From contig NZ_VFJB01000005.1 of assembly GCF_008362905.1 (NCBI RefSeq), positions 186,001-250,000 of the forward strand: a DNA stretch of 64,000 nt. The letters are read 5' to 3'. The translations under genes were made by a program, and so were the position numbers. Origin of the DNA: Deferribacter autotrophicus (GTDB lineage: Bacteria; Chrysiogenota; Deferribacteres; Deferribacterales; Deferribacteraceae). Under the pieces are notes generated by a model. It searched no databases. It was given only the letters and a program-made list of their open reading frames with translations, and was not told the DNA's origin. Positions 1-64,000 of this stretch are shown here, piece after piece (within the stretch, counting starts at the first letter, position 1; every line of letters starts with the position of its first letter).

Positions 1-738
1 GGACAAAATGTAAACTCATATGGGAAAAACCTTGATGAAACAATTACTTTTGCAGAGCTACTTTATAAGGTTCATGAGATAAATGGGCTTGAAAGATTAA
101 GGTTTGTTACTTCTCATCCAAAGGATTTTGGTGATGATTTGATTTTTGCCATCAGGGATTTACCGAAAATATGCGAATATCTTCATTTGCCTCTACAGGC
201 AGGCTCAAGCAGGATTCTTAAACTAATGAATAGAAAATATTCTTATGAAGAGTATAGAGATAAGGTTTTAAAGGCAAAAGAGATGATTCCTGATTTAGCA
301 CTGTCTTCCGATTTCATTGTGGGATTTCCAGGTGAAACTGAAGATGACTTTGAGATGACATTAAAGGCTTTGGAAGAGATAAGATATGAATCTATTTTTG
401 CCTTCAAATATTCACCAAGACCGAAAACTAAAGCAAGCATGTGGGAAGATGATGTGAGTGAAGAGGAAAAATCAAGAAGGCTTGATGAAGTTTTAAAACT
501 TCAATCGAAAATTACTGAAGAAATTAATAAGAGTTATGTGGGTAAAGTACAAGAGATATTGGTTGAAGGGGTTAGCAAAAAGGATAAAAATGTTTTTTCG
601 GGTAGAAACAGGCAAAATAAGGTTGTAAATATTTTGTCAAATTATAAATTAAATATAGGTGATATTGTTACCGTTGAAATTACTGAAGCTAAAAAGAATT
701 CATTATTGGGAAGAGTGGTTGAATATGCTGGGAGGTAG
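1..738 (+). CDS. miaB: tRNA-2-methylthio-N6-dimethylallyladenosine synthase MiaB, C-terminal part (5' end outside window)
   Basis: The frame is open from base 1, so the gene starts before the window; 245 residues are visible. They begin with GQNVNSYG, a hallmark of MiaB just after its N-terminal domain, and continue through the radical-SAM barrel (HLPLQAGSSRILKLMNRKY, SSDFIVGFPGETEDDF) into a C-terminal TRAM domain (about the last 65 residues) ending GRVVEYAGR. MiaB adds a methylthio group to i6A37 of tRNAs using two 4Fe-4S clusters and SAM; the cluster cysteines lie upstream, outside view. A TTG at 139 is internal, not a start. The next gene begins 6 nt after the stop, so the two are probably cotranscribed. 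The related methylthiotransferases RimO and MtaB are less likely because of the GQNVNSYG motif. Confidence 0.93.
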   Translation, partial: GQNVNSYGKNLDETITFAELLYKVHEINGLERLRFVTSHPKDFGDDLIFAIRDLPKICEYLHLPLQAGSSRILKLMNRKYSYEEYRDKVLKAKEMIPDLALSSDFIVGFPGETEDDFEMTLKALEEIRYESIFAFKYSPRPKTKASMWEDDVSEEEKSRRLDEVLKLQSKITEEINKSYVGKVQEILVEGVSKKDKNVFSGRNRQNKVVNILSNYKLNIGDIVTVEITEAKKNSLLGRVVEYAGR

Positions 739-744
739 TATTTT

Positions 745-1224
745 ATGAAGGAAGCATCTGTAAAATGTGTGATTAAGGATCCTCTTACTTCACGTTATGT
801 TTTAATACTTGAAACAAAGGATGGTTTTTATATACCTATTAAAATAGGTGTTTTTGAAGCAGAAGCAATTTATACAGAATTAAATCAGATTGTTCCACCA
901 AGGCCAATGACATACGATTTCATAACTGGTATTTTATCTGCCATTGATGATGTCAAGGTTGAAAAAGTGATTATAGAAGATTATGAGGACGGTATATTTA
1001 AAGCGAGTCTTTATTTAGTAAATGGGAGTAGCTGCAAGGTAATTGATTGCAGGCCTTCTGATGCCATAGCCCTTTCTTTAAGAGTAAAATCACCTGTTTA
1101 TATTGAAGAGGTTGTGCTAAGTAAGTGTAAGTGTTTTACAAAAGATTGTATTAAAGGGGAAACAGGCGCAGATATTTTAGAAGAAATCTTAACTGACCAG
1201 GGTACTACCTATTGGGATGTGTAA
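745..1224 (+). CDS. Bifunctional nuclease family protein (DUF151)
   Basis: 159 residues matching the DUF151/BFN fold: an N-terminal strand pair with a hydrophobic IPIKIGVFEAEAIY segment (about residues 31-44), then the conserved RPSDAIALSLR motif (about 113-123) followed by PVYIEEVVL. Family members from plants and Thermotoga are described as nucleases or as structural proteins of unknown role, so the reaction is not certain. The C-terminus has an unusual cysteine-rich stretch (CKCFTKDC). It follows miaB by 6 nt and overlaps the next gene by 13 nt. The miaB-DUF151 pairing suggests a housekeeping operon; function is inferred from family only. Confidence 0.85.
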   Translation: MKEASVKCVIKDPLTSRYVLILETKDGFYIPIKIGVFEAEAIYTELNQIVPPRPMTYDFITGILSAIDDVKVEKVIIEDYEDGIFKASLYLVNGSSCKVIDCRPSDAIALSLRVKSPVYIEEVVLSKCKCFTKDCIKGETGADILEEILTDQGTTYWDV

Positions 1225-2342
1225 GGTTTATTCATTTTGCTGACTTACATATTGGAAGAAGTTTATCTTTTTTAAGAGCTCATGGAGATTATGAGCTTTT
1301 CAAAAGTGTTCTTCACTTTATAAGTGATTTAGCGGATAAATATGATGTAAGTTTCTTTGTTTTACCGGGAGATATTTTCAACTCCACTATTATCGATTAT
1401 AAATTCAAATTTCTTTTTGCAAATTTTTTAAAAAAAAATAGTAACAGACGTATTTATTTTTTATCCGGCAATCATGATCCTTTTGAAAACAGGTTTTATG
1501 ATTTTTTTAGAAATTATGATAATTTTATAATTTTTGATGATAATGAAATTACATTTTATGATGAGGATGAAATATGTGTTGCCGGGGCTAATCTTGATTT
1601 TTCTTTAAGAAGTGTGAATCCTTTAAAGAAATATGATAAGGGAGTTTTTAAGAAACCCACTGTTTTTCTAATGCACTCAAATTTCACCGGAATTGTCAGT
1701 GACCATGAGAATTACCTCCCTGTCGGGTTTAATGATTTGATAGGATTTGATGTTCCTTTTTATCTAGCAATGGGGCATATTCATCAATTTTATCTTGAGA
1801 CGGTTGATAATGTTACGGTCTCTTATCCTGGTTCACCTCTTCCCGTTAGAATTAATGAGGTAGGGGAGAAATATTTGAATCTAGTTGAATTTGATGGTTA
1901 TAATTTTTTGGTAAAAAAGATTATGACAGGCATTGTAATTCATGAAAAAGAGCTGAATGTAACAGAAGATGACAGGTTGGAAGATCTTTATGATAAACTA
2001 TCTAAAATTATTTCGGACGAGTTTTATTATTCTGTTAAAATAAAAGGTGTTGCAAACGGAAGTTTGAAATGGGAATTGATGGAAGCTAAAAGAGATTTGC
2101 TGGATGAATTTACGAATATTGTGGATATAGCAGATGAAAGCTTGACTGCTCTTGAGTTGAAACAGATTGATAAAATGGGAGTTTTTCAAAAATTGTTGTA
2201 TGAGGAGTCTATAAAAGATATGGAAATATTTGATGAAAGTATAAAGAAGCTAATCAAGAAATATGATATTGATTTTGATTATGAAAAATTGAAAAAAAAT
2301 GCTTTATCCTACTTATTTGCCAATATTGCGGATGATGAATGA
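1212..2342 (+). CDS. SbcD/YhaO-type DNA repair exonuclease (metallophosphoesterase)
   Basis: 376 residues with the calcineurin-like phosphoesterase motifs in order: DLHIG near the N-terminus, the GDIFN segment, GNHD (SGNHDPFE), a MHSN motif and GHIH (AMGHIHQF). These residues bind two Mn ions in the Mre11/SbcD nuclease family. It overlaps the large ATPase gene at 2339 by 4 nt (ATGA), as expected for a nuclease-ATPase complex that trims DNA ends. The start is uncertain: TTG at 1212 overlaps the previous gene by 13 nt, and no better in-frame start with a ribosome-binding site is visible. Because its partner looks like YhaN rather than SbcC, this is best compared with Bacillus YhaO. Confidence 0.9.
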   Translation: MGCVRFIHFADLHIGRSLSFLRAHGDYELFKSVLHFISDLADKYDVSFFVLPGDIFNSTIIDYKFKFLFANFLKKNSNRRIYFLSGNHDPFENRFYDFFRNYDNFIIFDDNEITFYDEDEICVAGANLDFSLRSVNPLKKYDKGVFKKPTVFLMHSNFTGIVSDHENYLPVGFNDLIGFDVPFYLAMGHIHQFYLETVDNVTVSYPGSPLPVRINEVGEKYLNLVEFDGYNFLVKKIMTGIVIHEKELNVTEDDRLEDLYDKLSKIISDEFYYSVKIKGVANGSLKWELMEAKRDLLDEFTNIVDIADESLTALELKQIDKMGVFQKLLYEESIKDMEIFDESIKKLIKKYDIDFDYEKLKKNALSYLFANIADDE

Positions 2343-5300
2343 TAGTTAAAAAATTAAATTTAAATATTGAAAATTTATTGGATGTTAAGTTTACTTTTGA
2401 TAATAGTGTAAATGTGATTTATGGCGAGAATGAAGCCGGAAAAACTACAATTTTAACTTTTTTTAGGTATTTGTTTTTTCCGAAAGAAAAAAAAGCGAAA
2501 CCATGGTATATTTCAAACTTTTCAGCAGATACTGTGATTCAATTTTATGAAGAGGATTATGTAATTAATTTTGATAACAATAATCTCAGAGTTATTCCTT
2601 CTGAAAGAATTTTCTTGAATATTAATGAATTGTTTGATTTTGAATCTTTCAAAAATAGTTTTGCTATCACTCAGGAAGAGCTATTTAAAGTGGAATATTT
2701 TGATTTACTTAAAAAGAAGAGGGAGTTGTTTTTAGGCGTCTCAGGTCTTTCTTATTCTAACAATTTGTCTGAACTATTTAATTCCTTAAGAAAAGATATT
2801 GATAAATTATATAAACAAAGAGGGAGAAAACCGTATATCAACCAGCTTAAGGATAGGTTGAAGAGTTTAGAGAAAGAGATAAGTGAAGCTAAAGATGAAA
2901 TTCAGGATGTTGATTCTGATCTGATCAGAAAAAAAGTGCTTGAAGAAGAACGTCAAGATTATGAGAAGCGAATTATTGGTTTAAAGAAAGAGATAGAGAA
3001 TATTAGAAAACTACTAACCCCTTTTGAAAGCTATCTTGAAATAAGAAATAAAAAGCAGAAATATAACGGGTTGTCAAAGGAAGTGATAGTTGATGAGCAA
3101 AGCTTTAATAATATAAAAAGGTTAAGAAAAGAAATGGAGGAGGTAGAGAGGTCAATTGAGGAGAAAGTCTATAGACTTTCTGTTTTAAAGGGTGAAATTG
3201 GGAAAATAGATTATGATATAAAAAGAGATTTACTTGATAAATTTAAAAAAGGTTATTTTTTGTATGGTGATTATGATTTTGATGAACTTTTTCACAAAAA
3301 GGAAAAACTAGAATTAGAAATAAACAATTTTTTTGAAAATGTAGAATTTAATATTGAGGAACTTTCGATTGTAGAGAAGAAGATTAAGAAACTGTTAAAT
3401 AATTACAATTCTTTAAAGCAAAATCTTGAGTTGTATAATACAGAGTATGAAAAGAAAAAGGGTATTTTGACAGCTGTCGATGAGAATGAACTAAAAGAGA
3501 ATCTATTTCGATTGAAAAAGAAAAGAGAAAAAATAAGAAATTTGATTGACATACTTCGGGAGAAAGAAAAAATTTTAAGTAGGATTAATGAACTGGATGA
3601 ACATTTAAAAGATATTGATTTAGAAAAACTGCAAGATTTAAATACAAAACTTAGAAAGTTTAATAACAATCCTTTGGTTGATTTTGATGAAAAGGAAATC
3701 GAGAAAATAAAAAGTTTATTGCCAAAAATAAAGTTGATAAGTTTTTCCCTTATTTTAGCAAATATTTTAGGTTTGGTATTTGCAATCGGTAAAAATATTA
3801 GTTTTCTAATTGTGGGATTAGTTCTGTTGTTTTTAATTTCTGCATCAAGTTATTTTTTATATTTTAGGTTATTAAGAAAATTTAAGGTATTTTCATATAA
3901 AGAGTTTTTGGAATATTTTAATGAATTTCAGAATCTTAAGAATTTAAAAAATGAAAACATCGATGATGTTCTAAAAAAAATAAATGAGATTGAATTTCTG
4001 AGAAAGGAGAAAGAATCTTTAATAAATAAGTTGAAGCAGTTTGATGATGTTGTGGGAGATATGGAAACGTTAGATAGAGAGCTTTATGAGGTGGAAGAGG
4101 AAATTGACGGATTAAAGCAAAAATTGGCTGGGTTGAAGATTTTGAAAAGTGAGTATGATGAATTAGTTACAAATATTGAGAAAGTAAAAATGGATTTGGG
4201 AAGAATAGAGTTGGAAATTAAAAGTTTTGGGTTTAATCTGGAAGATGAAGAAAAGATTTTATTGGATATAGAGAAGGTAAAAAATTTAATTGCCGAGAAG
4301 AAAAAAATTGATGATCTCATTGTTAATATAAATGATTTTAATCGTACTGTTAATAGTTTAAAAAATGAATTGAAGCTTAGTGATGATATAAGTCTTGATG
4401 AATTAGCCGAATTTGTAGAAAAAGTGGTAACAGGGCAGGATTACAAGTTGAAATTGGAAAGTGAATATAATTTAACCCAAAGTGAATTGGTGCAGTTGAG
4501 AATAAAATTTAAAAATTTGCAAAAGAATGTAAAAGATATTTTTGTTAAATTTGGAGTGAATAGTTTCGATGATATGGAACTTGGTTTTGAGAATTTTAAG
4601 GTGTTAAAAGGCTTAAAGGAGGAAATAAAAGAGCGTGTTTCCACTTTTGAAAAGCGTTTTGGTATTGAGTATGAAGATTATTCAAAAAGAGTGGAAAATA
4701 TTTCTGAGATACAGCTACAAAATTCTTTAAATGAAAAAATGAGTGAAATGGAACATTTGCAAAGAAAATTGCAAGAAGTGGCTGAAGAGATCAGTAGATT
4801 GGACGAAAGGATCAATATTTATTTAAACAAGGATATTCTCCATGAAAAAGAGAGTGAACTTGAGAAGTTAAAGGGTGAGTTTAAAAGTAAGCTGGAAGAG
4901 TTTGCTGTAAAAAATCTTTCTTTGAAAATTTTGGAAAATACATTGAAAAGGTATGAAGAAGAATATCAGCCTGAATTATTGCAAAACAGCTCAAAATATT
5001 TTGAAAGGTTTACTAACGGTAGATATAAGCAAATTCGAACAAATATAGAGGGTAATCTTTTTGTTTTGAGTAATGATGATAGGATAAAGGAGATAGATGA
5101 GTTATCTGCTGGGACGAAGGATCAGCTTTATCTTGCATTGAGGCTTGGATATATTGATTTGATTGATAAAAAATTGAAGTTACCTCTGTTTTTTGATGAA
5201 GTTACGGCAAATTTTGATGATGAAAGAGAGCAAAACTTTTTGGAAACATTGGAAAAAATAAGTGATGATAGACAGATTTTCATTTTTACTTGTAAAAGAA

Positions 5301-5347
5301 CATTAGTTTCAAAACTTATTGAGAGATTTTCTATTTTCGAGCTTTAA
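2339..5347 (+). CDS. SbcC/YhaN-like SMC-family ATPase with a central membrane hairpin
   Basis: 1002 residues. The N-terminal ATPase half has a Walker A motif GENEAGKT at about residues 29-36. The C-terminal half has a signature-like LSAGTKDQLYLALRL and a Walker B PLFFDEVTANFDD. Between them lie long Lys/Glu-rich coiled coils. In the centre, about residues 466-515, are two very hydrophobic stretches (SLILANILGLVFAIG and LIVGLVLLFLISASSYF), i.e. a membrane hairpin. The CxxC zinc hook of true SbcC/Rad50 is not seen. This architecture matches the YhaN type of AAA protein that pairs with YhaO nuclease. Inferred role: a membrane-tethered DNA-end processing complex with the upstream nuclease. Confidence 0.88.
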   Translation: MIVKKLNLNIENLLDVKFTFDNSVNVIYGENEAGKTTILTFFRYLFFPKEKKAKPWYISNFSADTVIQFYEEDYVINFDNNNLRVIPSERIFLNINELFDFESFKNSFAITQEELFKVEYFDLLKKKRELFLGVSGLSYSNNLSELFNSLRKDIDKLYKQRGRKPYINQLKDRLKSLEKEISEAKDEIQDVDSDLIRKKVLEEERQDYEKRIIGLKKEIENIRKLLTPFESYLEIRNKKQKYNGLSKEVIVDEQSFNNIKRLRKEMEEVERSIEEKVYRLSVLKGEIGKIDYDIKRDLLDKFKKGYFLYGDYDFDELFHKKEKLELEINNFFENVEFNIEELSIVEKKIKKLLNNYNSLKQNLELYNTEYEKKKGILTAVDENELKENLFRLKKKREKIRNLIDILREKEKILSRINELDEHLKDIDLEKLQDLNTKLRKFNNNPLVDFDEKEIEKIKSLLPKIKLISFSLILANILGLVFAIGKNISFLIVGLVLLFLISASSYFLYFRLLRKFKVFSYKEFLEYFNEFQNLKNLKNENIDDVLKKINEIEFLRKEKESLINKLKQFDDVVGDMETLDRELYEVEEEIDGLKQKLAGLKILKSEYDELVTNIEKVKMDLGRIELEIKSFGFNLEDEEKILLDIEKVKNLIAEKKKIDDLIVNINDFNRTVNSLKNELKLSDDISLDELAEFVEKVVTGQDYKLKLESEYNLTQSELVQLRIKFKNLQKNVKDIFVKFGVNSFDDMELGFENFKVLKGLKEEIKERVSTFEKRFGIEYEDYSKRVENISEIQLQNSLNEKMSEMEHLQRKLQEVAEEISRLDERINIYLNKDILHEKESELEKLKGEFKSKLEEFAVKNLSLKILENTLKRYEEEYQPELLQNSSKYFERFTNGRYKQIRTNIEGNLFVLSNDDRIKEIDELSAGTKDQLYLALRLGYIDLIDKKLKLPLFFDEVTANFDDEREQNFLETLEKISDDRQIFIFTCKRTLVSKLIERFSIFEL

Positions 5348-5521
5348 ATTTACATGATTGTTTATTGATTATTATGTAAAATTTCACTTATTTGCCATTT
5401 TGAATAGAAGAAAAATCATATGTGAGATTGTTTCGCTTTGCTTGCAATTAATGATAAAAATTATTATGAGTGAGTTGTTGGCAGAACGATGACTGTGAGT
5501 GGGCAGGTTAGTTGTAAAAGT

Positions 5522-5749
5522 CTGGCATCACCCCACTTTTTTATAGATTATATGATTTATCAACCAATTGAGTTTAATATAAGCCCAGAAATAACATTTC
5601 CTTCATTCTCGCAAAACGTCCAGTTTTGCTCCGAGGCAAGTTCCTCTAAAACCGCCGTCCATGGCGGTTTTATTGGAACTTGAAACCAGGAAATGTTATT
5701 TCTGGGCCTAATGACAATGTATAATTTTGCAAAAATGTGGTGATGCCAG
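5522..5749 (+). repeat. Family 1 inverted-repeat element, copy 1 (MITE-like)
   Basis: A 228 bp non-coding element fills the gap between the YhaN-like gene and smc. Its ends are inverted repeats (CTGGCATCACCCCAC and its near complement GTGGTGATGCCAG). It is flanked by an imperfect 10 bp direct repeat, TTGTAAAAGT / TTGTAAAAAT. Inside is a long outer stem (GCCCAGAAATAACATTTCCT pairing with its exact complement). That stem encloses one hairpin with arms GCAAAAC/GTTTTGC and a second with base CAAGTTCC/GGAACTTG and core AAAACCGCC/GGCGGTTTT. A short ORF through it is not credible. I see no other gene in 5348-5827. Confidence 0.88.
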
Positions 5750-5827
5750 TTGTAAAAATTTCTGGAAATATGGGGAAAATTTAGGTATATTTAGCAGTTA
5801 ATTTATTTAGCGGAAATTGGGTGACGG

Positions 5828-8800
5828 ATGAAATTTAAAAGATTGATATTAAACGGATTTAAATCTTTTGTGGATAAAACAATAATCGATTTTCCCGAAG
5901 GTATTACCTGTGTAGTGGGTCCCAACGGTAGTGGTAAAAGTAATATTTTAGATGCCATCAGGTGGGTTTTTGGAGAACAAAGCCCAAAAGAGCTGCGTGG
6001 CAATAATATGGAAGATGTCATTTTTGCAGGTAGTGAAAACAGAAAACCTGCAGGTTTTTGTGAAGTGACACTGGTTGTTTCGGATGTCTCTGAGGAGATA
6101 GCTGAAAAATGGGGGACACTGTCGGAAATTTCCATTTCCAGAAAATATTATAGGACAGGTGAGCGAGAATATCTCATCAATGGTAGAAAATGTAGGTTAA
6201 AGGATATAAAGGAGCTTTTTTACGACACCGGGATTGGCGCAAGAAGTATATCTATTATTGAGCAGGGAAGGGTGGAAAAGATAATTCAAGCATCTCCTGA
6301 GGAGTTGCGATTGTTTTTTGATGAAGTTGCAGGAGTAACCAAATTTAAAGAGAGAAAGAAGGAAGCTTTGAACAGGTTATCCCATACAAAAGAGAATTTG
6401 CTTCGTCTTGCCGATATCCTTGGTGAAGTGGAAAAGAATAAGAACGTTTTGGAAATTCAGGTTAAAAAGCTGGAAAGATACAGAGAGATAAAGCAAAGAT
6501 TGGATTTTTTGGAAAAAGAATATTTATCCAACAATTTTGTTAAAGTGAAATCTGACTATACAAATTTGTTGACTGACTTAAATGATAAAAAAGTTACTTT
6601 GAGTACCAAAAAAAATGAATTGCAGACATTAGAAAGTGAACTGAAAAGCAATAAAAATATATTATCAGAAAAAAGAGGAACTTATTCTAAGGTTACTGAC
6701 TCAATTATTGAACTTAATAATAATATTTCGAAAATAGAAAATGAGATTGCTATTTTGAAAAATAATATTGAAAGTGCCAGCAGGAGGAAAGAAGGATTAA
6801 GGCGGGAAATACGAGAGGGTGAAGAGAAACTAAAAGAGTTGAGTTATAAGAAAAGCGAAATTCTAAAGCAGCTTGAGGATATTGAAAAGAATCGTGAACA
6901 ACTTTCTAATCAAATTAGTGAAAAGGAAGAGGTTATTGAAGAATTTAAATTAAAAATAGAAACATTAAAGGATGAACTGGATGAGTTTGATAGCCAGTTT
7001 TTGGATTTGAATGATGCAATTACCGAAAAAAGAAACCAAATAATTAAGCTTGAGACCGAGATTGATTCTGCAAAACGTCAGATAAAAGGGAAAGAGGCAG
7101 AATTTGTTGGATTATTGGAGGAACTGAATAAAAATAAAGAGAATATAAGTTCTCTTGAAAAAGAGCTTTCTGATATTGAGGAAGATAAAAATATTTATGA
7201 AGATAAGTTGAGTTTGATACAGAATGAACTTATAGCCGTTGAAAAAGATATTAGCCAGTTGAATGAGAAAATAAAAGAAAAGACGATCTTGAAAAATTCT
7301 CTTGAAAAAGAATTAAAAATTTTAACTACGCAACTTGATAAGTATACCTTTGGGCAGGATAAGGTAAGTTCTGATCTTAAGGAAATTCAGAAAGGTTATA
7401 TTACAGATTTTATTAAAGGGATGGATGATGAGGTTAAACTTGAGTTTGGCGATATAGTTGTTTTTGCTGATGAGGATAAGGATAAAGTTTTTGAGTTGAT
7501 TGGGAAAATGCAAAATGGAATTAGATTCACTTTTGTTTCCATGTTAGAGGAGATTGAGAAAAATATTATAGGCCTGGATTCCCAAAAAATTGATGACTCG
7601 CTAATCTGTGTAAACAAAATATACAGGAAAATGGGGAAAGATGATAAATCTATAATGATTAAGGAGATTAGAGAAAGGATTTCGCAGATTGAAAATGAGT
7701 TAAAACAGGTTAACGAATCTATTGATATAATGGGAAAAAATTTAGAAGAGAGGCAGAAGAAGCTGGACAATTTAAAGTCTGAGCATGAGAAATTTACTAA
7801 AGTTATAAATGAAAAGAAATTGGTTTATGAAAGAAAATCTGCAGAACTTTCAAATCTTAGAAATTATATTGAAAAAGCTGAGAAATCTATCGCTATAGTA
7901 GAAAAGGAAAAAGAAATTTTACAAAATTCCATCGATGCTGCTGAAAAAGAGATTTTAGGGTTGAAAGGTGATATTGAGACGAAAGCGGAAAGATTAAGAG
8001 AGATTGAAAATCAGAAGGATGACGTTGAAGGAGAGCTTGAATTTTATGAAGAGAAAATTGATTTAGAAAAAGGTGAACTTACAGATTTACTGGTGGAAAA
8101 AAGAGGTTTGGATGAATCTTTTAACTCTTTAAATAGAGAATTGCGTTATTTTGAAAAAGAGTTAAACTCAACATTGAACCAGATTAAAGCAAAACAGGAG
8201 CGATTGAAAAAACTTTTGACCGTAGACATTACAAACTGGGAAGAAAGCTTGAATGAGAAAAAGGAGAAAAAAACATTATTGGAAAAAGAAAAGCATAATG
8301 TTTTGATGCAAAAAGATATGTTGGAAGCCGAAATAAATGAATTGGAACAGAATGTAAATACAAGTGAAACAGCAATTGCTAAAAAGAGGGGAGAGATTGA
8401 GGCAATTGAAAGGGAAGTCTACGATATTGAGATTAAACTTGCCGGTTTGCAGACGAAATTATCGAATATCAGGGATCAGTTTTATAATAGCTTTGGGCTT
8501 AATATTGAAACCGTATGTGAGGAGTATATTAGCGAGAGTTTTAGTGTCAGGAAAAACAGGGATGAATATAAGGGGTTGCAGGAAGAGGTAGAAAATTTGG
8601 GCCCACTAAATATGGCTGCGGAAGATGAATACAAGTCTTTGGTTGAGCGTTATGAATTCTTAAGTAAACAGAGAGAAGACCTTGAAAAATCCATTGAGAG
8701 TATTCAGAATTTGATAAATGAAATTGATGAAACCACTGTGAGTAGATTTAAAACCACCTTTGAGCATGTGCGTCAAAATTTTCAAGATGTATTTAAAACC

Positions 8801-9196
8801 CTTTTTGGTAACGGTAAAGCTGAGTTGAAACTCACTCAACCTGAAAATATTCTTGAAACAGGTGTTGAGATTTTTGTTCAACCGCCTGGTAAAAAGTTGA
8901 CAAACATGAATCTGTTATCCGGTGGAGAAAAGGCTATGACTGCCTGCACACTACTTTTTGCCATGTTTCTTTATAAGCCTACACCGTTTTGTTTCCTTGA
9001 TGAAGTAGATGCCCCTCTTGATGAGGCCAATATTGATAGATTTTTGAAAATTGTAAGAAAGTTGTCAAAAGATACACAGTTTGTCATCATTACTCATAAT
9101 CAAAAAACTATGAGTGATGCTGATTCCCTTTACGGGATAACAATGGAAGAACCAGGAGTCTCAAAGGTTCTATCTGTGAGAATGGAAAATGTTTAG
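5828..9196 (+). CDS. smc: Chromosome segregation ATPase SMC
   Basis: 1122 residues with full SMC architecture: Walker A GPNGSGKSNILDAIRWVFGE (about residues 32-51), the RSISIIEQGRV segment, two very long coiled coils, the signature LLSGGEKAMTACTLLFAMF and Walker B CFLDEVDAPLDEANI near the C-terminus. It forms the ring-shaped condensin that compacts and segregates the chromosome, normally with ScpA/ScpB. The central hinge (about residues 515-605) looks reduced: a recognisable first half ends in GIRFTFVSM, but the usual second half with its glycine-rich dimerisation motif is missing or unrecognisable. The protein is also somewhat shorter than typical bacterial SMC of about 1180 residues. Start chosen at ATG after GGGTGACGG. 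Confidence 0.95.
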   Translation: MKFKRLILNGFKSFVDKTIIDFPEGITCVVGPNGSGKSNILDAIRWVFGEQSPKELRGNNMEDVIFAGSENRKPAGFCEVTLVVSDVSEEIAEKWGTLSEISISRKYYRTGEREYLINGRKCRLKDIKELFYDTGIGARSISIIEQGRVEKIIQASPEELRLFFDEVAGVTKFKERKKEALNRLSHTKENLLRLADILGEVEKNKNVLEIQVKKLERYREIKQRLDFLEKEYLSNNFVKVKSDYTNLLTDLNDKKVTLSTKKNELQTLESELKSNKNILSEKRGTYSKVTDSIIELNNNISKIENEIAILKNNIESASRRKEGLRREIREGEEKLKELSYKKSEILKQLEDIEKNREQLSNQISEKEEVIEEFKLKIETLKDELDEFDSQFLDLNDAITEKRNQIIKLETEIDSAKRQIKGKEAEFVGLLEELNKNKENISSLEKELSDIEEDKNIYEDKLSLIQNELIAVEKDISQLNEKIKEKTILKNSLEKELKILTTQLDKYTFGQDKVSSDLKEIQKGYITDFIKGMDDEVKLEFGDIVVFADEDKDKVFELIGKMQNGIRFTFVSMLEEIEKNIIGLDSQKIDDSLICVNKIYRKMGKDDKSIMIKEIRERISQIENELKQVNESIDIMGKNLEERQKKLDNLKSEHEKFTKVINEKKLVYERKSAELSNLRNYIEKAEKSIAIVEKEKEILQNSIDAAEKEILGLKGDIETKAERLREIENQKDDVEGELEFYEEKIDLEKGELTDLLVEKRGLDESFNSLNRELRYFEKELNSTLNQIKAKQERLKKLLTVDITNWEESLNEKKEKKTLLEKEKHNVLMQKDMLEAEINELEQNVNTSETAIAKKRGEIEAIEREVYDIEIKLAGLQTKLSNIRDQFYNSFGLNIETVCEEYISESFSVRKNRDEYKGLQEEVENLGPLNMAAEDEYKSLVERYEFLSKQREDLEKSIESIQNLINEIDETTVSRFKTTFEHVRQNFQDVFKTLFGNGKAELKLTQPENILETGVEIFVQPPGKKLTNMNLLSGGEKAMTACTLLFAMFLYKPTPFCFLDEVDAPLDEANIDRFLKIVRKLSKDTQFVIITHNQKTMSDADSLYGITMEEPGVSKVLSVRMENV

Positions 9197-9738
9197 GAGT
9201 ATTCAAAGCGATAGGAAGATGATTATGATAGATGAAATGGGGGAGATGGTATTTAGCTGGAATATAAAAAAAGAAAAATGGTATGATTTTCTCATGATTG
9301 TTAATCATCTTTTGAATGCTTTCAAAGGAAAAGATTATATTAATGCAGTGAGTTTCTTTTTTAATAAGGGGAAGGTTGCTGGCGCCACCCCATTATTTGT
9401 GGAGGAATAGCAATTATATATGTATTATTAGTAGATTACATAGTAAATACAGTGGAAAAACATTTTTCTCATTCTTGTGGCACATCCCGTGCCACTGCGA
9501 GGCAGGTTTCTCAAAAATCGCCATCCATGGCGATTTTTTGGAAACCTGAACCCGAAAAATGTTTTTCCTCTGTATTTCTAAGACGTTATTATGTAAATTT
9601 TGGGGTAACACCAGGAAGGTTGTTCTGTTTTTTGTCAGTGAATATTTGTTGGCGATATTTCTTGGTACCAATGAGTTTTGTTCTAAAAAGGAGTTGGAAG
9701 AAATTAAAATAAAGATAGAAAAAATTGTGAAGGAGTAA
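9189..9738 (+). pseudogene. Small unknown gene between smc and ftsY, split by a family 1 element
   Basis: The 5' part runs from ATG 9189 (overlapping the smc stop) to about 9378; the 3' part runs from 9623 to the TAA at 9736-9738. Between them sits a 236 bp repeat element flanked by an 8 bp duplication GAAGGTTG. Removing the element and one copy of the duplication restores one continuous frame (NKGKV joining VLFFVSEYLLAIF) of 101 codons plus stop. The 3' part ends in a Lys/Glu-rich helix (KKELEEIKIKIEKIVKE). I do not recognise the family. As it stands the first part would be translated as 73 residues ending inside the element. Confidence 0.82.
9379..9614 (+). repeat. Family 1 inverted-repeat element, copy 2, with 8 bp target duplication
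   Basis: 236 bp with inverted ends CTGGCGCCACCCCA and TGGGGTAACACCAG, flanked by direct repeats GAAGGTTG at 9371-9378 and 9615-9622. The internal fold is the same as in the other copies with different bases: outer stem GGAAAAACATTTTTC/GAAAAATGTTTTTCC, hairpin GTGGCAC/GTGCCAC, and hairpin CAGGTTTC/GAAACCTG with core AAAATCGCC/GGCGATTTT. It interrupts the small gene between smc and ftsY. The short ORFs predicted inside are products of the repeat. Confidence 0.92.
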
Positions 9739-9743
9739 AGTAT

Positions 9744-10874
9744 ATGGGCTTTTTTGATATTTTTAAGAAAAAGAAAAAAGATGAAAAAATAGAAGAGGAG
9801 AAAGTTGAAGTTTTAGAAACGGAAGAAGAAGCAAAAGATGATGAGGTAGCAGCGAAAGAAGATTTAAATTCTGAAGAAAAGAAGGAAGTTGTTGTGGAAA
9901 TTGTTTCCGAAACAAATGTTAGACAAGAAGATACTTCAGAAAATGAAGATGAGAAGCAATCTTTTTTTAAACGCTTAAAGGAAGGATTAAGCAAGACTTC
10001 CAATAAACTTGTGGGTGGAATTGAAACCATATTCTTTGGAAAAAAAGAGATAGATGAGGATTTGCTTGAAGAGTTGGAAGAGTTGTTTGTTACTTCCGAT
10101 GTGGGGGTTAATACTACTTTGAAAATTATTGATGAGGTTAGAGATGAAGTTTCGAGAAAAGTTTTAAAAAATCCAGAAGAGTTAAAAAATTCGATAAAAG
10201 ATAAAATCTTTAATATCTTAAGCTTGGATAACTCCTTAAAACAGGTTGATGAAAAGCCTTACGTTATCCTTGTGGTGGGAGTTAACGGTGTAGGTAAAAC
10301 TACAACCATTGCCAAGCTTGCAAAAATGTTTAAGGATGAAGGGTTGAAAACTGTTTTGGCTGCCGGAGATACGTTCAGGGCTGCAGCCATTGATCAGTTG
10401 CAAATCTGGGCTGATAGAGTAGGTGTTCCTGTTATTAAACAGAAAGAAGGCAGTGATCCGGCTGCGGTTATTTATGATGCCGTAGTATCTGCAAAGGCTA
10501 AAGGGTATGATGTGTTGATTGCCGATACTGCTGGAAGATTGCATACAAAGTTTAATCTTATGAATGAACTTAAAAAAATTGTGAGGGTTATTAAAAAGGA
10601 GATGCCTGAAGCTCCACATGAGATTTTGCTCGTTTTAGATGCAACATCCGGGCAAAATGCAGTTAGTCAGGCAAAGATTTTTAGTGAGGCTGTAGGGGTT
10701 ACAGGTATAGTACTTACAAAACTTGATGGGACTGCAAAAGGTGGAGTGATTGTAGGGATTGTGGATGAGTTAAAAATACCTGTGAAGTTTATCGGATTTG
10801 GTGAAAAGATGGATGATTTAAAGCCTTTTGATGCTAAAACTTTTGTGGATGCTCTTTTTGAGACTGAGTGGTAG
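9744..10874 (+). CDS. ftsY: Signal recognition particle receptor FtsY
   Basis: 376 residues. The N-terminal ~75 residues are highly charged (Lys/Glu-rich A domain, weak membrane association), followed by the four-helix N domain and the SRP-type GTPase domain. G motifs: GVNGVGKTTTIAKLA (P-loop), DTFRAAAIDQL, DTAGRLHTKFNLMNEL and TKLDGTAKGG, closing with GFGEKMDDLKPFD. FtsY docks the ribosome-SRP complex at the membrane for co-translational insertion. It starts 5 nt after the stop of the disrupted small gene, preceded by AAGGAG. The smc-(x)-ftsY order is a common bacterial arrangement. Confidence 0.96.
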   Translation: MGFFDIFKKKKKDEKIEEEKVEVLETEEEAKDDEVAAKEDLNSEEKKEVVVEIVSETNVRQEDTSENEDEKQSFFKRLKEGLSKTSNKLVGGIETIFFGKKEIDEDLLEELEELFVTSDVGVNTTLKIIDEVRDEVSRKVLKNPEELKNSIKDKIFNILSLDNSLKQVDEKPYVILVVGVNGVGKTTTIAKLAKMFKDEGLKTVLAAGDTFRAAAIDQLQIWADRVGVPVIKQKEGSDPAAVIYDAVVSAKAKGYDVLIADTAGRLHTKFNLMNELKKIVRVIKKEMPEAPHEILLVLDATSGQNAVSQAKIFSEAVGVTGIVLTKLDGTAKGGVIVGIVDELKIPVKFIGFGEKMDDLKPFDAKTFVDALFETEW

Positions 10875-10876
10875 GA

Positions 10877-10911
10877 GTTCAATGTTCAAAGTTCAAGGTT
10901 CAATGTTTAGG
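10877..10911. repeat. Short degenerate GTTCAA direct repeats
   Basis: Between ftsY and the next gene the sequence repeats variants of GTTCAATGTT/GTTCAAAGTT/GTTCAAGGTT three to four times. It is a low-complexity array with no visible coding or structural role. Confidence 0.6.
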
Positions 10912-10923
10912 TGTGGTTGAAAA

Positions 10924-11736
10924 ATGAGGTATATTTCTAATTTTGATGGACAGATTGATAAAGAGAGCTTTAATTGGTTGTACAAAAGGAGTGTGAATTC
11001 TATTTATCCGCCCATTATTGCAAGAGTTGATAATAGATTTTACCAGTTAAATAATTTTGATTATGATGGTGACGATGTTTTTCTTGAAAATTTTGAGTCT
11101 TATGAGAGTGTTGTAAATTTTTCTACATCCTTGTATTCGAATATAAATTTGGTTGAGTTAGCTAATATTTTGGAAGTTGCGGAAAATTTTAAGTGTAATA
11201 TTGATAAGGTTAAAGTTTTTCAAGAAAGAGGGGTAAAGGGTAAAAAAAATTTTGAAGCATTAAAGAATATTTTGAATATGCCTGATAAATTTAAAAGTTA
11301 TATCGTCGATAAAAACATAACTCTAAAATACATATCATTGTTTTTAAGGTTGAAGCAGAATTTGAAAGATATTGTTTTGGATTATATTGAAAAAGAGACT
11401 CCTTCTGTTGGAGATTTTAGAAAACTGCTTAATTTTTTGTATGACTATTCGAGACTTATTAATATTGATTTTTATGATAAAGAGTATTTTGAAAGGATTA
11501 AAAGAGAAAAGAATAAACAGCTTTTTGATGTTTTGGTTGCTTTTGATGAATTACAAAAACAGTTTGGTAAAAATGTGAAAATAATATCTAAATCAAATTT
11601 TGAAACATGCGATTTCGAGTTGAATGTGAGATTTTCAAACACTGATGAGCTTTTTATGGAGATAGAAAAAATAAAAGAAAATAAGGATAAAATCGAAGAA
11701 TTTTTTGAAGAATTAAAAGATTATGATTTATGTTGA
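10924..11736 (+). CDS. Hypothetical protein cotranscribed with an Spl-like radical SAM gene
   Basis: 270 residues, soluble, rich in Lys, Asp, Glu and Phe; no signal peptide or membrane segment. The middle (about residues 75-165, from NLVELANILEVAENF to LKDIVLDYIEKE) is helical. Its rhythm recalls the helix-turn-helix part of ParB-like proteins, in which an ELA..LE segment is followed by a KNFEALKNILNMP stretch, but this is only a weak visual resemblance. The C-terminus is a charged coiled coil. It overlaps the following radical SAM gene by 14 nt, so the products probably act together. Function unknown. Confidence 0.7.
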   Translation: MRYISNFDGQIDKESFNWLYKRSVNSIYPPIIARVDNRFYQLNNFDYDGDDVFLENFESYESVVNFSTSLYSNINLVELANILEVAENFKCNIDKVKVFQERGVKGKKNFEALKNILNMPDKFKSYIVDKNITLKYISLFLRLKQNLKDIVLDYIEKETPSVGDFRKLLNFLYDYSRLINIDFYDKEYFERIKREKNKQLFDVLVAFDELQKQFGKNVKIISKSNFETCDFELNVRFSNTDELFMEIEKIKENKDKIEEFFEELKDYDLC

Positions 11737-12754
11737 TAAAGCTTCTTTAAATTCAATACCTGTAAAGATTATCGAGAAGAAAGGTATCCCTTTTGAGGTT
11801 ATTTCTGAGAACGATTATAGTGAAATTGAGGATAAAAAGAGTAATATCCTTATTACGAGTAGCTTAAATAAGTTTGTACATCCTTGTCCGGCAACAAAAA
11901 ATTATAGATGTTGCAATTATCAGGTGGTTGATGCCATTGAAGGTTGTCCATATGACTGCAAATATTGTATTTTGCAGGTGTATCTCAATCACGAATACAT
12001 CAAAATATATTCCGATCTTGAGGTTATTAAAAAGGAAATTTTAGAACTAAATAGCAGGGGTAGATTTAGGCTTGGCACTGGAGAATTGTCAGATAGTTTG
12101 GCTCTTGACAATATTTTTGAGTTTTCAAAATTTTATGCTGATATTGTGAATAATCTTGAAAATATACAGTTTGAGTTTAAAACAAAATCAAAAAATATTG
12201 AAAACTTATTAAATTTAAACCCTAAAAATATTGTAGTATCCTGGAGCCTAAATCCTGATTTTATTGTAGAAAAAGAAGAGATTAGAGCTGCCCCCCTTTC
12301 TGAAAGGATAAATGCAGCAAAGATGTGTGCAGAAGCAGGTTTTAAAGTGTCTTTTCATTTTGATCCTTTAATCTATTATGAGAATTTTGAAAAAGGGTAT
12401 TCGGATGTGATTGAGATGCTTTTTGAAAATATACCTGAAAAATCAGTGGAATTTATTAGTGTTTCTACTTTTAGATTTATTCCTGAGTTGTATGAAAGGG
12501 TTAGAGAAAAATTTGGTGAGACAATACTTTTTGAAAACAATTTTATTGTAGCCGGTGATGGTAAGATGAGGTATTTTAAGGGGTTAAGAGTTAATATGTT
12601 GAGATTTGTCATAGAAAAGATTAGAAGTTATTGGAAAGATGTTTTTATATATTTTTGTATGGAACAAAAAGAGATATGGGATAAGCTGATGAATTTTGAT
12701 CCTGGTGAGAGGGAGCAGTTCGAAAAAAATTTTCCGTGGTATTGCTGTAGTTAG
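11723..12754 (+). CDS. Spore photoproduct lyase-like radical SAM protein
   Basis: 343 residues. The radical-SAM cluster motif Cx3Cx2C occurs as GCPYDCKYC (about residues 75-82), preceded by NYRCCNYQVVDAIEG, as in the SplB/SPL-like family. Later segments FRLGTGELSDSLALD, FEFKTKSKN and NIVVSWSLNP are also typical of this family. True SPL repairs thymine spore photoproduct in spore formers. This organism shows no sporulation genes here apart from the widespread SpoIID domain, so the protein is more likely an SPL-like paralogue with a different substrate. The start overlaps the upstream gene. Confidence 0.85.
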   Translation: MIYVDKASLNSIPVKIIEKKGIPFEVISENDYSEIEDKKSNILITSSLNKFVHPCPATKNYRCCNYQVVDAIEGCPYDCKYCILQVYLNHEYIKIYSDLEVIKKEILELNSRGRFRLGTGELSDSLALDNIFEFSKFYADIVNNLENIQFEFKTKSKNIENLLNLNPKNIVVSWSLNPDFIVEKEEIRAAPLSERINAAKMCAEAGFKVSFHFDPLIYYENFEKGYSDVIEMLFENIPEKSVEFISVSTFRFIPELYERVREKFGETILFENNFIVAGDGKMRYFKGLRVNMLRFVIEKIRSYWKDVFIYFCMEQKEIWDKLMNFDPGEREQFEKNFPWYCCS

Positions 12755-12770
12755 CATTCTTTTGGCTAGC

Positions 12771-13120
12771 TAATTAGTTCTCACTGAAAAAGTGAGAACT
12801 AATTAATAAATAAAATTTTTATAATTTTAATAAATTTTAAATTAGTTCCTAGCAAATAGTTAAAGAAGAATGACACACATATGAAGACATGAATAAGGCA
12901 CAATATTATAATTTCCATCCCCTAAATTAGTTTTCTTTTAAAAACTAATTTACTAAAAATAATTATTTACAGTCTTATCCTATTTTTAGGGGGATATAAA
13001 GGGGGGTACCCCTTTTATGTCCTGTAAAAAATATTCAAAAACTGGGGAGAATTTTTATGGTAAAATTGAAATGAATCAATTATTATAAATTAGTTGCCAC
13101 TTTTTTAGTGGCAACTAATT
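12771..13120. repeat. Family 2 hairpin-bounded repeat, copy 1
   Basis: About 350 bp of AT-rich non-coding DNA. The left boundary is a hairpin with arms TAATTAGTTCTCACT / AGTGAGAACTAATTA (12771-12805). The right boundary is a related hairpin with arms AATTAGTTGCCACT / AGTGGCAACTAATT (13088-13120). A third internal hairpin has arms AAATTAGTTTT / AAAACTAATTT (about 12923-12952). No ORF is credible. It follows the Spl-like gene and could also end its transcript. Similar copies are at 24385 and 61915. Confidence 0.85.
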
Positions 13121-13192
13121 ATAAGCAATAATGTAACTCCCTCGTGTTTTTGCTTGATTTTGCAAAAAAGTGATTGAAACGTAAAGGCGGCT

Positions 13193-13224
13193 ATTGCGAG
13201 GAGTGAGTGCCTCAATAGGAGTCT
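13193..13224. repeat. Degenerate GC-richer repeat remnant (ATTGCGAGGAG... type)
   Basis: In the 200 bp between the family 2 repeat and the ROK gene a stretch starting ATTGCGAGGAGTGAGT is less AT-rich than its surroundings. It resembles the short ATTGCGAGGAGC-type intergenic repeats found scattered in many bacterial genomes. Assignment is by appearance only. Confidence 0.35.
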
Positions 13225-13320
13225 TACTGTTTGTTATTAAATTGAATATTTATTAATATCGAAATCTTACATCGAGGTGCTCGAAACAGAGTAATCTTTT
13301 TGTTTGAAAGGAGTTTCTCA

Positions 13321-14238
13321 GTGACAACTGCTGTAAGAGGTGAAGTTGCTGTATTTGACATTGGGGGTACAAATACTAAATTTGCTGTTTTTAACAGTAA
13401 AAGAGAAATTTTATCTAAAGAAGTTGTCAAAACACCATCAAGTTATGATGAGTTGTTATCATTGATTCGTGAAAAAAAAATAAATAGAGTGGATGTGGTT
13501 GTTTTAGGTTTGCCGGCTGTAATTGATTACAGCAATTATAAAGTTATTTATGCACCAAATATTGATTATCTCACAAATAAAGATTTGGTGAGAGATTTAA
13601 ACTTGGAAAATGTCTTGATTGAAAATGATGCCAATCTTGCTGCTCTTGGCGAATATCATACTTTTTGGAAAGATAGTTCAAGTATGCTTATGGTTACCAT
13701 TGGTACGGGAGTCGGAGGCGGTTTAATACTTGACGGTAAACTATTGAAATCAAAATTTTCAGTGGCTGAGATAGGGCATATAAATGTTGAAAATGATGGA
13801 AGAGTTTGCGGATGTGGTAACAGAGGATGTTTAGAGGCATATTGTGGCAAAAAGGGGATTCTTACAACCTATGAGATTTTGGGGGGTGCAAAATATAATT
13901 CAATAAATAAGATTTATGCCGAAGCTAAGCAGGGAAAGCTTATAGCTTCATTAACATTTAGACAATTCGCTCACTATCTGTCAATAGGTTTGGTATCTGC
14001 TTTGAATGTTGTTTATGTGGAAAATATTGTTATTGGTGGCGGAATTTCCCATTTTGGAGATATATTTTTCAAAGATTTAATAAAATTTTTTAATTCAAAA
14101 ATATACCCACCGTATAAAAAAAGTGTTATAATAAGTATTGCTAATCTTAAAAATGACGCGGCCCTTTTTGGAGGATTCTATTATGCTAAAGAAAGTAATT
14201 TTCTTCTTGATAATAATAGCACTAATCATTCCAAATAA
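13321..14238 (+). CDS. ROK-family sugar kinase (glucokinase-like)
   Basis: 305 residues from GTG 13321, chosen because AAGGAG lies 7 nt upstream; a TTG at 13300 has no such site. N-terminal phosphate loop DIGGTNTKFAVF (residues ~13-24), catalytic segment ENDANLAALGEY, second phosphate motif GTGVGGGLILDG, and the ROK zinc motif with His in EIGHINVE and three cysteines in CGCGNRGCLEAYCG. ROK kinases phosphorylate glucose, mannose, fructose or N-acetyl sugars; the exact substrate cannot be read here. The C-terminus overlaps the FecR-domain gene by 56 nt, so they are translationally linked. Confidence 0.9.
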   Translation: MTTAVRGEVAVFDIGGTNTKFAVFNSKREILSKEVVKTPSSYDELLSLIREKKINRVDVVVLGLPAVIDYSNYKVIYAPNIDYLTNKDLVRDLNLENVLIENDANLAALGEYHTFWKDSSSMLMVTIGTGVGGGLILDGKLLKSKFSVAEIGHINVENDGRVCGCGNRGCLEAYCGKKGILTTYEILGGAKYNSINKIYAEAKQGKLIASLTFRQFAHYLSIGLVSALNVVYVENIVIGGGISHFGDIFFKDLIKFFNSKIYPPYKKSVIISIANLKNDAALFGGFYYAKESNFLLDNNSTNHSK

Positions 14239-15205
14239 TTATGCTGCCATTAAAATATATTTTGGAAAAATTACCGAGATAAAAGGGACGCCATTAGTTA
14301 ACGGTAAAAGAGCTAAAAAACGAAAAAAGGTATATGTGGGTGATAAGATTGTTACCGATTCCAAATCGTCTTTATCAATTATTATGAAAAACAAGACGGT
14401 TTTCGTTATTTCTCCTGATAGTGAGGTTATCCTTAAAAAGACTGATAGGCGTAATGGTAATACAGAAATTGAACTGAAAAAAGGAAGTGTTAGATCTGTA
14501 GTGGCAAAGTTAAAGCCTAGGGATAGGTATTCCATTATTTCGGCTGGTGCTGTGGCTGGGGTAAAGGGGACTGAGTTTATTGCATTTTCAAACAGCGAGG
14601 CTCTATGTGTATTTACTGATGAAGGTGTGGTAAACATTTTAACGGATAACGGTTCAGTGGACACTAGAAAGGGAGAGATGACGCAAGCTTCAAAAGGGAT
14701 TATGCCTCTTGAGCCTGTAAACTTTGAGAAAGATGAAAAACTCAAAGAGATGTTTCAGACATTATTGTCGATTACGGATTTTAAATTGCCTGATGAATTA
14801 GAAAAGAGTAAGAGGTTGCCCGATATTATTGCTAGATGGAATATAAATTATGCCAACTATTTAGCTGATAGTAAAAAGTATAATGAGGCTTTGAAATCAT
14901 TGGATTATGCATATTTATTTGCAAAATCACCTGATTTTAAGGCAGAGGCATTATATAAAAAATCGATAATTAAGTCGAAATTTTTTAATGATTTAAGCTC
15001 TGCTGAGAAACATTTATTAGATATTTTAGTGAGTTACAAAGATACAATCTATTATGAATATGCTGTATTTCAAATAGGATTTATTGCCTATGAACAGAAA
15101 GATTACGAAAAGTGTAAAGAGTATTTTAATAAGTATAAAAAAGAATTTCCAGAGGGTCGTTTTAACTCAACTGTGGACGTGATACTGAATTTGATCCCTA
15201 ATTAA
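14183..15205 (+). CDS. Exported FecR-domain protein with TPR-like repeats
   Basis: 340 residues from ATG 14183, with GGAGG 8 nt upstream; an earlier in-frame start at 14138 would bury the signal peptide. A hydrophobic signal peptide (VIFFLIIIALIIPNNYAA) is followed by a FecR beta domain (residues ~20-150: GKITEIKGTPLVNGKRA, VYVGDKIVTDSKSSL, AVAGVKGTEFIAF). The C-terminal half is helical with TPR-like repeats (YNEALKSLDYAYLFAK, YEKCKEYFNKYKKEFPEGRF). It is followed 31 nt later by a CHASE2 adenylate cyclase. FecR plus CHASE2-cyclase is a recurrent gene pair, suggesting that the FecR protein is its periplasmic partner. That coupling is inference. Confidence 0.85.
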   Translation: MLKKVIFFLIIIALIIPNNYAAIKIYFGKITEIKGTPLVNGKRAKKRKKVYVGDKIVTDSKSSLSIIMKNKTVFVISPDSEVILKKTDRRNGNTEIELKKGSVRSVVAKLKPRDRYSIISAGAVAGVKGTEFIAFSNSEALCVFTDEGVVNILTDNGSVDTRKGEMTQASKGIMPLEPVNFEKDEKLKEMFQTLLSITDFKLPDELEKSKRLPDIIARWNINYANYLADSKKYNEALKSLDYAYLFAKSPDFKAEALYKKSIIKSKFFNDLSSAEKHLLDILVSYKDTIYYEYAVFQIGFIAYEQKDYEKCKEYFNKYKKEFPEGRFNSTVDVILNLIPN

Positions 15206-15236
15206 GAAGTTAATTATACTATAATTAAAGAGAAAA

Positions 15237-17327
15237 ATGTTGAAAAAAATCGTTTATTTTTTAATAGCCATTGCTGTTTCACTGTTTATTTATTTTCTCT
15301 ATTATAATCAATATGACTTTCTGAATAGTATAGATACAAAGTTGCAGGACAGTAAGTTCAGACTTAGATATTTTAAAAAAGCATCTGATAAAGTAGTGCT
15401 AGTTGCCATCGATGGTAAAAGTATAGATAAGTATGGCAGATGGCCCTGGGATAGAAAACTATTTGCGAAGTTGATTGATAAATTAAACGACTATGGTGTG
15501 AAAACCATTGCTCTGGATGTTGTGTTTTCCGAACCATCCAATCCTGACTCAGATGCTGCCTTATCAAAAGCAATCTATCGAGAGCAGAATGTAATTTTGG
15601 GCTATTTCTTTAGAGACACCATTAGTGAAGAAGAAGCTGAAGCCGCTATGGAAAGGTTGCCTGATTTTTCAATTGAAAATATAAACTTGCTTGAAGAAGT
15701 GGATAAATTGCCTATTCTGTCTTTTCGAAGTGCCGAAACCAATATTGATGAAATTGCAGAAGGAGCTTATTCAAAGGGATTTTTCTCCGTTTTTCCTGAT
15801 AGGGATGGAATTTTAAGAAGAGTTCATCTTGTGGCCGATTTTAATGGTTTTATTATGCCCTCTTTGGCACTTTCTGCTTTGTCTCATTATCTTGATGAGG
15901 AGATAACACTTTATGTGGACAGATACGGTATAAATAGGTTGCTTTTGGGAAAAGAACTTATTCCTGTGGATATGGATGGAAGTATTCCTGTAAATTTTTA
16001 CGGGACAAAGGGGACCATAACTACCATTTCGGCGGCTGATATCCTTGAAGGAAAAGTTGATAGTAATTTGCTAAAGAATAAATTGATTTTTCTTGGAATA
16101 ACAGAAATTGGTGTGGGTGATTATCAGGCTACTCCTGTTGATTCTAGCTTTCCAGGTACAGAGATTCACTGCACATTTGCATCAAATGTTTTACAAAATT
16201 TCTTTCTGATTAAAGATAGTAAGACTGTAATAATGGATATTGCGACAATTTTTCTTTTACCGTTGATTGTCGCTGTTATTTCCGTTTTGTTTCGAAGAGG
16301 GATATACTCTTTTGTGACTACATTATTTTTTTCGTTAGCTTATTTTTATTTTAATTTTAAAATGTTTGATGTTTATAATTTTCAACTTTCCACAATCTAT
16401 CCTTTTTCATCTGTAATGTTATCTTTTATTCTTATTGAAATTTATAAGAATTTTGTAGTGGAGCAGAAAAGCAAGTATCTTAAAAAGGCTTTTAGTAGCT
16501 ATATTTCTGAAGATCTCGTTGAAGAGATTTTGCAAAATCCTGATAGATTGAAATTGGGAGGTGAAAAAAGAGATATTACAGTTCTTTTTTCAGATATTAG
16601 AGGTTTTACAAGCATTTCAGAAGAGTTGGATCCTGAGTCGCTTGTTAGCCTTTTAAATTCTTTTTTGGGACCAGCTACTGAGATTATACTTAAAAATAGA
16701 GGTATGCTTGATAAATACATAGGTGATGCAATCATGGCAATTTTTAATGCTCCGGTAAACCTTAAAAATCACAGAGATATGGCGGTAAAATCGTCTATGG
16801 AAATTGTATCACTTCTAGATAGGCTTAATGATGATTTTGTTAAAAAAGGGTGGCCTAAACTTGATATTAGCGTAGGGATAAATAGTGGAGATGCAGTTGT
16901 GGGAAATCTTGGCACTGAGCGGCGCTTTGACTATACTGCAATTGGGGATACCGTAAATCTAGCAAGTAGATTGGAAGGGCTCAATAAATATTATGGCACT
17001 AAAATATTAATTTCAGAATTTACTAAAGCAGGATTAAATGAAGACTTTCCTTTGAGACTTGTGGATACTGTAAGAGTTAAAGGGAAAAATAAACCTGTTG
17101 ATATTTTTGAGGTAGTTGTGAGGAAAGTTGATGATGAGTTTTTCAAACTTTATGAGGAAGGCTTGGCATATTACAGAGAGTTCAATTTTGAGCAAGCAAG
17201 AAAAAGGTTTGAGATACTTGCTGAAAGATACCAGGATTATTTAGCTGAAGTTTACTTGGAGCGTATGGCTAGTTTTAAGGGCGCTAAGGAAGAATTTGAT
17301 TATATAACAACGTTTTATAAAAAGTAA
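15237..17327 (+). CDS. CHASE2-domain class III adenylate/guanylate cyclase
   Basis: 696 residues: an N-terminal membrane helix (residues 3-22), a periplasmic CHASE2 sensor domain (about 25-320), further membrane helices (about 328-400), then a class III cyclase domain (about 440-620). Catalytic features are present: FSDIRGFTS (first metal Asp), KYIGDAIMAIFNAP (second metal Asp), IGDTVNLASRLEG (Asn/Arg of the active site). A short helical TPR-like tail follows. It would make cAMP or cGMP in response to a periplasmic signal. The start at 15237 is 31 nt after the FecR gene, probably the same operon. No cNMP receptor is visible in the window. Confidence 0.93.
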   Translation: MLKKIVYFLIAIAVSLFIYFLYYNQYDFLNSIDTKLQDSKFRLRYFKKASDKVVLVAIDGKSIDKYGRWPWDRKLFAKLIDKLNDYGVKTIALDVVFSEPSNPDSDAALSKAIYREQNVILGYFFRDTISEEEAEAAMERLPDFSIENINLLEEVDKLPILSFRSAETNIDEIAEGAYSKGFFSVFPDRDGILRRVHLVADFNGFIMPSLALSALSHYLDEEITLYVDRYGINRLLLGKELIPVDMDGSIPVNFYGTKGTITTISAADILEGKVDSNLLKNKLIFLGITEIGVGDYQATPVDSSFPGTEIHCTFASNVLQNFFLIKDSKTVIMDIATIFLLPLIVAVISVLFRRGIYSFVTTLFFSLAYFYFNFKMFDVYNFQLSTIYPFSSVMLSFILIEIYKNFVVEQKSKYLKKAFSSYISEDLVEEILQNPDRLKLGGEKRDITVLFSDIRGFTSISEELDPESLVSLLNSFLGPATEIILKNRGMLDKYIGDAIMAIFNAPVNLKNHRDMAVKSSMEIVSLLDRLNDDFVKKGWPKLDISVGINSGDAVVGNLGTERRFDYTAIGDTVNLASRLEGLNKYYGTKILISEFTKAGLNEDFPLRLVDTVRVKGKNKPVDIFEVVVRKVDDEFFKLYEEGLAYYREFNFEQARKRFEILAERYQDYLAEVYLERMASFKGAKEEFDYITTFYKK

Positions 17328-17413
17328 TGAAGCGTTGTCAAGTAATGAACTAATTTTCATTGTATATTCACTGTTTACAGTAAAATAAAAATACTTTTAC
17401 TATAAAATAATTG

Positions 17414-17442
17414 TTGACATTTTTTAGTTAAAGTGCTATTCC
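17414..17442 (+). promoter_or_regulatory. Sigma-70-type promoter of the formate dehydrogenase operon
   Basis: TTGACA at 17414-17419, a 17 nt spacer, and an extended -10 TG-C-TATTCC (17434-17442). The start codon at 17450 is only 7 nt beyond the -10 box and lacks a ribosome-binding site, so the transcript may be leaderless. Confidence 0.6.
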
Positions 17443-17449
17443 GTTTTGC

Positions 17450-19174
17450 ATGGAGAATATAAAACGTTATAATAATATAGAGCGTTATTACAAAATTTGT
17501 GATACTGCTACTAGTTCTAACTACCAAGATTTTCTTGATCTATTAAAATCTGCTGAAACTTTAAAAGAAGAAAATAAAAGCGTTAAAACCTATACCTACA
17601 GTGTAAAACCAGATGTTGTGGTTATATCAAATGATGATTTATTTTTAAAAAAATTTGAAGATACTTATTCAGGTGTTTTAAACGTTATATCAATTTATAT
17701 ATCTGAAAAGACAAATAATGATTTTTATACAGCAAGTGAGTTTGAAATAACTGGTGGGTTTCCTGAATACACTGTTAATGTTAAGGTTTTTTCTCCTATA
17801 GATTTTGAGAAATGTGTATGGTGTGGGAAATGTTACATTACATGTCCCGAACAATGTATTGATTTAGATTTAAATATAGATTTTTCTAAATGCACATTTT
17901 GCGGTGAATGTGAAAAGGTATGTGAGTTTGAGTCAATCCAGATAAAATTAATAAATGAGTTGAGTATAAATGCTTCTTTTATTGTCATTGATAACGATGA
18001 TTTGAAAAATGAGTTTGCAAAAATAGGGGTTGAGTTATTTGGTGCTGATGAAATAGATAAGTTGTTTGAAAGAGTAGGCGAGTATCAAGTAGAAGAATTG
18101 GTTTTACATGAAAATGAGATCTGTCAATATTCTCCAAAATTAGGTATAGGCTGCAGGCGGTGTTTGCAAGCATGCAAATATGATGCTCTGTATGTGGATG
18201 ATAATGGTATAAAAGTTAATCATCTTTTGTGTGTAGGTTGTGGTGGATGTATTTCTGTTTGTCCTACTGGGGCTATGCAAAATGGTTATTTTAAAGATGA
18301 TGTTTTTATAAAATACTTTCAAACATTGCAGTTGACTGAAGATGTTATACTACTACTTGGTGATGAGGAAAATATAAGAAAGTTTTTGTGGAGTAATCAT
18401 AATAAAAGTTTTGAAAAGAGTTATCCGATACCGGTTGATCCTAAATTTTTAAATGTAATGCACTATCTCTTTCTATTTTCCATTGGGGTAGCAAAGTTAT
18501 ATCTGCTTAATGATAAACTTGCTGATAAAAACGAAGTTAAATTTGTTAATTCTTTTATAAAATTTCTTTTTGGTTATTATCCTTTTATAGAGTTTATAGA
18601 GAAATATGATGAATATTCAGAAAAAAGCTACCAAAATCCTTTGGAAAATAAGTATAACAATTTCAGCTTCAGTAGCAGAAGAAAGAAACTTGCTGCAATC
18701 TTAAAGTTTCTTTATGAAAACTCTGAAAAACGAAATGTTTTATTAAAGGATAATATCTTAGATATATTTGGTAATGTATTGCTTGATAAAGATAGATGCA
18801 CACTATGTCTTGCTTGTGTAAATCACTGTAAGATAGGTGCACTTTTAGCAAAAGAGACAGATTATACTTTAAATCATAATCCGTCCATTTGTATTCAGTG
18901 TAGAATATGTGAAAAAGTGTGTCCTGAAGAGGCTATTGAAGTTGCTTCAGGTTTACTGTTAGCTGATGAATTTTTTGAGTTAAAAGTTTTGAACAAGGAT
19001 GAACCAATGGTTTGTCCTGGGTGTGGTAAGGTTTTTGGGAATAAGAAAAGTTATAATGCAGTGAAGGAGAAGTTATCTTTGGCAGGTTTGTTTGAAGTTA
19101 AAGGGAAATATCTCAATTATTGTGAAACATGCCGAGTAAAAATGCTTTTTGGAGAGGAGAAAGATGCCCAATGA
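17450..19174 (+). CDS. Six-cluster ferredoxin-type 4Fe-4S protein of the formate dehydrogenase locus
   Basis: 574 residues with three pairs of ferredoxin-like motifs. Pair 1: CVWCGKCYITCP and CTFCGECEKVC (about residues 122-158). Pair 2: CX9CRRCLQAC and CVGCGGCISVCP (about 225-272). Pair 3: CTLCLACVNHC and CIQCRICEKVCP (about 450-492). A C-terminal CPGCGKVF plus CETC pair (about 522-561) looks like a zinc ribbon. There is no signal peptide, so it is cytoplasmic. It precedes a TorD chaperone and the catalytic subunit, as in epsilonproteobacterial formate dehydrogenase clusters, so a role in enzyme maturation or electron transfer is inferred. It overlaps the next gene by 11 nt. No ribosome-binding site precedes the ATG. 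Confidence 0.85.
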   Translation: MENIKRYNNIERYYKICDTATSSNYQDFLDLLKSAETLKEENKSVKTYTYSVKPDVVVISNDDLFLKKFEDTYSGVLNVISIYISEKTNNDFYTASEFEITGGFPEYTVNVKVFSPIDFEKCVWCGKCYITCPEQCIDLDLNIDFSKCTFCGECEKVCEFESIQIKLINELSINASFIVIDNDDLKNEFAKIGVELFGADEIDKLFERVGEYQVEELVLHENEICQYSPKLGIGCRRCLQACKYDALYVDDNGIKVNHLLCVGCGGCISVCPTGAMQNGYFKDDVFIKYFQTLQLTEDVILLLGDEENIRKFLWSNHNKSFEKSYPIPVDPKFLNVMHYLFLFSIGVAKLYLLNDKLADKNEVKFVNSFIKFLFGYYPFIEFIEKYDEYSEKSYQNPLENKYNNFSFSSRRKKLAAILKFLYENSEKRNVLLKDNILDIFGNVLLDKDRCTLCLACVNHCKIGALLAKETDYTLNHNPSICIQCRICEKVCPEEAIEVASGLLLADEFFELKVLNKDEPMVCPGCGKVFGNKKSYNAVKEKLSLAGLFEVKGKYLNYCETCRVKMLFGEEKDAQ

Positions 19175-19778
19175 AATAGACGACACAAGGGTTTTTTTGT
19201 ATGATTTATTGAAGTCTTTTTTTGTTGATGAACCTAATGAGAAGATTTATTCTGAATGGATCGCTATTTTCGATAAGTTCAAAAGAGATAATCTTGAGAT
19301 AAATGATCATTATGAAAAGATGCTTTCATATTTTTTGGAAGTTTTTCAAAACTATAATCTCGATAAGCTTAAAAATGAATATTATGAGCTTTTTGTAAAT
19401 CCTTTTAACGATAATCTAATCAATCTAAATGCTTCCTATTATCTTGATGGTAAGAATTTTGGAGAAACTCTTGTCAAATTGAGAGGATTTATCTGGGATA
19501 AGGGGTTGGAGAAGGATGAAAATCTGAAAGAGCCGGAAGATTCAATAATTTTTATGTCTGATGTGATGATTTACTTGATAAAGAATATGGAAGATGATAA
19601 AGTAAAATATGGTTATAATATTCAGAAGGATTACTTTGAGACATTTCTTGAACCTTTCTTTGATCTGTTTTCTAAAGCTCTTAAAAATCATGAATCAGCA
19701 TATTTTTATGCTTGCTGTGGTATGTATTTAGACTTTTTAACTAATCTAGAAAAAAGTTATTTAAACGAAGTCGTTTAA
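19164..19778 (+). CDS. TorD-family molybdoenzyme chaperone
   Basis: 204 residues, all-helical. It carries TorD/DmsD-like features: an N-terminal FLYDLLKSFF helix, YYELFVNPFNDNLINLNASYYLDG in the middle, and a late EPEDSIIFMSDVMIYLI segment. Such chaperones bind the twin-arginine signal of molybdenum enzymes and hold them until cofactor is inserted. The start at ATG 19164 follows GGAGAGGAG, and an in-frame TTG at 19149 is less likely. It lies between the Fe-S protein and the Tat-exported formate dehydrogenase subunits, matching the expected client. Confidence 0.85.
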   Translation: MPNEIDDTRVFLYDLLKSFFVDEPNEKIYSEWIAIFDKFKRDNLEINDHYEKMLSYFLEVFQNYNLDKLKNEYYELFVNPFNDNLINLNASYYLDGKNFGETLVKLRGFIWDKGLEKDENLKEPEDSIIFMSDVMIYLIKNMEDDKVKYGYNIQKDYFETFLEPFFDLFSKALKNHESAYFYACCGMYLDFLTNLEKSYLNEVV

Positions 19779-19790
19779 GTGGAGGTGTTT

Positions 19791-19973
19791 ATGAATTCGA
19801 AGAGAAGTAGCAGAAGGGAGTTTTTGAAGTTAGGTGCTATTACCACTGTGGGAGTTATGGCAACTTTGAAAGGGAAAAAGGTTATTGCGAAGGAGCTACA
19901 GGAGAACAGTTCTGAAATTCTATATCGTGAAACTGAACATTTTAAAAAATATTATGAATCTTTGAGAAGCTAA
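19791..19973 (+). CDS. Formate dehydrogenase-region Tat-signal mini-protein
   Basis: 60 residues from ATG 19791 with GGAGGT upstream. It is little more than a twin-arginine signal ([10 protein letters not shown] followed by [13 protein letters not shown]) and a short polar tail ending YYESLRS. This fits the small Tat-target protein known next to formate dehydrogenase genes (the TIGR02811-type family). Its role is not established. It lies 10 nt before fdhA with a strong AAGGAGG between them. It may be a small exported subunit or escort of the enzyme; that is inference. Confidence 0.8.
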
Positions 19974-19983
19974 GGAGGTTCAA

Positions 19984-22770
19984 ATGGCTGGAAAAAAACT
20001 AAAATCTGTTACTAGAAGTATTAGTTCGGGAAATCTTATTACAGTGGATAGAAATCCTCAAATTGGTAGAAGAACATTTCTAAAATTATCTGCAGCTACA
20101 GCTGCTTTTGCAGGAATGTCTTTATCTCCAACTTTTGTAAAGAAGGCAAACGCAGCTAAAAATCCTTATCCAAATTCTAAAATAGTAAAAACAATTTGTA
20201 CTCATTGTGCTGTAGGATGCGGAGTTTATGCTGAGGTTCAAAATGGTGTATGGGTAAGGCAGGAAATAGCTCAGGATCATCCTATTTCTAGGGGTGCTCA
20301 CTGTTGTAAAGGTGCTGGCGCCATTGATATGGTTACAAGTACAAAAAGGCTTAAATATCCATTGAAAAAAGTAAATGGCAAATGGCAGAAAATAAGTTGG
20401 AAACAAGCATTGGATGAGGTTGCAAATAAACTTCTTGAGATTAGGAAAAAAAATGGCCCTGATGCAGTAATGTGGATTGGTAGTGCCAAAGTTTCTAATG
20501 AGATGGCTTATCTTCAAAGAAAGCTTGCTGCATTTTGGGGTACAAATAACATAGACCATCAGGCAAGAATTTGTCACTCAACAACAGTTGCAGGTGTGGC
20601 AAACACCTGGGGCTATGGTGCCATGACAAACAGTATTAATGACATAAGGCATTCAAAATGTGTTTTTATGATAGGTTCAAACGCTGCAGAAGCACATCCT
20701 GTGGCAATGCAGCATATTCTTTATGCAAAAGAAGTAAATAATGCCCCAATCATTGTAGTTGATCCAAGATTTACAAAAACGGCTGCTAAGGCCACAGATT
20801 ATGTAAGAATTCGCTCTGGTACGGATACTGCATTTGTAATGGGTTTAATAAATGTAATTATTCAGAATGATTGGTATGATAAAGAATTTGTTAGAACAAG
20901 AGTTGCTGGTTTTGAAGAGCTTAAAGAAGTTGCTAAACATTATACTCCTGAAGAGGTAGAAAGAATTACTGGTGTGCCTGCAAAAGAAGTTGTTAGAATA
21001 GCCAAACTTCTTGCTGATAATAGGCCAGGTACTGTTATATGGTGTATGGGTGGAACTCAGCATTCCATCGGTAGTAATAATACAAGGGCATACTGTATTT
21101 TACAGCTAGTTCTCGGTAATATGGGTAAGTCTGGTGGTGGTACAAACATTTTCAGAGGGCATGATAATGTGCAAGGTGCCACAGATATGTGTATTCTTTC
21201 CCATTCTCTTCCAGCATATTACGGTCTTTCTGATGGTGCATGGAAACATTGGTGTAGAGTTTGGGATGTAGATTATGAATGGATGAAATCAAGATTTAAA
21301 AATAAAGAGTATATGAATAAAAAAGGATTCACTCTTGCTAGATGGTATGAAGGTGCTATTCAGGAAGATAAGATTACACAATACACACCTTTGAAAGCTG
21401 TTGTATTTTGGGGTTGTTCATCAAACTCTCAATCACAGTATCATAAACTGAAAAAAGCACTTGATATGCTTGACCTAGTGGTAATCATTGATCCTTTCCC
21501 AACTATGACGGCTGTGGCAAGTGACAAAGATAATGTTTATCTTTTACCTTCTTCAAGCCAGTATGAAACTGAGGGAAGTATCACCAACTCTCAAAGAGGA
21601 ATACAGTGGAGATACAAGGTAGTAGATCCAATTTATGAATGTAAAGATGACTATACAATTATGCAGGAATTAGTAAAAAGGTTTGGTTTTTATGATAAGT
21701 TTTTCAAAAACATCAAGAAGATACCTGAGGATGTAACAAGAGAGATTAATAAGGGAGCCCTTACCATAGGTTACAACGGTCAAACCCCTGAACGTATTAA
21801 AAAACATACAGACTACTGGCACACTTTTGATGTGGATACTCTTCAGGCTAAAGGTGGTCCATGTGATGGTGAATACTATGGATTACCATGGCCATGTTGG
21901 ACTACAGAACATCCAGGAACACCAATACTTTATGATATTTCTAAACCTGTTGCTAAGGGTGGTTTACCTTTTAGGGCAAGATTTGGAACATCTTATACAT
22001 ATCCAAATGGTAAAAAAGAGAACTTGCTTGCAGCTGATGGTGTTGCCAACCCTGGTAGTGAAGTAAATGGTGGTTATCCAGAATTTAAGGATGTAGTTCC
22101 AGGCACAAACTGGAAGACTGATTTAAGTCAAAAAACAATTAAAGAAGCTATAAAGCGTGGGATGGCTCCATTTGGTAATGCAAGAGCAAGATGTTATGTT
22201 TGGAACTTCCCTGACCCAGTACCAGTTCACAGAGAGCCAATTCACTCTCCAGATCCTGAGATGATTAAGAAATATCCAACATATAATGACAAGCCTGATC
22301 ATTACAGAGTTTATACAAAATATAAGAGTGAACAGAAACTTGATTGGGTAAAAGAGTTCCCACTTATTCTTACAACAGGTAGACTTGTGGAATATATGGG
22401 TGGTGGAGCAGAAACAAGAAGCAATAAATATCTTGCTGAATTACAACCAGAAATGTTTGCTGAAATCAACCTTAAAACAGCAAATGATTACGGAATTAGA
22501 GATGGTGAAATGATATGGATAGAATCTCCAAATGGTGGAAGAATAAAAGTGAAAGCAAAAATCACTGATAGAGTAGATGATAAGACTATTTTCCTACCAT
22601 TCCATTTTGGTGGTTTCTTCATGGGTGATTCATGGGCAGGAAAATATCCTGAAGGAACAGAGCCTTATGCGCTTGGTGAAGCTGCTAACGTTGTTACAAA
22701 TTATGGTTATGATATTGTTACGCAAATGCAAGAGACCAAGACAGGTCTTTGCCGCATCAAAAAGGCTTAA
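19984..22770 (+). CDS. fdhA: Formate dehydrogenase, molybdopterin catalytic subunit (Cys form, Tat-exported)
   Basis: 928 residues. N-terminal Tat signal [19 protein letters not shown]; an N-terminal 4Fe-4S motif in [15 protein letters not shown] completed by CCKGAG; then molybdopterin bis-MGD domains. At the active site the motif [14 protein letters not shown] has Cys (about residue 197) where E. coli FdnG has selenocysteine, and the following His is conserved. It oxidises formate to CO2 in the periplasm and passes electrons through FdhB to the membrane cytochrome b. The strong ribosome-binding site AAGGAGG 6 nt before ATG sets the start. The C-terminal dinucleotide-binding-like domain (from about residue 790) is intact. 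Confidence 0.95.
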
Positions 22771-22782
22771 TGGAGGTTTATC

Positions 22783-23370
22783 ATGGGTAGAATGAAATTT
22801 TTATGCGATGTTGATAGATGCATAGACTGCAATGGGTGTGTTGTAGCTTGTAAAGAAGGTCATCATGTTCTTGTAGGGATTAACAGAAGAAGGGTTATTA
22901 CAATAAATGAGGGGAAACCTGGAGAAAAAAGTGTATCAGTTGCCTGTATGCATTGTTCTGATGCTCCTTGTATTGCAGTTTGCCCTGTTGATGCGCTTTA
23001 TCAGAGGGAAGATGGCATTGTATTAGTAAATAAAGATGTATGTATTGGATGTGGCTACTGCTTCTTTGCATGCCCATTTGGTGCACCACAGTTTCCTAAA
23101 GGTAATTCCTTTGGTGCAAGGGGAGTTATGGATAAGTGTACCTTCTGTGCAGGGGGACCTGCAGAAACCTTCAGTGATAAAGAAAAGAGATTGTATGGTC
23201 AGAACAGAATTGCTGAAGGGAAAGTTCCTCTTTGTGCAGGGATGTGTGCTACAAAGGCGTTGCTTGCAGGTGATGCTGATAAAGTGGCAGATATTTACAG
23301 AGAACGCGTATTCAAAAGAGGCTCTGGAGCAAACGCCTGGGGTTGGGATAAAGCTTACAATAGAAAATAG
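22783..23370 (+). CDS. fdhB: Formate dehydrogenase iron-sulfur subunit
   Basis: 195 residues with four 4Fe-4S motifs: CIDCNGCVVACKE, CMHCSDAPCIAVCP, CIGCGYCFFACPFGAPQFP and the split C-terminal set CTFC / CAGMC. This is the FdhB/HybA-type electron-transfer subunit linking the molybdenum site to the cytochrome. It lacks the C-terminal membrane helix of E. coli FdnH, so it presumably docks on the cytochrome without its own anchor. It has no signal peptide and is expected to travel through Tat together with FdhA. Starts 12 nt after fdhA behind GGAGGT. Confidence 0.94.
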   Translation: MGRMKFLCDVDRCIDCNGCVVACKEGHHVLVGINRRRVITINEGKPGEKSVSVACMHCSDAPCIAVCPVDALYQREDGIVLVNKDVCIGCGYCFFACPFGAPQFPKGNSFGARGVMDKCTFCAGGPAETFSDKEKRLYGQNRIAEGKVPLCAGMCATKALLAGDADKVADIYRERVFKRGSGANAWGWDKAYNRK

Positions 23371-23392
23371 AGGGGAAATTTCCCCTCTTTTT
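23370..23392 (+). terminator. Hairpin with T-run between fdhB and fdhC
   Basis: GAGGGGAAA pairs with TTTCCCCTC, followed by TTTTT. It lies directly at the fdhB stop and before fdhC, so it may lower cytochrome subunit expression by partial termination rather than end the operon. Confidence 0.65.
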
Positions 23393-23411
23393 AATTAAAA
23401 GGGTGGCCGAT

Positions 23412-24326
23412 ATGTATAATAGACTGGTAACTGTGGCTATTTTTTTGTTTATAACTGTGTCCTTGTCTTTTGCATATTTTCATGATTATGAAAAATATAA
23501 GCTTGAGTATACACAAAGCTATGGAGTTGTGTCCACCACCAAATCCTACAATGAGATTACTAACGTTTTTACAGGAGACTGGCAAAAATTCGGTCAGAAA
23601 TTTACCATTTTACAAAAAAAATATTTCAGAATAATATATTTTTGGCTAGTGATTGGTATTCCTGCCATATTTTTACTCCATTATCTTGTGATTGGTCCTA
23701 AAAAATTTAGTCATGAAGGTGAGAAAATTCTGGTTTTTAACTTGTTCAACAGGTTTGTACATTGGATCACTGCTGCATCCTTTACAATTTTGATAACTTC
23801 AGGATTGGTGATAATATTTGGTAAATATTTTGGCGGTGGATCGTTTGTAAGAACTATGCGTTACATTCATGCTCCTGCAGCTTTGGTGTTTGTCCCTTTT
23901 GCTATATTGATGTTTTTGATGTGGGTAAAAGATATGATAATTGCTCCTGGTGATATCACTTGGTTTATAAAATTTGGTGGTTATTTAAGTAAAAAGACTG
24001 AAAATATAATGCCAGTTGGTAAGTTTAATCCTGGACAAAAAAGTTGGTTTTGGCTTGCCACATTGGGTGGTATGGTAATGGGATTTACTGGATATTATAT
24101 TTTTAGTTTTGACACGCATGTGGATAATTTGAGATTGTATGCTATGATACACAACATATTAGGTATGGCAATGGTGGCTATGTTTTTTGTCCATCTGTAT
24201 ATGGCTATTTTTGCTATCAAAGGTTCTTTGAAATCTATGATTACTGGTTATAAACATGAGGATGAGATTCGTGTGTTACACTGTAAATATTACAAAAAAA
24301 TTACTGGTAAAGAATGTAGTAAATAA
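23412..24326 (+). CDS. fdhC: Formate dehydrogenase cytochrome b subunit
   Basis: 304 residues. A first hydrophobic helix (VTVAIFLFITVSLSFAYF) is followed by a periplasmic loop of about 60 residues and four further membrane helices of the FdnI/FdhC type. Likely haem ligands are His in FVHWITAASF, RYIHAPAALVF and MIHNILGMAMVAMFFVHLY. The C-terminal GSLKSMITGYKHEDEIRVLH is typical of the family. It takes electrons from FdhB and reduces quinone. Start taken at ATG 23412, after AGGGTGG; a GTG 9 nt upstream is possible. It closes the structural operon, followed by a terminator. Confidence 0.92.
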   Translation: MYNRLVTVAIFLFITVSLSFAYFHDYEKYKLEYTQSYGVVSTTKSYNEITNVFTGDWQKFGQKFTILQKKYFRIIYFWLVIGIPAIFLLHYLVIGPKKFSHEGEKILVFNLFNRFVHWITAASFTILITSGLVIIFGKYFGGGSFVRTMRYIHAPAALVFVPFAILMFLMWVKDMIIAPGDITWFIKFGGYLSKKTENIMPVGKFNPGQKSWFWLATLGGMVMGFTGYYIFSFDTHVDNLRLYAMIHNILGMAMVAMFFVHLYMAIFAIKGSLKSMITGYKHEDEIRVLHCKYYKKITGKECSK

Positions 24327-24347
24327 TAAAAAATTCTAAGAAATGAT

Positions 24348-24380
24348 GGGCGCTTTTTAATAAGCGCTCATTTTCTTTTC
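24348..24380 (+). terminator. Terminator after the formate dehydrogenase operon
   Basis: GGGCGCT and AGCGCTC form a 7 bp stem (one G-T pair) with a short AT loop, followed by ATTTTCTTTT. It lies 22 nt after the fdhC stop. Confidence 0.7.
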
Positions 24381-24384
24381 TAAC

Positions 24385-24573
24385 TTAGTTCTCACTGAAA
24401 AAGTGAGAACTATTTATTAAATGAAATTTTTTTATGATTTTATTAATTTTTAAACTAGTTAAAAAAAAATAATTTTCCTGAATAAATAAATATAATATTG
24501 TTTTTATCCTATTTTTGGGGTTCTTAAAGGGGGTACCCACTAAATTAGTTGCCACTATTTCAGTGGCAACTAA
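24385..24573. repeat. Family 2 hairpin-bounded repeat, copy 2 (short)
   Basis: About 189 bp. The left hairpin has arms TTAGTTCTCACT / AGTGAGAACTA, the right hairpin arms TTAGTTGCCACT / AGTGGCAACTAA. The AT-rich middle includes CCTATTTTTGGGG and GGGGGTACCC, also seen in copy 1. The copy is shorter than the other two because part of the middle is missing. The 24327-24627 gap holds only this, the terminator and the mobA leader. Confidence 0.82.
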
Positions 24574-24627
24574 CTTCTTCTGGAAAAATCATAAAATTTC
24601 TCCTATATTCCTTTAAAGAGGTGACAA

Positions 24628-25239
24628 GTGGAAATATCATGTGCTATTCTTGCTGGCGGTCAAAGTAGAAGATTTGGTAGTGATAAAACTGTTGCAAAAT
24701 TATGTGGTTACTCTTTCACTGAGATACTTTCAATAAAATTATCTAAAATTAGCAGTGATGTAATGGTTATAAGTAAGGATAATTCAAAGTTTGATTTCAA
24801 ATATAAGAATGTTCGATTTGTTAATGATGAATTTGAGGCACAGTGCCCATTGGTGGGGATAATTACGGCGCTTGAAAATGCGGTAAATGAGTGGGTTTTT
24901 ATAACATCAGCTGATTCACCTCTTTTGAAAGTTGAAATTATTGATTTACTTTATAATCATTTGGGGAATTATGATGTATTGTTACCGGTTATTGATGGAA
25001 AAATTTATACACTTACAGGTTTTTATAATAAAAGGATTTTAAATATTTTATTAGATTATTTCAGAAAAGGTATATATCGCTTACTTGACATATATCCTGA
25101 ATTAAACATATCTTATTTTAATGATGTTGGAAAGATCAAAAAGGTGGATACAAATTTACTCAGTTTTATAAATATAAATACAAAGGGTGATTATGAGTAT
25201 GCAAAAGAAATTGCCGAAAAAGTTGGTTTGGGAATTTAA
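24628..25239 (+). CDS. mobA: Molybdenum cofactor guanylyltransferase MobA
   Basis: 203 residues with the nucleotidyltransferase signature ILAGGQSRRFGSDK (residues ~7-20), the VNDEFEAQCPLVGI segment and ITSADSPLL metal-binding motif. MobA attaches GMP to molybdopterin to make the guanine dinucleotide cofactor used by formate dehydrogenase, which explains its place here. Start is GTG 24628 preceded by AGAGGTG. It overlaps fdhD by 47 nt. The C-terminal part is more diverged than the N-terminal part. Confidence 0.9.
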   Translation: MEISCAILAGGQSRRFGSDKTVAKLCGYSFTEILSIKLSKISSDVMVISKDNSKFDFKYKNVRFVNDEFEAQCPLVGIITALENAVNEWVFITSADSPLLKVEIIDLLYNHLGNYDVLLPVIDGKIYTLTGFYNKRILNILLDYFRKGIYRLLDIYPELNISYFNDVGKIKKVDTNLLSFININTKGDYEYAKEIAEKVGLGI

Positions 25240-25987
25240 AACAAAAACATATGATGCAAAAAGAAAGTTATTTGATAAAAGTGAAAAATACGTAATCAGG
25301 GAAGAAAGCTATGGAATTTTTATAAATGGTAAGAAATTTACATCTGTTATGCTTGTACCTGAGTATGAAAAGGAATTTATTTATGGTTTTCTTTTTACAT
25401 CAAAAATTATTGATAGTGTAAAAGATATAAAAAGTTTCAGAATGTGCGAGAACAGGAATGCTTATATTTTTCTTAATGAGTACAAAGAATTTGTAGATGA
25501 AAATAAATGGACAGTTACATCTGGTTGTGGTGGTGGAAAAGTACTTGAGAAAACTTACAGAGGATTAGAGAAGATTGAAACAGATTTCAAAGTTGATGCA
25601 GATGAAATTATCGAGATCTTCAAAAGACTTGAAAAAGAATCACATCTTCACAGTCATACAAGATGTGTGCATAAATCATATTTTTTTGGTAGAGATGGGT
25701 TTACTTTTACTTGTGAAGATATTGGGAGACATAATACAATAGACAAGACAATTGGTGCCATTATGCTGAATGAGAGAAGTTATGACGGTGTTATATTGAC
25801 AACAGGAAGATTAACATCAGAGATGGTGCTGAAGTGTGCTAGAGCGAAAATTCCCGTTGTGGTGTCCAGGACTGCGCCATCAAAAATGGGTATTGATATT
25901 GCAAACAACACAAATATGACATTGATAGGTTTAACATCTACTAGAGGATTTACTGTTTTTACTAATGAGTTTAGGTTAAAATGTTAA
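25193..25987 (+). CDS. fdhD: Formate dehydrogenase sulfurtransferase FdhD
   Basis: 264 residues. Family motifs: EKEFIYGFLFTSKII, TSGCGGGK (about residues 105-112), HSHTRCVHKSYFF, EDIGRHNTIDKTIG, LTTGRLTSEMVLKCARAKIPVVVSRTAPS. FdhD passes sulfur from IscS to the molybdenum cofactor before insertion in formate dehydrogenase. In E. coli two cysteines of a CGxCG motif matter; here only one Cys is present at that site. ATG 25193 follows GGGTGA and lies inside the end of mobA, so the two are translationally coupled. Confidence 0.92.
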   Translation: MSMQKKLPKKLVWEFKTKTYDAKRKLFDKSEKYVIREESYGIFINGKKFTSVMLVPEYEKEFIYGFLFTSKIIDSVKDIKSFRMCENRNAYIFLNEYKEFVDENKWTVTSGCGGGKVLEKTYRGLEKIETDFKVDADEIIEIFKRLEKESHLHSHTRCVHKSYFFGRDGFTFTCEDIGRHNTIDKTIGAIMLNERSYDGVILTTGRLTSEMVLKCARAKIPVVVSRTAPSKMGIDIANNTNMTLIGLTSTRGFTVFTNEFRLKC

Positions 25988-26046
25988 ATGATGAATTATA
26001 AATGCTTGTTTCCGACCGCTATTTGGCAAGTCGACGTCGATCGTAT

Positions 26047-26091
26047 CAGAATGACAGGAGAAGGGGCATTCTGAGCGTTAGCAAAGAACCT
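26047..26091. repeat. Degenerate intergenic repeat (CAGAATGACA / CATTCTGAGCG type)
   Basis: In the 150 bp gap before uvrB a GC-richer stretch contains CAGAATGACA followed 10 nt later by CATTCTGAGCGTTAGC, forming a partial inverted repeat. The same core recurs at 31589-31628. This type of short repeat is common in intergenic DNA of many bacteria. Confidence 0.5.
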
Positions 26092-26137
26092 CAATTGTCA
26101 TTTATCATATTTAAAATTATATTAATGAAGGGTAAGG

Positions 26138-28114
26138 ATGGGATTTAAGCTTTTTTCTGATTACAAGCCGGAAGGTGATCAGCCTAAAGCAATAAAAGAG
26201 ATAGTGGAAAATTTTAAAGCCGGGATTAATAGGCAGATTCTTCTTGGTGTTACCGGTTCTGGTAAAACTTTTACAATGGCAAATGTGATAAAAGAGTTAA
26301 ATGTTCCTACACTAATAATTTCACACAACAAAACCCTTGCTGCTCAGCTTTATGGTGAATTTAAAAGTTTTTTTCCGGAAAATGCAGTAGAATATTTTGT
26401 TAGTTATTATGATTATTATCAACCCGAAGCTTATATTCCTACCACAGATACATATATAGAGAAGGACTCTTCTATAAATGAACACATTGATAGGATGAGG
26501 CACTCTGCAACAAGAAGTTTGTTAGAGCGAAGGGATGTTGTCATAGTTGCTAGTGTATCTTGTATTTACGGACTTGGATCACCTGAAGCTTACTATGGCC
26601 TACTTGTAAGCCTTGAAGTAGGTGATGAGGTGAATCTTGAGGAGGTTATTGAGAAGCTTGTGGAGATACAGTATGAGAGAAATGAGTATGATTTTCATAG
26701 AGGGACTTTCAGGTTAAAAGGGGATATTCTTGAAGTGTTTCCTTCCCATGAAGATAGTATTGCATACAGAATTGAGTTTTTCGGTGATGAGGTGGATGCT
26801 ATTTCTGAGTTTGATCCCGTTACAGGTAAGACAATAAAGAATAGACCTAAAATTGCGATCTATCCGAATACTCACTATGTAACAGCAAAAATTACAATAG
26901 AGGATGCCATAAAACAGATAAAAATGGATTTGATTAAGAGGGTTCAAGAATTTGAAGATGCAGGGAAGCTTTTGGAAGCTCAACGATTAACTCAGAGAAC
27001 AATGCATGATATTGAGATGTTAAAGGAAACGGGGCATTGTAAAGGGATTGAGAACTATTCGAGATACTTTGAAGGAAGAAAACCCGGTGAGACTCCGCCT
27101 ACTCTGTTGAGTTATCTACCTGAGGATGCATTGGTGATAATTGATGAATCTCATATAACCATCCCACAAATTAGAGGGATGTATCATGGTGACAGATCGA
27201 GGAAAATGAATTTGGTGGAATACGGTTTCAGATTACCTGCAGCATTGGATAATAGACCTTTAACTTTTGATGAATTTTATCAAAAGGTTGGTAGGGTCTT
27301 GTATGTAAGTGCAACCCCAGGGGAGTTTGAAATCGAGGATAGTAAAGGGGTTGTGATAGAACAAGTGGTTAGACCGACTGGTTTGATAGATCCAAAAATT
27401 GAAGTTAGGCCTGCAAGAAATCAGGTGGATGATTTGTATAATGAGATATTGAAAACTGTAGAAAATGGAGAAAGGGTTCTTGTTACAACACTTACTAAAA
27501 GGATGGCTGAGGATTTAACATCTTACTACAGGGAGCTTGGAATAAGAGTAGAATATATGCATAGTGAAATAGATACCATTGAACGTATAAAAATCATAAG
27601 AGATTTGAGGCTTGGTAAATTTGATGTGCTTGTAGGGATAAATTTACTTCGTGAGGGGTTAGATATTCCAGAGGTAAGTTTGATTGCAATTTTGGATGCA
27701 GATAAAGAAGGGTTTTTGAGGTCTGAAAAATCTTTGATTCAGACAATTGGTAGGGCAGCAAGAAATGTGAATGGAAGGGCTATTTTTTATGCTGATAAAA
27801 TAACTAATTCTATGAAAAAAGCTATTGAGGAAACAGAGAGAAGAAGAAAAATTCAATTAGAATATAATGAAAAGCACGGTATTACTCCTGAATCAATTAA
27901 AAGTAAAATCCATAATATCCTTGAAAGCATTTATGAAAAGGATTATTACACAGTGGACGTGGATGATGAGCTTGGAGTAACTCTTACCGGTAATAAAGAG
28001 AAAGACATTGAAACATTGGAAAAAGCAATGTATAAAGCAGCAGAGAATTATGAATTTGAGAAGGCTGCAAAAATAAGAGACCTTTTATTTGAATATAAAG
28101 GGGTATTAAAGTGA
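26138..28114 (+). CDS. uvrB: Excinuclease ABC subunit B
   Basis: 658 residues, full length. Walker [16 protein letters not shown] (about residues 38-52), the [12 protein letters not shown] beta-hairpin that clamps damaged DNA, the DESH helicase box, helicase motifs [14 protein letters not shown], and a C-terminal UVR motif ([22 protein letters not shown]) that binds UvrC. UvrB verifies lesions after UvrA loading in nucleotide excision repair. Start at ATG 26138 after GGGTAAGG. Its stop overlaps a GTG that opens the HMA-like ORF (GTGA). Confidence 0.97.
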
Positions 28115-28368
28115 AAAATATTAAATTTACTGTTGATGGAATGGGAATAAAAGGAGGATTCCTCTGAATGGGGTGTCCTGATGCTATTTTGGCTCATCTT
28201 GCCGGGTTGCAGGATGTAAAAGAGATTTCATTTGATATTAGAAAGAGAGTTTTCACTGCTGTTGTGAATGATGACTATGATAAAGAAAAGTTGCAGAAGG
28301 AAATTGATATAGTGTCAATAAAAGAAGGCAGAACGTTTACATTGGAAAGTTATGAAGAAATTTTTTAA
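28111..28368 (+). CDS. HMA-like small protein with in-frame UGA (candidate UxxC selenoprotein, or a short ORF from 28168)
   Basis: From GTG 28111 (overlapping the uvrB stop, with AAAGGGG upstream) the frame reads [10 protein letters not shown], the first strand of a heavy-metal-associated domain. It meets TGA at codon 19 (28165-28167) and continues in the same frame as [24 protein letters not shown] to TAA at 28368, giving the remaining helix and strands. If the UGA is read, the motif is UxxC, and its distance to the DV of GLQDV equals that of CxxC in CopZ-type domains. Alternatives: translation starts at ATG 28168 behind AAGGAGG (66 residues), or the gene carries a 27 nt insertion between two GAATGGG repeats that brought in a stop. 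The protein sense is clear; the reading mode is not. Confidence 0.55.
28195..28216 (+). promoter_or_regulatory. Possible SECIS-like hairpin downstream of the in-frame UGA
   Basis: Arms CATCTTGC and GCAGGATG pair over 8 bp (one U-G) around a six-base loop CGGGTT. The loop begins 36 nt after the UGA and has G at its second position. These features are within the loose rules for bacterial selenocysteine insertion elements, but a hairpin of this size can arise by chance. Confidence 0.3.
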
Positions 28369-30589
28369 GTACTCTTTATTAACATTTTTTATAATAACTT
28401 TTTTAGTGACTGCTGTTTTTTTTGTTTATATTTACAAGCTTAGCAGTGAATTACCATCCATAAAAGAGTTGAAAAGTTTCACTTACAAACAACCCAGTAT
28501 AATTCTTGATGCTAAAAACAGAACTATAGCTGAAATTGGTACAGAAAGAAGATACCCTGTTCCGTTGTCAGATGTGCCTGAATATTTGAAGAATGCTGTT
28601 GTCGCAGTAGAGGATAGCAGATTTTATGAACATGGAGGGGTAGACTTTTTAGGGATTGTTAGGGCGTTTATAAAAAACATCAGAGCTGGTAGGATTGTAG
28701 AAGGCGGATCTACTTTGACTCAGCAGCTTGTAAAGGTTCTTTATCTAACGCCAGAAAGAAAACTGAAGAGAAAAGTAAAAGAAGCTATTCTTGCCTACAA
28801 ACTGGATAATTACCTGACAAAAGATAAAATTTTAGAGATGTATTTGAATCAGGTGTATTTTGGAAGAGGTGCTTATGGAGTGGAGGCAGCGGCAAGGGTT
28901 TATTTTGGCAAACATGTCAGTGAGTTGAGTATTGATGAAGCGGCACTTATTGCAGGTTTGCCGAAAGCACCAGGTCTTTATGCACCACATATTAATCCTG
29001 AAAAGGCCTTGAAGCGAAGAAACCATGTTTTGTATAGAATGTTTGAAGAAGGCTATATAAATGAATTGCAGTATAAAGAGCTTTCTGAAAAACCGATAGA
29101 AATTGTGCCTAAAGCACCAAAAATGATAAAGCATGCAGAATATTTTGTGGATTTTGTTACCCAATATATCAAGAAAAAGTATGAACTTGATATAAAAGAT
29201 AAAGGGTATAAGATATTTACAACTTTAAATTTAGATTTCCAGCTTGCTGCTGAAAAATCTGTTCGGCAAAACCTCTTAAATCTTTCAAAAAGACAGGGGT
29301 ATTTTGGCCCTTTAGGGAATTTGGCTGACATAAAGTATGAGAAATTGAAGAAGAAATATTTTTATATAAATGAGTTGGGTTTTGATTTTGCTGTAGTTAA
29401 AAAGGTAGATAGATTTAAAGTTATATTGGATATTGATGGAGAAATTGGTGAATTGAATCTGAAATATAACAAGTGGGCAAAACCTTATGGTTCTAGGTTA
29501 AGGTATCTTGATGATTTTAGGAAGATATTAAGAGAAAATGATGTGATATTAGTAAAAAAATCAAAAAATAAACTTTATCTTACTCAAATTCCTCAAACTG
29601 AAGGTGCCCTACTTTCCATATCGCCAGAAAATGGTTCAATATTTGCTATGGTGGGTGGCTTTTCTTATAATAGAAGTATGTTTAACAGGGTGGTTCAGGC
29701 GAAAAGACAGGTGGGAAGTCTCTTCAAGCCTATTGTTTATTCTGCTGCAATCGAAAAAGGTTATAATATAAATACATTGATTTATGATGCTCCTGTTATC
29801 TTGAGTAAAGGTAAAGACAAGGGGTACTGGAAACCTGAAAATTTTGAAGAGGAATTTTATGGGTTTACCACTCTAAAAGAGGCGCTGACACATTCCAGAA
29901 ATGTGGTGACAATCAAACTTGCAGAAAGACTCGGTGTAGACACCATAAAAGCTTATGCAGAAAAATTTGGTATAACATCTCCTTTAGAAAATGATTTATC
30001 CATCAGCATTGGTTCTGGTTCAATCTCACTTATGGAGATGGTATATGCCTATTCAACTTTTGCTAACCTTGGGATGAGAGTTCAACCTTATTTTGTGAAA
30101 ATGGTAGTGGACAATAACGGTGAAATTTTGGTGGAAGAAGTTCCTCATGACAAAATTGAGGTATTAAAACCATCTACTGCACATATTATGTCTGACATTT
30201 TAATAAATGTAGTGGAAAATGGAACTGGAAGAAGAGCAAAAGTTATTCCTCGTATAATTGGCGGCAAGACAGGGACAACAAACGAATACCGAGATGCATG
30301 GTTTATAGGTGTGATGCCAAATATCGTAACAGGTGTATGGACAGGATTTGATGATTTCAAGCCTATAGGTAGGCTTGAAACAGGTTCAAGAGCGGCACTC
30401 CCTGCTTTTGTATCATTTACAAAAGCTATTGTGGATTATTTGCCGTTTAAAGAGTTTCCAGTATCTTCTGATGTTACATACTATAAAGTGGATTTGAATA
30501 CTCACAAAATTACCGATAGTTATTCCACAGAGTTTTCCTTTGAACCGTTTTTTGATAACAGTTCTAAAGAGTCCATAGAAATTCAGTAA
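28352..30589 (+). CDS. Penicillin-binding protein 1A (class A transglycosylase/transpeptidase)
   Basis: 745 residues. Order: cytoplasmic stub, one N-terminal membrane helix (about residues 7-27), glycosyltransferase GT51 domain (EDSRFYEHGGVD, GGSTLTQQLVK, KEAILAYKLD, YLNQVYFGRGAYGVEAAA), then the transpeptidase domain with SxxK in RQVGSLFKP, the SRN box in THSRNVVT and GKTGTTNEYRDAWFIG. It polymerises and crosslinks peptidoglycan outside the inner membrane. The ATG lies within the last 17 nt of the HMA-like ORF. All catalytic motifs are present. Confidence 0.96.
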   Translation: MKKFFKYSLLTFFIITFLVTAVFFVYIYKLSSELPSIKELKSFTYKQPSIILDAKNRTIAEIGTERRYPVPLSDVPEYLKNAVVAVEDSRFYEHGGVDFLGIVRAFIKNIRAGRIVEGGSTLTQQLVKVLYLTPERKLKRKVKEAILAYKLDNYLTKDKILEMYLNQVYFGRGAYGVEAAARVYFGKHVSELSIDEAALIAGLPKAPGLYAPHINPEKALKRRNHVLYRMFEEGYINELQYKELSEKPIEIVPKAPKMIKHAEYFVDFVTQYIKKKYELDIKDKGYKIFTTLNLDFQLAAEKSVRQNLLNLSKRQGYFGPLGNLADIKYEKLKKKYFYINELGFDFAVVKKVDRFKVILDIDGEIGELNLKYNKWAKPYGSRLRYLDDFRKILRENDVILVKKSKNKLYLTQIPQTEGALLSISPENGSIFAMVGGFSYNRSMFNRVVQAKRQVGSLFKPIVYSAAIEKGYNINTLIYDAPVILSKGKDKGYWKPENFEEEFYGFTTLKEALTHSRNVVTIKLAERLGVDTIKAYAEKFGITSPLENDLSISIGSGSISLMEMVYAYSTFANLGMRVQPYFVKMVVDNNGEILVEEVPHDKIEVLKPSTAHIMSDILINVVENGTGRRAKVIPRIIGGKTGTTNEYRDAWFIGVMPNIVTGVWTGFDDFKPIGRLETGSRAALPAFVSFTKAIVDYLPFKEFPVSSDVTYYKVDLNTHKITDSYSTEFSFEPFFDNSSKESIEIQ

Positions 30590-30592
30590 CTG

Positions 30593-31519
30593 ATGAATGC
30601 AATAGATTTGTTCCCCTATATTAAAATAGGTAATGATGGTGATATTATTGATTTTAACAATGAAGGTGAACAGATTTTAAACAAATTGTCTTTATCTGGA
30701 GTAAAAGAGGTTGGTAATTTTCTCCTTGATAAAATAAAAGATAATAAAAAGTTGATAGCTATTCAGAATAGTTATTACACATATAAAGTGCATAGTACTG
30801 ATGATGTTTATTCACTGTTTTTTTTACCTTTAGATTATCTTGATGTTAGCGCTTTTTTTGATATGGGGCTTTTACAGCATGAATTGAAAAACCCACTCAC
30901 AATTATTGATGGAACAATTCAGCTTATGATGAAAAAGAGCAATGATGATTTTACTCTAAGATGTGCTGAGGTGATAAAAAGGGAATGTTCAAGACTTTAT
31001 GAATTTGTACAAAATTTAAGGATATTTTTTGATCTAAAAGTTGATCTTTCAAAAAATAATATAAATGAGCTTGTAAAAAAACTTATTGATTCAATGTCGA
31101 TGCTTTTTGCTGATATTATTTTTAGAGTGGAGATTGATCCTTCTGTATCAGAATTTTTCTTTGATTATCAAAAAATGTATGTTGCATTACAAAATATTGT
31201 AAAAAACTGTTGTGAGGCTCAGAAAAAAGGAGAGATATTTTTGCTTATTCATATAGATCCTACAATAAAATTTCAGGATTCTGAAAAAAATAAGTTGTAT
31301 CCTATGATAAAAATTAGTATAATTGATATAGCAGGTGGAATGGACAAGCAGATGTTGGACAATATTTTTAAACCTTTTTTCACTACTAAGAATAAAGGGA
31401 TGGGGTTAGGGCTTTCTATAGCAAAGGAAATCGTTACTGCTCATAAAGGTAAAATTGAAGTATCGAGCGAAGTTGGTAAGGGAACAGTTTTTAACATATA
31501 TTTACCTTATATAAACTAG
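30593..31519 (+). CDS. NtrB-like cytoplasmic sensor histidine kinase
   Basis: 308 residues without membrane helices. A short PAS-like N-terminal region (about 1-85) is followed by the dimerisation box LLQHELKNPLTIIDGTIQL with phospho-accepting His about residue 96. The ATPase domain has the N box (NIVKNCCEAQKKGEI), a G1 box (DIAGGMDKQML) and the GMGLGLSIAKEIVTAHKG G2 box. It starts 3 nt after the PBP1A stop. The NtrC-type regulator encoded 164 nt downstream is its probable partner. The signal it senses is not visible. Confidence 0.9.
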   Translation: MNAIDLFPYIKIGNDGDIIDFNNEGEQILNKLSLSGVKEVGNFLLDKIKDNKKLIAIQNSYYTYKVHSTDDVYSLFFLPLDYLDVSAFFDMGLLQHELKNPLTIIDGTIQLMMKKSNDDFTLRCAEVIKRECSRLYEFVQNLRIFFDLKVDLSKNNINELVKKLIDSMSMLFADIIFRVEIDPSVSEFFFDYQKMYVALQNIVKNCCEAQKKGEIFLLIHIDPTIKFQDSEKNKLYPMIKISIIDIAGGMDKQMLDNIFKPFFTTKNKGMGLGLSIAKEIVTAHKGKIEVSSEVGKGTVFNIYLPYIN

Positions 31520-31588
31520 TTAGCTCTGATAAAGTACTAATTATTTAAAAATTTGGAAATTTTTATGGGGTACTTTGTTTGCTTTACT

Positions 31589-31628
31589 CATTCAGAATGA
31601 CATTTTTACTTATGTGTCATTCTGAATG
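31589..31628. repeat. Perfect 14 bp inverted repeat between the kinase and regulator genes
   Basis: CATTCAGAATGACA (31589-31602) is exactly complementary to TGTCATTCTGAATG (31615-31628), with a 12 nt loop. It shares the core CAGAATGACA with the repeat at 26047. It could act as a terminator-like hairpin, though no T-run follows on the + strand. Confidence 0.6.
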
Positions 31629-31683
31629 TATAGTTTTAATGATGAAAAATGATTTTTAATATATGAAGTAGTAGGTGGTTCAG

Positions 31684-33063
31684 TTGAGTAAGATAGGTAA
31701 TGTTTTAATTATTGATGATGAAGAGCATATTTTGTGGTTGTTAAATGAGTCTTTACAGGATGAGTTTAATGTATTTTGCGCTAAAAATTCAGCGAAAGCA
31801 GAGCATTTTATGAATGATTACAACATTGATGTTTGTCTTATTGATTTGTTTCTTGAAAATGAACATGGCCTTAATTTAATTGAAAAATGGAAAGACAAAT
31901 ATGATACAAAATTTATTGTCATTACTGCTCAAGATTCAAGTACCTCTGTCATTGAATCTATGAAGGCTGGAGCTGTCGATTTTATTTCGAAGCCTTTTGA
32001 ACTTGATGAATTGAAAGAAAAGATTGTTGATGCATTAAATTTTCAAAAAAGTGATATAGAGCTTCCGTCTGTGGAATACGACTTTCAATCAAAATCGAAA
32101 AGGATGCTTGAGATATATAAGCTGATTGGGAAGGTCTCTACATCGAATATCAATATTTTAATAACTGGAGAGACAGGCACTGGTAAGGAAGTAATAGCAA
32201 GATTGATTCATAAAAAAAGTATACGTGCGAACAAGCCCTTTGTAGCAATAAACATGGCAGCTATACCTCAAGAATTGATTGAAAGTGAGCTTTTCGGTCA
32301 TGTTAGAGGTGCTTTTACAGGAGCAAATAGCGATAAGGCTGGGAAATTTGAAGAAGCTAATTACGGTACAATTTTTTTGGATGAAATATCGGAGATGGAT
32401 CTAAATTTACAGGTAAAGCTTTTAAGAGTATTGCAAGAGAGAGAAATTACAAGACTTGGTTCGAATAAGCCTATAAAGCTTGATGTGAGGGTAATTGCAG
32501 CTACAAATAAGAACCTTGAAGAATTAATTGAAAAAGGGAAATTTAGAGAGGACTTATATTACAGATTGAATGTAATAAATATAGAACTGCCACCTTTGCG
32601 GGAGAGAAAAGAAGATATACCTATACTAGTTAGTTATTTTCTTCAAAAATATAGATATATTAAGAATAGACAGTTAAGTATCAGTAATAGGGCGCTTGAA
32701 AAACTGATCTCATACCATTGGCCTGGAAATATAAGGGAACTGGAAAATGTTATTCAGCATATGATTGTGCAAGCAGGTGGGGATGTAATTGATATATCTG
32801 ATATGCCTGAAAAGATTTTAAAGAGTTCGTTTAGTGGAAACTCCATAAAAAAAGAGCTTTATGAATTAGCCATGAAACTTATATCTGGCGAAGATAAGAT
32901 AAATGGACATACTGTTTATGAAGAGTATGTTAAAATTGTGGAAAGACCGCTTATTGAAGCAGCCCTTGAAAAAACAGGTAACAATAAATCAGCTGCAGCG
33001 CAGTTGTTGGGTATTAATAGAAATACTTTAAGAAAAAAAATAAAGGATTATGAAATTGGATGA
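31684..33063 (+). CDS. Sigma-54-dependent NtrC-family response regulator
   Basis: 459 residues from TTG 31684 (AGGTGG upstream; a GTG at 31675 is the alternative). Receiver domain (1-120) with phospho-acceptor Asp about 54 in CLIDLFLEN and conserved Lys in ISKPFE. AAA+ domain with GETGTGKEVIARLIH, GAFTGA (sigma-54 contact), LDEISEMD and the sensor region. C-terminal Fis-type helix-turn-helix (NNKSAAAQLLGINRNTLRKKI). It is the likely partner of the kinase at 30593. Target promoters cannot be read. The gene end overlaps rnr by 14 nt. Confidence 0.93.
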   Translation: MSKIGNVLIIDDEEHILWLLNESLQDEFNVFCAKNSAKAEHFMNDYNIDVCLIDLFLENEHGLNLIEKWKDKYDTKFIVITAQDSSTSVIESMKAGAVDFISKPFELDELKEKIVDALNFQKSDIELPSVEYDFQSKSKRMLEIYKLIGKVSTSNINILITGETGTGKEVIARLIHKKSIRANKPFVAINMAAIPQELIESELFGHVRGAFTGANSDKAGKFEEANYGTIFLDEISEMDLNLQVKLLRVLQEREITRLGSNKPIKLDVRVIAATNKNLEELIEKGKFREDLYYRLNVINIELPPLRERKEDIPILVSYFLQKYRYIKNRQLSISNRALEKLISYHWPGNIRELENVIQHMIVQAGGDVIDISDMPEKILKSSFSGNSIKKELYELAMKLISGEDKINGHTVYEEYVKIVERPLIEAALEKTGNNKSAAAQLLGINRNTLRKKIKDYEIG

Positions 33064-35131
33064 GATAACTAAAAAAGAAATAATTGAACTTTTAAAGCAA
33101 TCTTCAAAACCTCTCAATTTTAATCAAATTTTGTATTTATCAGGGATTGAAAAAAAGGTTTTAAGGAAAACACTCAGAACTCTTATAATTGAAGGAAAAA
33201 TAATCAAGTTTAAGAATGGTAAATATGCTCCTTGTGAGGTATTGGACCTAGTTATAGGAACTGTGGACGGTCATCCGGATGGTTATGCTTTTTTAATACC
33301 TGAAGATAAAGAGCTTGAAGATGTGTTTATTCCACCTAAAAAGCTCAATGGCGCAGTTCATGGAGATAAAGTTACAGCAAGAATAGTAGAATTTAGAGGG
33401 AAGAAAGAAGCTCATGTAATAAAGGTTATTGAGAGGGGATTTAAAAGAGTTGTAGGTAGAATTGAGAAATCAAAATACTTTGCATACGTTATACCTTATG
33501 AAAAAAAGTTTTTTTATGACATATATATCCCTAATAAATACGCTAAAAAATTGAAAGATGACGATGTTGTTATTTGTGAGATAATAAAGTATCCGGAAAA
33601 AGGTAAAAATCCCGAAGGTAAAATCAAAAAAGTATTGGGAAATTTATACGATAAAGGTATCGAGAATAAAATAGTTTTAGCAAAATATGATTTACGCATA
33701 AATTTTCCTAAAAGTGTTAAGAAAGAGGTAAAGGAGACTGCTGATTTTTATTTCAAAAATGCAGGAGAGAGAACAGACTTTACAAGACTTTTTACTGTTA
33801 CGATTGATGGTGAAGATGCAAGGGATTTTGACGATGCTATTTCAATAGAGAAAACTAATGGTGGCTATATCCTTTATGTGCATATTGCCGATGTAGCTCA
33901 TTATGTAAGGCCTGGTACTAATATTGATAAGGAAGCATACAATAGAGCCACAAGTGTTTATTTCCCTGAATTTGCAATACCTATGCTCCCTGAAAAACTC
34001 TCTAATGAACAGTGCTCATTAATGCCTAATGTAGAGCGTCTTGCAATGACTGTAAAGATAGAATATGACAAAGTAGGCAATAGAAAAAAAACATCATTTT
34101 ATCAGTCGATAATAAAAAGCGATTATAGATTAACTTATAACTACGTAAATGATTTGATTGATGGAAAAGAGGAAACAGATGATGAAAATTTGAAGTATCT
34201 TGTGGATGTGAGCAAGGAGTTGACAGATAAATTGATAAAGAAGAGAAAAAGGATAGGGATGATAGATTTTGATTTGCCTGAAGCTACTTTTATATTTGAT
34301 GATGATGGTAATTTGATAGATATTGTCCCTTTTGAACGTAAATTCTCACACAGAATTATTGAAAATTTCATGATAGAAGCTAATGAGGCTGTAGCTGAGT
34401 ATCTGGAAGAACATATTGATATTTCAGTATTCAGGGTGCATGATTATCCAGATGCGAAAAAGGTAAAAGAGTTTAATAAGATGTGTCAGTTTTTTGGTAT
34501 TGATGTGTTGATGCCAGATGAGATTACCCCGGAAATGATCCAAAAGATTGCAGAGAAAGTAAAAGAATCAAAGTATGGTTATGTACTTGGTTCTATGCTC
34601 GTAAGGACAATGCAGAAAGCTCTTTATTCCATAGATAATATAGGGCATTTTGGGTTAGCATCGGAATCATATACTCATTTTACAAGTCCCATAAGAAGAT
34701 ATCCAGATTTACTTGTTCATAGAATTTTAAAAACATTGTTGTTTAGATATGATTACAAGATAAATAAAGAGTATTTGGGTAAAGCTGCTGATCACTGTTC
34801 TAATATGGAGCAAAATGCTGAAAGTGCTGAAAGGGAAATCCATCAGTATAAAAAACTTAAGTTTTTACTTGAAAATAGAGACAAAGTGTATGATGCTTTT
34901 ATAAATCGTATTTCTTCAAACGGCTTTTTCATCTTTATTGAAAAGTTGTTATTAACAGGGTTTGTGCATATTTCTTCTCTTGATAATGATTATTATGTTG
35001 TTGATATAGAGACAAATACTATTTTCGGTAAAGCGTCGGGTAAGAAATACAGAGTAGGGGATTTTGTTAAGGTAAAAGTTGATAAGGTTAATTTTGACTA
35101 TCTTGAAGCCGATTTTATTTTAGTTGAATAA
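33050..35131 (+). CDS. rnr: Ribonuclease R
   Basis: 693 residues: an N-terminal winged-helix segment (1-65), cold-shock domains (from about 67, VIGTVDGHPDGYAFLIPED), the RNB catalytic domain with DARDFDDAIS acidic cluster (about residues 254-263) and the GHFGLASESYTHFTSPIRRYPDL signature, then a C-terminal S1 domain (about 600-690). It degrades structured RNA 3' to 5' and takes part in rRNA and mRNA turnover. It is a little shorter than E. coli RNase R because it lacks the basic tail. The start overlaps the regulator gene. Confidence 0.95.
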   Translation: MKLDEITKKEIIELLKQSSKPLNFNQILYLSGIEKKVLRKTLRTLIIEGKIIKFKNGKYAPCEVLDLVIGTVDGHPDGYAFLIPEDKELEDVFIPPKKLNGAVHGDKVTARIVEFRGKKEAHVIKVIERGFKRVVGRIEKSKYFAYVIPYEKKFFYDIYIPNKYAKKLKDDDVVICEIIKYPEKGKNPEGKIKKVLGNLYDKGIENKIVLAKYDLRINFPKSVKKEVKETADFYFKNAGERTDFTRLFTVTIDGEDARDFDDAISIEKTNGGYILYVHIADVAHYVRPGTNIDKEAYNRATSVYFPEFAIPMLPEKLSNEQCSLMPNVERLAMTVKIEYDKVGNRKKTSFYQSIIKSDYRLTYNYVNDLIDGKEETDDENLKYLVDVSKELTDKLIKKRKRIGMIDFDLPEATFIFDDDGNLIDIVPFERKFSHRIIENFMIEANEAVAEYLEEHIDISVFRVHDYPDAKKVKEFNKMCQFFGIDVLMPDEITPEMIQKIAEKVKESKYGYVLGSMLVRTMQKALYSIDNIGHFGLASESYTHFTSPIRRYPDLLVHRILKTLLFRYDYKINKEYLGKAADHCSNMEQNAESAEREIHQYKKLKFLLENRDKVYDAFINRISSNGFFIFIEKLLLTGFVHISSLDNDYYVVDIETNTIFGKASGKKYRVGDFVKVKVDKVNFDYLEADFILVE

Positions 35132-35137
35132 ATTTAC

Positions 35138-35166
35138 TTGCCAAGAAAATTTTATGCGATTATATG
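35138..35166 (+). promoter_or_regulatory. Promoter of tRNA-Thr
   Basis: TTGCCA (35138-35143), a 17 nt spacer and TATATG (35161-35166), placed 10 nt before the mature tRNA start. Confidence 0.6.
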
Positions 35167-35176
35167 GTTAATTATT

Positions 35177-35249
35177 GCTGGTATAGCTCAGTCGGTAGAG
35201 CAACGGATTCGTAATCCGTAGGTCGCCGGTTCAAGTCCGGCTACCAGCT
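35177..35249 (+). tRNA. tRNA-Thr (anticodon CGT)
   Basis: Cloverleaf of 73 nt: acceptor arms GCTGGTA/TACCAGC, D arm GCTC/GAGC with loop AGTCGGTA, anticodon stem ACGGA/TCCGT with loop TTCGTAA (anticodon CGT, reads ACG, threonine), T arm GCCGG/CCGGC with TTCAAGT loop. CCA is not encoded. A terminator follows at once, so it is a single-gene transcript. Confidence 0.96.
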
Positions 35250-35256
35250 TAAAATT

Positions 35257-35286
35257 AGAGGTAAGGTTCTCCTTACCTCTTTTTTA
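35257..35286 (+). terminator. Rho-independent terminator of tRNA-Thr, possibly bidirectional
   Basis: AGAGGTAAGG pairs with CCTTACCTCT around a TTCT loop, followed by TTTTTT. It also lies 37 nt past the end of the oppositely oriented HU gene. Confidence 0.88.
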
Positions 35287-35322
35287 TTTAAAGTAATAGA
35301 TTGATTTGATAAACTTGAAAAA

Positions 35323-35613
35323 TTATTCTACTGGTTTATCGATGAGTTGTTCTTTAATTTCTTTTCCAGGTTTGAAATAAGGAACTTTTTTGGCAGGGAT
35401 TTGAACCTTTTCTCCAGTTTTAGGGTTTCTGCCTACTTTTGCTTCTTTTTCTCTTACTTTAAAACTACCAAAACCTCTAATTTCAACAGGTTCACCCTCT
35501 TTTAATGCCTCTTTTATTGTGTTAAATACACCATTCACAATAAATTCTATCTGCTTTTTTGTTAATTTAGGATACTGCTCAGAAATCTTCTCAATAAGTT
35601 GAGATTTGGTCAT
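35323..35613 (-). CDS. HU/IHF-family nucleoid DNA-binding protein
   Basis: 96 residues. It begins MTKSQLIEKISEQYPKLTKKQ and contains the DNA-arm signature with GFGSFKVREKEAKVGRNPKTGE (positions ~47-68), including the conserved RNPxTGE and proline that intercalates in DNA. It bends and compacts DNA and aids replication and recombination. HU and IHF subunits cannot be separated safely by eye. It is convergent with the tRNA gene. GGAGG lies 8 nt before the ATG, and a good promoter is seen upstream. Confidence 0.95.
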   Translation of the reverse strand: MTKSQLIEKISEQYPKLTKKQIEFIVNGVFNTIKEALKEGEPVEIRGFGSFKVREKEAKVGRNPKTGEKVQIPAKKVPYFKPGKEIKEQLIDKPVE

Positions 35614-35664
35614 TTTATAACCTCCGTAAAATTTTAGATATTAAACCGTATTTTAATCTATAAA

Positions 35665-35693
35665 ATTATAACCTAATGATAAATTATAGTAAA
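35665..35693 (-). promoter_or_regulatory. Promoter of the HU gene
   Basis: On the minus strand: TTTACT, 17 nt spacer, TATAAT, ending about 52 nt before the HU start codon. Confidence 0.65.
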
Positions 35694-35784
35694 GTCAAAT
35701 TGTAAATTTTTTTAAACAAACTTTTAACTTTATTAAAAAAAATATTTGAAATATATTGAATCAAAATTTAGGGGTAGTTTGGGT

Positions 35785-37266
35785 GTGAAGAGTTTTCTTT
35801 TTTCTGTTTTAAAATCATCTTTTGGGGTTCTTACAAGTAGAATATTAGGTTTGATAAGAGATGTTTCAATAGCCGCAGTATTTGGCGCTAATGCCATTAC
35901 GGATATCTTTTTTGTAGCATTTGCCATTCCTAATTTATTTAGGGCATTGTTTGCCGAAGGGGCTTTGTCATCTGCTTTTGTGCCAATCCTGGGTAATAAG
36001 TTAAAACAAAATGATGAAGCCGGTAATATATATTTGACTAATGTTTTGTTATACCTTTCTTTTTTTAGCCTTGCCGTCGTTATAATAATTTCAATTTTTT
36101 CAAAGCAAACGATTTTGATTTTTATGCCTGGTTATTCGAATGATCTTGCTTTAGTAAAAACTGCATCTGTGATCCTTGTAATCGTAATGCCATATTTATT
36201 TTTTGTGAGTATTTCAGCTCTTTTTGCTGGATATCTTAATTTAAAGGGGAGTTATTATATCCCTTATGCTTCTACAGCACTGTTGAATTTATCTATGATT
36301 ATATCGGTGTATCTATCTTATCTTTTTAGTAAAAATATTTATTTTTTAGCATGGGGGGTATTTTTTGGGGGTATTTTGCAACTATTATTTGTTTTCTTTT
36401 ATGCAAAAATAAAAGGATTTTATTTCACTAAGGTAGGTAAGAAAGATCCAGATGTTAAAAAAACATTTTTGTTAATAGTTCCATCGATTCTGGGGGTAGG
36501 AGTAAATCAACTGAATTTTCTCATTGGTAGAATTCTTGCATCTTTTTTGCAATATGGGAGCATTTCTTATTTGTACTATGCTAATAGATTGTTTCAATTT
36601 CCATTTGGATTGTTCTCGGTTACTATTGGCACAGTTTCGTTAACAGAATTGAGTAAAAATGATGAAGAGAAAAGGAATGAGATTATTTCAAAGGCTCTAA
36701 TTTCGATTTTTTTAATAATTATACCATCCACTATAGGGATAGTTCTTTTATCAGATGAAATAATAAAGTTGGTTTTTCAAAGAAGAGCTTTTACTTATGC
36801 TGATGTTTTAAATACATCTTCAGCTTTGATCATGTATTCGATAGGGTTGGTTTTCTTTTCGATGAATATGACTTTTACAAAAGTATTTCACTCGGTTCTT
36901 GATACAAAAACTCCTGTTAAAATTTCTGTTGTGTTATTGGTGTCAAATTTCCTTTTTTCAATGCTTTTGTTAAAAAGTCTTAAACATGCCGGTATTGCGT
37001 TAAGTGCTACCATTTCTGCTTTTATTGGTAGTGTAATTTATATATATTTGTTAAAAAAGCGGAATCTTTTTGATTTCATGATTTTTATTAAAAATAAATT
37101 ATTACTTCTGATGAAAATTATTTTTGCAAATGTTCTTTTGTCATTTTTGATAGTAATATTAATAAAATTTAGGATACATCTTTTGTTGATTATTTTTGCT
37201 ACTGTTATTTCTTACTATTTTATTTTAATGTTGCTAAAAATTAATATATGGAGGGTGTTGAGATGA
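35785..37266 (+). CDS. murJ: Lipid II flippase MurJ (MviN)
   Basis: About 493 residues and roughly 14 membrane helices. The N-terminal SSFGVLTSRILGLIRDVSIAAVFGA and FFVAFAIPNLFRALFAEGALSSAFVPI stretches are diagnostic of MurJ, with the conserved RD and EGA residues. It moves lipid-linked peptidoglycan precursor across the inner membrane. Start is uncertain: GTG 35785 gives the usual MurJ N-terminus, while TTG 35746 would add 13 residues. It ends in an ATGA overlap with dtd. Confidence 0.94.
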   Translation: MKSFLFSVLKSSFGVLTSRILGLIRDVSIAAVFGANAITDIFFVAFAIPNLFRALFAEGALSSAFVPILGNKLKQNDEAGNIYLTNVLLYLSFFSLAVVIIISIFSKQTILIFMPGYSNDLALVKTASVILVIVMPYLFFVSISALFAGYLNLKGSYYIPYASTALLNLSMIISVYLSYLFSKNIYFLAWGVFFGGILQLLFVFFYAKIKGFYFTKVGKKDPDVKKTFLLIVPSILGVGVNQLNFLIGRILASFLQYGSISYLYYANRLFQFPFGLFSVTIGTVSLTELSKNDEEKRNEIISKALISIFLIIIPSTIGIVLLSDEIIKLVFQRRAFTYADVLNTSSALIMYSIGLVFFSMNMTFTKVFHSVLDTKTPVKISVVLLVSNFLFSMLLLKSLKHAGIALSATISAFIGSVIYIYLLKKRNLFDFMIFIKNKLLLLMKIIFANVLLSFLIVILIKFRIHLLLIIFATVISYYFILMLLKINIWRVLR

Positions 37267-37718
37267 AGTGTGTAATACAAAGGGTAGATAATTGTAGAGT
37301 TGATGTGGATGGTGCTTTTTATTCACAAATAGGTAAAGGACTTTTAATACTTTTTGGTGTGGAGAAAGGGGATGTTGAAGATTCAATAACTTGGTTGGCC
37401 GATAAGTCTTGTAATTTGAGGATATTTAGTGACGATAATGGTAAAATGAGTTTAAGTGTTGCTGATATAGGTGGTGAAGTGATGATTGTGAGTCAGTTTA
37501 CGTTAGCGGGTACATTAAAAAAGGGGAGACGTCCTGATTTTACTTCTGCGATGGAACCTGAAACTGCTGAAAAATTTTATGAACAATTTGTTTCTGAATG
37601 TAAAAAGATTTTAGGTGACGAAAAAGTAAAAACAGGAGTTTTTGGAGCAAGCATGAAGGTACATCTAGTAAATAATGGTCCGGTAACAATTATCTTAGAA
37701 CACCCTATAAAAAAATAA
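37263..37718 (+). CDS. dtd: D-aminoacyl-tRNA deacylase
   Basis: 151 residues starting MKCVIQRVDNCRV. Motifs: SQFTLAGTLKKGRRPDFTSAM (contains the conserved SQFTL active-site strand) and the C-terminal NNGPVTIILE with the GPVT cross-subunit motif. The homodimer removes D-amino acids and glycine mischarged on tRNA. ATG 37263 overlaps the murJ stop and is preceded by GGAGGG; an in-frame ATG 15 nt earlier has no such site. Confidence 0.95.
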   Translation: MKCVIQRVDNCRVDVDGAFYSQIGKGLLILFGVEKGDVEDSITWLADKSCNLRIFSDDNGKMSLSVADIGGEVMIVSQFTLAGTLKKGRRPDFTSAMEPETAEKFYEQFVSECKKILGDEKVKTGVFGASMKVHLVNNGPVTIILEHPIKK

Positions 37719-37729
37719 TGAGGTGGGCT

Positions 37730-38359
37730 ATGAGAATAGACACAATTATTGTTGGTGCTTTATATGTGAATTGTTATATTATCAGTAAAGGTAATGATGC
37801 AATTGTTATTGATCCAGGAAGTGATTTTCATAAGATTAAAGAGTTTATTGTATCAAAATCTTTAAAACCTCTTGCCATTCTGAATACCCATGGTCATTTT
37901 GACCATGTGGGTGCAATCGAGGATGTAAAAAATGAGTTTAACGTTTCTCTTTATATGCATAAAGATGATGAATTTCTTTTAAAAAGTGCTCCACAGCATG
38001 CTTTGATGTTCGGTTTGGATGGTGTTAAAACGTCTAAGATAGATTATTACATTGAGGATGGTGAGATACTAAATTTCGGAGAGATAAATGTAAAAGTTCT
38101 TCATACTCCTGGGCATTCACCTGGTGGGGTATGTTTTTATATTGAGGAGATAAATTCTGTTTTTACAGGAGATACTCTTTTTTGTGAGTCTGTTGGAAGG
38201 ACGGATTTCCCTTATGCTAACTTTAATGAGCTTAAAATTAGTGTTCAGCAAAAACTATACTCTTTAGATCCTGAAACAAAAGTTTATCCTGGCCATGGAC
38301 CTTCAACATCTATTGGTCATGAACGCAAAATGAATGCATTTATAAGAGCTAAAAACTAA
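37730..38359 (+). CDS. Metallo-beta-lactamase-fold hydrolase (glyoxalase II-like)
   Basis: 209 residues. Metal motif THGHFDHVGA (HxHxDH), later HTPGHSPGGVCFY, FTGDTLFCESVGRTDFP and VYPGHGPSTSIGHER, in the order typical of YcbL/glyoxalase II-like proteins. It probably hydrolyses a thioester such as S-lactoylglutathione or a relative; the substrate cannot be read. ATG 37730 follows GAGGTGGG; an ATG at 37718 overlaps the dtd stop (TAATG). Cotranscribed with murJ and dtd, and closed by a bidirectional terminator. Confidence 0.88.
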   Translation: MRIDTIIVGALYVNCYIISKGNDAIVIDPGSDFHKIKEFIVSKSLKPLAILNTHGHFDHVGAIEDVKNEFNVSLYMHKDDEFLLKSAPQHALMFGLDGVKTSKIDYYIEDGEILNFGEINVKVLHTPGHSPGGVCFYIEEINSVFTGDTLFCESVGRTDFPYANFNELKISVQQKLYSLDPETKVYPGHGPSTSIGHERKMNAFIRAKN

Positions 38360-38373
38360 AATAGATAAATGTA

Positions 38374-38404
38374 AAGGTGGCAAAATATTGCCACCTTATT
38401 TTTA
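38374..38404 (+). terminator. Bidirectional terminator between the MBL gene and asd
   Basis: AAGGTGGCAA pairs with TTGCCACCTT around ATAT-type loop (38374-38397), followed by ATTTTTAATTTT. It lies between two convergent genes. Confidence 0.85.
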
Positions 38405-38407
38405 ATT

Positions 38408-39427
38408 TTATTTGGATATTAAAAGTTCTGCAATTTGGATGGCATTTAATGCCGCACCTTTTCTGAGCTGATCACCAACAACCCAGAAATTTAAAGAGTT
38501 TTCCTTTGTTATATCCTCTCTGATTCTTCCAACATAACAATCATCTTTTCCTGATACAAAAAGTGGCATTGGATACTCGTTTTTCTCTGGATTGTCCAAT
38601 ACTTGAATACCAGGAGCCTGCTCAAAGAGCTCTCTTGCTTTATCTGGTGTGATTTTTTTCTCAGTTTCCACAGTCACAGCTTCAGAATGCGCTGTTAATA
38701 CTGGGACTCTTACGCATGTTGCTGTAACTTCGATGGAGTCATCTCCCATTATTTTCTTAGTTTCATTGTACATTTTCATTTCTTCTCTTGTATAACCGTT
38801 ATCCATAAATACATCTATATGTGGGATAACATTAAAAAGTATCTGGTGCTGAAAAGCTTCTATTTTTAAAGGTTCTCCATTTGACCAAGCTTTTGCCTGA
38901 TCCATAAGTTCCTGCATTGCTTTAGCACCTGCCCCAGATGCTGATTGATATGAAGAGACAATCACACGCTTTATTTTACCATAGTCATGTAAAGGCTTGA
39001 GAGCTACTACCATTATAATAGTGGTACAATTTGGATTTGCTATAATACCATTATGTTTAAATGCATCCTCAGGATTTACTTCAGGGACAACTAGAGGAAC
39101 ATCTTTGTCCATTCTAAAAGCGGAACTGTTATCAATAACAACTGCACCGGCTTTTACCGCTGAAGGTGCAAACTCTTTACTTCTACCTCCACCTGCAGAG
39201 AAAAGAGCAATATCTATTCCTTTGAAACTATCGTGGGTTAGTTCTTCCACGGTGTATTCTGTATCTTTAAATTTTATTTTTTTCCCAGCCGAGCGTTTAG
39301 ATGCGAGAAGACGCAACTCATTGATTGGAAAATCTCTTTCAGCTAAAATATCAAGGAAAACTTGGCCAACTGCACCTGTTGCTCCTACGATTGCTACATT
39401 ATACTTTTCTTTTTTTGCTAACGCCAT
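38408..39427 (-). CDS. asd: Aspartate-semialdehyde dehydrogenase
   Basis: 339 residues. NADP-binding GATGAVGQ (residues ~14-21), VIDNSSAFRMD, catalytic cysteine in NPNCTT (about residue 133), SSYQSASGAGAKAM and the late RVPVLTAHSEAV. It makes aspartate semialdehyde for lysine/diaminopimelate, threonine and methionine synthesis. It is transcribed alone on the minus strand, with GGGGGG-type ribosome-binding site and its own promoter. A 152-residue ORF on the opposite strand over its 5' half is a shadow. Confidence 0.96.
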   Translation of the reverse strand: MALAKKEKYNVAIVGATGAVGQVFLDILAERDFPINELRLLASKRSAGKKIKFKDTEYTVEELTHDSFKGIDIALFSAGGGRSKEFAPSAVKAGAVVIDNSSAFRMDKDVPLVVPEVNPEDAFKHNGIIANPNCTTIIMVVALKPLHDYGKIKRVIVSSYQSASGAGAKAMQELMDQAKAWSNGEPLKIEAFQHQILFNVIPHIDVFMDNGYTREEMKMYNETKKIMGDDSIEVTATCVRVPVLTAHSEAVTVETEKKITPDKARELFEQAPGIQVLDNPEKNEYPMPLFVSGKDDCYVGRIREDITKENSLNFWVVGDQLRKGAALNAIQIAELLISK

Positions 39428-39452
39428 TTTAACCCCCCAGCAAGTTTTAAAA

Positions 39453-39481
39453 TAAATATTATTATTTATTTATTAAGTCAA
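39453..39481 (-). promoter_or_regulatory. Promoter of asd
   Basis: On the minus strand: TTGACT, 17 nt spacer, TATTTA, ending about 25 nt before the asd start codon. Confidence 0.6.
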
Positions 39482-39537
39482 TTTTTTAATAAAATAAGCT
39501 TAAATTAAAAAATAGTTTTATTTTCTAAGGTTGCAAT

Positions 39538-40101
39538 GTGAAAATAATTAAATATTATGATTGCATGAACTTTTGGAAAAAAATAAGTAGAAAAAAAACA
39601 TTTAAAATAAAGATTGGTGCTTTTGGAAGTGGTGATCATGAAACCACACAAAGTTGCTTAAATTTTCTTGAACTTATTCCATTAGAAAGGAAAAATGTTC
39701 TTGATGTTGGATGTGGCACAGGAATTTTGAGTATATATGCGTCAATTCTTGGTGCTAAGCGGGTGATTGGATACGATATTTCTTTTAACGCTTGTAAAGT
39801 GTTTAAAGAGAATGTCTCTTTGAATAGACTAAAAAACTGTTTTGTGATTTGCAGTGATGAAAATGCAATTAATGGTTGTTATGATGTTGTTATGGCAAAT
39901 ATCTATTTTGACATCATTCTAAACCTAAGGGATAAAGTTGACGAATGGATTTCTCAAAAAGGTGGATATTTGCTTTTGTCAGGGATACCAATTGAAGAAA
40001 ATTATGAGGTTAGAAAAAATTATGTAAATAGAGGATATTCAATTATTAAAAGCTTTTTTGGTGAAGAATACACTACTTTTTTAATGAAGAAGGAGGTTTG
40101 A
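39538..40101 (+). CDS. PrmA-like methyltransferase lacking the N-terminal domain
   Basis: 187 residues. FGSGDHETTQSCLNFLELI, VLDVGCGTGILSIYASILGAKRVIGYDI (SAM-binding motif I), NACKVFKENVSLN and VVMANIYFDIIL match the catalytic domain of ribosomal protein L11 methyltransferase. PrmA has about 290 residues and an N-terminal L11-recognition domain, which is absent here, so either L11 is bound differently or another protein is methylated. Start is GTG 39538; an internal ATG is possible. The cupin gene follows by 1 nt. Confidence 0.82.
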   Translation: MKIIKYYDCMNFWKKISRKKTFKIKIGAFGSGDHETTQSCLNFLELIPLERKNVLDVGCGTGILSIYASILGAKRVIGYDISFNACKVFKENVSLNRLKNCFVICSDENAINGCYDVVMANIYFDIILNLRDKVDEWISQKGGYLLLSGIPIEENYEVRKNYVNRGYSIIKSFFGEEYTTFLMKKEV

Positions 40102-40102
40102 A

Positions 40103-40450
40103 ATGTTTTTAGGTCATCTGAAAGATATGAAAGAAGTTCCAATGAATATGGAAGGAGCCGTAAAAGTATTTAAAAAAATTGCAATTGGTAAAGATGAGGG
40201 GTGGGATGATTATGTAATGAGAGTTTTTAGAATAGAAGCAGGTGGACATACGCCTAAGCATAAACACCCTTGGCCTCATATAAACTACGTTATTAGAGGT
40301 GCTGGTAGACTTCTTATAGATGGTAAAGATTACAGTATTGAAGAAGGGAGCGTTGCTTTTGTACCTTCCAACTTGGTGCATCAATTTAAAAATGATGGTA
40401 ATGAAGATCTTGAGCTTATCTGTATAGTTCCGACAAAAGGAGAGTATTGA
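40103..40450 (+). CDS. Cupin-domain protein
   Basis: 115 residues forming one cupin barrel. Motif 1 is GGHTPKHKHPWPHINYVIRGAGRL, with three His and metal-binding spacing; motif 2 is GSVAFVPSNLVHQFKN. It binds a divalent metal. Single-domain cupins of this kind have diverse roles and none can be assigned. Strong AAGGAGG 6 nt before ATG; it starts 1 nt after the methyltransferase stop. Confidence 0.9.
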   Translation: MFLGHLKDMKEVPMNMEGAVKVFKKIAIGKDEGWDDYVMRVFRIEAGGHTPKHKHPWPHINYVIRGAGRLLIDGKDYSIEEGSVAFVPSNLVHQFKNDGNEDLELICIVPTKGEY

Positions 40451-40508
40451 TTTTAAAGAGGTATATCTTAAGGGTGTAATTTTATATTATAATAGATAAT
40501 TAAAGTTT

Positions 40509-40706
40509 TTGGCGTCACCCCATTTTTTTGGATACAGAGCAAGGATAGCTTATTAATTTCAATAAATTATGCAAAAAAAAAACAGAGAGAAAATAACTGC
40601 TTCATTCTCGTGGTACATCAAGTGCTACTGCGAGGTAAATCCCCATAAAACCGCCGTCAATGGCGGTTTTATGGGGATTTAAACCCGTCAGATATTTTCT
40701 CTCTGG
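40509..40706 (+). repeat. Family 1 inverted-repeat element, copy 3 (right end lost)
   Basis: Left end TTGGCGTCACCCCATTTTTTT, shared 3' of it with copy 4 (TTATTAATTTCAAT(A/G)AATTA). Inside: outer stem CAGAGAGAAAATA/TATTTTCTCTCTG, hairpin with arms GTGGTAC/GTGCTAC (imperfect), hairpin AAATCCCC/GGGGATTT with core AAAACCGCC/GGCGGTTTT. The right terminal repeat is missing: the sequence turns into a coding remnant at about 40710. No target duplication can be identified. Confidence 0.85.
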
Positions 40707-40716
40707 TATATATAAA

Positions 40717-40821
40717 CGAGGTTTTGCGGATTTTATTGTTAGAAAGTATAATATAGAAGTTGATAAAGATTTTGTTGAACTTACAGAATCTCATATTAAG
40801 CTGAAATTTCTTCCTGTTTAG
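40717..40821 (+). pseudogene. Orphan 3' coding remnant downstream of a family 1 element
   Basis: After the truncated repeat an open frame reads RGFADFIVRKYNIEVDK, then a 17-residue stretch ending in KLKFLPV and TAG at 40819. The composition looks protein-like, but there is no start codon or upstream continuation. It overlaps the 3' end of rplY (opposite strand) by 26 nt. I do not recognise the family. It is probably the tail of a gene lost with the right end of the element. Confidence 0.4.
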
Positions 40822-41395
40822 TTGCTACTTCTTCATTATCACTTGAACCAGATGTTGAAATAGATACAATAACACCTTTTTTGGGTTCTACTAATTCTAT
40901 TTCATTATCAAGCTTTAGGTCTTCAATTTTGATAGATTCATGTAGATTTAAATTAGATATATCCACTTCAATATATTCAGGGATTTTATCTGGGTATGTT
41001 CTTATTACAATATGGTCAACTATCTGATTAACAATACCGCCATATTCTTCACCTTTGGCTTTTCCCACGATTTCAACGGGAATAGAGACTTCTACTTTTT
41101 CATCAGGTTTTAATGCATAAAGTTCAAGGTGCAAAATTTCATTTTTGATATAATCATACTGGATTTGCTTTAAAATGCACTGTGTTGATTCATTAAGTTC
41201 TTCAATTTCAAGATTGATTTTAAATGCACCTTCGGGGCGTTTAGAAACATCAGTCTGATTTAGATATACGTCAATGTTTTGAAAATTCTTACCTGATATC
41301 GATGCGGGGATAAATCCTTTTTTTCGCATATTTTTGATTTGGCTTTTAGAGTGATTTTTACGAGGAATAGCTTTCCATGTTACTGTTTGAAGCAT
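40796..41395 (-). CDS. rplY: Ribosomal protein L25 (general stress protein CTC form)
   Basis: 199 residues: an N-terminal 5S rRNA-binding L25 domain (1-90, with KNHSKSQIKNMRKKGFIPASISGKN and the LKQIQYDYIKNEILHLELYAL segment) and a C-terminal beta TL5/CTC domain (about 95-185, VEVSIPVEIVGKAKGEEYGGIVNQIVDHI). It sits on the central protuberance of the 50S subunit. Minus-strand gene with AGGAGGGG before the ATG. pth, its usual neighbour, is not here. Confidence 0.94.
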   Translation of the reverse strand: MLQTVTWKAIPRKNHSKSQIKNMRKKGFIPASISGKNFQNIDVYLNQTDVSKRPEGAFKINLEIEELNESTQCILKQIQYDYIKNEILHLELYALKPDEKVEVSIPVEIVGKAKGEEYGGIVNQIVDHIVIRTYPDKIPEYIEVDISNLNLHESIKIEDLKLDNEIELVEPKKGVIVSISTSGSSDNEEVATKQEEISA

Positions 41396-41447
41396 ATTCC
41401 CCTCCTACTAAAATTTTCAATTTTTAAATTAATATCTTGTTTTTTAC

Positions 41448-41453
41448 TGTCAA
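41448..41453 (-). promoter_or_regulatory. Likely -35 element of the rplY promoter
   Basis: TTGACA on the minus strand, about 55 nt before the rplY start codon. The -10 region downstream is AT-rich (TAATTT-like) but not clear. Confidence 0.35.
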
Positions 41454-41463
41454 GAGCTGATTA

Positions 41464-41490
41464 AAATTTAATCAGAGCCTGATTAAATTT
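41464..41490. promoter_or_regulatory. Perfect 12 bp inverted repeat between rplY and amt
   Basis: AAATTTAATCAG (41464-41475) and CTGATTAAATTT (41479-41490) with a 3 nt spacer, between divergent genes. It could be an operator for either gene; being upstream of both starts, it is unlikely to be a terminator. Confidence 0.5.
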
Positions 41491-41557
41491 TTCCCATGAT
41501 ATGTATATGTTGAAAATATAAAGATGGTAAAATTAATAGCTTTTAATATTTTGATTA

Positions 41558-41573
41558 TGGCATGTTTTTTGAT
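41558..41573 (+). promoter_or_regulatory. Weak sigma-54-like site before amt
   Basis: TGGCATGTTTTTTGATT has the -24 GG but GA rather than GC at -12. Position (about 34 nt before the amt ATG) suits a promoter, and ammonium transporter genes are often sigma-54 controlled. The -12 mismatch makes this uncertain. Confidence 0.3.
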
Positions 41574-41606
41574 TTAGTGATCATATATTCAATTATGGAG
41601 GTTTTA

Positions 41607-42869
41607 ATGAGGAGATGGTTTAGCTTTATTATTTTTATGGGTAGTGCTGTTAATCTTTTTGCTGCTGATGGTAAAATTGATAAGGCTGATACTTTATGGA
41701 TAATTTTATCAGCAGTTTTGGTGTTAGGTATGACGCCTGCTCTTTCAATATTTTATGGTGGTATGGTAAGGGCAAAAAATATTTTATCAACTATGTCGTA
41801 TAGTTTTGTTTCAATGACTGTTGTTGGTGTTTTGTGGTTTTTATTTGGACATACAATTGCATTTGGCCCGAATGGTTCTGCATTTTTGGGTAGTATGAAG
41901 TATTTGTTTGTGAATAAGGCTCTTATGACCGATATTCATGGGACTATCCCTGAATCAGTATTTGCTTTTTTTCAGGGAATGTTTGCTATCATAACTGTTG
42001 CGTTATTTAGTGGATCTGTTGTTGAGAGAATGAAGTTTTCTGCATATGTTATTGTTATAGCTTTATGGTCGCTCTTTATATATGCTCCTCTTGCGCATTG
42101 GGTGTGGGGAGATACAGGGTGGCTTGCAAGTCTGGGGGTTTTAGATTTTGCTGGCGGTTTAGTGGTACACTTATCATCTGCAGTTGCAGCAATAACTTTG
42201 ATTTTACTAATTGGGAATCGTAAAGGTTTTCAAACTAAGCAGTTTTTACCTCACAATCTTGTGCTTACTGGTATTGGAACAGGGTTACTTTGGTTTGGCT
42301 GGTTTGGTTTCAATGCTGGTAGTGCTCTGGCAGTTAACTCCACTGCATTTTATGCTTTTGTTAATACATTTATTGCCGGTGCTGCAGGTGGCTTTATGTG
42401 GATGGTTCTTGAAATGAGGAATGCAAAACCAAGTTTTCTTGGAATTTGTTCAGGGATTATTGCAGGACTAGCTTCTGTTACAAATGCTGCTGGTTTTGTT
42501 ACACCTCCGGTTGCTCTTTTGATAGGGTTTATGGGAGGTTTTATTTGTTATTATGCAATTCAGTTAAAATTTAAATTGAACTATGATGATTCATTAGATG
42601 TTGTAGGTGTGCATGGTGTTGGTGGTTTAATAGGTGCAATAATGACAGGGTTATTTGCTTCAATTAACGGTAAAGGGTTGTTTTTAGGAAATGTAAGTCA
42701 ACTTTTTTATCAGCTTGTGGGTATTTTTGTAACAATAGTATTTACTGCAATTGGTACACTGATTATTGCAAAAATCGTAGATGGGATTGTTGGCCTTAGA
42801 GTTGATCAAGAAGAGGAAGTTGAAGGGCTTGATTTATCACAACATGGTGAGAATGCTTACAACATGTAA
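41607..42869 (+). CDS. amt: Ammonium transporter (Amt family)
   Basis: 420 residues from ATG 41607 (TGGAGG upstream; an earlier in-frame start at 41562 is unlikely). Cleavable signal (FSFIIFMGSAVNLFAADG), then 11 membrane helices. Family motifs: LVLGMTPALSIFYGGMVRAKN, FAFFQGMFAIITVAL, WGDTGWLASLGVLDFAGGLVVHLSSAVAA, LLWFGWFGFNAGSAL and DDSLDVVGVHGVGG with the second pore His. It imports ammonium. No PII gene is adjacent, unlike many amt loci. The stop codon lies inside a palindromic terminator. Confidence 0.96.
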   Translation: MRRWFSFIIFMGSAVNLFAADGKIDKADTLWIILSAVLVLGMTPALSIFYGGMVRAKNILSTMSYSFVSMTVVGVLWFLFGHTIAFGPNGSAFLGSMKYLFVNKALMTDIHGTIPESVFAFFQGMFAIITVALFSGSVVERMKFSAYVIVIALWSLFIYAPLAHWVWGDTGWLASLGVLDFAGGLVVHLSSAVAAITLILLIGNRKGFQTKQFLPHNLVLTGIGTGLLWFGWFGFNAGSALAVNSTAFYAFVNTFIAGAAGGFMWMVLEMRNAKPSFLGICSGIIAGLASVTNAAGFVTPPVALLIGFMGGFICYYAIQLKFKLNYDDSLDVVGVHGVGGLIGAIMTGLFASINGKGLFLGNVSQLFYQLVGIFVTIVFTAIGTLIIAKIVDGIVGLRVDQEEEVEGLDLSQHGENAYNM

Positions 42870-42899
42870 GGAAGATATCTTCCTTACATGTTTATTTTC
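42863..42899 (+). terminator. Palindromic terminator at the end of amt
   Basis: A perfect 28 bp palindrome (CATGTAAGGAAGAT and its complement, 42863-42890) includes the amt stop and is followed by TTTATTTT. Confidence 0.8.
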
Positions 42900-43316
42900 C
42901 TGGACTTTTGTGGATGTGAACAACTTTTAATTCACCGTTAAATTTTACAATAACTCTTGTTTCATTTACCACTTTATAATTTGTTTCAATTTTAGTTGTA
43001 GACAAAATTAGGGTATAGGATAATAGTATTGCTGTGTTTTCATAAATCTGTGCGTGGTTATTTGTCAGATATATATTAAAACCTTTATAAGAACCTGCCC
43101 AGTCATTTTTTCATCATAAACTCATGAAAGCTTAGACTATCGATTCTATGAGAATCTACAAACCATTCACATTCATAGATGGATGAATCGGCTACAAAAG
43201 TTTGTTTGTATGTTTTAAAGTCATCAGTATATATTGCATAAAGATAGCGTTCTAAAAGTTTCTAAAGCTCTCTTTCACCAACAACAGTTTTTCTTAAAAT
43301 TTTTTTTACAACCACT
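42892..43316 (-). pseudogene. Decayed SnoaL/NTF2-like gene
   Basis: On the minus strand the frame reads VVVKKILRKTVVGEREL, a TAG stop, then KLLERYLYAIYTDDFKTYKQ on to HEFMMKK followed by TGA. Shifting by one base in the AAAAAA run continues as NDWAGSYKGFNIYLTNN and ends ELKVVHIHKSPGK plus TAA at 42892. The ending GELKVVHIHKSPG is typical of SnoaL/NTF2-like small proteins. One nonsense change and one frameshift make it a probable pseudogene. The promoter of the next operon lies over its 5' end. Apart from this and the flanking signals, 42870-43376 holds nothing else I can see. Confidence 0.72.
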
Positions 43317-43332
43317 TTTTTTATGATATAAT
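43305..43332 (+). promoter_or_regulatory. Promoter of the CsgG-like operon
   Basis: TTTACA (43305-43310), 16 nt spacer, TATAAT (43327-43332), about 44 nt before the ATG at 43377. Confidence 0.68.
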
Positions 43333-43376
43333 ATATTGGGCATATGAAAAGTAAAAATAAAAAGGGAGGGAGCTTG

Positions 43377-44585
43377 ATGAAAAAATTTCTTGTTGCTGCT
43401 AGTATAATGGTGATTGTGTTGATGATAGTTTCATGTGGTCCACCGAAAGTAGATCCTATGTCTTTATCTATTGTTTCTGCTGACACTGAGCAGGTTCAGG
43501 TACCTGAGGTTTGTAAAGCACAATATGAAACAAGAAAGTTGAGAGTTGCTGTTGTGGATTTTGCAAATAATACCACTTTTGGTAAAATGGCGGGTGTTAA
43601 TACTAGTATCCAAGGGCAGGGGACAAGAACACATACTTCTGCAGGTGTGGCAGGTGTAGTGGTTGCACCAGGGGCAGCTGGGATTGGATATGCTACAGCA
43701 AGTAAGACTAAAATTAAATATTCAAAAAATATTAATACATTTATGCGTCAAATAGCCCCAAATATTGGTGAGTATGCTCAAAGTGCAGTAGAAGATATTC
43801 TTGTAAATATGGGTGGTGTTGAAGTTTTTACAAGAGCAAATATGAAAAAAGTAATGCAAGAACAGGGATTTCAGATGAATGTAGCTGATCCTAATACTCT
43901 TGTACAGTTTGGAAAGATAGCTGGGGTGAGTTATATTATAACAGGTACAGTAGATAATATAAAAGCTAACTATGTTCAACCTACAAAAAGTGAGAGTACC
44001 GATACAGGTAATGCTCTTGCGAATTTAGCTCTTTCTCTGACAAAAGCTGCTGTTAAAGCAGCAACTGAAGGGTGGAATGTTAATGTGGAAATGACTGTTC
44101 AGGTTATTGATGTATCAACTGGAAAGATTATTGCTTCCAAAAAAGTTAAAGGACGTGAATTAGCTGGTACTCAGCCATATTTCAATCCAGAATTAATAAT
44201 TACTGCAGCTAAAAAAGCTATGGGTGAAGCTGCTGAAGATATAAAACCTGAATTGTCTGATTTGTTTGCAGTGAAGGGGTATATAATTCAGCTTAGAGGG
44301 AATAAAGAAGTTGCTTTAGTTAATCTTGGAACAATGAATGGAATTCAGCCTGGGCAAGAGCTTGAAGCTTATGAGTTTATGGAAATCAAAGATCCATTTA
44401 AAGGAACAGTATCATGTAGCAAAGCAAAGATACCAGTGAAATTGGTTGTTTCAGATCAGGTAGATGAGAATCAATGCTGGGTAAAAATTGAAGGTGATGA
44501 TAAAAATAAGCAAAGATTGAAAATAGGAACCCTTGTAAAAAGGGCAAAACTTCATGGTCAGGGAGTTGTGGAAAAATTGTTCTAG
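43377..44585 (+). CDS. CsgG-family outer-membrane lipoprotein
   Basis: 402 residues from ATG 43377, behind GGGAGGGAG; an in-frame ATG at 43344 would hide the signal. Lipoprotein signal ends MIVSCGPP with lipidated Cys. The next part (LRVAVVDFANNTTFG... GEYAQSAVEDILVNMGGVEVFTRANMKKVMQEQGF... GKIAGVSYIITGTV) is the CsgG/LpoB-like fold, followed by MTVQVIDVSTGKIIASKKVKG. The C-terminal 130 residues include a small beta domain (NLGTMNGIQPGQELEAYE). CsgG forms a secretion pore for curli; relatives act at the flagellar outer-membrane ring (FlgO). It heads a five-gene cluster of exported proteins. Confidence 0.88.
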   Translation: MKKFLVAASIMVIVLMIVSCGPPKVDPMSLSIVSADTEQVQVPEVCKAQYETRKLRVAVVDFANNTTFGKMAGVNTSIQGQGTRTHTSAGVAGVVVAPGAAGIGYATASKTKIKYSKNINTFMRQIAPNIGEYAQSAVEDILVNMGGVEVFTRANMKKVMQEQGFQMNVADPNTLVQFGKIAGVSYIITGTVDNIKANYVQPTKSESTDTGNALANLALSLTKAAVKAATEGWNVNVEMTVQVIDVSTGKIIASKKVKGRELAGTQPYFNPELIITAAKKAMGEAAEDIKPELSDLFAVKGYIIQLRGNKEVALVNLGTMNGIQPGQELEAYEFMEIKDPFKGTVSCSKAKIPVKLVVSDQVDENQCWVKIEGDDKNKQRLKIGTLVKRAKLHGQGVVEKLF

Positions 44586-44597
44586 GAGGATAAAATT

Positions 44598-45812
44598 ATG
44601 AAAAGGAATATTTTACTGTTATTTACTGTAATTACTGCTTTTATCTTTGTTAGTTGTTCAAAACCTAAAACTGTATGTAATTTACCTACAGATAATCCTC
44701 AGCATAACTATTTTACTGGGATGGAATTGTTAGAAAAAGGTGATGTGAATAATGCTAATATGAAGTTTGAAAGATCGATACAGTGTGATCCTAAATATTC
44801 TCCAGGTTATGCTGGAAAATCATTGGCACTTGCAATGATTGCAAATACAAAAAATGATATGGGGGAAAAGCAGGTTTGGGTGGAAAGAAGCCTTGAAAGT
44901 CTTAAAAAGGCAAAGAAATATGCAAAAAATAAAGCACAGGAATATGTTTATTATGTAACGGCAATTAGAACGTATACGGAATTAAGGATAGAAGACTGGC
45001 TTGATAAAGTAAAAGATTTTTATGATGACGCTAAAGATATTGAGAAAAGAGTAAATTTCAATGAGCTTCCTTATTATCAGGGACCTGAGGCTTTAGAATA
45101 TTTTATGGGTGTGGCATATTTGAAAGGTGAGAAGTTTCAAAAAGCAAGAGATGCTTTTGCTGGTGTACTAAATATGTCAAGACAGAGTAAGTGGCATGCA
45201 TCGGCAAATACAATGTGGAAAAAGGCTGATAAAATTGTTAGGGCAATGGCAGGTATAACTGTTGGTAATGTGGGTAAAAAAATTGCTGTAAAAGATGCTG
45301 TTTCAAGGGCAGATTTTGCAGCTTTACTTGTAGATGAGCTAAGAATTGAGAAAATTATGGAAGGAAGAATACCAGTAAAATCTAAAATTGCTAAAATGAA
45401 TCCAGAATTTATACCTGCAGATATTCTAAATAATCCATTTAGACCTGAAATTGAAATTGTTTTAAAATGGAATATAAGAGGATTATCACCAATATATGAT
45501 GAAACAACAAAGGCGTATCTCTTCTTTCCTAATAAGCCTCTTACACGAAAAGAATTTGCTTTGATACTGGAAGATGTGCTAGTAAAACTTACAGGTGATG
45601 AGTCTTTACCAAGGAAATATTTTGGACAAGAAAATTCTCCGTATCCTGATGTTAGAGCAACTGCCCCATGGTTTAATGCTGTGATGAACGTAGTAACTAG
45701 AGGACTTATGGAAACAGAGCTATCCGGTGAATTTAGACCAGATGATTATGTGGATGGTGCGGAAGCATTACTTGCTATAAGAGTTCTTAGACAAACTCTT
45801 AATGTGTACTAG
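44598..45812 (+). CDS. Lipoprotein with TPR repeats and a C-terminal SLH-like domain
   Basis: 404 residues. Lipobox in TAFIFVSCSKPK. Residues ~30-215 contain helical TPR-like repeats (HNYFTGMELLEKGDVNNANMKFERSI, EALEYFMGVAYLKGEKFQKARDAF). The C-terminal 170 residues contain SLH-like units, best seen in PLTRKEFALILEDVLVKL and PYPDVRATAPWFNAVMNVV ... GEFRPDDYVDGAEAL. SLH domains bind cell-wall polymers or peptidoglycan, so it may tether an outer-membrane assembly to the wall. It is 12 nt after the CsgG-like gene and 15 nt before the next. Confidence 0.8.
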   Translation: MKRNILLLFTVITAFIFVSCSKPKTVCNLPTDNPQHNYFTGMELLEKGDVNNANMKFERSIQCDPKYSPGYAGKSLALAMIANTKNDMGEKQVWVERSLESLKKAKKYAKNKAQEYVYYVTAIRTYTELRIEDWLDKVKDFYDDAKDIEKRVNFNELPYYQGPEALEYFMGVAYLKGEKFQKARDAFAGVLNMSRQSKWHASANTMWKKADKIVRAMAGITVGNVGKKIAVKDAVSRADFAALLVDELRIEKIMEGRIPVKSKIAKMNPEFIPADILNNPFRPEIEIVLKWNIRGLSPIYDETTKAYLFFPNKPLTRKEFALILEDVLVKLTGDESLPRKYFGQENSPYPDVRATAPWFNAVMNVVTRGLMETELSGEFRPDDYVDGAEALLAIRVLRQTLNVY

Positions 45813-45827
45813 GAGTAGGAGGGCGAA

Positions 45828-46865
45828 ATGAAATTTTCTAGATTATTAGTTGTAATACTTATTGTTTTATGTGCAACATTTGTTTTTGCGCAAACTTATG
45901 GTCAACCACAGCCATATAATCCTGGGTATCAACAACCTTATAATCCTGGATATCAACAGCCTCAGCCATATGGTCAATCTGTGCAAAATTATCAACAACC
46001 ATATGGTCAGCCTCCATACGGGGCCGGGCCTTATAATCCACAAATGGGACAACCTATGATGCAGCACCAGCCCATGGGGCAACCAATGATGCAGGGAGGA
46101 ATGCCACCTTTACCTCAACCAATTACTAATCCGTCTGCAGTATTTTCTCTTGGTTATATAAGAGTTATAGGGGAATCTGAAGCAGGGCAGAGAAGGTATG
46201 CTGCTCTTAGGGCTGCAAAGGTAATTGCTCAAAGAGACCTCCTTGAAGTAATTCAAGGAGTGACAGTGGCTGGTGATACAACTGTACAGAATGGTTTATT
46301 AGTAAATGATGTAATAAGGTCAACAGTTCAGGGGTTCTTACAAGGAGCACGAGAGTGTGGTAGATATTATGATATGACTCAGGGTGTTGGGTATGTATGT
46401 TTGGAAGTAGGGACAAAGTCATTTGTTACTGCGATGTTTCAAGATCAAAACGCAAGACAGGCAATATTTCAGGCTGTTCCACCTGCCCCTGTTTTTCAGC
46501 CACAAGTTGTACCTCCAGCACCTCGAGCTTATGATGGTTTAATAGTTGATACTACTGGAACGAACTTTAGGCCTGCTTTGATAAACAGAATTTTAAGCGA
46601 TAAAGGGGAAATATTATATGATCCTACTAAGATTGCAGAAGATATTTTAGCTCAAAGAGGGTGTGGCGATTACACAAATGAAATAGGAAAAGCTAAAGCT
46701 ATTCTTTCTGAAAGAGGTGTTAATAACCCATTAATTGTTAAAGCAATTGGGGTTGTAAAGTATACTGATGTAAAAATTTCTGCCGATGATGCCACTACTG
46801 TATTTGCATCAAATCAAAAAACAAATTTTTTAGAGGGTGCAAAAGTAGTATTTGTTCTTAGGTAA
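45828..46865 (+). CDS. Exported LPP20/FlgP-like protein with a Pro/Gln/Tyr-rich N-terminus
   Basis: 345 residues. A signal peptide ending FVFAQ is followed by about 75 residues of low-complexity repeats of the type YNPGYQQP / QPYGQ / MGQPMMQ. Next comes a folded domain (SLGYIRVIGESEAGQRRYAALRAAKVIAQRDLLEVIQGVTV ... GLLVNDVIRSTVQGFLQGAR) of the LPP20/FlgP type, then a Pro-rich linker and a C-terminal alpha/beta segment. There is no lipobox cysteine. FlgP-type proteins form outer-membrane disks around the flagellar motor; that role here is inference. A terminator follows. Confidence 0.78.
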   Translation: MKFSRLLVVILIVLCATFVFAQTYGQPQPYNPGYQQPYNPGYQQPQPYGQSVQNYQQPYGQPPYGAGPYNPQMGQPMMQHQPMGQPMMQGGMPPLPQPITNPSAVFSLGYIRVIGESEAGQRRYAALRAAKVIAQRDLLEVIQGVTVAGDTTVQNGLLVNDVIRSTVQGFLQGARECGRYYDMTQGVGYVCLEVGTKSFVTAMFQDQNARQAIFQAVPPAPVFQPQVVPPAPRAYDGLIVDTTGTNFRPALINRILSDKGEILYDPTKIAEDILAQRGCGDYTNEIGKAKAILSERGVNNPLIVKAIGVVKYTDVKISADDATTVFASNQKTNFLEGAKVVFVLR

Positions 46866-46888
46866 GGGGGTTCCCCTTACCTTTTTTT
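46860..46888 (+). terminator. Terminator between the LPP20-like and FlgT-like genes
   Basis: AGGTAAGGGG pairs with CCCCTTACCT around a short loop, followed by TTTTTTT. It overlaps the stop codon at 46863-46865. Confidence 0.85.
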
Positions 46889-46903
46889 TATCAAGGGGGT
46901 AAT

Positions 46904-48013
46904 ATGAAAAAACTGCTATTTTTTGTCCTGTTGCTATTTCCTGTAATTGTTTTTTCGATGGGGGAACAAGGGATATTTATACAAGCTTATGGTGAGGCTG
47001 AGATTATTAATGATGATGTTCAAACGGCAAAGTTGCAAGCTGTGGCAAGAGCAAAGTGGTCTGCTTTAGAACAGGCGGCAGGTGTAAAAGTTAAAGCACA
47101 AAGTGTGGTACAAAATGCCATTTTGGTGGATGAAGCAATAAAGTCGGAAATTCAAGGAGTTATTAAGGGGTTTCAAATCGTTAAAGAAGGACAAAATCAA
47201 GGAGTTTACTGGGTTCAGATTAATGCCTTTATAGTTCCTAGCAAAGCTAAAGATGCTGTGGGTGTAATTTCAAGAAATACTGCTATATCCGTGATAATAC
47301 CTCTGATTTTTCCTGATGGCAGAGTGGAGGAATCTAATCCTTTGAGTGAAAGATTGATAAATGAGCTATCCGTTCAGGGTTATGATGTGATAGATATTGC
47401 AAGTGGTTCTAATGTAACTGTCTTTCAGCTTGATCATGCCTTGAGAACAAATAATTTCTTGATGATTAGAAATCTTGCATATCAATATTTATCAAATGTG
47501 ATGCTGGTGGGCAAAGTGACTACCACAATGACTGCAAAGGAGGGTAAAAACATAGGTTACGGGGTTAGTTTACCATACAATATTGTAACAGGTAGGTTGG
47601 TTTATCGCTTGATTACGGAGAGAAGGGGGCAAAGAGTGATACTAGCTAGTGGTTATTTATCTGGACGTGGTATGGGGGCATCAGTTGATGATGCGACATA
47701 TAAGATGTTGGAAGATATGAGTGAGAAGGTAGCTAACCAATTGGTCAGTATTATTATAAATAAAATTAAAGGTTCTGCTAAGAAAATCAAAGTGGTTTTA
47801 ACAAATGTGAGTGATATGCAGAAAATGATGGAGTTTAAAAATTTTATTCAATATGTGAGCTGGGTCTTGTCTGTACAAGATCAGGGTATAAATACTTTTT
47901 TAGTGGAATATCCTGAGAAGGCTCTGTATCTAGCTGCTGCAATAAATAGCAGACCAAACTATAAAGTGGTAAAGTTTAGTGAATATGAGATTGATGTACA
48001 AATTCTTAATTAG
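46904..48013 (+). CDS. Exported FlgT-like protein
   Basis: 369 residues with signal peptide LLFFVLLLFPVIVFSMG. The first domain (IQAYGEAEIINDDVQTAKLQAVARAKWSALEQAAGVKVKAQSVVQNAILVDEAIKSEIQGVIKGFQIV) matches the N-terminal domain of the flagellar assembly protein FlgT and is related to the LPP20-like domain just upstream. The middle (residues ~125-260) is an alpha/beta domain like the anticodon-binding-type fold seen in FlgT/TolB-N proteins. GGGGG precedes the ATG. It overlaps the SpoIID gene by 20 nt. Whether the cell has flagella cannot be told from the window. Confidence 0.78.
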   Translation: MKKLLFFVLLLFPVIVFSMGEQGIFIQAYGEAEIINDDVQTAKLQAVARAKWSALEQAAGVKVKAQSVVQNAILVDEAIKSEIQGVIKGFQIVKEGQNQGVYWVQINAFIVPSKAKDAVGVISRNTAISVIIPLIFPDGRVEESNPLSERLINELSVQGYDVIDIASGSNVTVFQLDHALRTNNFLMIRNLAYQYLSNVMLVGKVTTTMTAKEGKNIGYGVSLPYNIVTGRLVYRLITERRGQRVILASGYLSGRGMGASVDDATYKMLEDMSEKVANQLVSIIINKIKGSAKKIKVVLTNVSDMQKMMEFKNFIQYVSWVLSVQDQGINTFLVEYPEKALYLAAAINSRPNYKVVKFSEYEIDVQILN

Positions 48014-49565
48014 TTTTTTAGTTTTTTGTTCTGTAGCGTTTGCTGATAATTCAACAACGAGTGGTAATCGTGAAGTATCCGATATTCTTTTTGCTCGTCA
48101 GTCCATCGCTGAAGGAAAATATTATGTGGAGGTAGGAAAATATCTTGATGCTTTAGAGTATTTTGAAACAGCTCTTGAGGCAACAAGTAACAAATATATT
48201 GTGGCTGATGCCCTTTTGCAGAAAGCCACACTTTTTGCCCATTATCTCGATAAACCAGAAGAGGCTGCTAATATTTATGAAGAAATATTTAAAAGATTTC
48301 CTGATTTACCTCAAGGGGAGACTGCTCTTTATAAGTTAGCTTTACTTTACAATGATTTTCAAGATGAAAGAAAAGCTTTACAGTATTTCAAACTTTATTT
48401 GCAGTATTATCCAATGGGAAGGTTCAGATTTACTGCTTCTTTCTTTGTTGAAAGATATACAAAAAAACCGTTGTATACTCCTAGGCAAAGGTTTTCATTA
48501 CCACCTGTTACTATAAAAAATGCTCCTGATATAAGGGTCAGGTTGTACAAAGGCAAAGCTGCAAAACTAAAAGGGAATATGATTTTGAAAGATACAGCAG
48601 GAAGAATACTTTATCAATATAATGGTGTTCTTAATCTTTCTGCAAGTGGTCAGTCGATAATGGTTAATTACAGGCCAATTAATACACAGACGCTTTTTAT
48701 TTACAGTAACGGTAGTTATCTATCTATATATAAAAAGAAGAGTTTTAGGAAGTATCGTGGGTATTTCAAAGCTTTTGTTAAAAAAGGTAAATTATATGTG
48801 GTTAATATTTTAAATATTGAAGATTATTTAAAGAGTGTTGTGACAAGTGAATCGCCTTCCGGCTGGCCATTAGAGACATTGAAAGCTCAAGCAGTGGCAG
48901 CTAGGACTTATGCTTTGTATCAGAAATTACACAGGGAAGATTGGAGCTATGATGTGGTGGATAGTGAGGGGGATCAGGCTTACAACGGAGTAAGAAATGA
49001 AACAGATAAGGGGATTAGAGCAGTAGCTGAAACTACAGGATTGGTATTAACATACCGAGATAGACCCATTTTATCTTTTTTTACTGCAAGTACAGGATGG
49101 TATATAGATGATCCTAGGTATATTTTTGGTTCGGGATATCCATATTTACGTTCTAAACCAGATCCTTACAGTGCTAAAGAAAAGATGGGTAGATGGACTA
49201 AAAAAGCGACTTTGAGCCAAATTGAAATTTATTTAAAGAAAAAAGGTGTAAATCTAGGGACTATTTATTCTATTCAGCCGTATAAAGTAACGCCTGCTGG
49301 TAGGGTAATAAAAGTGAAAATAATCCATTCAGGTGGTAGTAAAGTGATGAGAACGTATACTACGGTGAGAAGGGCTGTAGGGTTATACGATATCCTTTTC
49401 AAAATAAGCCAACAGGGTAATAATATAGTTTTTACTGGAGGAGGTTTTGGGCACGGTATTGGTTATTCTCAATGGGGAGGCAAGGCTCTGGGAGAAATGG
49501 GAAAAAGATTTGACGAAATACTAAAATTTTATTATGAAGGTGCTGTCTTGAAAAAAATGTGGTGA
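47994..49565 (+). CDS. Exported SpoIID/LytB-domain protein with TPR-like repeats
   Basis: 523 residues from ATG 47994 (an ATG at 47979 is possible). Signal peptide FLISFLVFCSVAFAD; residues ~25-150 are TPR-like (GKYLDALEYFETALEA, EEAANIYEEIFKRFPDLPQGE). The C-terminal SpoIID domain has YLKSVVTSESPSGWPLETLKAQAVAARTYAL, DSEGDQAYNG, and a late GGGFGHGIGYSQWGGKALGEMG. SpoIID is a lytic transglycosylase that cuts peptidoglycan glycan strands lacking stem peptides. In a non-spore-former it probably remodels the wall, here alongside a wall-spanning export cluster. Confidence 0.88.
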   Translation: MYKFLISFLVFCSVAFADNSTTSGNREVSDILFARQSIAEGKYYVEVGKYLDALEYFETALEATSNKYIVADALLQKATLFAHYLDKPEEAANIYEEIFKRFPDLPQGETALYKLALLYNDFQDERKALQYFKLYLQYYPMGRFRFTASFFVERYTKKPLYTPRQRFSLPPVTIKNAPDIRVRLYKGKAAKLKGNMILKDTAGRILYQYNGVLNLSASGQSIMVNYRPINTQTLFIYSNGSYLSIYKKKSFRKYRGYFKAFVKKGKLYVVNILNIEDYLKSVVTSESPSGWPLETLKAQAVAARTYALYQKLHREDWSYDVVDSEGDQAYNGVRNETDKGIRAVAETTGLVLTYRDRPILSFFTASTGWYIDDPRYIFGSGYPYLRSKPDPYSAKEKMGRWTKKATLSQIEIYLKKKGVNLGTIYSIQPYKVTPAGRVIKVKIIHSGGSKVMRTYTTVRRAVGLYDILFKISQQGNNIVFTGGGFGHGIGYSQWGGKALGEMGKRFDEILKFYYEGAVLKKMW

Positions 49566-49574
49566 GGGTATGTG

Positions 49575-50570
49575 ATGCAAAAAGGGATTACAAGTCTTGG
49601 AAGATTTTTAATTGAAGAGCAGAGGAAACATCCTGAAGCTACAGGTGATTTTACGATTATTCTCGAGCAAATAGCTTTTGCCGCTAAGATAATAAGTAGA
49701 GAGGTGAATAAAGCTGGTTTAATCAATATCCTTGGTAAAACTGATTCTATAAACGTTCATGGTGAAGAGCAGCAGAAACTTGATGTATATGCAAATAGCA
49801 AGATGATACAGGCTCTTGATCATATTGGTAAGGTATGTGCTATGGCTAGTGAAGAGGAAGATGAGGTAATACAAATTCCTGAAAAGTATCCAAAGGGGAA
49901 ATATGTAGTGGTATTTGACCCGCTTGATGGTTCAAGTAATATAGATGTGAATATCAGTATAGGTACTATTTTTGGGATTTACAAAAGGGTTAGTGAAGGA
50001 GGGAATGGTTGTAAAGAAGATTTTCTACAAAAAGGTAGAAATCTTGTGGGCGCTGGCTATGTGATTTACGGTTCAAGTACAATGTTTGTCTATTCCACTG
50101 GAAATGGAGTGAATGGTTTTACTTTGGATCCAAGTGTAGGTGAGTTCTTACTATCACATCCAAATATAAAAATTCCTGAATATGGTAAAATATATTCAAT
50201 TAATGAGGCAAATTATCATAGATGGAATGAAAGAATAAGAAAGTATGTGGAGTATATTAAAAATTATGAGGAGAGACAGTATACATCAAGGTATATCGGT
50301 TCACTTGTGGCTGATTTTCACAGAAATCTTTTAAAAGGTGGAGTATTTCTTTATCCTGGAGATTCAAAGAACCCAAAAGGAAAACTTAGATTATTATATG
50401 AAGCAAATCCTTTAGCATACATTGTTGAACAGGCTGGTGGCCTTGCAACAGATGGTGAGGAGATGATTCTTGATATTCAACCTGAAAAATTACATCAGAA
50501 AACACCACTAATTATTGGTTCAAGGTGGGAAGTAGAAACATTTCTAAAGTTTATGAGGGATGAGGCCTGA
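49575..50570 (+). CDS. fbp: Fructose-1,6-bisphosphatase class I
   Basis: 331 residues. Motifs: the N-terminal TSLGRFLIEEQ, the Glu pair in MASEEEDE, the metal/substrate motif FDPLDGSSNIDVNISIGTIFGIY (about residues 115-137), YGSSTMFVYSTGNGVNGFTLDPS, SRYIGSLVADFHRNLLKGGVFLYP and LLYEANPLAYIVEQAGG. It dephosphorylates fructose-1,6-bisphosphate in gluconeogenesis or CO2 fixation. ATG 49575 follows GAGGG, 9 nt after spoIID; the stop overlaps the endonuclease IV start (TGATG). Confidence 0.96.
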   Translation: MQKGITSLGRFLIEEQRKHPEATGDFTIILEQIAFAAKIISREVNKAGLINILGKTDSINVHGEEQQKLDVYANSKMIQALDHIGKVCAMASEEEDEVIQIPEKYPKGKYVVVFDPLDGSSNIDVNISIGTIFGIYKRVSEGGNGCKEDFLQKGRNLVGAGYVIYGSSTMFVYSTGNGVNGFTLDPSVGEFLLSHPNIKIPEYGKIYSINEANYHRWNERIRKYVEYIKNYEERQYTSRYIGSLVADFHRNLLKGGVFLYPGDSKNPKGKLRLLYEANPLAYIVEQAGGLATDGEEMILDIQPEKLHQKTPLIIGSRWEVETFLKFMRDEA

Positions 50571-51418
50571 TGTCAGGCCTCATGTTTATTGGAGCCCATG
50601 AATCAATTGCAGGTGGTGTTTACAAAAGTATAAATTTTGCCATATCTGATGGTGATGAATGTCTTCAAATATTTGTAAAAAATGCTAGCAGATGGAAAGC
50701 AAAACCTTTAACTGTAAATGATATAAATAGATTTATTGAGAAGGCGAGAATTTTTGGAATCGATAGAATATGTGCTCATAGTTCATATCTGATTAATCTT
50801 TGTTCTCCAAGAAAAGACACTGAAGAAAAATCCATTGAGTGTTTTATTGATGAAATGTCTAGATGTGAGCAGCTTAAAATACCTTATTATGTAATGCATC
50901 CAGGCTCGCATCTTGGTGAGGGGGAAGAATACGGTTTGAAAAAACTTGTAAACAATATTGATAAAATATATTCAGAATACAATTTTGATGTTATGCTGTT
51001 ACTTGAGACAACTGCAGGACAGGGTACAAATCTTGGATATAAATGGGAGCATATACACTATGTCATTGAACATTCAAAATTCTCTGAAAAAATTGGAATA
51101 TGTCTTGATTCGGCACATCTTTATGCTGCAGGTTATGATTTAAAAAACAACTATGACGAGGTGATAGATCTTTTTATAAGTAAATTTGGAGATAAAATAA
51201 AGGTATTTCATCTTAATGATACCAATAAAAACTGTGGTTCAAGGGTAGATAGACATGAGTACATTGGAAGAGGGATTTTAGGCTTGGAATTTTTTGAAAA
51301 AGTGGTGAATGATAAAAGGTTAGGTGGAGTGCTTGGAGTTTTAGAAACACCAATTGATAATGATGAAACTTATAAAGTGCAGGTAGAGATTTTAAAGTCC
51401 CTGAGGAGGGAGTTATGA
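50570..51418 (+). CDS. nfo: Deoxyribonuclease IV (endonuclease IV, AP endonuclease)
   Basis: 282 residues in a TIM barrel with three zinc sites: GAHESIAGG, AHSSYLINL, YVMHPGSHLGEGEEYG, LLETTAGQGTNLG, ICLDSAHLYAAGYD, FHLNDTNKNCGSRVDRHEYIGRG, and a final LETPIDND. It cuts 5' of abasic sites in base-excision repair. The start overlaps the fbp stop; it ends 4 nt into the next gene (ATGA). Confidence 0.96.
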   Translation: MSGLMFIGAHESIAGGVYKSINFAISDGDECLQIFVKNASRWKAKPLTVNDINRFIEKARIFGIDRICAHSSYLINLCSPRKDTEEKSIECFIDEMSRCEQLKIPYYVMHPGSHLGEGEEYGLKKLVNNIDKIYSEYNFDVMLLLETTAGQGTNLGYKWEHIHYVIEHSKFSEKIGICLDSAHLYAAGYDLKNNYDEVIDLFISKFGDKIKVFHLNDTNKNCGSRVDRHEYIGRGILGLEFFEKVVNDKRLGGVLGVLETPIDNDETYKVQVEILKSLRREL

Positions 51419-51930
51419 AAAAGGCGCTTTTAGTAATTGATATGTTAAATGACTTTATTTTGGATGGAGCTCCATTACAAGTACCAGATGCAAAAAATAT
51501 TATTCCTAATATAAAAAGAGAAATTGAGAAGGCAAGAAAAGATGGGTATCCGGTAATTTATGTGTGTGATGCCCATGATGAAGATGATGTTGAGTTTAAA
51601 ATTTGGCCCAAACATTGTGTAAAGAATACAGAGGGGGCAAAGGTAGTTGATGAATTGGCGCCTAAAAAAGATGATTACATTGTGGAGAAAACAAGATATT
51701 CCGGATTTTTCAATACAAACTTAAATGATTTGCTCCAGGATTTGGGTGTGGATACTTTAATTGTAACAGGAGTGGTTACAAATATTTGTGTTATGTATAC
51801 AGTAGCTGATGCAGTTAGTCTTGGATATAAAGTTATAGTGCCAAAGGATTGTATAACTGGGCTTGATGAAAAGACACATGAATTTGGTATTTATCAACTG
51901 GAAAAAGTTCATATGGTGGAGTTGATTTAA
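51415..51930 (+). CDS. Isochorismatase/nicotinamidase-family cysteine hydrolase
   Basis: 171 residues. ALLVIDMLNDFI carries the catalytic Asp, then Lys in VEKTRYSGFFNTNL and nucleophilic Cys in VVTNICVMYTVADAVSLGYKVIVPKDCITG, preceded by the expected cis-peptide VT. The family cleaves amides (nicotinamide, N-carbamoyl compounds) or isochorismate. The short length and motif order resemble nicotinamidase-like members, but the substrate is not certain. ATG behind GAGGGAG; overlaps both neighbours. Confidence 0.88.
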   Translation: MKKALLVIDMLNDFILDGAPLQVPDAKNIIPNIKREIEKARKDGYPVIYVCDAHDEDDVEFKIWPKHCVKNTEGAKVVDELAPKKDDYIVEKTRYSGFFNTNLNDLLQDLGVDTLIVTGVVTNICVMYTVADAVSLGYKVIVPKDCITGLDEKTHEFGIYQLEKVHMVELI

Positions 51931-53474
51931 TGAAAGATTTATCTCCTGAAGCTATAATTTTAAAGGAGCTTGTTAAACCTGAGAGAATTGAAGAAACACA
52001 TATATCCTATGCAATGATAACAGATGAATATGTGTATAAGTTAAAAAAACCGGTTGATTTTGGTTTTTTGGACTACAGGCTTTCAAAAAGCAGAAGAAGA
52101 TATTGCATACTGGAAAAAGAGTTAAATTCTAGATTTAGCAAAGATGTTTATCTGGATGTTTTGAAAATAATAAAATTTGGAAAAGAGTTCAAACTTGTGC
52201 CACATACCAACACGATGTTTGCTATTGATTATGTTGTAAAGATGAGAAGGATAAAAGATGAAGATTTTTTTAGCACCAAATTAAAAAATGGAGAGATCAA
52301 CAGTGAAAAAGCCTATGAAATAGGAAGACAAATTGCAAGTCTTTTCAGGAAGATTGAGACACCTATTGAGCAGGCAATGGAGCATGGTTCTTATGATGTG
52401 GTAAAGTTTAATTGTGAGGAGAACTTTACTCAGACTGAAAAATATGTGGGTAATTTAATCGATGAAAAGATTTTTGATTTTATAAAGAATAAAACGTTAA
52501 AATTTTTAAATGATAATAAATCACTTTTTGATAAAAGAGTAAAAGAAGGTTTTGTGAAGGATGGACATGGCGATTTGCGTATTGACCATGTTTATTTTGA
52601 TGGAGAGGAGATAGGGCTTCTTGATTGTATTGAGTTTAACAGAAGATTTAGATTCAATGATGTTGTTTCTGAGATTGCTTTTTTGAGTATGGAGTTGGAT
52701 ACAAAAGGTTATTATGAGATTTCTGATAATATAGTAGAAGGATTTTTTTCAGTATTCAGCGATGAAAATAGTAGAAAATTGTTAAATTTTTACAGATGTT
52801 ACCGGGCTTATGTGAGAGCTAAGGTTACATGTTTTCTTCTTGAAGAAAAGGGGGAAGAATGGGATGGTTATGAAGTAACAAAACAGAATTTAGATAGATT
52901 GTTAGATGCTGCCTTTGTTTATGCTTTGAATATGGATGGACTTAAAAATTATGTTTTTTATGGTATTATGGGGTCTGGAAAGACAAAGAATTCAAAATAT
53001 TTTACCAAGAAATTTCCTTTTAGACATATAAATACAGATGTGGAAAGAAAATTACTTTTTGGATATAATCCTGAAGAATCGGTGAAAGTTGATTTTAATA
53101 AAGGGTTGTACAGTTACGAAAATAGCTTAAAAACTTATGGGCATATTGCAAAAAAAGTTAATCACTTAAATAGAATTGGGCGAGCTGTCGTTATTGATGG
53201 GAGTTTTTCAAAGAAAGAATATTTTTCTTTGCTTGATGAACAAAAATTACGTTATTATAAAATAATGTTTACAGCACCACTTGAAGTTCTTAAAAAAAGA
53301 CTTATAAGAAGAGAGGACAAAGTATCTGTTTCGGATGGGCGATTGGAACTTTTAGATAAGCAAGTAAATAGCTTTGAAACTGGAAATATGGCTGATTTGG
53401 TGGTGGAGACCACGGGAAGTATTGAAGAAAATATAAAAAGAATAGTTGAGTTTATTTTAGATAATGAGGCATAA
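51930..53474 (+). CDS. APH-like phosphotransferase fused to a P-loop kinase
   Basis: 514 residues in two parts. Residues 1-325 are an aminoglycoside-phosphotransferase-like kinase fold, with the catalytic loop FVKDGHGDLRIDHVYFDG (HGDxxxxH) and CIEFNRRFRFNDV in place of the usual IDxE. Residues ~330-514 are a small P-loop kinase (YVFYGIMGSGKTKNSKYFTKKF with Walker A GIMGSGKT, then HINTDVERK and VIDGSFSKKEY). This two-domain arrangement is widespread in bacteria without a known substrate. It overlaps both neighbours, in the fbp-nfo operon. Confidence 0.86.
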   Translation: MKDLSPEAIILKELVKPERIEETHISYAMITDEYVYKLKKPVDFGFLDYRLSKSRRRYCILEKELNSRFSKDVYLDVLKIIKFGKEFKLVPHTNTMFAIDYVVKMRRIKDEDFFSTKLKNGEINSEKAYEIGRQIASLFRKIETPIEQAMEHGSYDVVKFNCEENFTQTEKYVGNLIDEKIFDFIKNKTLKFLNDNKSLFDKRVKEGFVKDGHGDLRIDHVYFDGEEIGLLDCIEFNRRFRFNDVVSEIAFLSMELDTKGYYEISDNIVEGFFSVFSDENSRKLLNFYRCYRAYVRAKVTCFLLEEKGEEWDGYEVTKQNLDRLLDAAFVYALNMDGLKNYVFYGIMGSGKTKNSKYFTKKFPFRHINTDVERKLLFGYNPEESVKVDFNKGLYSYENSLKTYGHIAKKVNHLNRIGRAVVIDGSFSKKEYFSLLDEQKLRYYKIMFTAPLEVLKKRLIRREDKVSVSDGRLELLDKQVNSFETGNMADLVVETTGSIEENIKRIVEFILDNEA

Positions 53475-54462
53475 TTTTACAATAAAACAGATTAATTCCC
53501 CTTTTGAGGATACAGCATTTTTTGTTAGAAATGTTTACAAAAGACAGGCTTTTTTGCTTGATTGTGGCAGACTTGGTAATATAGAAAATTCTGAAATTCT
53601 TAGTATTTCAGATATTTTTGTTTCACATACACATATTGACCACTTTTATGGCTTTGATAGAATTTTAAGAGGTTCTCTAAGATCTGATAAAAAAATCAGA
53701 ATTTTTGGCCCTCCTGGTATCATAAATAATGTAAGTGGTAAGATACAGGGATACACCTGGAATTTGATAAAAAATTATACATTTAAAATTGAAGTGGTTG
53801 AATTACGTGGTGATGGTAAGATAAAACAAGCGTTTTTTAATGCGGAAGATGGTTTTATCCCTTATTTTGAGGAGAATGTTATAGATAGAATTGAGCTTGA
53901 GGACGGTTTTATTTTAGAATATGAATTTTTTGATCATGACATAATTTCTGTGGGTTATAGAATTAAAGAAGATAAACATGTGAATATAAAGAAGGATGTA
54001 TTTGATAAGTATGGCTATATACCAGGGCCTTGGCTCAGCACTTTGAAAGCAAAACTTAGAAACTGCACCGATTTGAATGAAATGATTCCAGTAGAAACCG
54101 TAGATGGAACGAAAGAAATTGCACTTAAACAGCTTGAAGAAGAGCTTGTTATATATAAAAAGCCGCAAGATATTACATATATTACCGATATTGCACCAAC
54201 TTATGAAAATTTTGTAAAAGCTGTGAATTTTGCTAAGAATTCATCTATATTACTTATTGAGGCAATGTTTTTAAAGTGTGATATAATAGATGCAATTTAT
54301 AAAAAACATTTGACAGTTGAACTTGCCAAAGAAATTTTTGCATCAAGTAATTCTATTTATGTTAAATTTTTTCATTTTTCTCCAAAATACGAAAAGGATA
54401 AGGGAAAGTTTTTTGCAAATTTGTATTCAGGTATTTCAGATAAGATTTTAAAAACATTATAA
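53464..54462 (+). CDS. RNase Z-like metallo-beta-lactamase-fold protein
   Basis: 332 residues. SHTHIDHFYGFDRILRG has the HxHxDH metal motif; a later YITDIAPTYEN and FHFSPKYEKDKG complete the metal site in RNase Z/Elac-like order. The middle is long and diverged, so true tRNA 3' processing is not assured. The start overlaps the APH-kinase gene by 11 nt. It is the last gene of this + strand run before a repeat-filled gap. Confidence 0.8.
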   Translation: MRHNFTIKQINSPFEDTAFFVRNVYKRQAFLLDCGRLGNIENSEILSISDIFVSHTHIDHFYGFDRILRGSLRSDKKIRIFGPPGIINNVSGKIQGYTWNLIKNYTFKIEVVELRGDGKIKQAFFNAEDGFIPYFEENVIDRIELEDGFILEYEFFDHDIISVGYRIKEDKHVNIKKDVFDKYGYIPGPWLSTLKAKLRNCTDLNEMIPVETVDGTKEIALKQLEEELVIYKKPQDITYITDIAPTYENFVKAVNFAKNSSILLIEAMFLKCDIIDAIYKKHLTVELAKEIFASSNSIYVKFFHFSPKYEKDKGKFFANLYSGISDKILKTL

Positions 54463-54500
54463 ATATTTACAGTAATTTTTGAGCATATCTTATATCTATT

Positions 54501-54838
54501 CTGGAGTCACCCCATTTTTTTGACATAGAGCTAGAAAATGTTATTAATTTCAATGAATTACTCAAAAAAAGCCAGAGATAAAATATCTTCCTCATTCTCA
54601 TGGCACGTCCAGTGCCACTGCGAGGTAAATCCCTCTAAAACCGCCGTCCATGGTGGTTTTATGGGGATTTTCAGGGTGTTGCACATGGTGCCAAGATACA
54701 TCCTGTGAGCTATTTTAGCAGTTATTATTTATTATTTTAAAAGCTGATGTTTATCTTTTGTGCTACACCCTGAACCCGAAAAATGTTTTTCCGTAAACCA
54801 GATATTTTAAATTTTTGTAAAAAATGGGGTGATTCCAG
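54501..54838 (+). repeat. Family 1 inverted-repeat element, copy 4, with 9 bp target duplication and nested insert
   Basis: 338 bp with ends CTGGAGTCACCCCATTTTTT and AAAAAATGGGGTGATTCCAG (18 of 20 complementary), flanked by perfect direct repeats ATATCTATT at 54492-54500 and 54839-54847. The left half resembles copy 3; the right half carries CCTGAACCCGAAAAATG, identical to copy 2, so it looks mosaic. It contains a second inverted-repeat unit (54671-54773). The right end is 12 bp before the -35 box of the next gene. With the target repeats it fills 54463-54885. Confidence 0.92.
54671..54773 (+). repeat. Nested 103 bp inverted-repeat element inside family 1 copy 4
   Basis: Ends TCAGGGTGTTGCACA and TGTGCTACACCCTGA are complementary at 14 of 15 positions. 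The unit is absent from the same place in copies 1-3. The middle is AT-rich without an ORF. No clear target duplication is seen, so the exact boundaries are uncertain. Confidence 0.65.
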
Positions 54839-54850
54839 ATATCTATTTCA

Positions 54851-54879
54851 TTGACTAATAATTGTAACTTCTCTAATAT
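54851..54879 (+). promoter_or_regulatory. Promoter of the kinase-regulator-binding protein operon
   Basis: TTGACT (54851-54856), a 17 nt spacer, TAATAT (54874-54879). The ATG at 54886 is 6 nt beyond the -10 box and has no ribosome-binding site, so translation may begin at the transcript's first base. Confidence 0.68.
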
Positions 54880-54885
54880 TTTTGT

Positions 54886-56571
54886 ATGAGGATAAATTTA
54901 TCGTTAAAATGGAAATTGATAATCTTTTATTTTTTCTTGGGTATGTTGCCGTTAATTCTTATTTCGTTCTATTCATCTTACATTGCTTCAAAATCTATTA
55001 ATAGAATAACAGAAAAGCAGATAAACGAGTTGATTGTGGGGATTTCTAACCAGATAGTTTCAACCTATGACAAAATGAAGGGCGATATTTTCCAAATGGC
55101 TGATAATCCAATGATTCAGCTTTCTTTTTTACAGTTTAAATATGGTCAGAGAATGAATATGGTGAGGGATAAATTAGCGTTATATAGGAGTAATAATAAA
55201 TTTTATGAAAGGATTACACTGTTTACCGGTGATGGTGAACCGGTTTTAACGGTTCCTTCAACTTACAAAAATTTATACGAGCATGTAGACAAACTGTTTT
55301 TGCGCGAGGTGTTTAATTATGACTTTTATTTAAAAGAAGATCTGGTGGGTGATAAGTTTTTAGTTATGATTAAAAGAGTATATGATTTTGAAGATAATAC
55401 TTTGCCTGTGGGGCTGTTGGTTTTTGAAGTTCCCGCCAATAAGGTTTTGGCATATTTTATCAATTTGGATTTAGGTTATAAGGTTTCAAAAGTAGTGGAA
55501 AATACAGATGGAAAGATTATTTACAAAACAGCAGATACAAATGAAATAGTGGGTTCAAAAGTTAAAATATATAAAGGTGAAGTTCCTTTTCTAAATTGGG
55601 TAATAAAATTGGGAATCCCTGAGAATGTCTTATTTAATGATGTTTATGAACTTCGGAATAAAAGTTTGATATTTTCTATTATTGTCAGTTTCGTCGCTTT
55701 TATCGTTGCTCTTTACTTTGTGCAAAGGTTTTTAAAGCCTATTAAAGAAATAATTTATGGCACAGAAAAATTTTCACATGGTGATTTTGACTACGAGATA
55801 AAATTGAAAAGCGGTAAAGAATTAAAAATTTTGGCTGAAGCGATTAACAAAATGGCTAAAAGGCTTCAGAAAAGACAAAATGAACTGATACAGGCGAATA
55901 AGCTAGCTTCATTGGGGCTTTTGGCTGCCGGAATCGCTCATGAGGTGAAAAATCCATTGGCAGGAATAAGGGCAACTATACAATTGATTTATAAAAGATC
56001 CAATGACACAAATGTAAAAAATATGGCTGAAAATGTGATCAGCGAGATAGACAGATTAAATAAAATCGTTGTTGATTTACTTCAGTTTTCAAAGCCTGAT
56101 GAAATTCATAAGGAGCGTTGTTTATTGGATGAAATTATAGAAAAGTCTATCAATCTTGTAAGAAAAAAAATGGATGAAAAGAGGATTACGATTTTAAAAA
56201 GTGTTGAAAACTGTTATGTCATAGCGGATTGTGATCATCTTTTACATATTATTATAAATATTTTATTGAATGCTATATCAGCAGTAGAAGATGAAAAAGG
56301 GGAAATAAAAATTATAGGGAGAGTTAGTGGCTCTAAGTATATTTTAGAGATTTGTGATAATGGAATAGGAATTTCTGAGGATAAAATTGAGCATATTTTC
56401 GATCCTTTTTTCAGTTTAAAAGAGGATGGTACAGGACTCGGATTATCTATAGTTTACACTCTGATGCAGAAAAATGGTATAAAATATGAGATTAAAAGTA
56501 AAAAAGGTGAAGGTACTGTATTAAAATTAATTTTTGAGGATTTTATAAATGAAAAGCATAGCGATAGTTGA
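54886..56571 (+). CDS. Membrane sensor histidine kinase with HAMP domain
   Basis: 561 residues: membrane helix 1 (about 10-31), a periplasmic sensor domain of about 220 residues (Cache-like; includes FYERITLFTGDGEPVLTVPS and VVENTDGKIIYKTADTNEIVG), membrane helix 2 (about 258-280), a HAMP domain, and the kinase core with His about 352 in GIAHEVKNPLAGIRATIQL. The ATPase domain has ILLNAISAVEDEKG, ICDNGIGISEDKIEHIF and DGTGLGLSIVYTLM. It overlaps the response regulator gene by 23 nt, so the two form one two-component system. Expressed from the promoter just upstream. Confidence 0.93.
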   Translation: MRINLSLKWKLIIFYFFLGMLPLILISFYSSYIASKSINRITEKQINELIVGISNQIVSTYDKMKGDIFQMADNPMIQLSFLQFKYGQRMNMVRDKLALYRSNNKFYERITLFTGDGEPVLTVPSTYKNLYEHVDKLFLREVFNYDFYLKEDLVGDKFLVMIKRVYDFEDNTLPVGLLVFEVPANKVLAYFINLDLGYKVSKVVENTDGKIIYKTADTNEIVGSKVKIYKGEVPFLNWVIKLGIPENVLFNDVYELRNKSLIFSIIVSFVAFIVALYFVQRFLKPIKEIIYGTEKFSHGDFDYEIKLKSGKELKILAEAINKMAKRLQKRQNELIQANKLASLGLLAAGIAHEVKNPLAGIRATIQLIYKRSNDTNVKNMAENVISEIDRLNKIVVDLLQFSKPDEIHKERCLLDEIIEKSINLVRKKMDEKRITILKSVENCYVIADCDHLLHIIINILLNAISAVEDEKGEIKIIGRVSGSKYILEICDNGIGISEDKIEHIFDPFFSLKEDGTGLGLSIVYTLMQKNGIKYEIKSKKGEGTVLKLIFEDFINEKHSDS

Positions 56572-57922
56572 TGATGAAAAATTATTGGTAAATACATTGA
56601 AGGACCTTTTTGAAGATGAAGGTTATATTGTTCATACTTTTGAAAGAGGAAAAGATTTTTTAAGTAGAGTTGATGATTTAGATATTGATATCTTATTACT
56701 TGATCTGAAATTACCTGATTGTTTTGGCATTGATCTTTTAAAATATATCAAAACACAAAATATAGATATTGTGACTATTGTCATTACTGCGCATGGTGAT
56801 GTTTCTTCGGCCATAAATGCCATCAAGTTGGGAGCATACGATTTTGTTTCAAAACCTTTTGACCTTGACGAAATGTTGATGTTGATTAACAGGGCTATTG
56901 ATGAACAGAAATTAAAAAATGAAGTAAGTGTTTTACGTGAAAGGATTTATGGACATCCGGATGATGTAAGGATAATAGGTGAAAGCGAGCCAATTTTAAA
57001 ATTACTGGATGAAATAGAAAATGTTGCAAAAACTGACTCTAGTGTTTTGATATACGGGGAAAGTGGTACGGGCAAGGAATTAGTGGCCCAATATATTCAT
57101 AAAAAGAGTAAACGAGGTAAAGAATCATTTATCGATATTAACTGTGCCACTATCGCAGAAAATTTACTCGAAGTGGAACTCTTTGGTTATGAAAAAGGTG
57201 CTTTTACTGATGCTAAAATGAAAAAAATAGGTCTTATAGAGCTGTGCGATGGTGGAACACTTTTTCTAGATGAGATTGCCGAAATGCCTATCTCTTTACA
57301 ACCCAAACTTTTAAGATTTTTAGAAAATAAGAAGTTTAGAAGGGTTGGGGGTAATAATGATATCCAGGTTGATGTTAGGATTGTTGCCGCCACTAATAGA
57401 AATTTAAGTCAATTGGTAGAAGAAGGAGTTTTTAGGAAAGATTTATATTTTAGATTAAATGTTTTTCCCATTTATGTTCCACCATTGCGTGAAAGGGGTA
57501 ATGATATAATTTTACTTGCGGAGCATTTTTTGAATTATTATTCAAAAAAGTTCGGAAAAAAAGTTTATAATTTCACTAAGGCTGTGAAACAATCTTTTCT
57601 TGATTACCATTGGCCCGGTAATGTGAGAGAATTGAAGAACTTAATAGAAAGACTTGTTATATTAACGAAAAAAGAGGTTATTGATATCGAAGATTTGCCC
57701 GGCGATATTTTTTCAGTAAAATCGGAAAAAAGAATTAAAGAAAGAATAAAATCTGATAATACCCTGGATCTTGATACCAAAGTGTTATTGTTTGAAAAGG
57801 AACTTATTCTTGATGCGTTGATAAAAGCTAAAGGAAATAAGAGTGAAGCTGCAAAGTTGTTAGGTATCAGTAGATATGCTTTATTAAGGAAAATAAAGAA
57901 ATATGAAGAACTTGGTTTATAA
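56549..57922 (+). CDS. Sigma-54-type response regulator with GAFTDA variant
   Basis: 457 residues. Receiver domain with phospho-acceptor Asp52 (LLLDLKLPD) and Lys in VSKPFD; AAA+ domain with GESGTGKELVAQYIH, LFLDEIAEMP, and FRKDLYFRLNVFPIYVPPLRER; C-terminal Fis-type helix-turn-helix (GNKSEAAKLLGISRYALLRKI). The sigma-54 contact loop reads GAFTDA rather than GAFTGA, a change that could alter the sigma-54 interaction. It probably activates the sigma-54 promoter at 58902. Overlaps both its kinase and the next gene. Confidence 0.93.
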   Translation: MKSIAIVDDEKLLVNTLKDLFEDEGYIVHTFERGKDFLSRVDDLDIDILLLDLKLPDCFGIDLLKYIKTQNIDIVTIVITAHGDVSSAINAIKLGAYDFVSKPFDLDEMLMLINRAIDEQKLKNEVSVLRERIYGHPDDVRIIGESEPILKLLDEIENVAKTDSSVLIYGESGTGKELVAQYIHKKSKRGKESFIDINCATIAENLLEVELFGYEKGAFTDAKMKKIGLIELCDGGTLFLDEIAEMPISLQPKLLRFLENKKFRRVGGNNDIQVDVRIVAATNRNLSQLVEEGVFRKDLYFRLNVFPIYVPPLRERGNDIILLAEHFLNYYSKKFGKKVYNFTKAVKQSFLDYHWPGNVRELKNLIERLVILTKKEVIDIEDLPGDIFSVKSEKRIKERIKSDNTLDLDTKVLLFEKELILDALIKAKGNKSEAAKLLGISRYALLRKIKKYEELGL

Positions 57923-58811
57923 AACTATTTTATTGTTTTTTATATTAAATGGTCTTCTTTTAGCAGAAAAAGTTGCTCTCATTAATTGGAATCGAGACGG
58001 TTTGTTTGAGAATGGTTTTAGGAATGAAATATTGGATAACTTTAAAAACATCCGATTTTATTCTTTTAGTTGCAATAAAGATGAGTTTTTGTTGAGAGAG
58101 TATATTAAATTTGTCAAAAAACTAGATGTGGATTTGATTTATGCGGTGGGTTTTCCTGTAGTGAAAACAATTTCTGAAAATTTTTTTTATACGCCAGTTG
58201 TTTTTGTAATGCATCATGATCCTGTAGAAGCAGGCATTGTTGCATCCTATAAAAGTAGTGAAAACAATTTAACTGGTGTGGTAGCAAAAATTCCCATTTT
58301 GCAACAATTAAAAACGGTGAAAAAAATTGTTGATTTCAGAAAAGTTGGGATTATTGAAAACAAAGGTGATTTTGAATATAGGCTATCACTAAAAGAATTA
58401 ACTAGATTAGAAAAGTTTTTTAATTTTAAAACAGTTGTATTAAGAGATAATGAAAATACGGAGAATATATTTCAATCAGAAAGATTAGATATACTTTATA
58501 TTTTTAAATCTCAAAAGATAAACAAGTCCTTGATTGATCTTGCTAATAGTTTTGGAATATTAACGCTTGCTGCAGATTCAGATGTTGTTAAAAATAAAGG
58601 AGCTTTGATTTCATTGGTAGTTGATGAATACAGGGTTGGGCGTTTGGCCGGTAAAAAAGCTGTTGAGATACTTAATGGTAAAAGAACGTCAAAAATACCA
58701 ATTACTACAATTGAACATTTTATGTTGGTAATTAATATGAAAACTGCTAAAAAGATCAATGTTGATATACCTTTATCGTTGTTGATTATGACTGATAAAA
58801 TAATTAAGTAA
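57903..58811 (+). CDS. Periplasmic ABC-type substrate-binding protein (TrpX-like family), orphan
   Basis: 302 residues with a signal peptide (ILLFFILNGLLLAEKVAL). The fold is the ABC_sub_bind type: YAVGFPVVKTISENFFYTPVVFVMHHDPVEAGIV, NLTGVVAKIPILQQLKTVKKIV, FRKVGIIENKGD, and LVVDEYRVGRLAGKKAVEILNGK. No permease or ATPase gene follows. The ATG overlaps the end of the regulator gene by 20 nt, so it is expressed with the two-component system and may present a ligand to the kinase's periplasmic domain. That role is inferred from position. Confidence 0.85.
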   Translation: MKNLVYKTILLFFILNGLLLAEKVALINWNRDGLFENGFRNEILDNFKNIRFYSFSCNKDEFLLREYIKFVKKLDVDLIYAVGFPVVKTISENFFYTPVVFVMHHDPVEAGIVASYKSSENNLTGVVAKIPILQQLKTVKKIVDFRKVGIIENKGDFEYRLSLKELTRLEKFFNFKTVVLRDNENTENIFQSERLDILYIFKSQKINKSLIDLANSFGILTLAADSDVVKNKGALISLVVDEYRVGRLAGKKAVEILNGKRTSKIPITTIEHFMLVINMKTAKKINVDIPLSLLIMTDKIIK

Positions 58812-58901
58812 ATGTAAATATATGTGTTCGCTATCCGCACACTGTTAATTATCTGAACATGTGTAATTTTAAAAAACCTTTTGTTTTCTGGATTCCATAA
58901 A

Positions 58902-58917
58902 TGGCATAAGCTTTGCA
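58902..58917 (+). promoter_or_regulatory. Sigma-54 promoter of the TAXI-TRAP genes
   Basis: TGGCATAAGCTTTGCA has -24 GG (58903-58904) and -12 GC (58915-58916) separated by exactly 10 nt, close to the consensus TGGCAC-N5-TTGCA. It lies 33 nt before the TRAP receptor start. Upstream, at about 58820-58860, are short inverted sequences (for example TGTT...AACA) where an activator might bind. Confidence 0.78.
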
Positions 58918-58924
58918 TTGTAAT

Positions 58925-58942
58925 TCCTGAATAAATTCAGGA
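58925..58942 (+). promoter_or_regulatory. Hairpin covering the ribosome-binding site of the TRAP receptor gene
   Basis: TCCTGAAT pairs with ATTCAGGA across AA. The right arm overlaps the AGGAGG ribosome-binding site, and the hairpin would sit at the extreme 5' end of the sigma-54 transcript. It could tune translation or protect the mRNA end. Confidence 0.45.
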
Positions 58943-58950
58943 GGTAGTGT

Positions 58951-59961
58951 ATGTATAAAAAGTTTTTGAGTATGTTTTTAGCTGTGATGTTTTTCGTAAC
59001 TTTAGGTATTTCAGAATCAAAGGCAAGTGACAAAAATCTAATTATTGCAACTGCAACAACCGGTGGAACTTACTATCCTGTTGGTGTTGCTATAGGTACT
59101 CTTATTAGTATTAAATTAGCTAAAAAGTACAAAATTACTGCTACTGCAATCAATTCGGCTGGTTCTGGAGAAAATATCCAGATGCTTAAAAACAAAGAAG
59201 CAGACCTTGCGATTCTTCAGGCGCTCTTTGGTGCTATGGCTTATAACGGTAAAGGGCTTTATGAAGGAAAACCAGTTAAAGATTTCAGATCAGTAACAAT
59301 GTTGTGGTTAAATGTTGAGCATTTTACATTACTTAAAAAATATGCGAAAACTGGAAATATTATGGATTTGAAAGGGTTGGGCAAAAAGTTTTCAATCGGC
59401 AAAAGAGGAAGTGGAACTGAAGGATCTGGTCGTACAATTCTTGGTGCTCTTGGTATAGAAATAGGTAAAGATATTATACCTGAGTTTCTTGGTTACAACC
59501 CATCAGCTCAAGCTATGATGGATGGAAGAATTGTTGGTATGAATACACCTGCAGGGCCTCCTGTATCAGCTGTAACACAGCTTTTTGCTCAATTAGGTGC
59601 TAAGAAAGTTGTTATTTTAGAATTTACTGATGAGCAACTTGAAAAAATTAGAAAAGTCTATCCTATCTGGAATAGATATATTATTAAAAAAGGCACCTAC
59701 CCAGGTTTGAAAAAGGATGTAAGAACAATAGCTCAGCCAAACTTTCTTGCTGTAAGACCAGATCTTCCTGAAGAGACTGTATATCTTATTACTAAAACAA
59801 TTTATGAAAATTTACCATTTTTAAACAACATTCACAAAGCTACTAAAGCTATGAGTCTTGATAAAGCTATTGATGGTTTACCAGTTCCTTTACATCCAGG
59901 TGCTGCTAAATATTACAAGGAAAAAGGTATTAAGATTCCTGCAGCATTACTTTCCAAATAA
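58951..59961 (+). CDS. TAXI-family TRAP transporter solute receptor
   Basis: 336 residues with signal peptide (LSMFLAVMFFVTLGISESKA). Typical TAXI features follow: LIIATATTGGTYYPVGVAIGTLI, NSAGSGENIQMLKNKEADLAILQ, FSIGKRGSGTEGSGRTILGALGI, and the closing GLPVPLHPGAAKYYKEKGIKIP. It binds the solute (often glutamate or another carboxylate; not determinable) in the periplasm and delivers it to the permease encoded next. AGGAGGT precedes the ATG. Driven by the sigma-54 promoter upstream. Confidence 0.94.
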   Translation: MYKKFLSMFLAVMFFVTLGISESKASDKNLIIATATTGGTYYPVGVAIGTLISIKLAKKYKITATAINSAGSGENIQMLKNKEADLAILQALFGAMAYNGKGLYEGKPVKDFRSVTMLWLNVEHFTLLKKYAKTGNIMDLKGLGKKFSIGKRGSGTEGSGRTILGALGIEIGKDIIPEFLGYNPSAQAMMDGRIVGMNTPAGPPVSAVTQLFAQLGAKKVVILEFTDEQLEKIRKVYPIWNRYIIKKGTYPGLKKDVRTIAQPNFLAVRPDLPEETVYLITKTIYENLPFLNNIHKATKAMSLDKAIDGLPVPLHPGAAKYYKEKGIKIPAALLSK

Positions 59962-59985
59962 ATTTAGGCTAATTAGTTAATTATA

Positions 59986-60012
59986 AAATGGTGGCGTTAC
60001 GCCACCATTTTT
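59986..60012 (+). terminator. Terminator-like hairpin between TRAP receptor and permease
   Basis: AAATGGTGGCG pairs with CGCCACCATTT, followed by TTTTGTTTT. Partial read-through would give more receptor than permease, a usual need for binding-protein transporters. Confidence 0.8.
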
Positions 60013-60028
60013 GTTTTAGGAGGCTTTT

Positions 60029-61930
60029 ATGTCTATTGAGAATAAAAAGACACAAGAAGATGTAAGTGGAGAAGTTATAACAGTTCAACGAGAATTAGGG
60101 GATACACTAAAAAAGATTGTTTATGTGGTTGGTATCCTGACATCTCTTTTTCATTTGTGGGTTAATACCATCGGTATTATGCCAGAAATTCAAAGAAATG
60201 CTGTGCATTATGGTTTACTTTTATTTTTGGGCTATTTATTATATCCATTATCAAAAAAGAATCCTGAAAAAACATTAACTATCGATTTTATATTTGCTGT
60301 TTTATCATTTTTGGTGGGATTATATCTGGTTTTATTTGAAAATGCATTGCATGCAAGAAATGAAGTTCCGATTTTACCAGATTTAATCGCAGCAGCTATT
60401 GCTATAATTTTACTGTTAGAGATTACAAGAAGAACATCCGGTTTAATAATTCCTTTCCTTGCATTTTTCTTTTTAGGATATGCTCTTTATTTTGGTAAAT
60501 TTTTCTCAGGATTATGGAATTTCCCTGGTGTGAATATTCAAAGACTTTTATATAGAATGTATTTTGCTCCAGATGGGATATTTGGAACCATTGCAACGAT
60601 TTCATCCACGTTTGTTTTTCTGTTTGTACTTTTTGGAGCGTTTTTAATTAAATCAGGTGCTGGTGATTTTATCATAAAACTTGCAGTAGCACTTATGGGT
60701 AGGACGATAGGTGGACCAGCCAAAATGGCCGTGTTTGCAAGCGGATTGATGGGAAGTGTTTCTGGTAGTGCTGTGGCGAATACCGTTGGTACTGGATCCA
60801 TCACCATACCTATGATGAAAAAAACTGGTTTTTCTCCAAAATTTGCTGCAGCTGTGGAAGCAGCTGCATCCACAGGTGGACAGCTTATGCCACCGATTAT
60901 GGGAGCCGGTGCATTCATTATGAGCCAGTGGACACAAATCCCTTATTTGAAAATAGTGGGTGTTTCCTTTATCCCGGCCATTATGTACTTTTTGACTGTT
61001 GCTTTTTTTGTCCATCTTCGTGCTAAGAAAATAGGATTGAAACCACTACCAAAAGAGGAAATTCCTAAATTTAGTGAAGTATTGAAGGAAGGCTGGCAAT
61101 TTTTTATACCGATTATAGTACTTATGGGATTTTTGATGTATGGCTATACACCTACTTTTTCTGCATGTGCAGGGATTGCTGCTATTGTGGTTTCAAGCTG
61201 GTTTAATAAAAAAACACGAATGGGCTTAAAAGATATTCTTGATGCTCTGGCTCTTGGTGCTAAAAATATGGTTACAACGGGAGTTATACTCCTTTGCTCT
61301 GGTATTGTGATAGGTATTGTTCTACTTGTGGGTATGGGGATTAAATTTTCTATGTTGATTCAAGCAATATCCGGTGGAAGCTTGTTGTTAACTATAGTGT
61401 TAATTGCATTGGCGTCATTAATTCTTGGTATGGGATTACCGGTTACTGCTTCATATATAGTGTTGGCTGTTCTTGCTGCTCCTGCTATGACGATGCTTGG
61501 AGCTAGCTTAATTGCTGCACACATGGTGATTTTCTGGTATTCGCAGGATGCAAATGTAACTCCACCTGTGTGTCTTGCTGCCTATTCTGCATCGGGGATT
61601 GCAGGGAGTAAACCCCTTGAGACAGGTTTTGAAGCTTGGAAACTTGCAAAGGGACTTTATATTATACCTTTACTGTTTGTTTATACTCCAATACTTTTTG
61701 AAGGAAGTATTTTAGCAGTGGCTGAAACCGTAATTACTGCAACATTGGGGTTATATTCATTTGCAGTATTTTTCGAAGGATTTCAGTTGAGAAGTCTCAA
61801 TATTATTGAAAGAATTTTATTTGGTGTTGTGGCATTTTTACTTCTTTATCCCAAGCAATACTTGCATGCTGCTGGGGTAATACTTTTTATTGCATTGATT
61901 ATTATTCAAAAATTAAGTAGTTCTCACTGA
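60029..61930 (+). CDS. TRAP transporter fused permease (DctQ-DctM type, TAXI class)
   Basis: 633 residues, about 16-18 membrane helices. The N-terminal ~190 residues are the small (4TM-like) part; the rest is the large DctM-like part with GLMGSVSGSAVANTVGTGSITIPMMKKTGFSPKFAAAVEAAASTGGQLMPPIMGAGAFIM and LILGMGLPVTASYIVLAVLAAPAM, hallmark segments of Na+-driven TRAP uptake. AGGAGGC precedes the ATG. The last residues (SSSH and the stop) are encoded by the left hairpin of the family 2 repeat, so the native C-terminus was altered. Confidence 0.94.
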   Translation: MSIENKKTQEDVSGEVITVQRELGDTLKKIVYVVGILTSLFHLWVNTIGIMPEIQRNAVHYGLLLFLGYLLYPLSKKNPEKTLTIDFIFAVLSFLVGLYLVLFENALHARNEVPILPDLIAAAIAIILLLEITRRTSGLIIPFLAFFFLGYALYFGKFFSGLWNFPGVNIQRLLYRMYFAPDGIFGTIATISSTFVFLFVLFGAFLIKSGAGDFIIKLAVALMGRTIGGPAKMAVFASGLMGSVSGSAVANTVGTGSITIPMMKKTGFSPKFAAAVEAAASTGGQLMPPIMGAGAFIMSQWTQIPYLKIVGVSFIPAIMYFLTVAFFVHLRAKKIGLKPLPKEEIPKFSEVLKEGWQFFIPIIVLMGFLMYGYTPTFSACAGIAAIVVSSWFNKKTRMGLKDILDALALGAKNMVTTGVILLCSGIVIGIVLLVGMGIKFSMLIQAISGGSLLLTIVLIALASLILGMGLPVTASYIVLAVLAAPAMTMLGASLIAAHMVIFWYSQDANVTPPVCLAAYSASGIAGSKPLETGFEAWKLAKGLYIIPLLFVYTPILFEGSILAVAETVITATLGLYSFAVFFEGFQLRSLNIIERILFGVVAFLLLYPKQYLHAAGVILFIALIIIQKLSSSH

Positions 61931-62257
61931 AATAGTGAGAACTACTTATTAAATAAATTTTTATCATTTTAATAGTTTTTAAATTATTTTTTTAGCAAAT
62001 AGTTAAAGAAGAATGATCCTCTTCTGAAAACATAAAATAAGGTAATATTATAATTTTCATCCCCCAGTTTTTTGTAATAAAGTATTCAAAAACTGGGGGA
62101 ATTTTTATGATAAAACAAATATAAATCATTTATTATAAATTAGTTGCCACTTTTTCAGTGGCAAAAAATTATCCAAAAACTGGTGGAATTTTTATAGTAA
62201 TATTGGTATAAATAAAATATTATAAATTAGTTGCCACTTTTTCAGTGGCAACTAATT
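61915..62257. repeat. Family 2 hairpin-bounded repeat, copy 3, with tandem right end
   Basis: 343 bp. Left hairpin arms AAGTAGTTCTCACT / AGTGAGAACTACTT (61915-61947); right hairpin arms AAATTAGTTGCCACT / AGTGGCAACTAATTT (62225-62257). The last about 82 bp unit (CAAAAACTGG(G/T)GGAATTTTTAT to the GCCACT hairpin) occurs twice, at about 62083 and 62171; the first right hairpin has a decayed 3' arm. An internal hairpin pairs CCCCCAGTTTTT with AAAACTGGGGG. It overlaps the TRAP permease stop and accounts for the gap to 62297. Confidence 0.87.
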
Positions 62258-62297
62258 TAGGGGCATGCTTATGCCCCTTAATATTTGGAGTGATGAT

Positions 62298-63020
62298 ATG
62301 AAAGTGGGGGTAGTGCAATTAAGAATCGAAGAGAATATTGAAAAAAACATTCAGAAAGTAAATGATTTAACCTTGAATTATAAAGATACTGTTTTTTTAC
62401 TTCCCGAACTTTTTACTACTGGTTTCAATTATGAGTTAATTCAGACGCTTGATGAGTCTCATATAAAACTTCTAAATTCTTTAAATGAAAACAATACTTT
62501 TATGGGTTCTATAGTAAGAAAGAAAGAGGATGGATTTTATAATTCCTTTTTTATTAAGTACAAAAGTGGTATTTATTTTATATATGATAAAGTAAATCTT
62601 TTTCCATTGATGGATGAGGATAAATATTTTAATCCCGGTGAGGGATATTATACTTTTGAAATGAGTAATGCAAAGGCAGGGTGTGCCATTTGTTTTGATT
62701 TGAGGTTTTGTGAAATATTTGTTCAACTAAGAAAAAGTGGTGCTAAAATTGTTTTTTTACCTGCTGAATGGCCGAAAAAAAGAGTGGAGCATTTTAAGGT
62801 TTTATGCAGGGCAAGGGCCATCGAGAATCAATATTATTTTGTGGCTTGTAATTCCGTTGGTAATACTTGGGGTGAAAAATTTGGTGGAAATTCCATGATA
62901 ATTGACCCTTGGGGGAATATTTTAAAATCAGCAGATGATAAAGAAGATACGGTAATGGTTGATGAAATTGATTTTAGCTTGGTTGATGAAGTGAGAAATA
63001 CGATTCCAATGAGGTGTTAA
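62298..63020 (+). CDS. Nitrilase-superfamily amidohydrolase (omega-amidase-like)
   Basis: 240 residues from ATG 62298, behind TTGGAGTGATG; an upstream in-frame ATG at 62265 lies at the repeat edge and is unlikely. Catalytic triad: Glu in LLPELFTTGFNYEL, Lys in FIYDKVNLFPLMDEDKYFNPG, Cys in GCAICFDLRFCEIF. The later CRARAIENQYYFVACNSVG and GGNSMIIDPWG are typical. This branch hydrolyses omega-amides such as alpha-ketoglutaramate or deaminated metabolites. The exact substrate is not readable. The DUF3783 gene follows after 3 nt. Confidence 0.92.
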   Translation: MKVGVVQLRIEENIEKNIQKVNDLTLNYKDTVFLLPELFTTGFNYELIQTLDESHIKLLNSLNENNTFMGSIVRKKEDGFYNSFFIKYKSGIYFIYDKVNLFPLMDEDKYFNPGEGYYTFEMSNAKAGCAICFDLRFCEIFVQLRKSGAKIVFLPAEWPKKRVEHFKVLCRARAIENQYYFVACNSVGNTWGEKFGGNSMIIDPWGNILKSADDKEDTVMVDEIDFSLVDEVRNTIPMRC

Positions 63021-63023
63021 TTT

Positions 63024-63407
63024 ATGAGAACTACTAAAATCCTTGTATGTGGAATGGGCGAGATTGAGTTTGGTGCTCTTTGCAAAATGTGCGAAAAAGA
63101 AAAATTTGATGAACCGGTTATAGTTTTTGAGGGGCATAAGGATTTACTTGTGAAAGACTTACTCAAGTTTCAGCCGGATGTTGAAAATAAAAAGGCGACT
63201 AAAGAGCGAATGATTCTTTTTAATGATATGCCTCAGCAGGAGATTATAAGATTTATTGAAACATATAAAAAGTATGGTTTTCCAAAACCTCTTTTTTGTG
63301 TGGTAACTGAACACAATGTTGAATGGAGTATTGAATATTTACTGAGCCATCTCGTGAAAGAGCGTGAAGAGGTGGAAAGGTATCATCGCATGAGACAAAA
63401 AAGATAG
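63024..63407 (+). CDS. DUF3783-like protein
   Basis: 127 residues, small and soluble. The N-terminal KILVCGMGEIEFGALCKMCEKEK is followed by RMILFNDMPQQEIIRFIETYKKYGFPKPLFCVVTEHNVEWSIEYLLSHLVKEREEVERYHR, which fits the DUF3783 family pattern; family assignment is from memory. No known function. Cotranscribed with the nitrilase-family gene. The start is ATG 63024, 3 nt after the previous stop. Confidence 0.72.
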   Translation: MRTTKILVCGMGEIEFGALCKMCEKEKFDEPVIVFEGHKDLLVKDLLKFQPDVENKKATKERMILFNDMPQQEIIRFIETYKKYGFPKPLFCVVTEHNVEWSIEYLLSHLVKEREEVERYHRMRQKR

Positions 63408-63412
63408 TAGGT

Positions 63413-63470
63413 TGAGGCTTAGGTTAAGGTTAAGGGTTTTACGATTTACGTTTTACGAGTTATGTTTCCA
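63413..63470. repeat. Low-complexity degenerate repeat tract
   Basis: Variants of TTAGGTTAAGG and TTTACGTTTTACG are repeated several times just after the DUF3783 gene. Similar in nature to the GTTCAA tract at 10877. No coding sense. The rest of the gap up to 63631 is AT-rich and probably carries the promoter of the next gene. Confidence 0.5.
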
Positions 63471-63631
63471 GTTTTCTTTTTCAATAATATCCCTACCGAT
63501 ATATCATCTCTCGATTTACTTAAGGATGAACTACTTATTATTTATCTTTACAAAATTTTGATTTTAATGTGGTTGCATATTTTTATTTTTTGGGTTAAAA
63601 ATTACTTAACCATTAGAAGCTGGAGGTAGTG

Positions 63632-64000
63632 ATGAAAAAAATTTATTTAGACACTAAAGAGTTGCCAAAACAGTGGTATAATATTTTGGCTGATTTACCA
63701 TCGCCGATGGATCCACCTTTGAGTCCTTTTACTAATAAACCTGTTACATTTGATGAAATGAAAGCTATTTTTCCTGAAAGCCTTATTGAGCAAGAAATGA
63801 GTGATAAACGCTGGATAGATATTCCTGAAGAAATTCTTGAAATTTTATCATTATGGAGACCGACTCCATTGATAAGAGCTGAAAGGTTGGAAAAACATCT
63901 TGGTACACCAGCGAAAATTTATTTTAAATATGAAGGTGTTTCACCTGCCGGAAGTCATAAGCCAAATACTGCTGTTGCTCAGGCTTATTATAACAAAAAA
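63632..64000 (+). CDS. trpB: TrpB2-type tryptophan synthase beta chain, N-terminal part (3' end outside window)
   Basis: 123 residues are visible. They start [32 protein letters not shown], which is the longer N-terminal extension of the TrpB2 class rather than of canonical TrpB. The body begins with [46 protein letters not shown]; the Lys in GSHKPNTA is the pyridoxal phosphate ligand. It would join indole and serine to make tryptophan, often independently of TrpA in this class. GGAGG lies 6 nt before ATG 63632. The gene runs off the window. Confidence 0.92.

What the first reader, a model, noticed from the sequence alone, without database searches (positions are those of the whole stretch)
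54671..54773. Element nested within an element, and mosaic copy 4
A 103 bp unit with its own inverted ends (TCAGGGTGTTGCACA / TGTGCTACACCCTGA) interrupts family 1 copy 4. The right half of copy 4 shares CCTGAACCCGAAAAATG and following bases with copy 2, while its left half matches copy 3. This suggests a second mobile family and recombination or gene conversion between copies.
Basis: seen in the sequence. Interest (0 to 1): 0.5.

Follow-up and report, generated by a model that had tools for sequence, protein, structure and literature searches.

The report
Nested mobile element in recombinant MITE
A short mobile-looking unit really does sit inside another short jumping element, and this copy is stitched together from two versions of the outer element, in a genome where an RNA-guided jumping gene also lands inside that same outer element.

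Summary
Confirmed, and richer than reported. Copy 4 (window 54501-54838) is a complete MITE with 20-bp terminal inverted repeats and a 9-bp target duplication (ATATCTATT). In the stretches fetched, its family ("MITE-1") has 44 end-paired copies in this genome (probably Deferribacter autotrophicus); 21 of 44 have exact 7-14 bp duplications. Its ends match a 1467-bp IS4-like IS in other genomes of the order; no such transposase was found in its own.

The inner unit (54671-54773) has five other copies, all at the same point of MITE-1, a linker between conserved hairpins. Four of the six are 93-96% identical inside arms only 66-80% identical, so it joined these hosts after they diverged. Its ends resemble an IS5-family IS and small elements elsewhere in the genus, but it has no target duplication and no free copy. 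How it passes between hosts is unresolved.

Copy 4 is a mosaic: left arm 91% to one subtype, right arm 91% to another; its long stem pairs 13 of 21, where 21 relatives pair 16-21.

Outside the window, IS110 copies with predicted bridge-RNA guides lie in MITE-1 at the guide-matched site; one element holds all three layers. Known processes, unusually clear combination.

The parts
54492..54500 (.). Left copy of the 9-bp target-site duplication ATATCTATT
54501..54838 (+). Copy 4: whole MITE-1 element (338 bp, of which 101 bp is the net inner insertion)
54501..54520 (+). Left terminal inverted repeat CTGGAGTCACCCCATTTTTT
54571..54591 (+). P1 stem, left arm (subtype A)
54592..54599 (+). TCATTCTC, the place where IS110 copies are inserted in other MITE-1 copies (unoccupied here)
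54592..54625 (+). P2 hairpin region of the conserved core
54626..54670 (+). P3 hairpin of the conserved core (19 of 19 pairs in copy 4); its last base overlaps the inner unit as drawn
54670..54774 (+). Inner hairpin unit (reported 54671-54773); arms 54670-54685 and 54759-54774
54778..54798 (+). P1 stem, right arm, of another subtype; pairs only 13 of 21 with the left arm
54819..54838 (-). Right terminal inverted repeat
54839..54847 (.). Right copy of the 9-bp target-site duplication

Best explanation
Copy 4 is a recombinant, nested miniature transposon. The outer MITE-1 (237 bp without the insert) was moved by a DDE transposase acting in trans that recognises CTGGNGTCACCCCATTTTTT ends and usually duplicates 8-9 bases of target. 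Shown: ends, duplications, and an autonomous IS with nearly these ends in relatives. Inferred: that this kind of enzyme acted here, since no such gene was found in this genome. The inner hairpin unit comes from a second element type whose ends resemble those of an IS5-family IS (shown: similar ends; inferred: descent). It entered a MITE-1 at the linker between its hairpins. It has since travelled as a passenger when carriers transposed (inferred from two carriers with their own, different 9-bp duplications) and has been exchanged between MITE-1 subtypes (near-identical units in strongly diverged hosts; copy 4 joins a subtype-A left half to the unit and a right half of another subtype). I think the exchange is mainly recombination or gene conversion at the hairpin bases; that step is inferred and is the weakest one.
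For: Six copies at one position of MITE-1. Duplications: 21 of 44 exact, 30 of 44 with at most one mismatch, against 0 and 9 of 1892 for wrongly paired flanks. Autonomous 1467-bp IS with such ends and 8-11 bp duplications, four of four examined, DDE_Tnp_1 in the one tested. Inner units 93-96% identical in four carriers whose arms are 66-80% identical. Copy 4: left 91.2% and right 90.9% to different elements; stem pairing 13 of 21 against 16-21 in 21 references, restored to 20-21 when either arm is paired with arms of the matching subtype. IS5-family IS and small elements with similar ends.
Against: The inner unit has no target duplication and no free copy, so its descent from the IS5-type family rests on the ends and a 24-base end match. 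In C6:230585 and copy 4 the left border lies exactly at the unit, with no sign of a longer conversion tract, which fits insertion better than conversion. No donor unit closer than 96.2% is in the assembly for C8. The mobilising transposase was not found in this genome. Two of the six carriers have no duplication by the test used (C6:54653, C6:230585), one has a damaged end and one is cut by a contig end.
Confidence: 0.62

Rival explanations
1. The inner unit is itself mobile and inserts, without duplicating target, only at the P3/P1 linker of MITE-1; its spread among subtypes reflects repeated site-specific insertion.
For: Exact same point in several host subtypes; C8 and its unfilled relatives differ by the unit and almost nothing else (99.4% and 100% arms); exact left borders in different flanks GGGGATT, GGGAACT, GGAAACC; no copy elsewhere.
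Against: No recombinase is known for it; ends of the same type elsewhere make 5-7 bp duplications; copy 4's different right arm needs recombination anyway.
Confidence: 0.25
2. The unit is ancestral to MITE-1 and has been lost precisely many times through its hairpin.
For: Hairpins are prone to deletion (general knowledge); unfilled sites are exact.
Against: No direct repeat longer than one base at the borders; units are far more alike than their hosts; 27 of 33 compared elements lack it without any remnant at the junction that I could see.
Confidence: 0.07
3. MITE-1 is a deletion derivative of the IS110 element found inside some copies, and the inner unit is a variable part of its guide RNA.
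For: The 1.5-kb copies have MITE-1 ends and an IS110-family gene inside.
Against: The 1251-bp IS110 core is 100% identical in 8 copies while the arms around it differ by subtype; MITE-1 has duplications with or without IS110 inside; the guide-like leader lies in IS110, not in MITE-1; IS110 relatives in another family sit outside MITE-1.
Confidence: 0.02

Closest known systems
Bacterial MITEs mobilised by DDE transposases (outer element; IS4-like ends)
   Same: Short, no long reading frame, terminal inverted repeats, 8-9 bp duplications, many copies, autonomous IS with nearly the same ends in relatives.
   Different: Carries a strongly covarying three-helix core and serves as a site for other elements; no transposase of its own kind found in its genome.
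IS5 family IS and small elements with similar ends (inner unit)
   Same: Ends agree at 12 of 14 bases with the left end of the C10 IS (AAGGATGTTGCACA against CAGGGTGTTGCACA; sequences); hairpin form.
   Different: No target duplication, no free copy, interior unlike the other small elements apart from a 24-base end match.
IS110 family with bridge RNA (PMC11208160, passages read) and IS that target REPs (PMC1525189, abstract read)
   Same: DEDD plus Transposase_20 protein, long leader before the gene and short other end, leader segments matching left and right target, repeats as targets.
   Different: The target is the core of a MITE with DDE-type ends and duplications; two variants in one genome with similar tips carry different guides for different repeats.

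Membership tests
MITE (outer element) | Terminal inverted repeats | tested here: met
   20-bp arms in copy 4, one mismatch
MITE (outer element) | Target-site duplication | tested here: met
   9 bp in copy 4; 21 of 44 exact in the family
MITE (outer element) | No transposase gene, multicopy | tested here: met
   No frame of 80 aa or more overlaps 54501-54838; 44 end-paired copies selected
MITE (outer element) | Autonomous partner with the same ends | tested here: met
   In two other genomes of the order; not found in the own genome
IS4 family (partner of the outer element) | Transposase above a curated family cut-off | tested here: not met
   Best NCBIfam model IS4_4 59 bits against cut-off 250; Pfam DDE_Tnp_1 40.7 above 23. 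IS4-like only
IS5-derived MITE (inner unit) | Ends like an IS5-family IS | tested here: met
   12 of 14 bases with the IS at C10; the IS is IS5_4 by NCBIfam, 262.6 bits against cut-off 140
IS5-derived MITE (inner unit) | Target-site duplication | tested here: not met
   Net +101 bp and no repeat beyond one base
IS5-derived MITE (inner unit) | Independent genomic locations | tested here: not met
   All six copies at one point of MITE-1
IS110 family (element inside other MITE-1 copies) | DEDD and Transposase_20 domains | tested here: met
   PF01548, PF02371 and NF033542 above cut-off
IS110 family (element inside other MITE-1 copies) | Guide segments matching both sides of the target | tested here: met
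   Right guide 8 of 8 in 16 of 19 copies; own mean 7.7, cross 5.75; 8 of the 19 are identical
IS110 family (element inside other MITE-1 copies) | Bridge RNA made and recombination guided by it | not testable with these tools
   Needs experiment; the donor loop was not analysed

The most novel reading that the evidence does not exclude
MITE-1 is a structured landing pad with two addressed docking points. A bridge-RNA-guided IS110 enters at TCATTCTC, a hairpin module enters exactly at the P3/P1 linker, and the MITE's DDE-type ends then scatter the loaded composite to new sites with 8-9 bp duplications. A guide-restricted element would thereby gain untargeted dispersal by riding a MITE. Five near-identical IS110-loaded MITE-1 copies with five different duplications (C1:37311, C3:87592, C4:205960, C8:117279, C9:106868) would be products.
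Probability: 0.25. Interest if true: 0.6.

Novelty: new member of a known kind. Interest (0 to 1): 0.38.

Why it matters
It gives a natural series for two questions. First, how small hairpin elements and IS110 choose sites inside repeats: one genome holds filled and unfilled copies of one target in several subtypes, and IS110 variants with similar tips but different guides matched to different repeats. Second, how mosaic MITEs arise: the stem of MITE-1 is a built-in test, because recombinants between subtypes break its pairing, as copy 4 does.

Tried and rejected
First idea, that MITE-1 is an IS110 derivative carrying a guide RNA: dropped after (identical IS110 core in differing arms; the target duplications belong to MITE-1). 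Rfam search of four loci gave no match at E up to 1. A protein search for IS110 relatives in genome contigs confirmed none and the inner-unit pattern had no exact match there; the tool says that the window's own genome may be left out in both. The 16-base end in viral contigs gave 13 hits, not followed up. Mutator-family transposases (8 hits) were checked for MITE-1 and inner-unit ends without result. Structure prediction, fold search, promoter, tRNA and PHROG tools were not used. Searches used wrong registers for the stem count (53 also stopped with an error) and are superseded. In one search the minus-strand loci were not turned round, so its L006 and L013 rows are misaligned; searches use turned copies.

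Full report
SETTING. The window is G000:C5:186001-250000 of a 2,535,300-base, 10-contig assembly. Its contig C1 has 319,692 bases, equal to the N50 given for Deferribacter autotrophicus SL50 in PMC6896113 (passages read), so I take it to be that species; no tool named it. Copy 4 lies between a 332-codon frame ending at 54462 and a 561-codon frame starting at 54886.

OBSERVATION. The inner unit is real, with arms 54670-54685 and 54759-54774. Five other near-full-length copies exist in the genome, at 96, 96, 93, 88 and 75%; a seventh hit is a 24-base match (C3:224473) at the end of an element of the second type. All six full copies also match the outer element around them. The 58 relatives searched gave only one weak 38-base hit.

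OUTER ELEMENT. In the stretches fetched around known hits, 44 end-paired MITE-1 elements were selected. Of these, 21 have exact duplications of 7-14 bases (9 of 8 bases, 7 of 9), 30 have this or at least 8 bases with one mismatch, and 14 have neither. Wrongly paired flanks gave 0 and 9 of 1892. Copy 4 has ATATCTATT on both sides. The end pattern, at up to 2 mismatches, occurs in 16 of 59 genomes, the own one included, with 0 or 1 control matches per genome and direction. In two of these genomes, four 1467-bp elements with such ends have duplications of 8, 11, 9 and 8 bases and longest open stretches of 460-471 residues; a 215-bp element has 10 bases. One of the four frames was tested: it has a DDE_Tnp_1 domain and is nearest to IS4-type models, below their cut-offs. 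The own genome has three PF01609 hits, none with these ends within the fetched flanks. The sister species G001 has no MITE-1 ends by the pattern.

CORE. Of 32 cores, 21 were aligned; 5 carriers and 6 near-duplicates were left out. RNAalifold gives 51 pairs in a three-way arrangement P1, P2, P3, 27 of them with a double change. Counted on that structure, 95.6% of cells pair against 81.6% in shuffles, with 184 double-change cells against 61; slid structures pair 40-52%. The structure came from this same alignment and related copies count several times, so these figures flatter it. The inner unit enters in the linker after P3. One core without MITE-1 ends occurs in G001, between genes (143 bits with a model of the core); of the 50 sources given to that model search, only the window and this locus matched. 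Whether the core acts as RNA or as a DNA hairpin is open.

INNER UNIT AGAINST HOSTS. Among C5 (copy 4), C8, C6:54653 and C6:230585 the unit is 93-96% identical pairwise, the left arms 66-72% and the right arms 69-80%. C6:41614 is at 87-93% to these four and C9 at 77%. The nearest unfilled relatives of C8 have arms 99.4% and 100% identical to it, those of C6:230585 88.2% and 89.1%. So the unit joined hosts that had already diverged. Two carriers have clear, different duplications (C5 ATATCTATT, C8 ATATTTTCA). C6:54653 and C6:230585 have none by the test used, C6:41614 has a damaged left end and C9 is cut by a contig end.

ENDS OF THE INNER UNIT. Elements with similar ends lie elsewhere: G001 has five end matches at one mismatch against 0 in the control. 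In the 15 loci scanned for pairs I read perfect 5-7 base duplications by eye in five (L152 AATTT, L148 AAAAT, L091 ACCTT, L056 AATTT, L082 AAATATT) and AATAAA in L150; others, such as L146, L080, L093 and L087, show none. L056 shows such an element nested in another MITE-1 copy (C4:20991) at a different point. An IS5-family IS with ends AAGGATGTTGCACA / AAGGACATTGCACA is on C10; it shows no clear duplication. The inner unit itself has no duplication, so kinship rests on the ends plus the 24-base match at C3:224473.

MOSAIC. Copy 4's left arm is 91.2% to C9:156231 and 90.5% to C5:177178; its right arm is 70.6% and 63.5% to the same two, but 90.9% to C9:258764. In the P1 stem copy 4 pairs 13 of 21; the 21 references pair 16-21 (mean 19.9) and four other carriers 17-20. 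Copy 4's left arm pairs 21 of 21 with the right arms of three subtype-A elements, and its right arm 20-21 of 21 with left arms of other subtypes. A string joined from two contig ends scored 12 of 21; it has a one-base gap in register and may not be one element.

IS110 IN MITE-1 (outside the window). Eight copies with an identical 1251-bp core all lie in MITE-1 at the same point, in at least four subtypes of arms. Junctions are TTTTTCTCAT|CGTATATT and ACACGGAA|CATTCTC. A second variant (three copies, 65%) lies between CGTCAT or TGTCAT and CATTGCGAG, in one case inside an element with ends of the second type. Leader segments match both flanks and differ accordingly. In 19 copies from two genomes the right guide pairs 8 of 8 in 16, and 6, 6 and 7 in the rest; own mean 7.7, cross mean 5.75. 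The left guide has an own mean of 8.1 of 10, cross 6.55. Eight of the 19 are identical, so these are not 19 independent cases. The C8 element (1610 bp) holds MITE-1, IS110 and the inner unit inside one 9-bp duplication. Five near-identical loaded copies (C1:37311, C3:87592, C4:205960, C8:117279, C9:106868) have five different duplications: either the loaded MITE moved, or IS110 entered a recently amplified subtype.

LITERATURE. Bridge RNAs of IS110 (PMC11208160, passages) and insertion of IS into REPs (PMC1525189, abstract) are known. Searches for IS110 with MITEs, nested bacterial MITEs, and Deferribacter with IS110 (listings only apart from the papers named) showed no paper that, from its listing, describes this nest; the library lacks most subscription journals.

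VERDICT. Nesting and mosaicism are ordinary processes, here unusually well documented by copy number and by the stem. The route of the inner unit between hosts is the open point.

Noticed in passing
L116-L124 (G000); C8:117279-118888: IS110-family element, 8 identical copies, all in MITE-1 at TCATTCTC; its leader holds segments matching both flanks.
   Followed up: partly
L125-L127 (G000): Second IS110 variant (65%) with a different guide, in CATTGCGAG repeats; one copy is between ends of the inner unit's type.
   Followed up: partly
L177, L186 (G010): IS110 relatives with a changed right guide TTCGAGATG; L177's right flank CATCTCGA matches it fully, L186's 7 of 8.
   Followed up: partly
L191:1479-1624 (G001): MITE-1 core without MITE-1 ends, between two genes of the sister species.
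   Followed up: partly
window 40509-40750: Copy 3 lacks the right terminal repeat, so it seems truncated on the right.
   Followed up: no
C9:91031-91447 and C6:191683-192098 (G000): MITE-1 copies with a different insert (GGGGGGTTACCCCCC-type hairpins) near the same P3/P1 linker.
   Followed up: no
C3:317575-318032 and C3:32311-32747 (G000): MITE-1 copies filled with CATTGCGAG / GAAGCAATCT hairpin repeats.
   Followed up: no
L256:115-329 (G002): 215-bp element with MITE-1-like ends and a 10-bp duplication but a different hairpin cargo.
   Followed up: no
C4:1-258 and C9:258764-259133 (G000): Two contig ends hold the two halves of an IS110-loaded MITE-1 with a divergent inner unit; they may be one element broken in assembly.
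   Followed up: no
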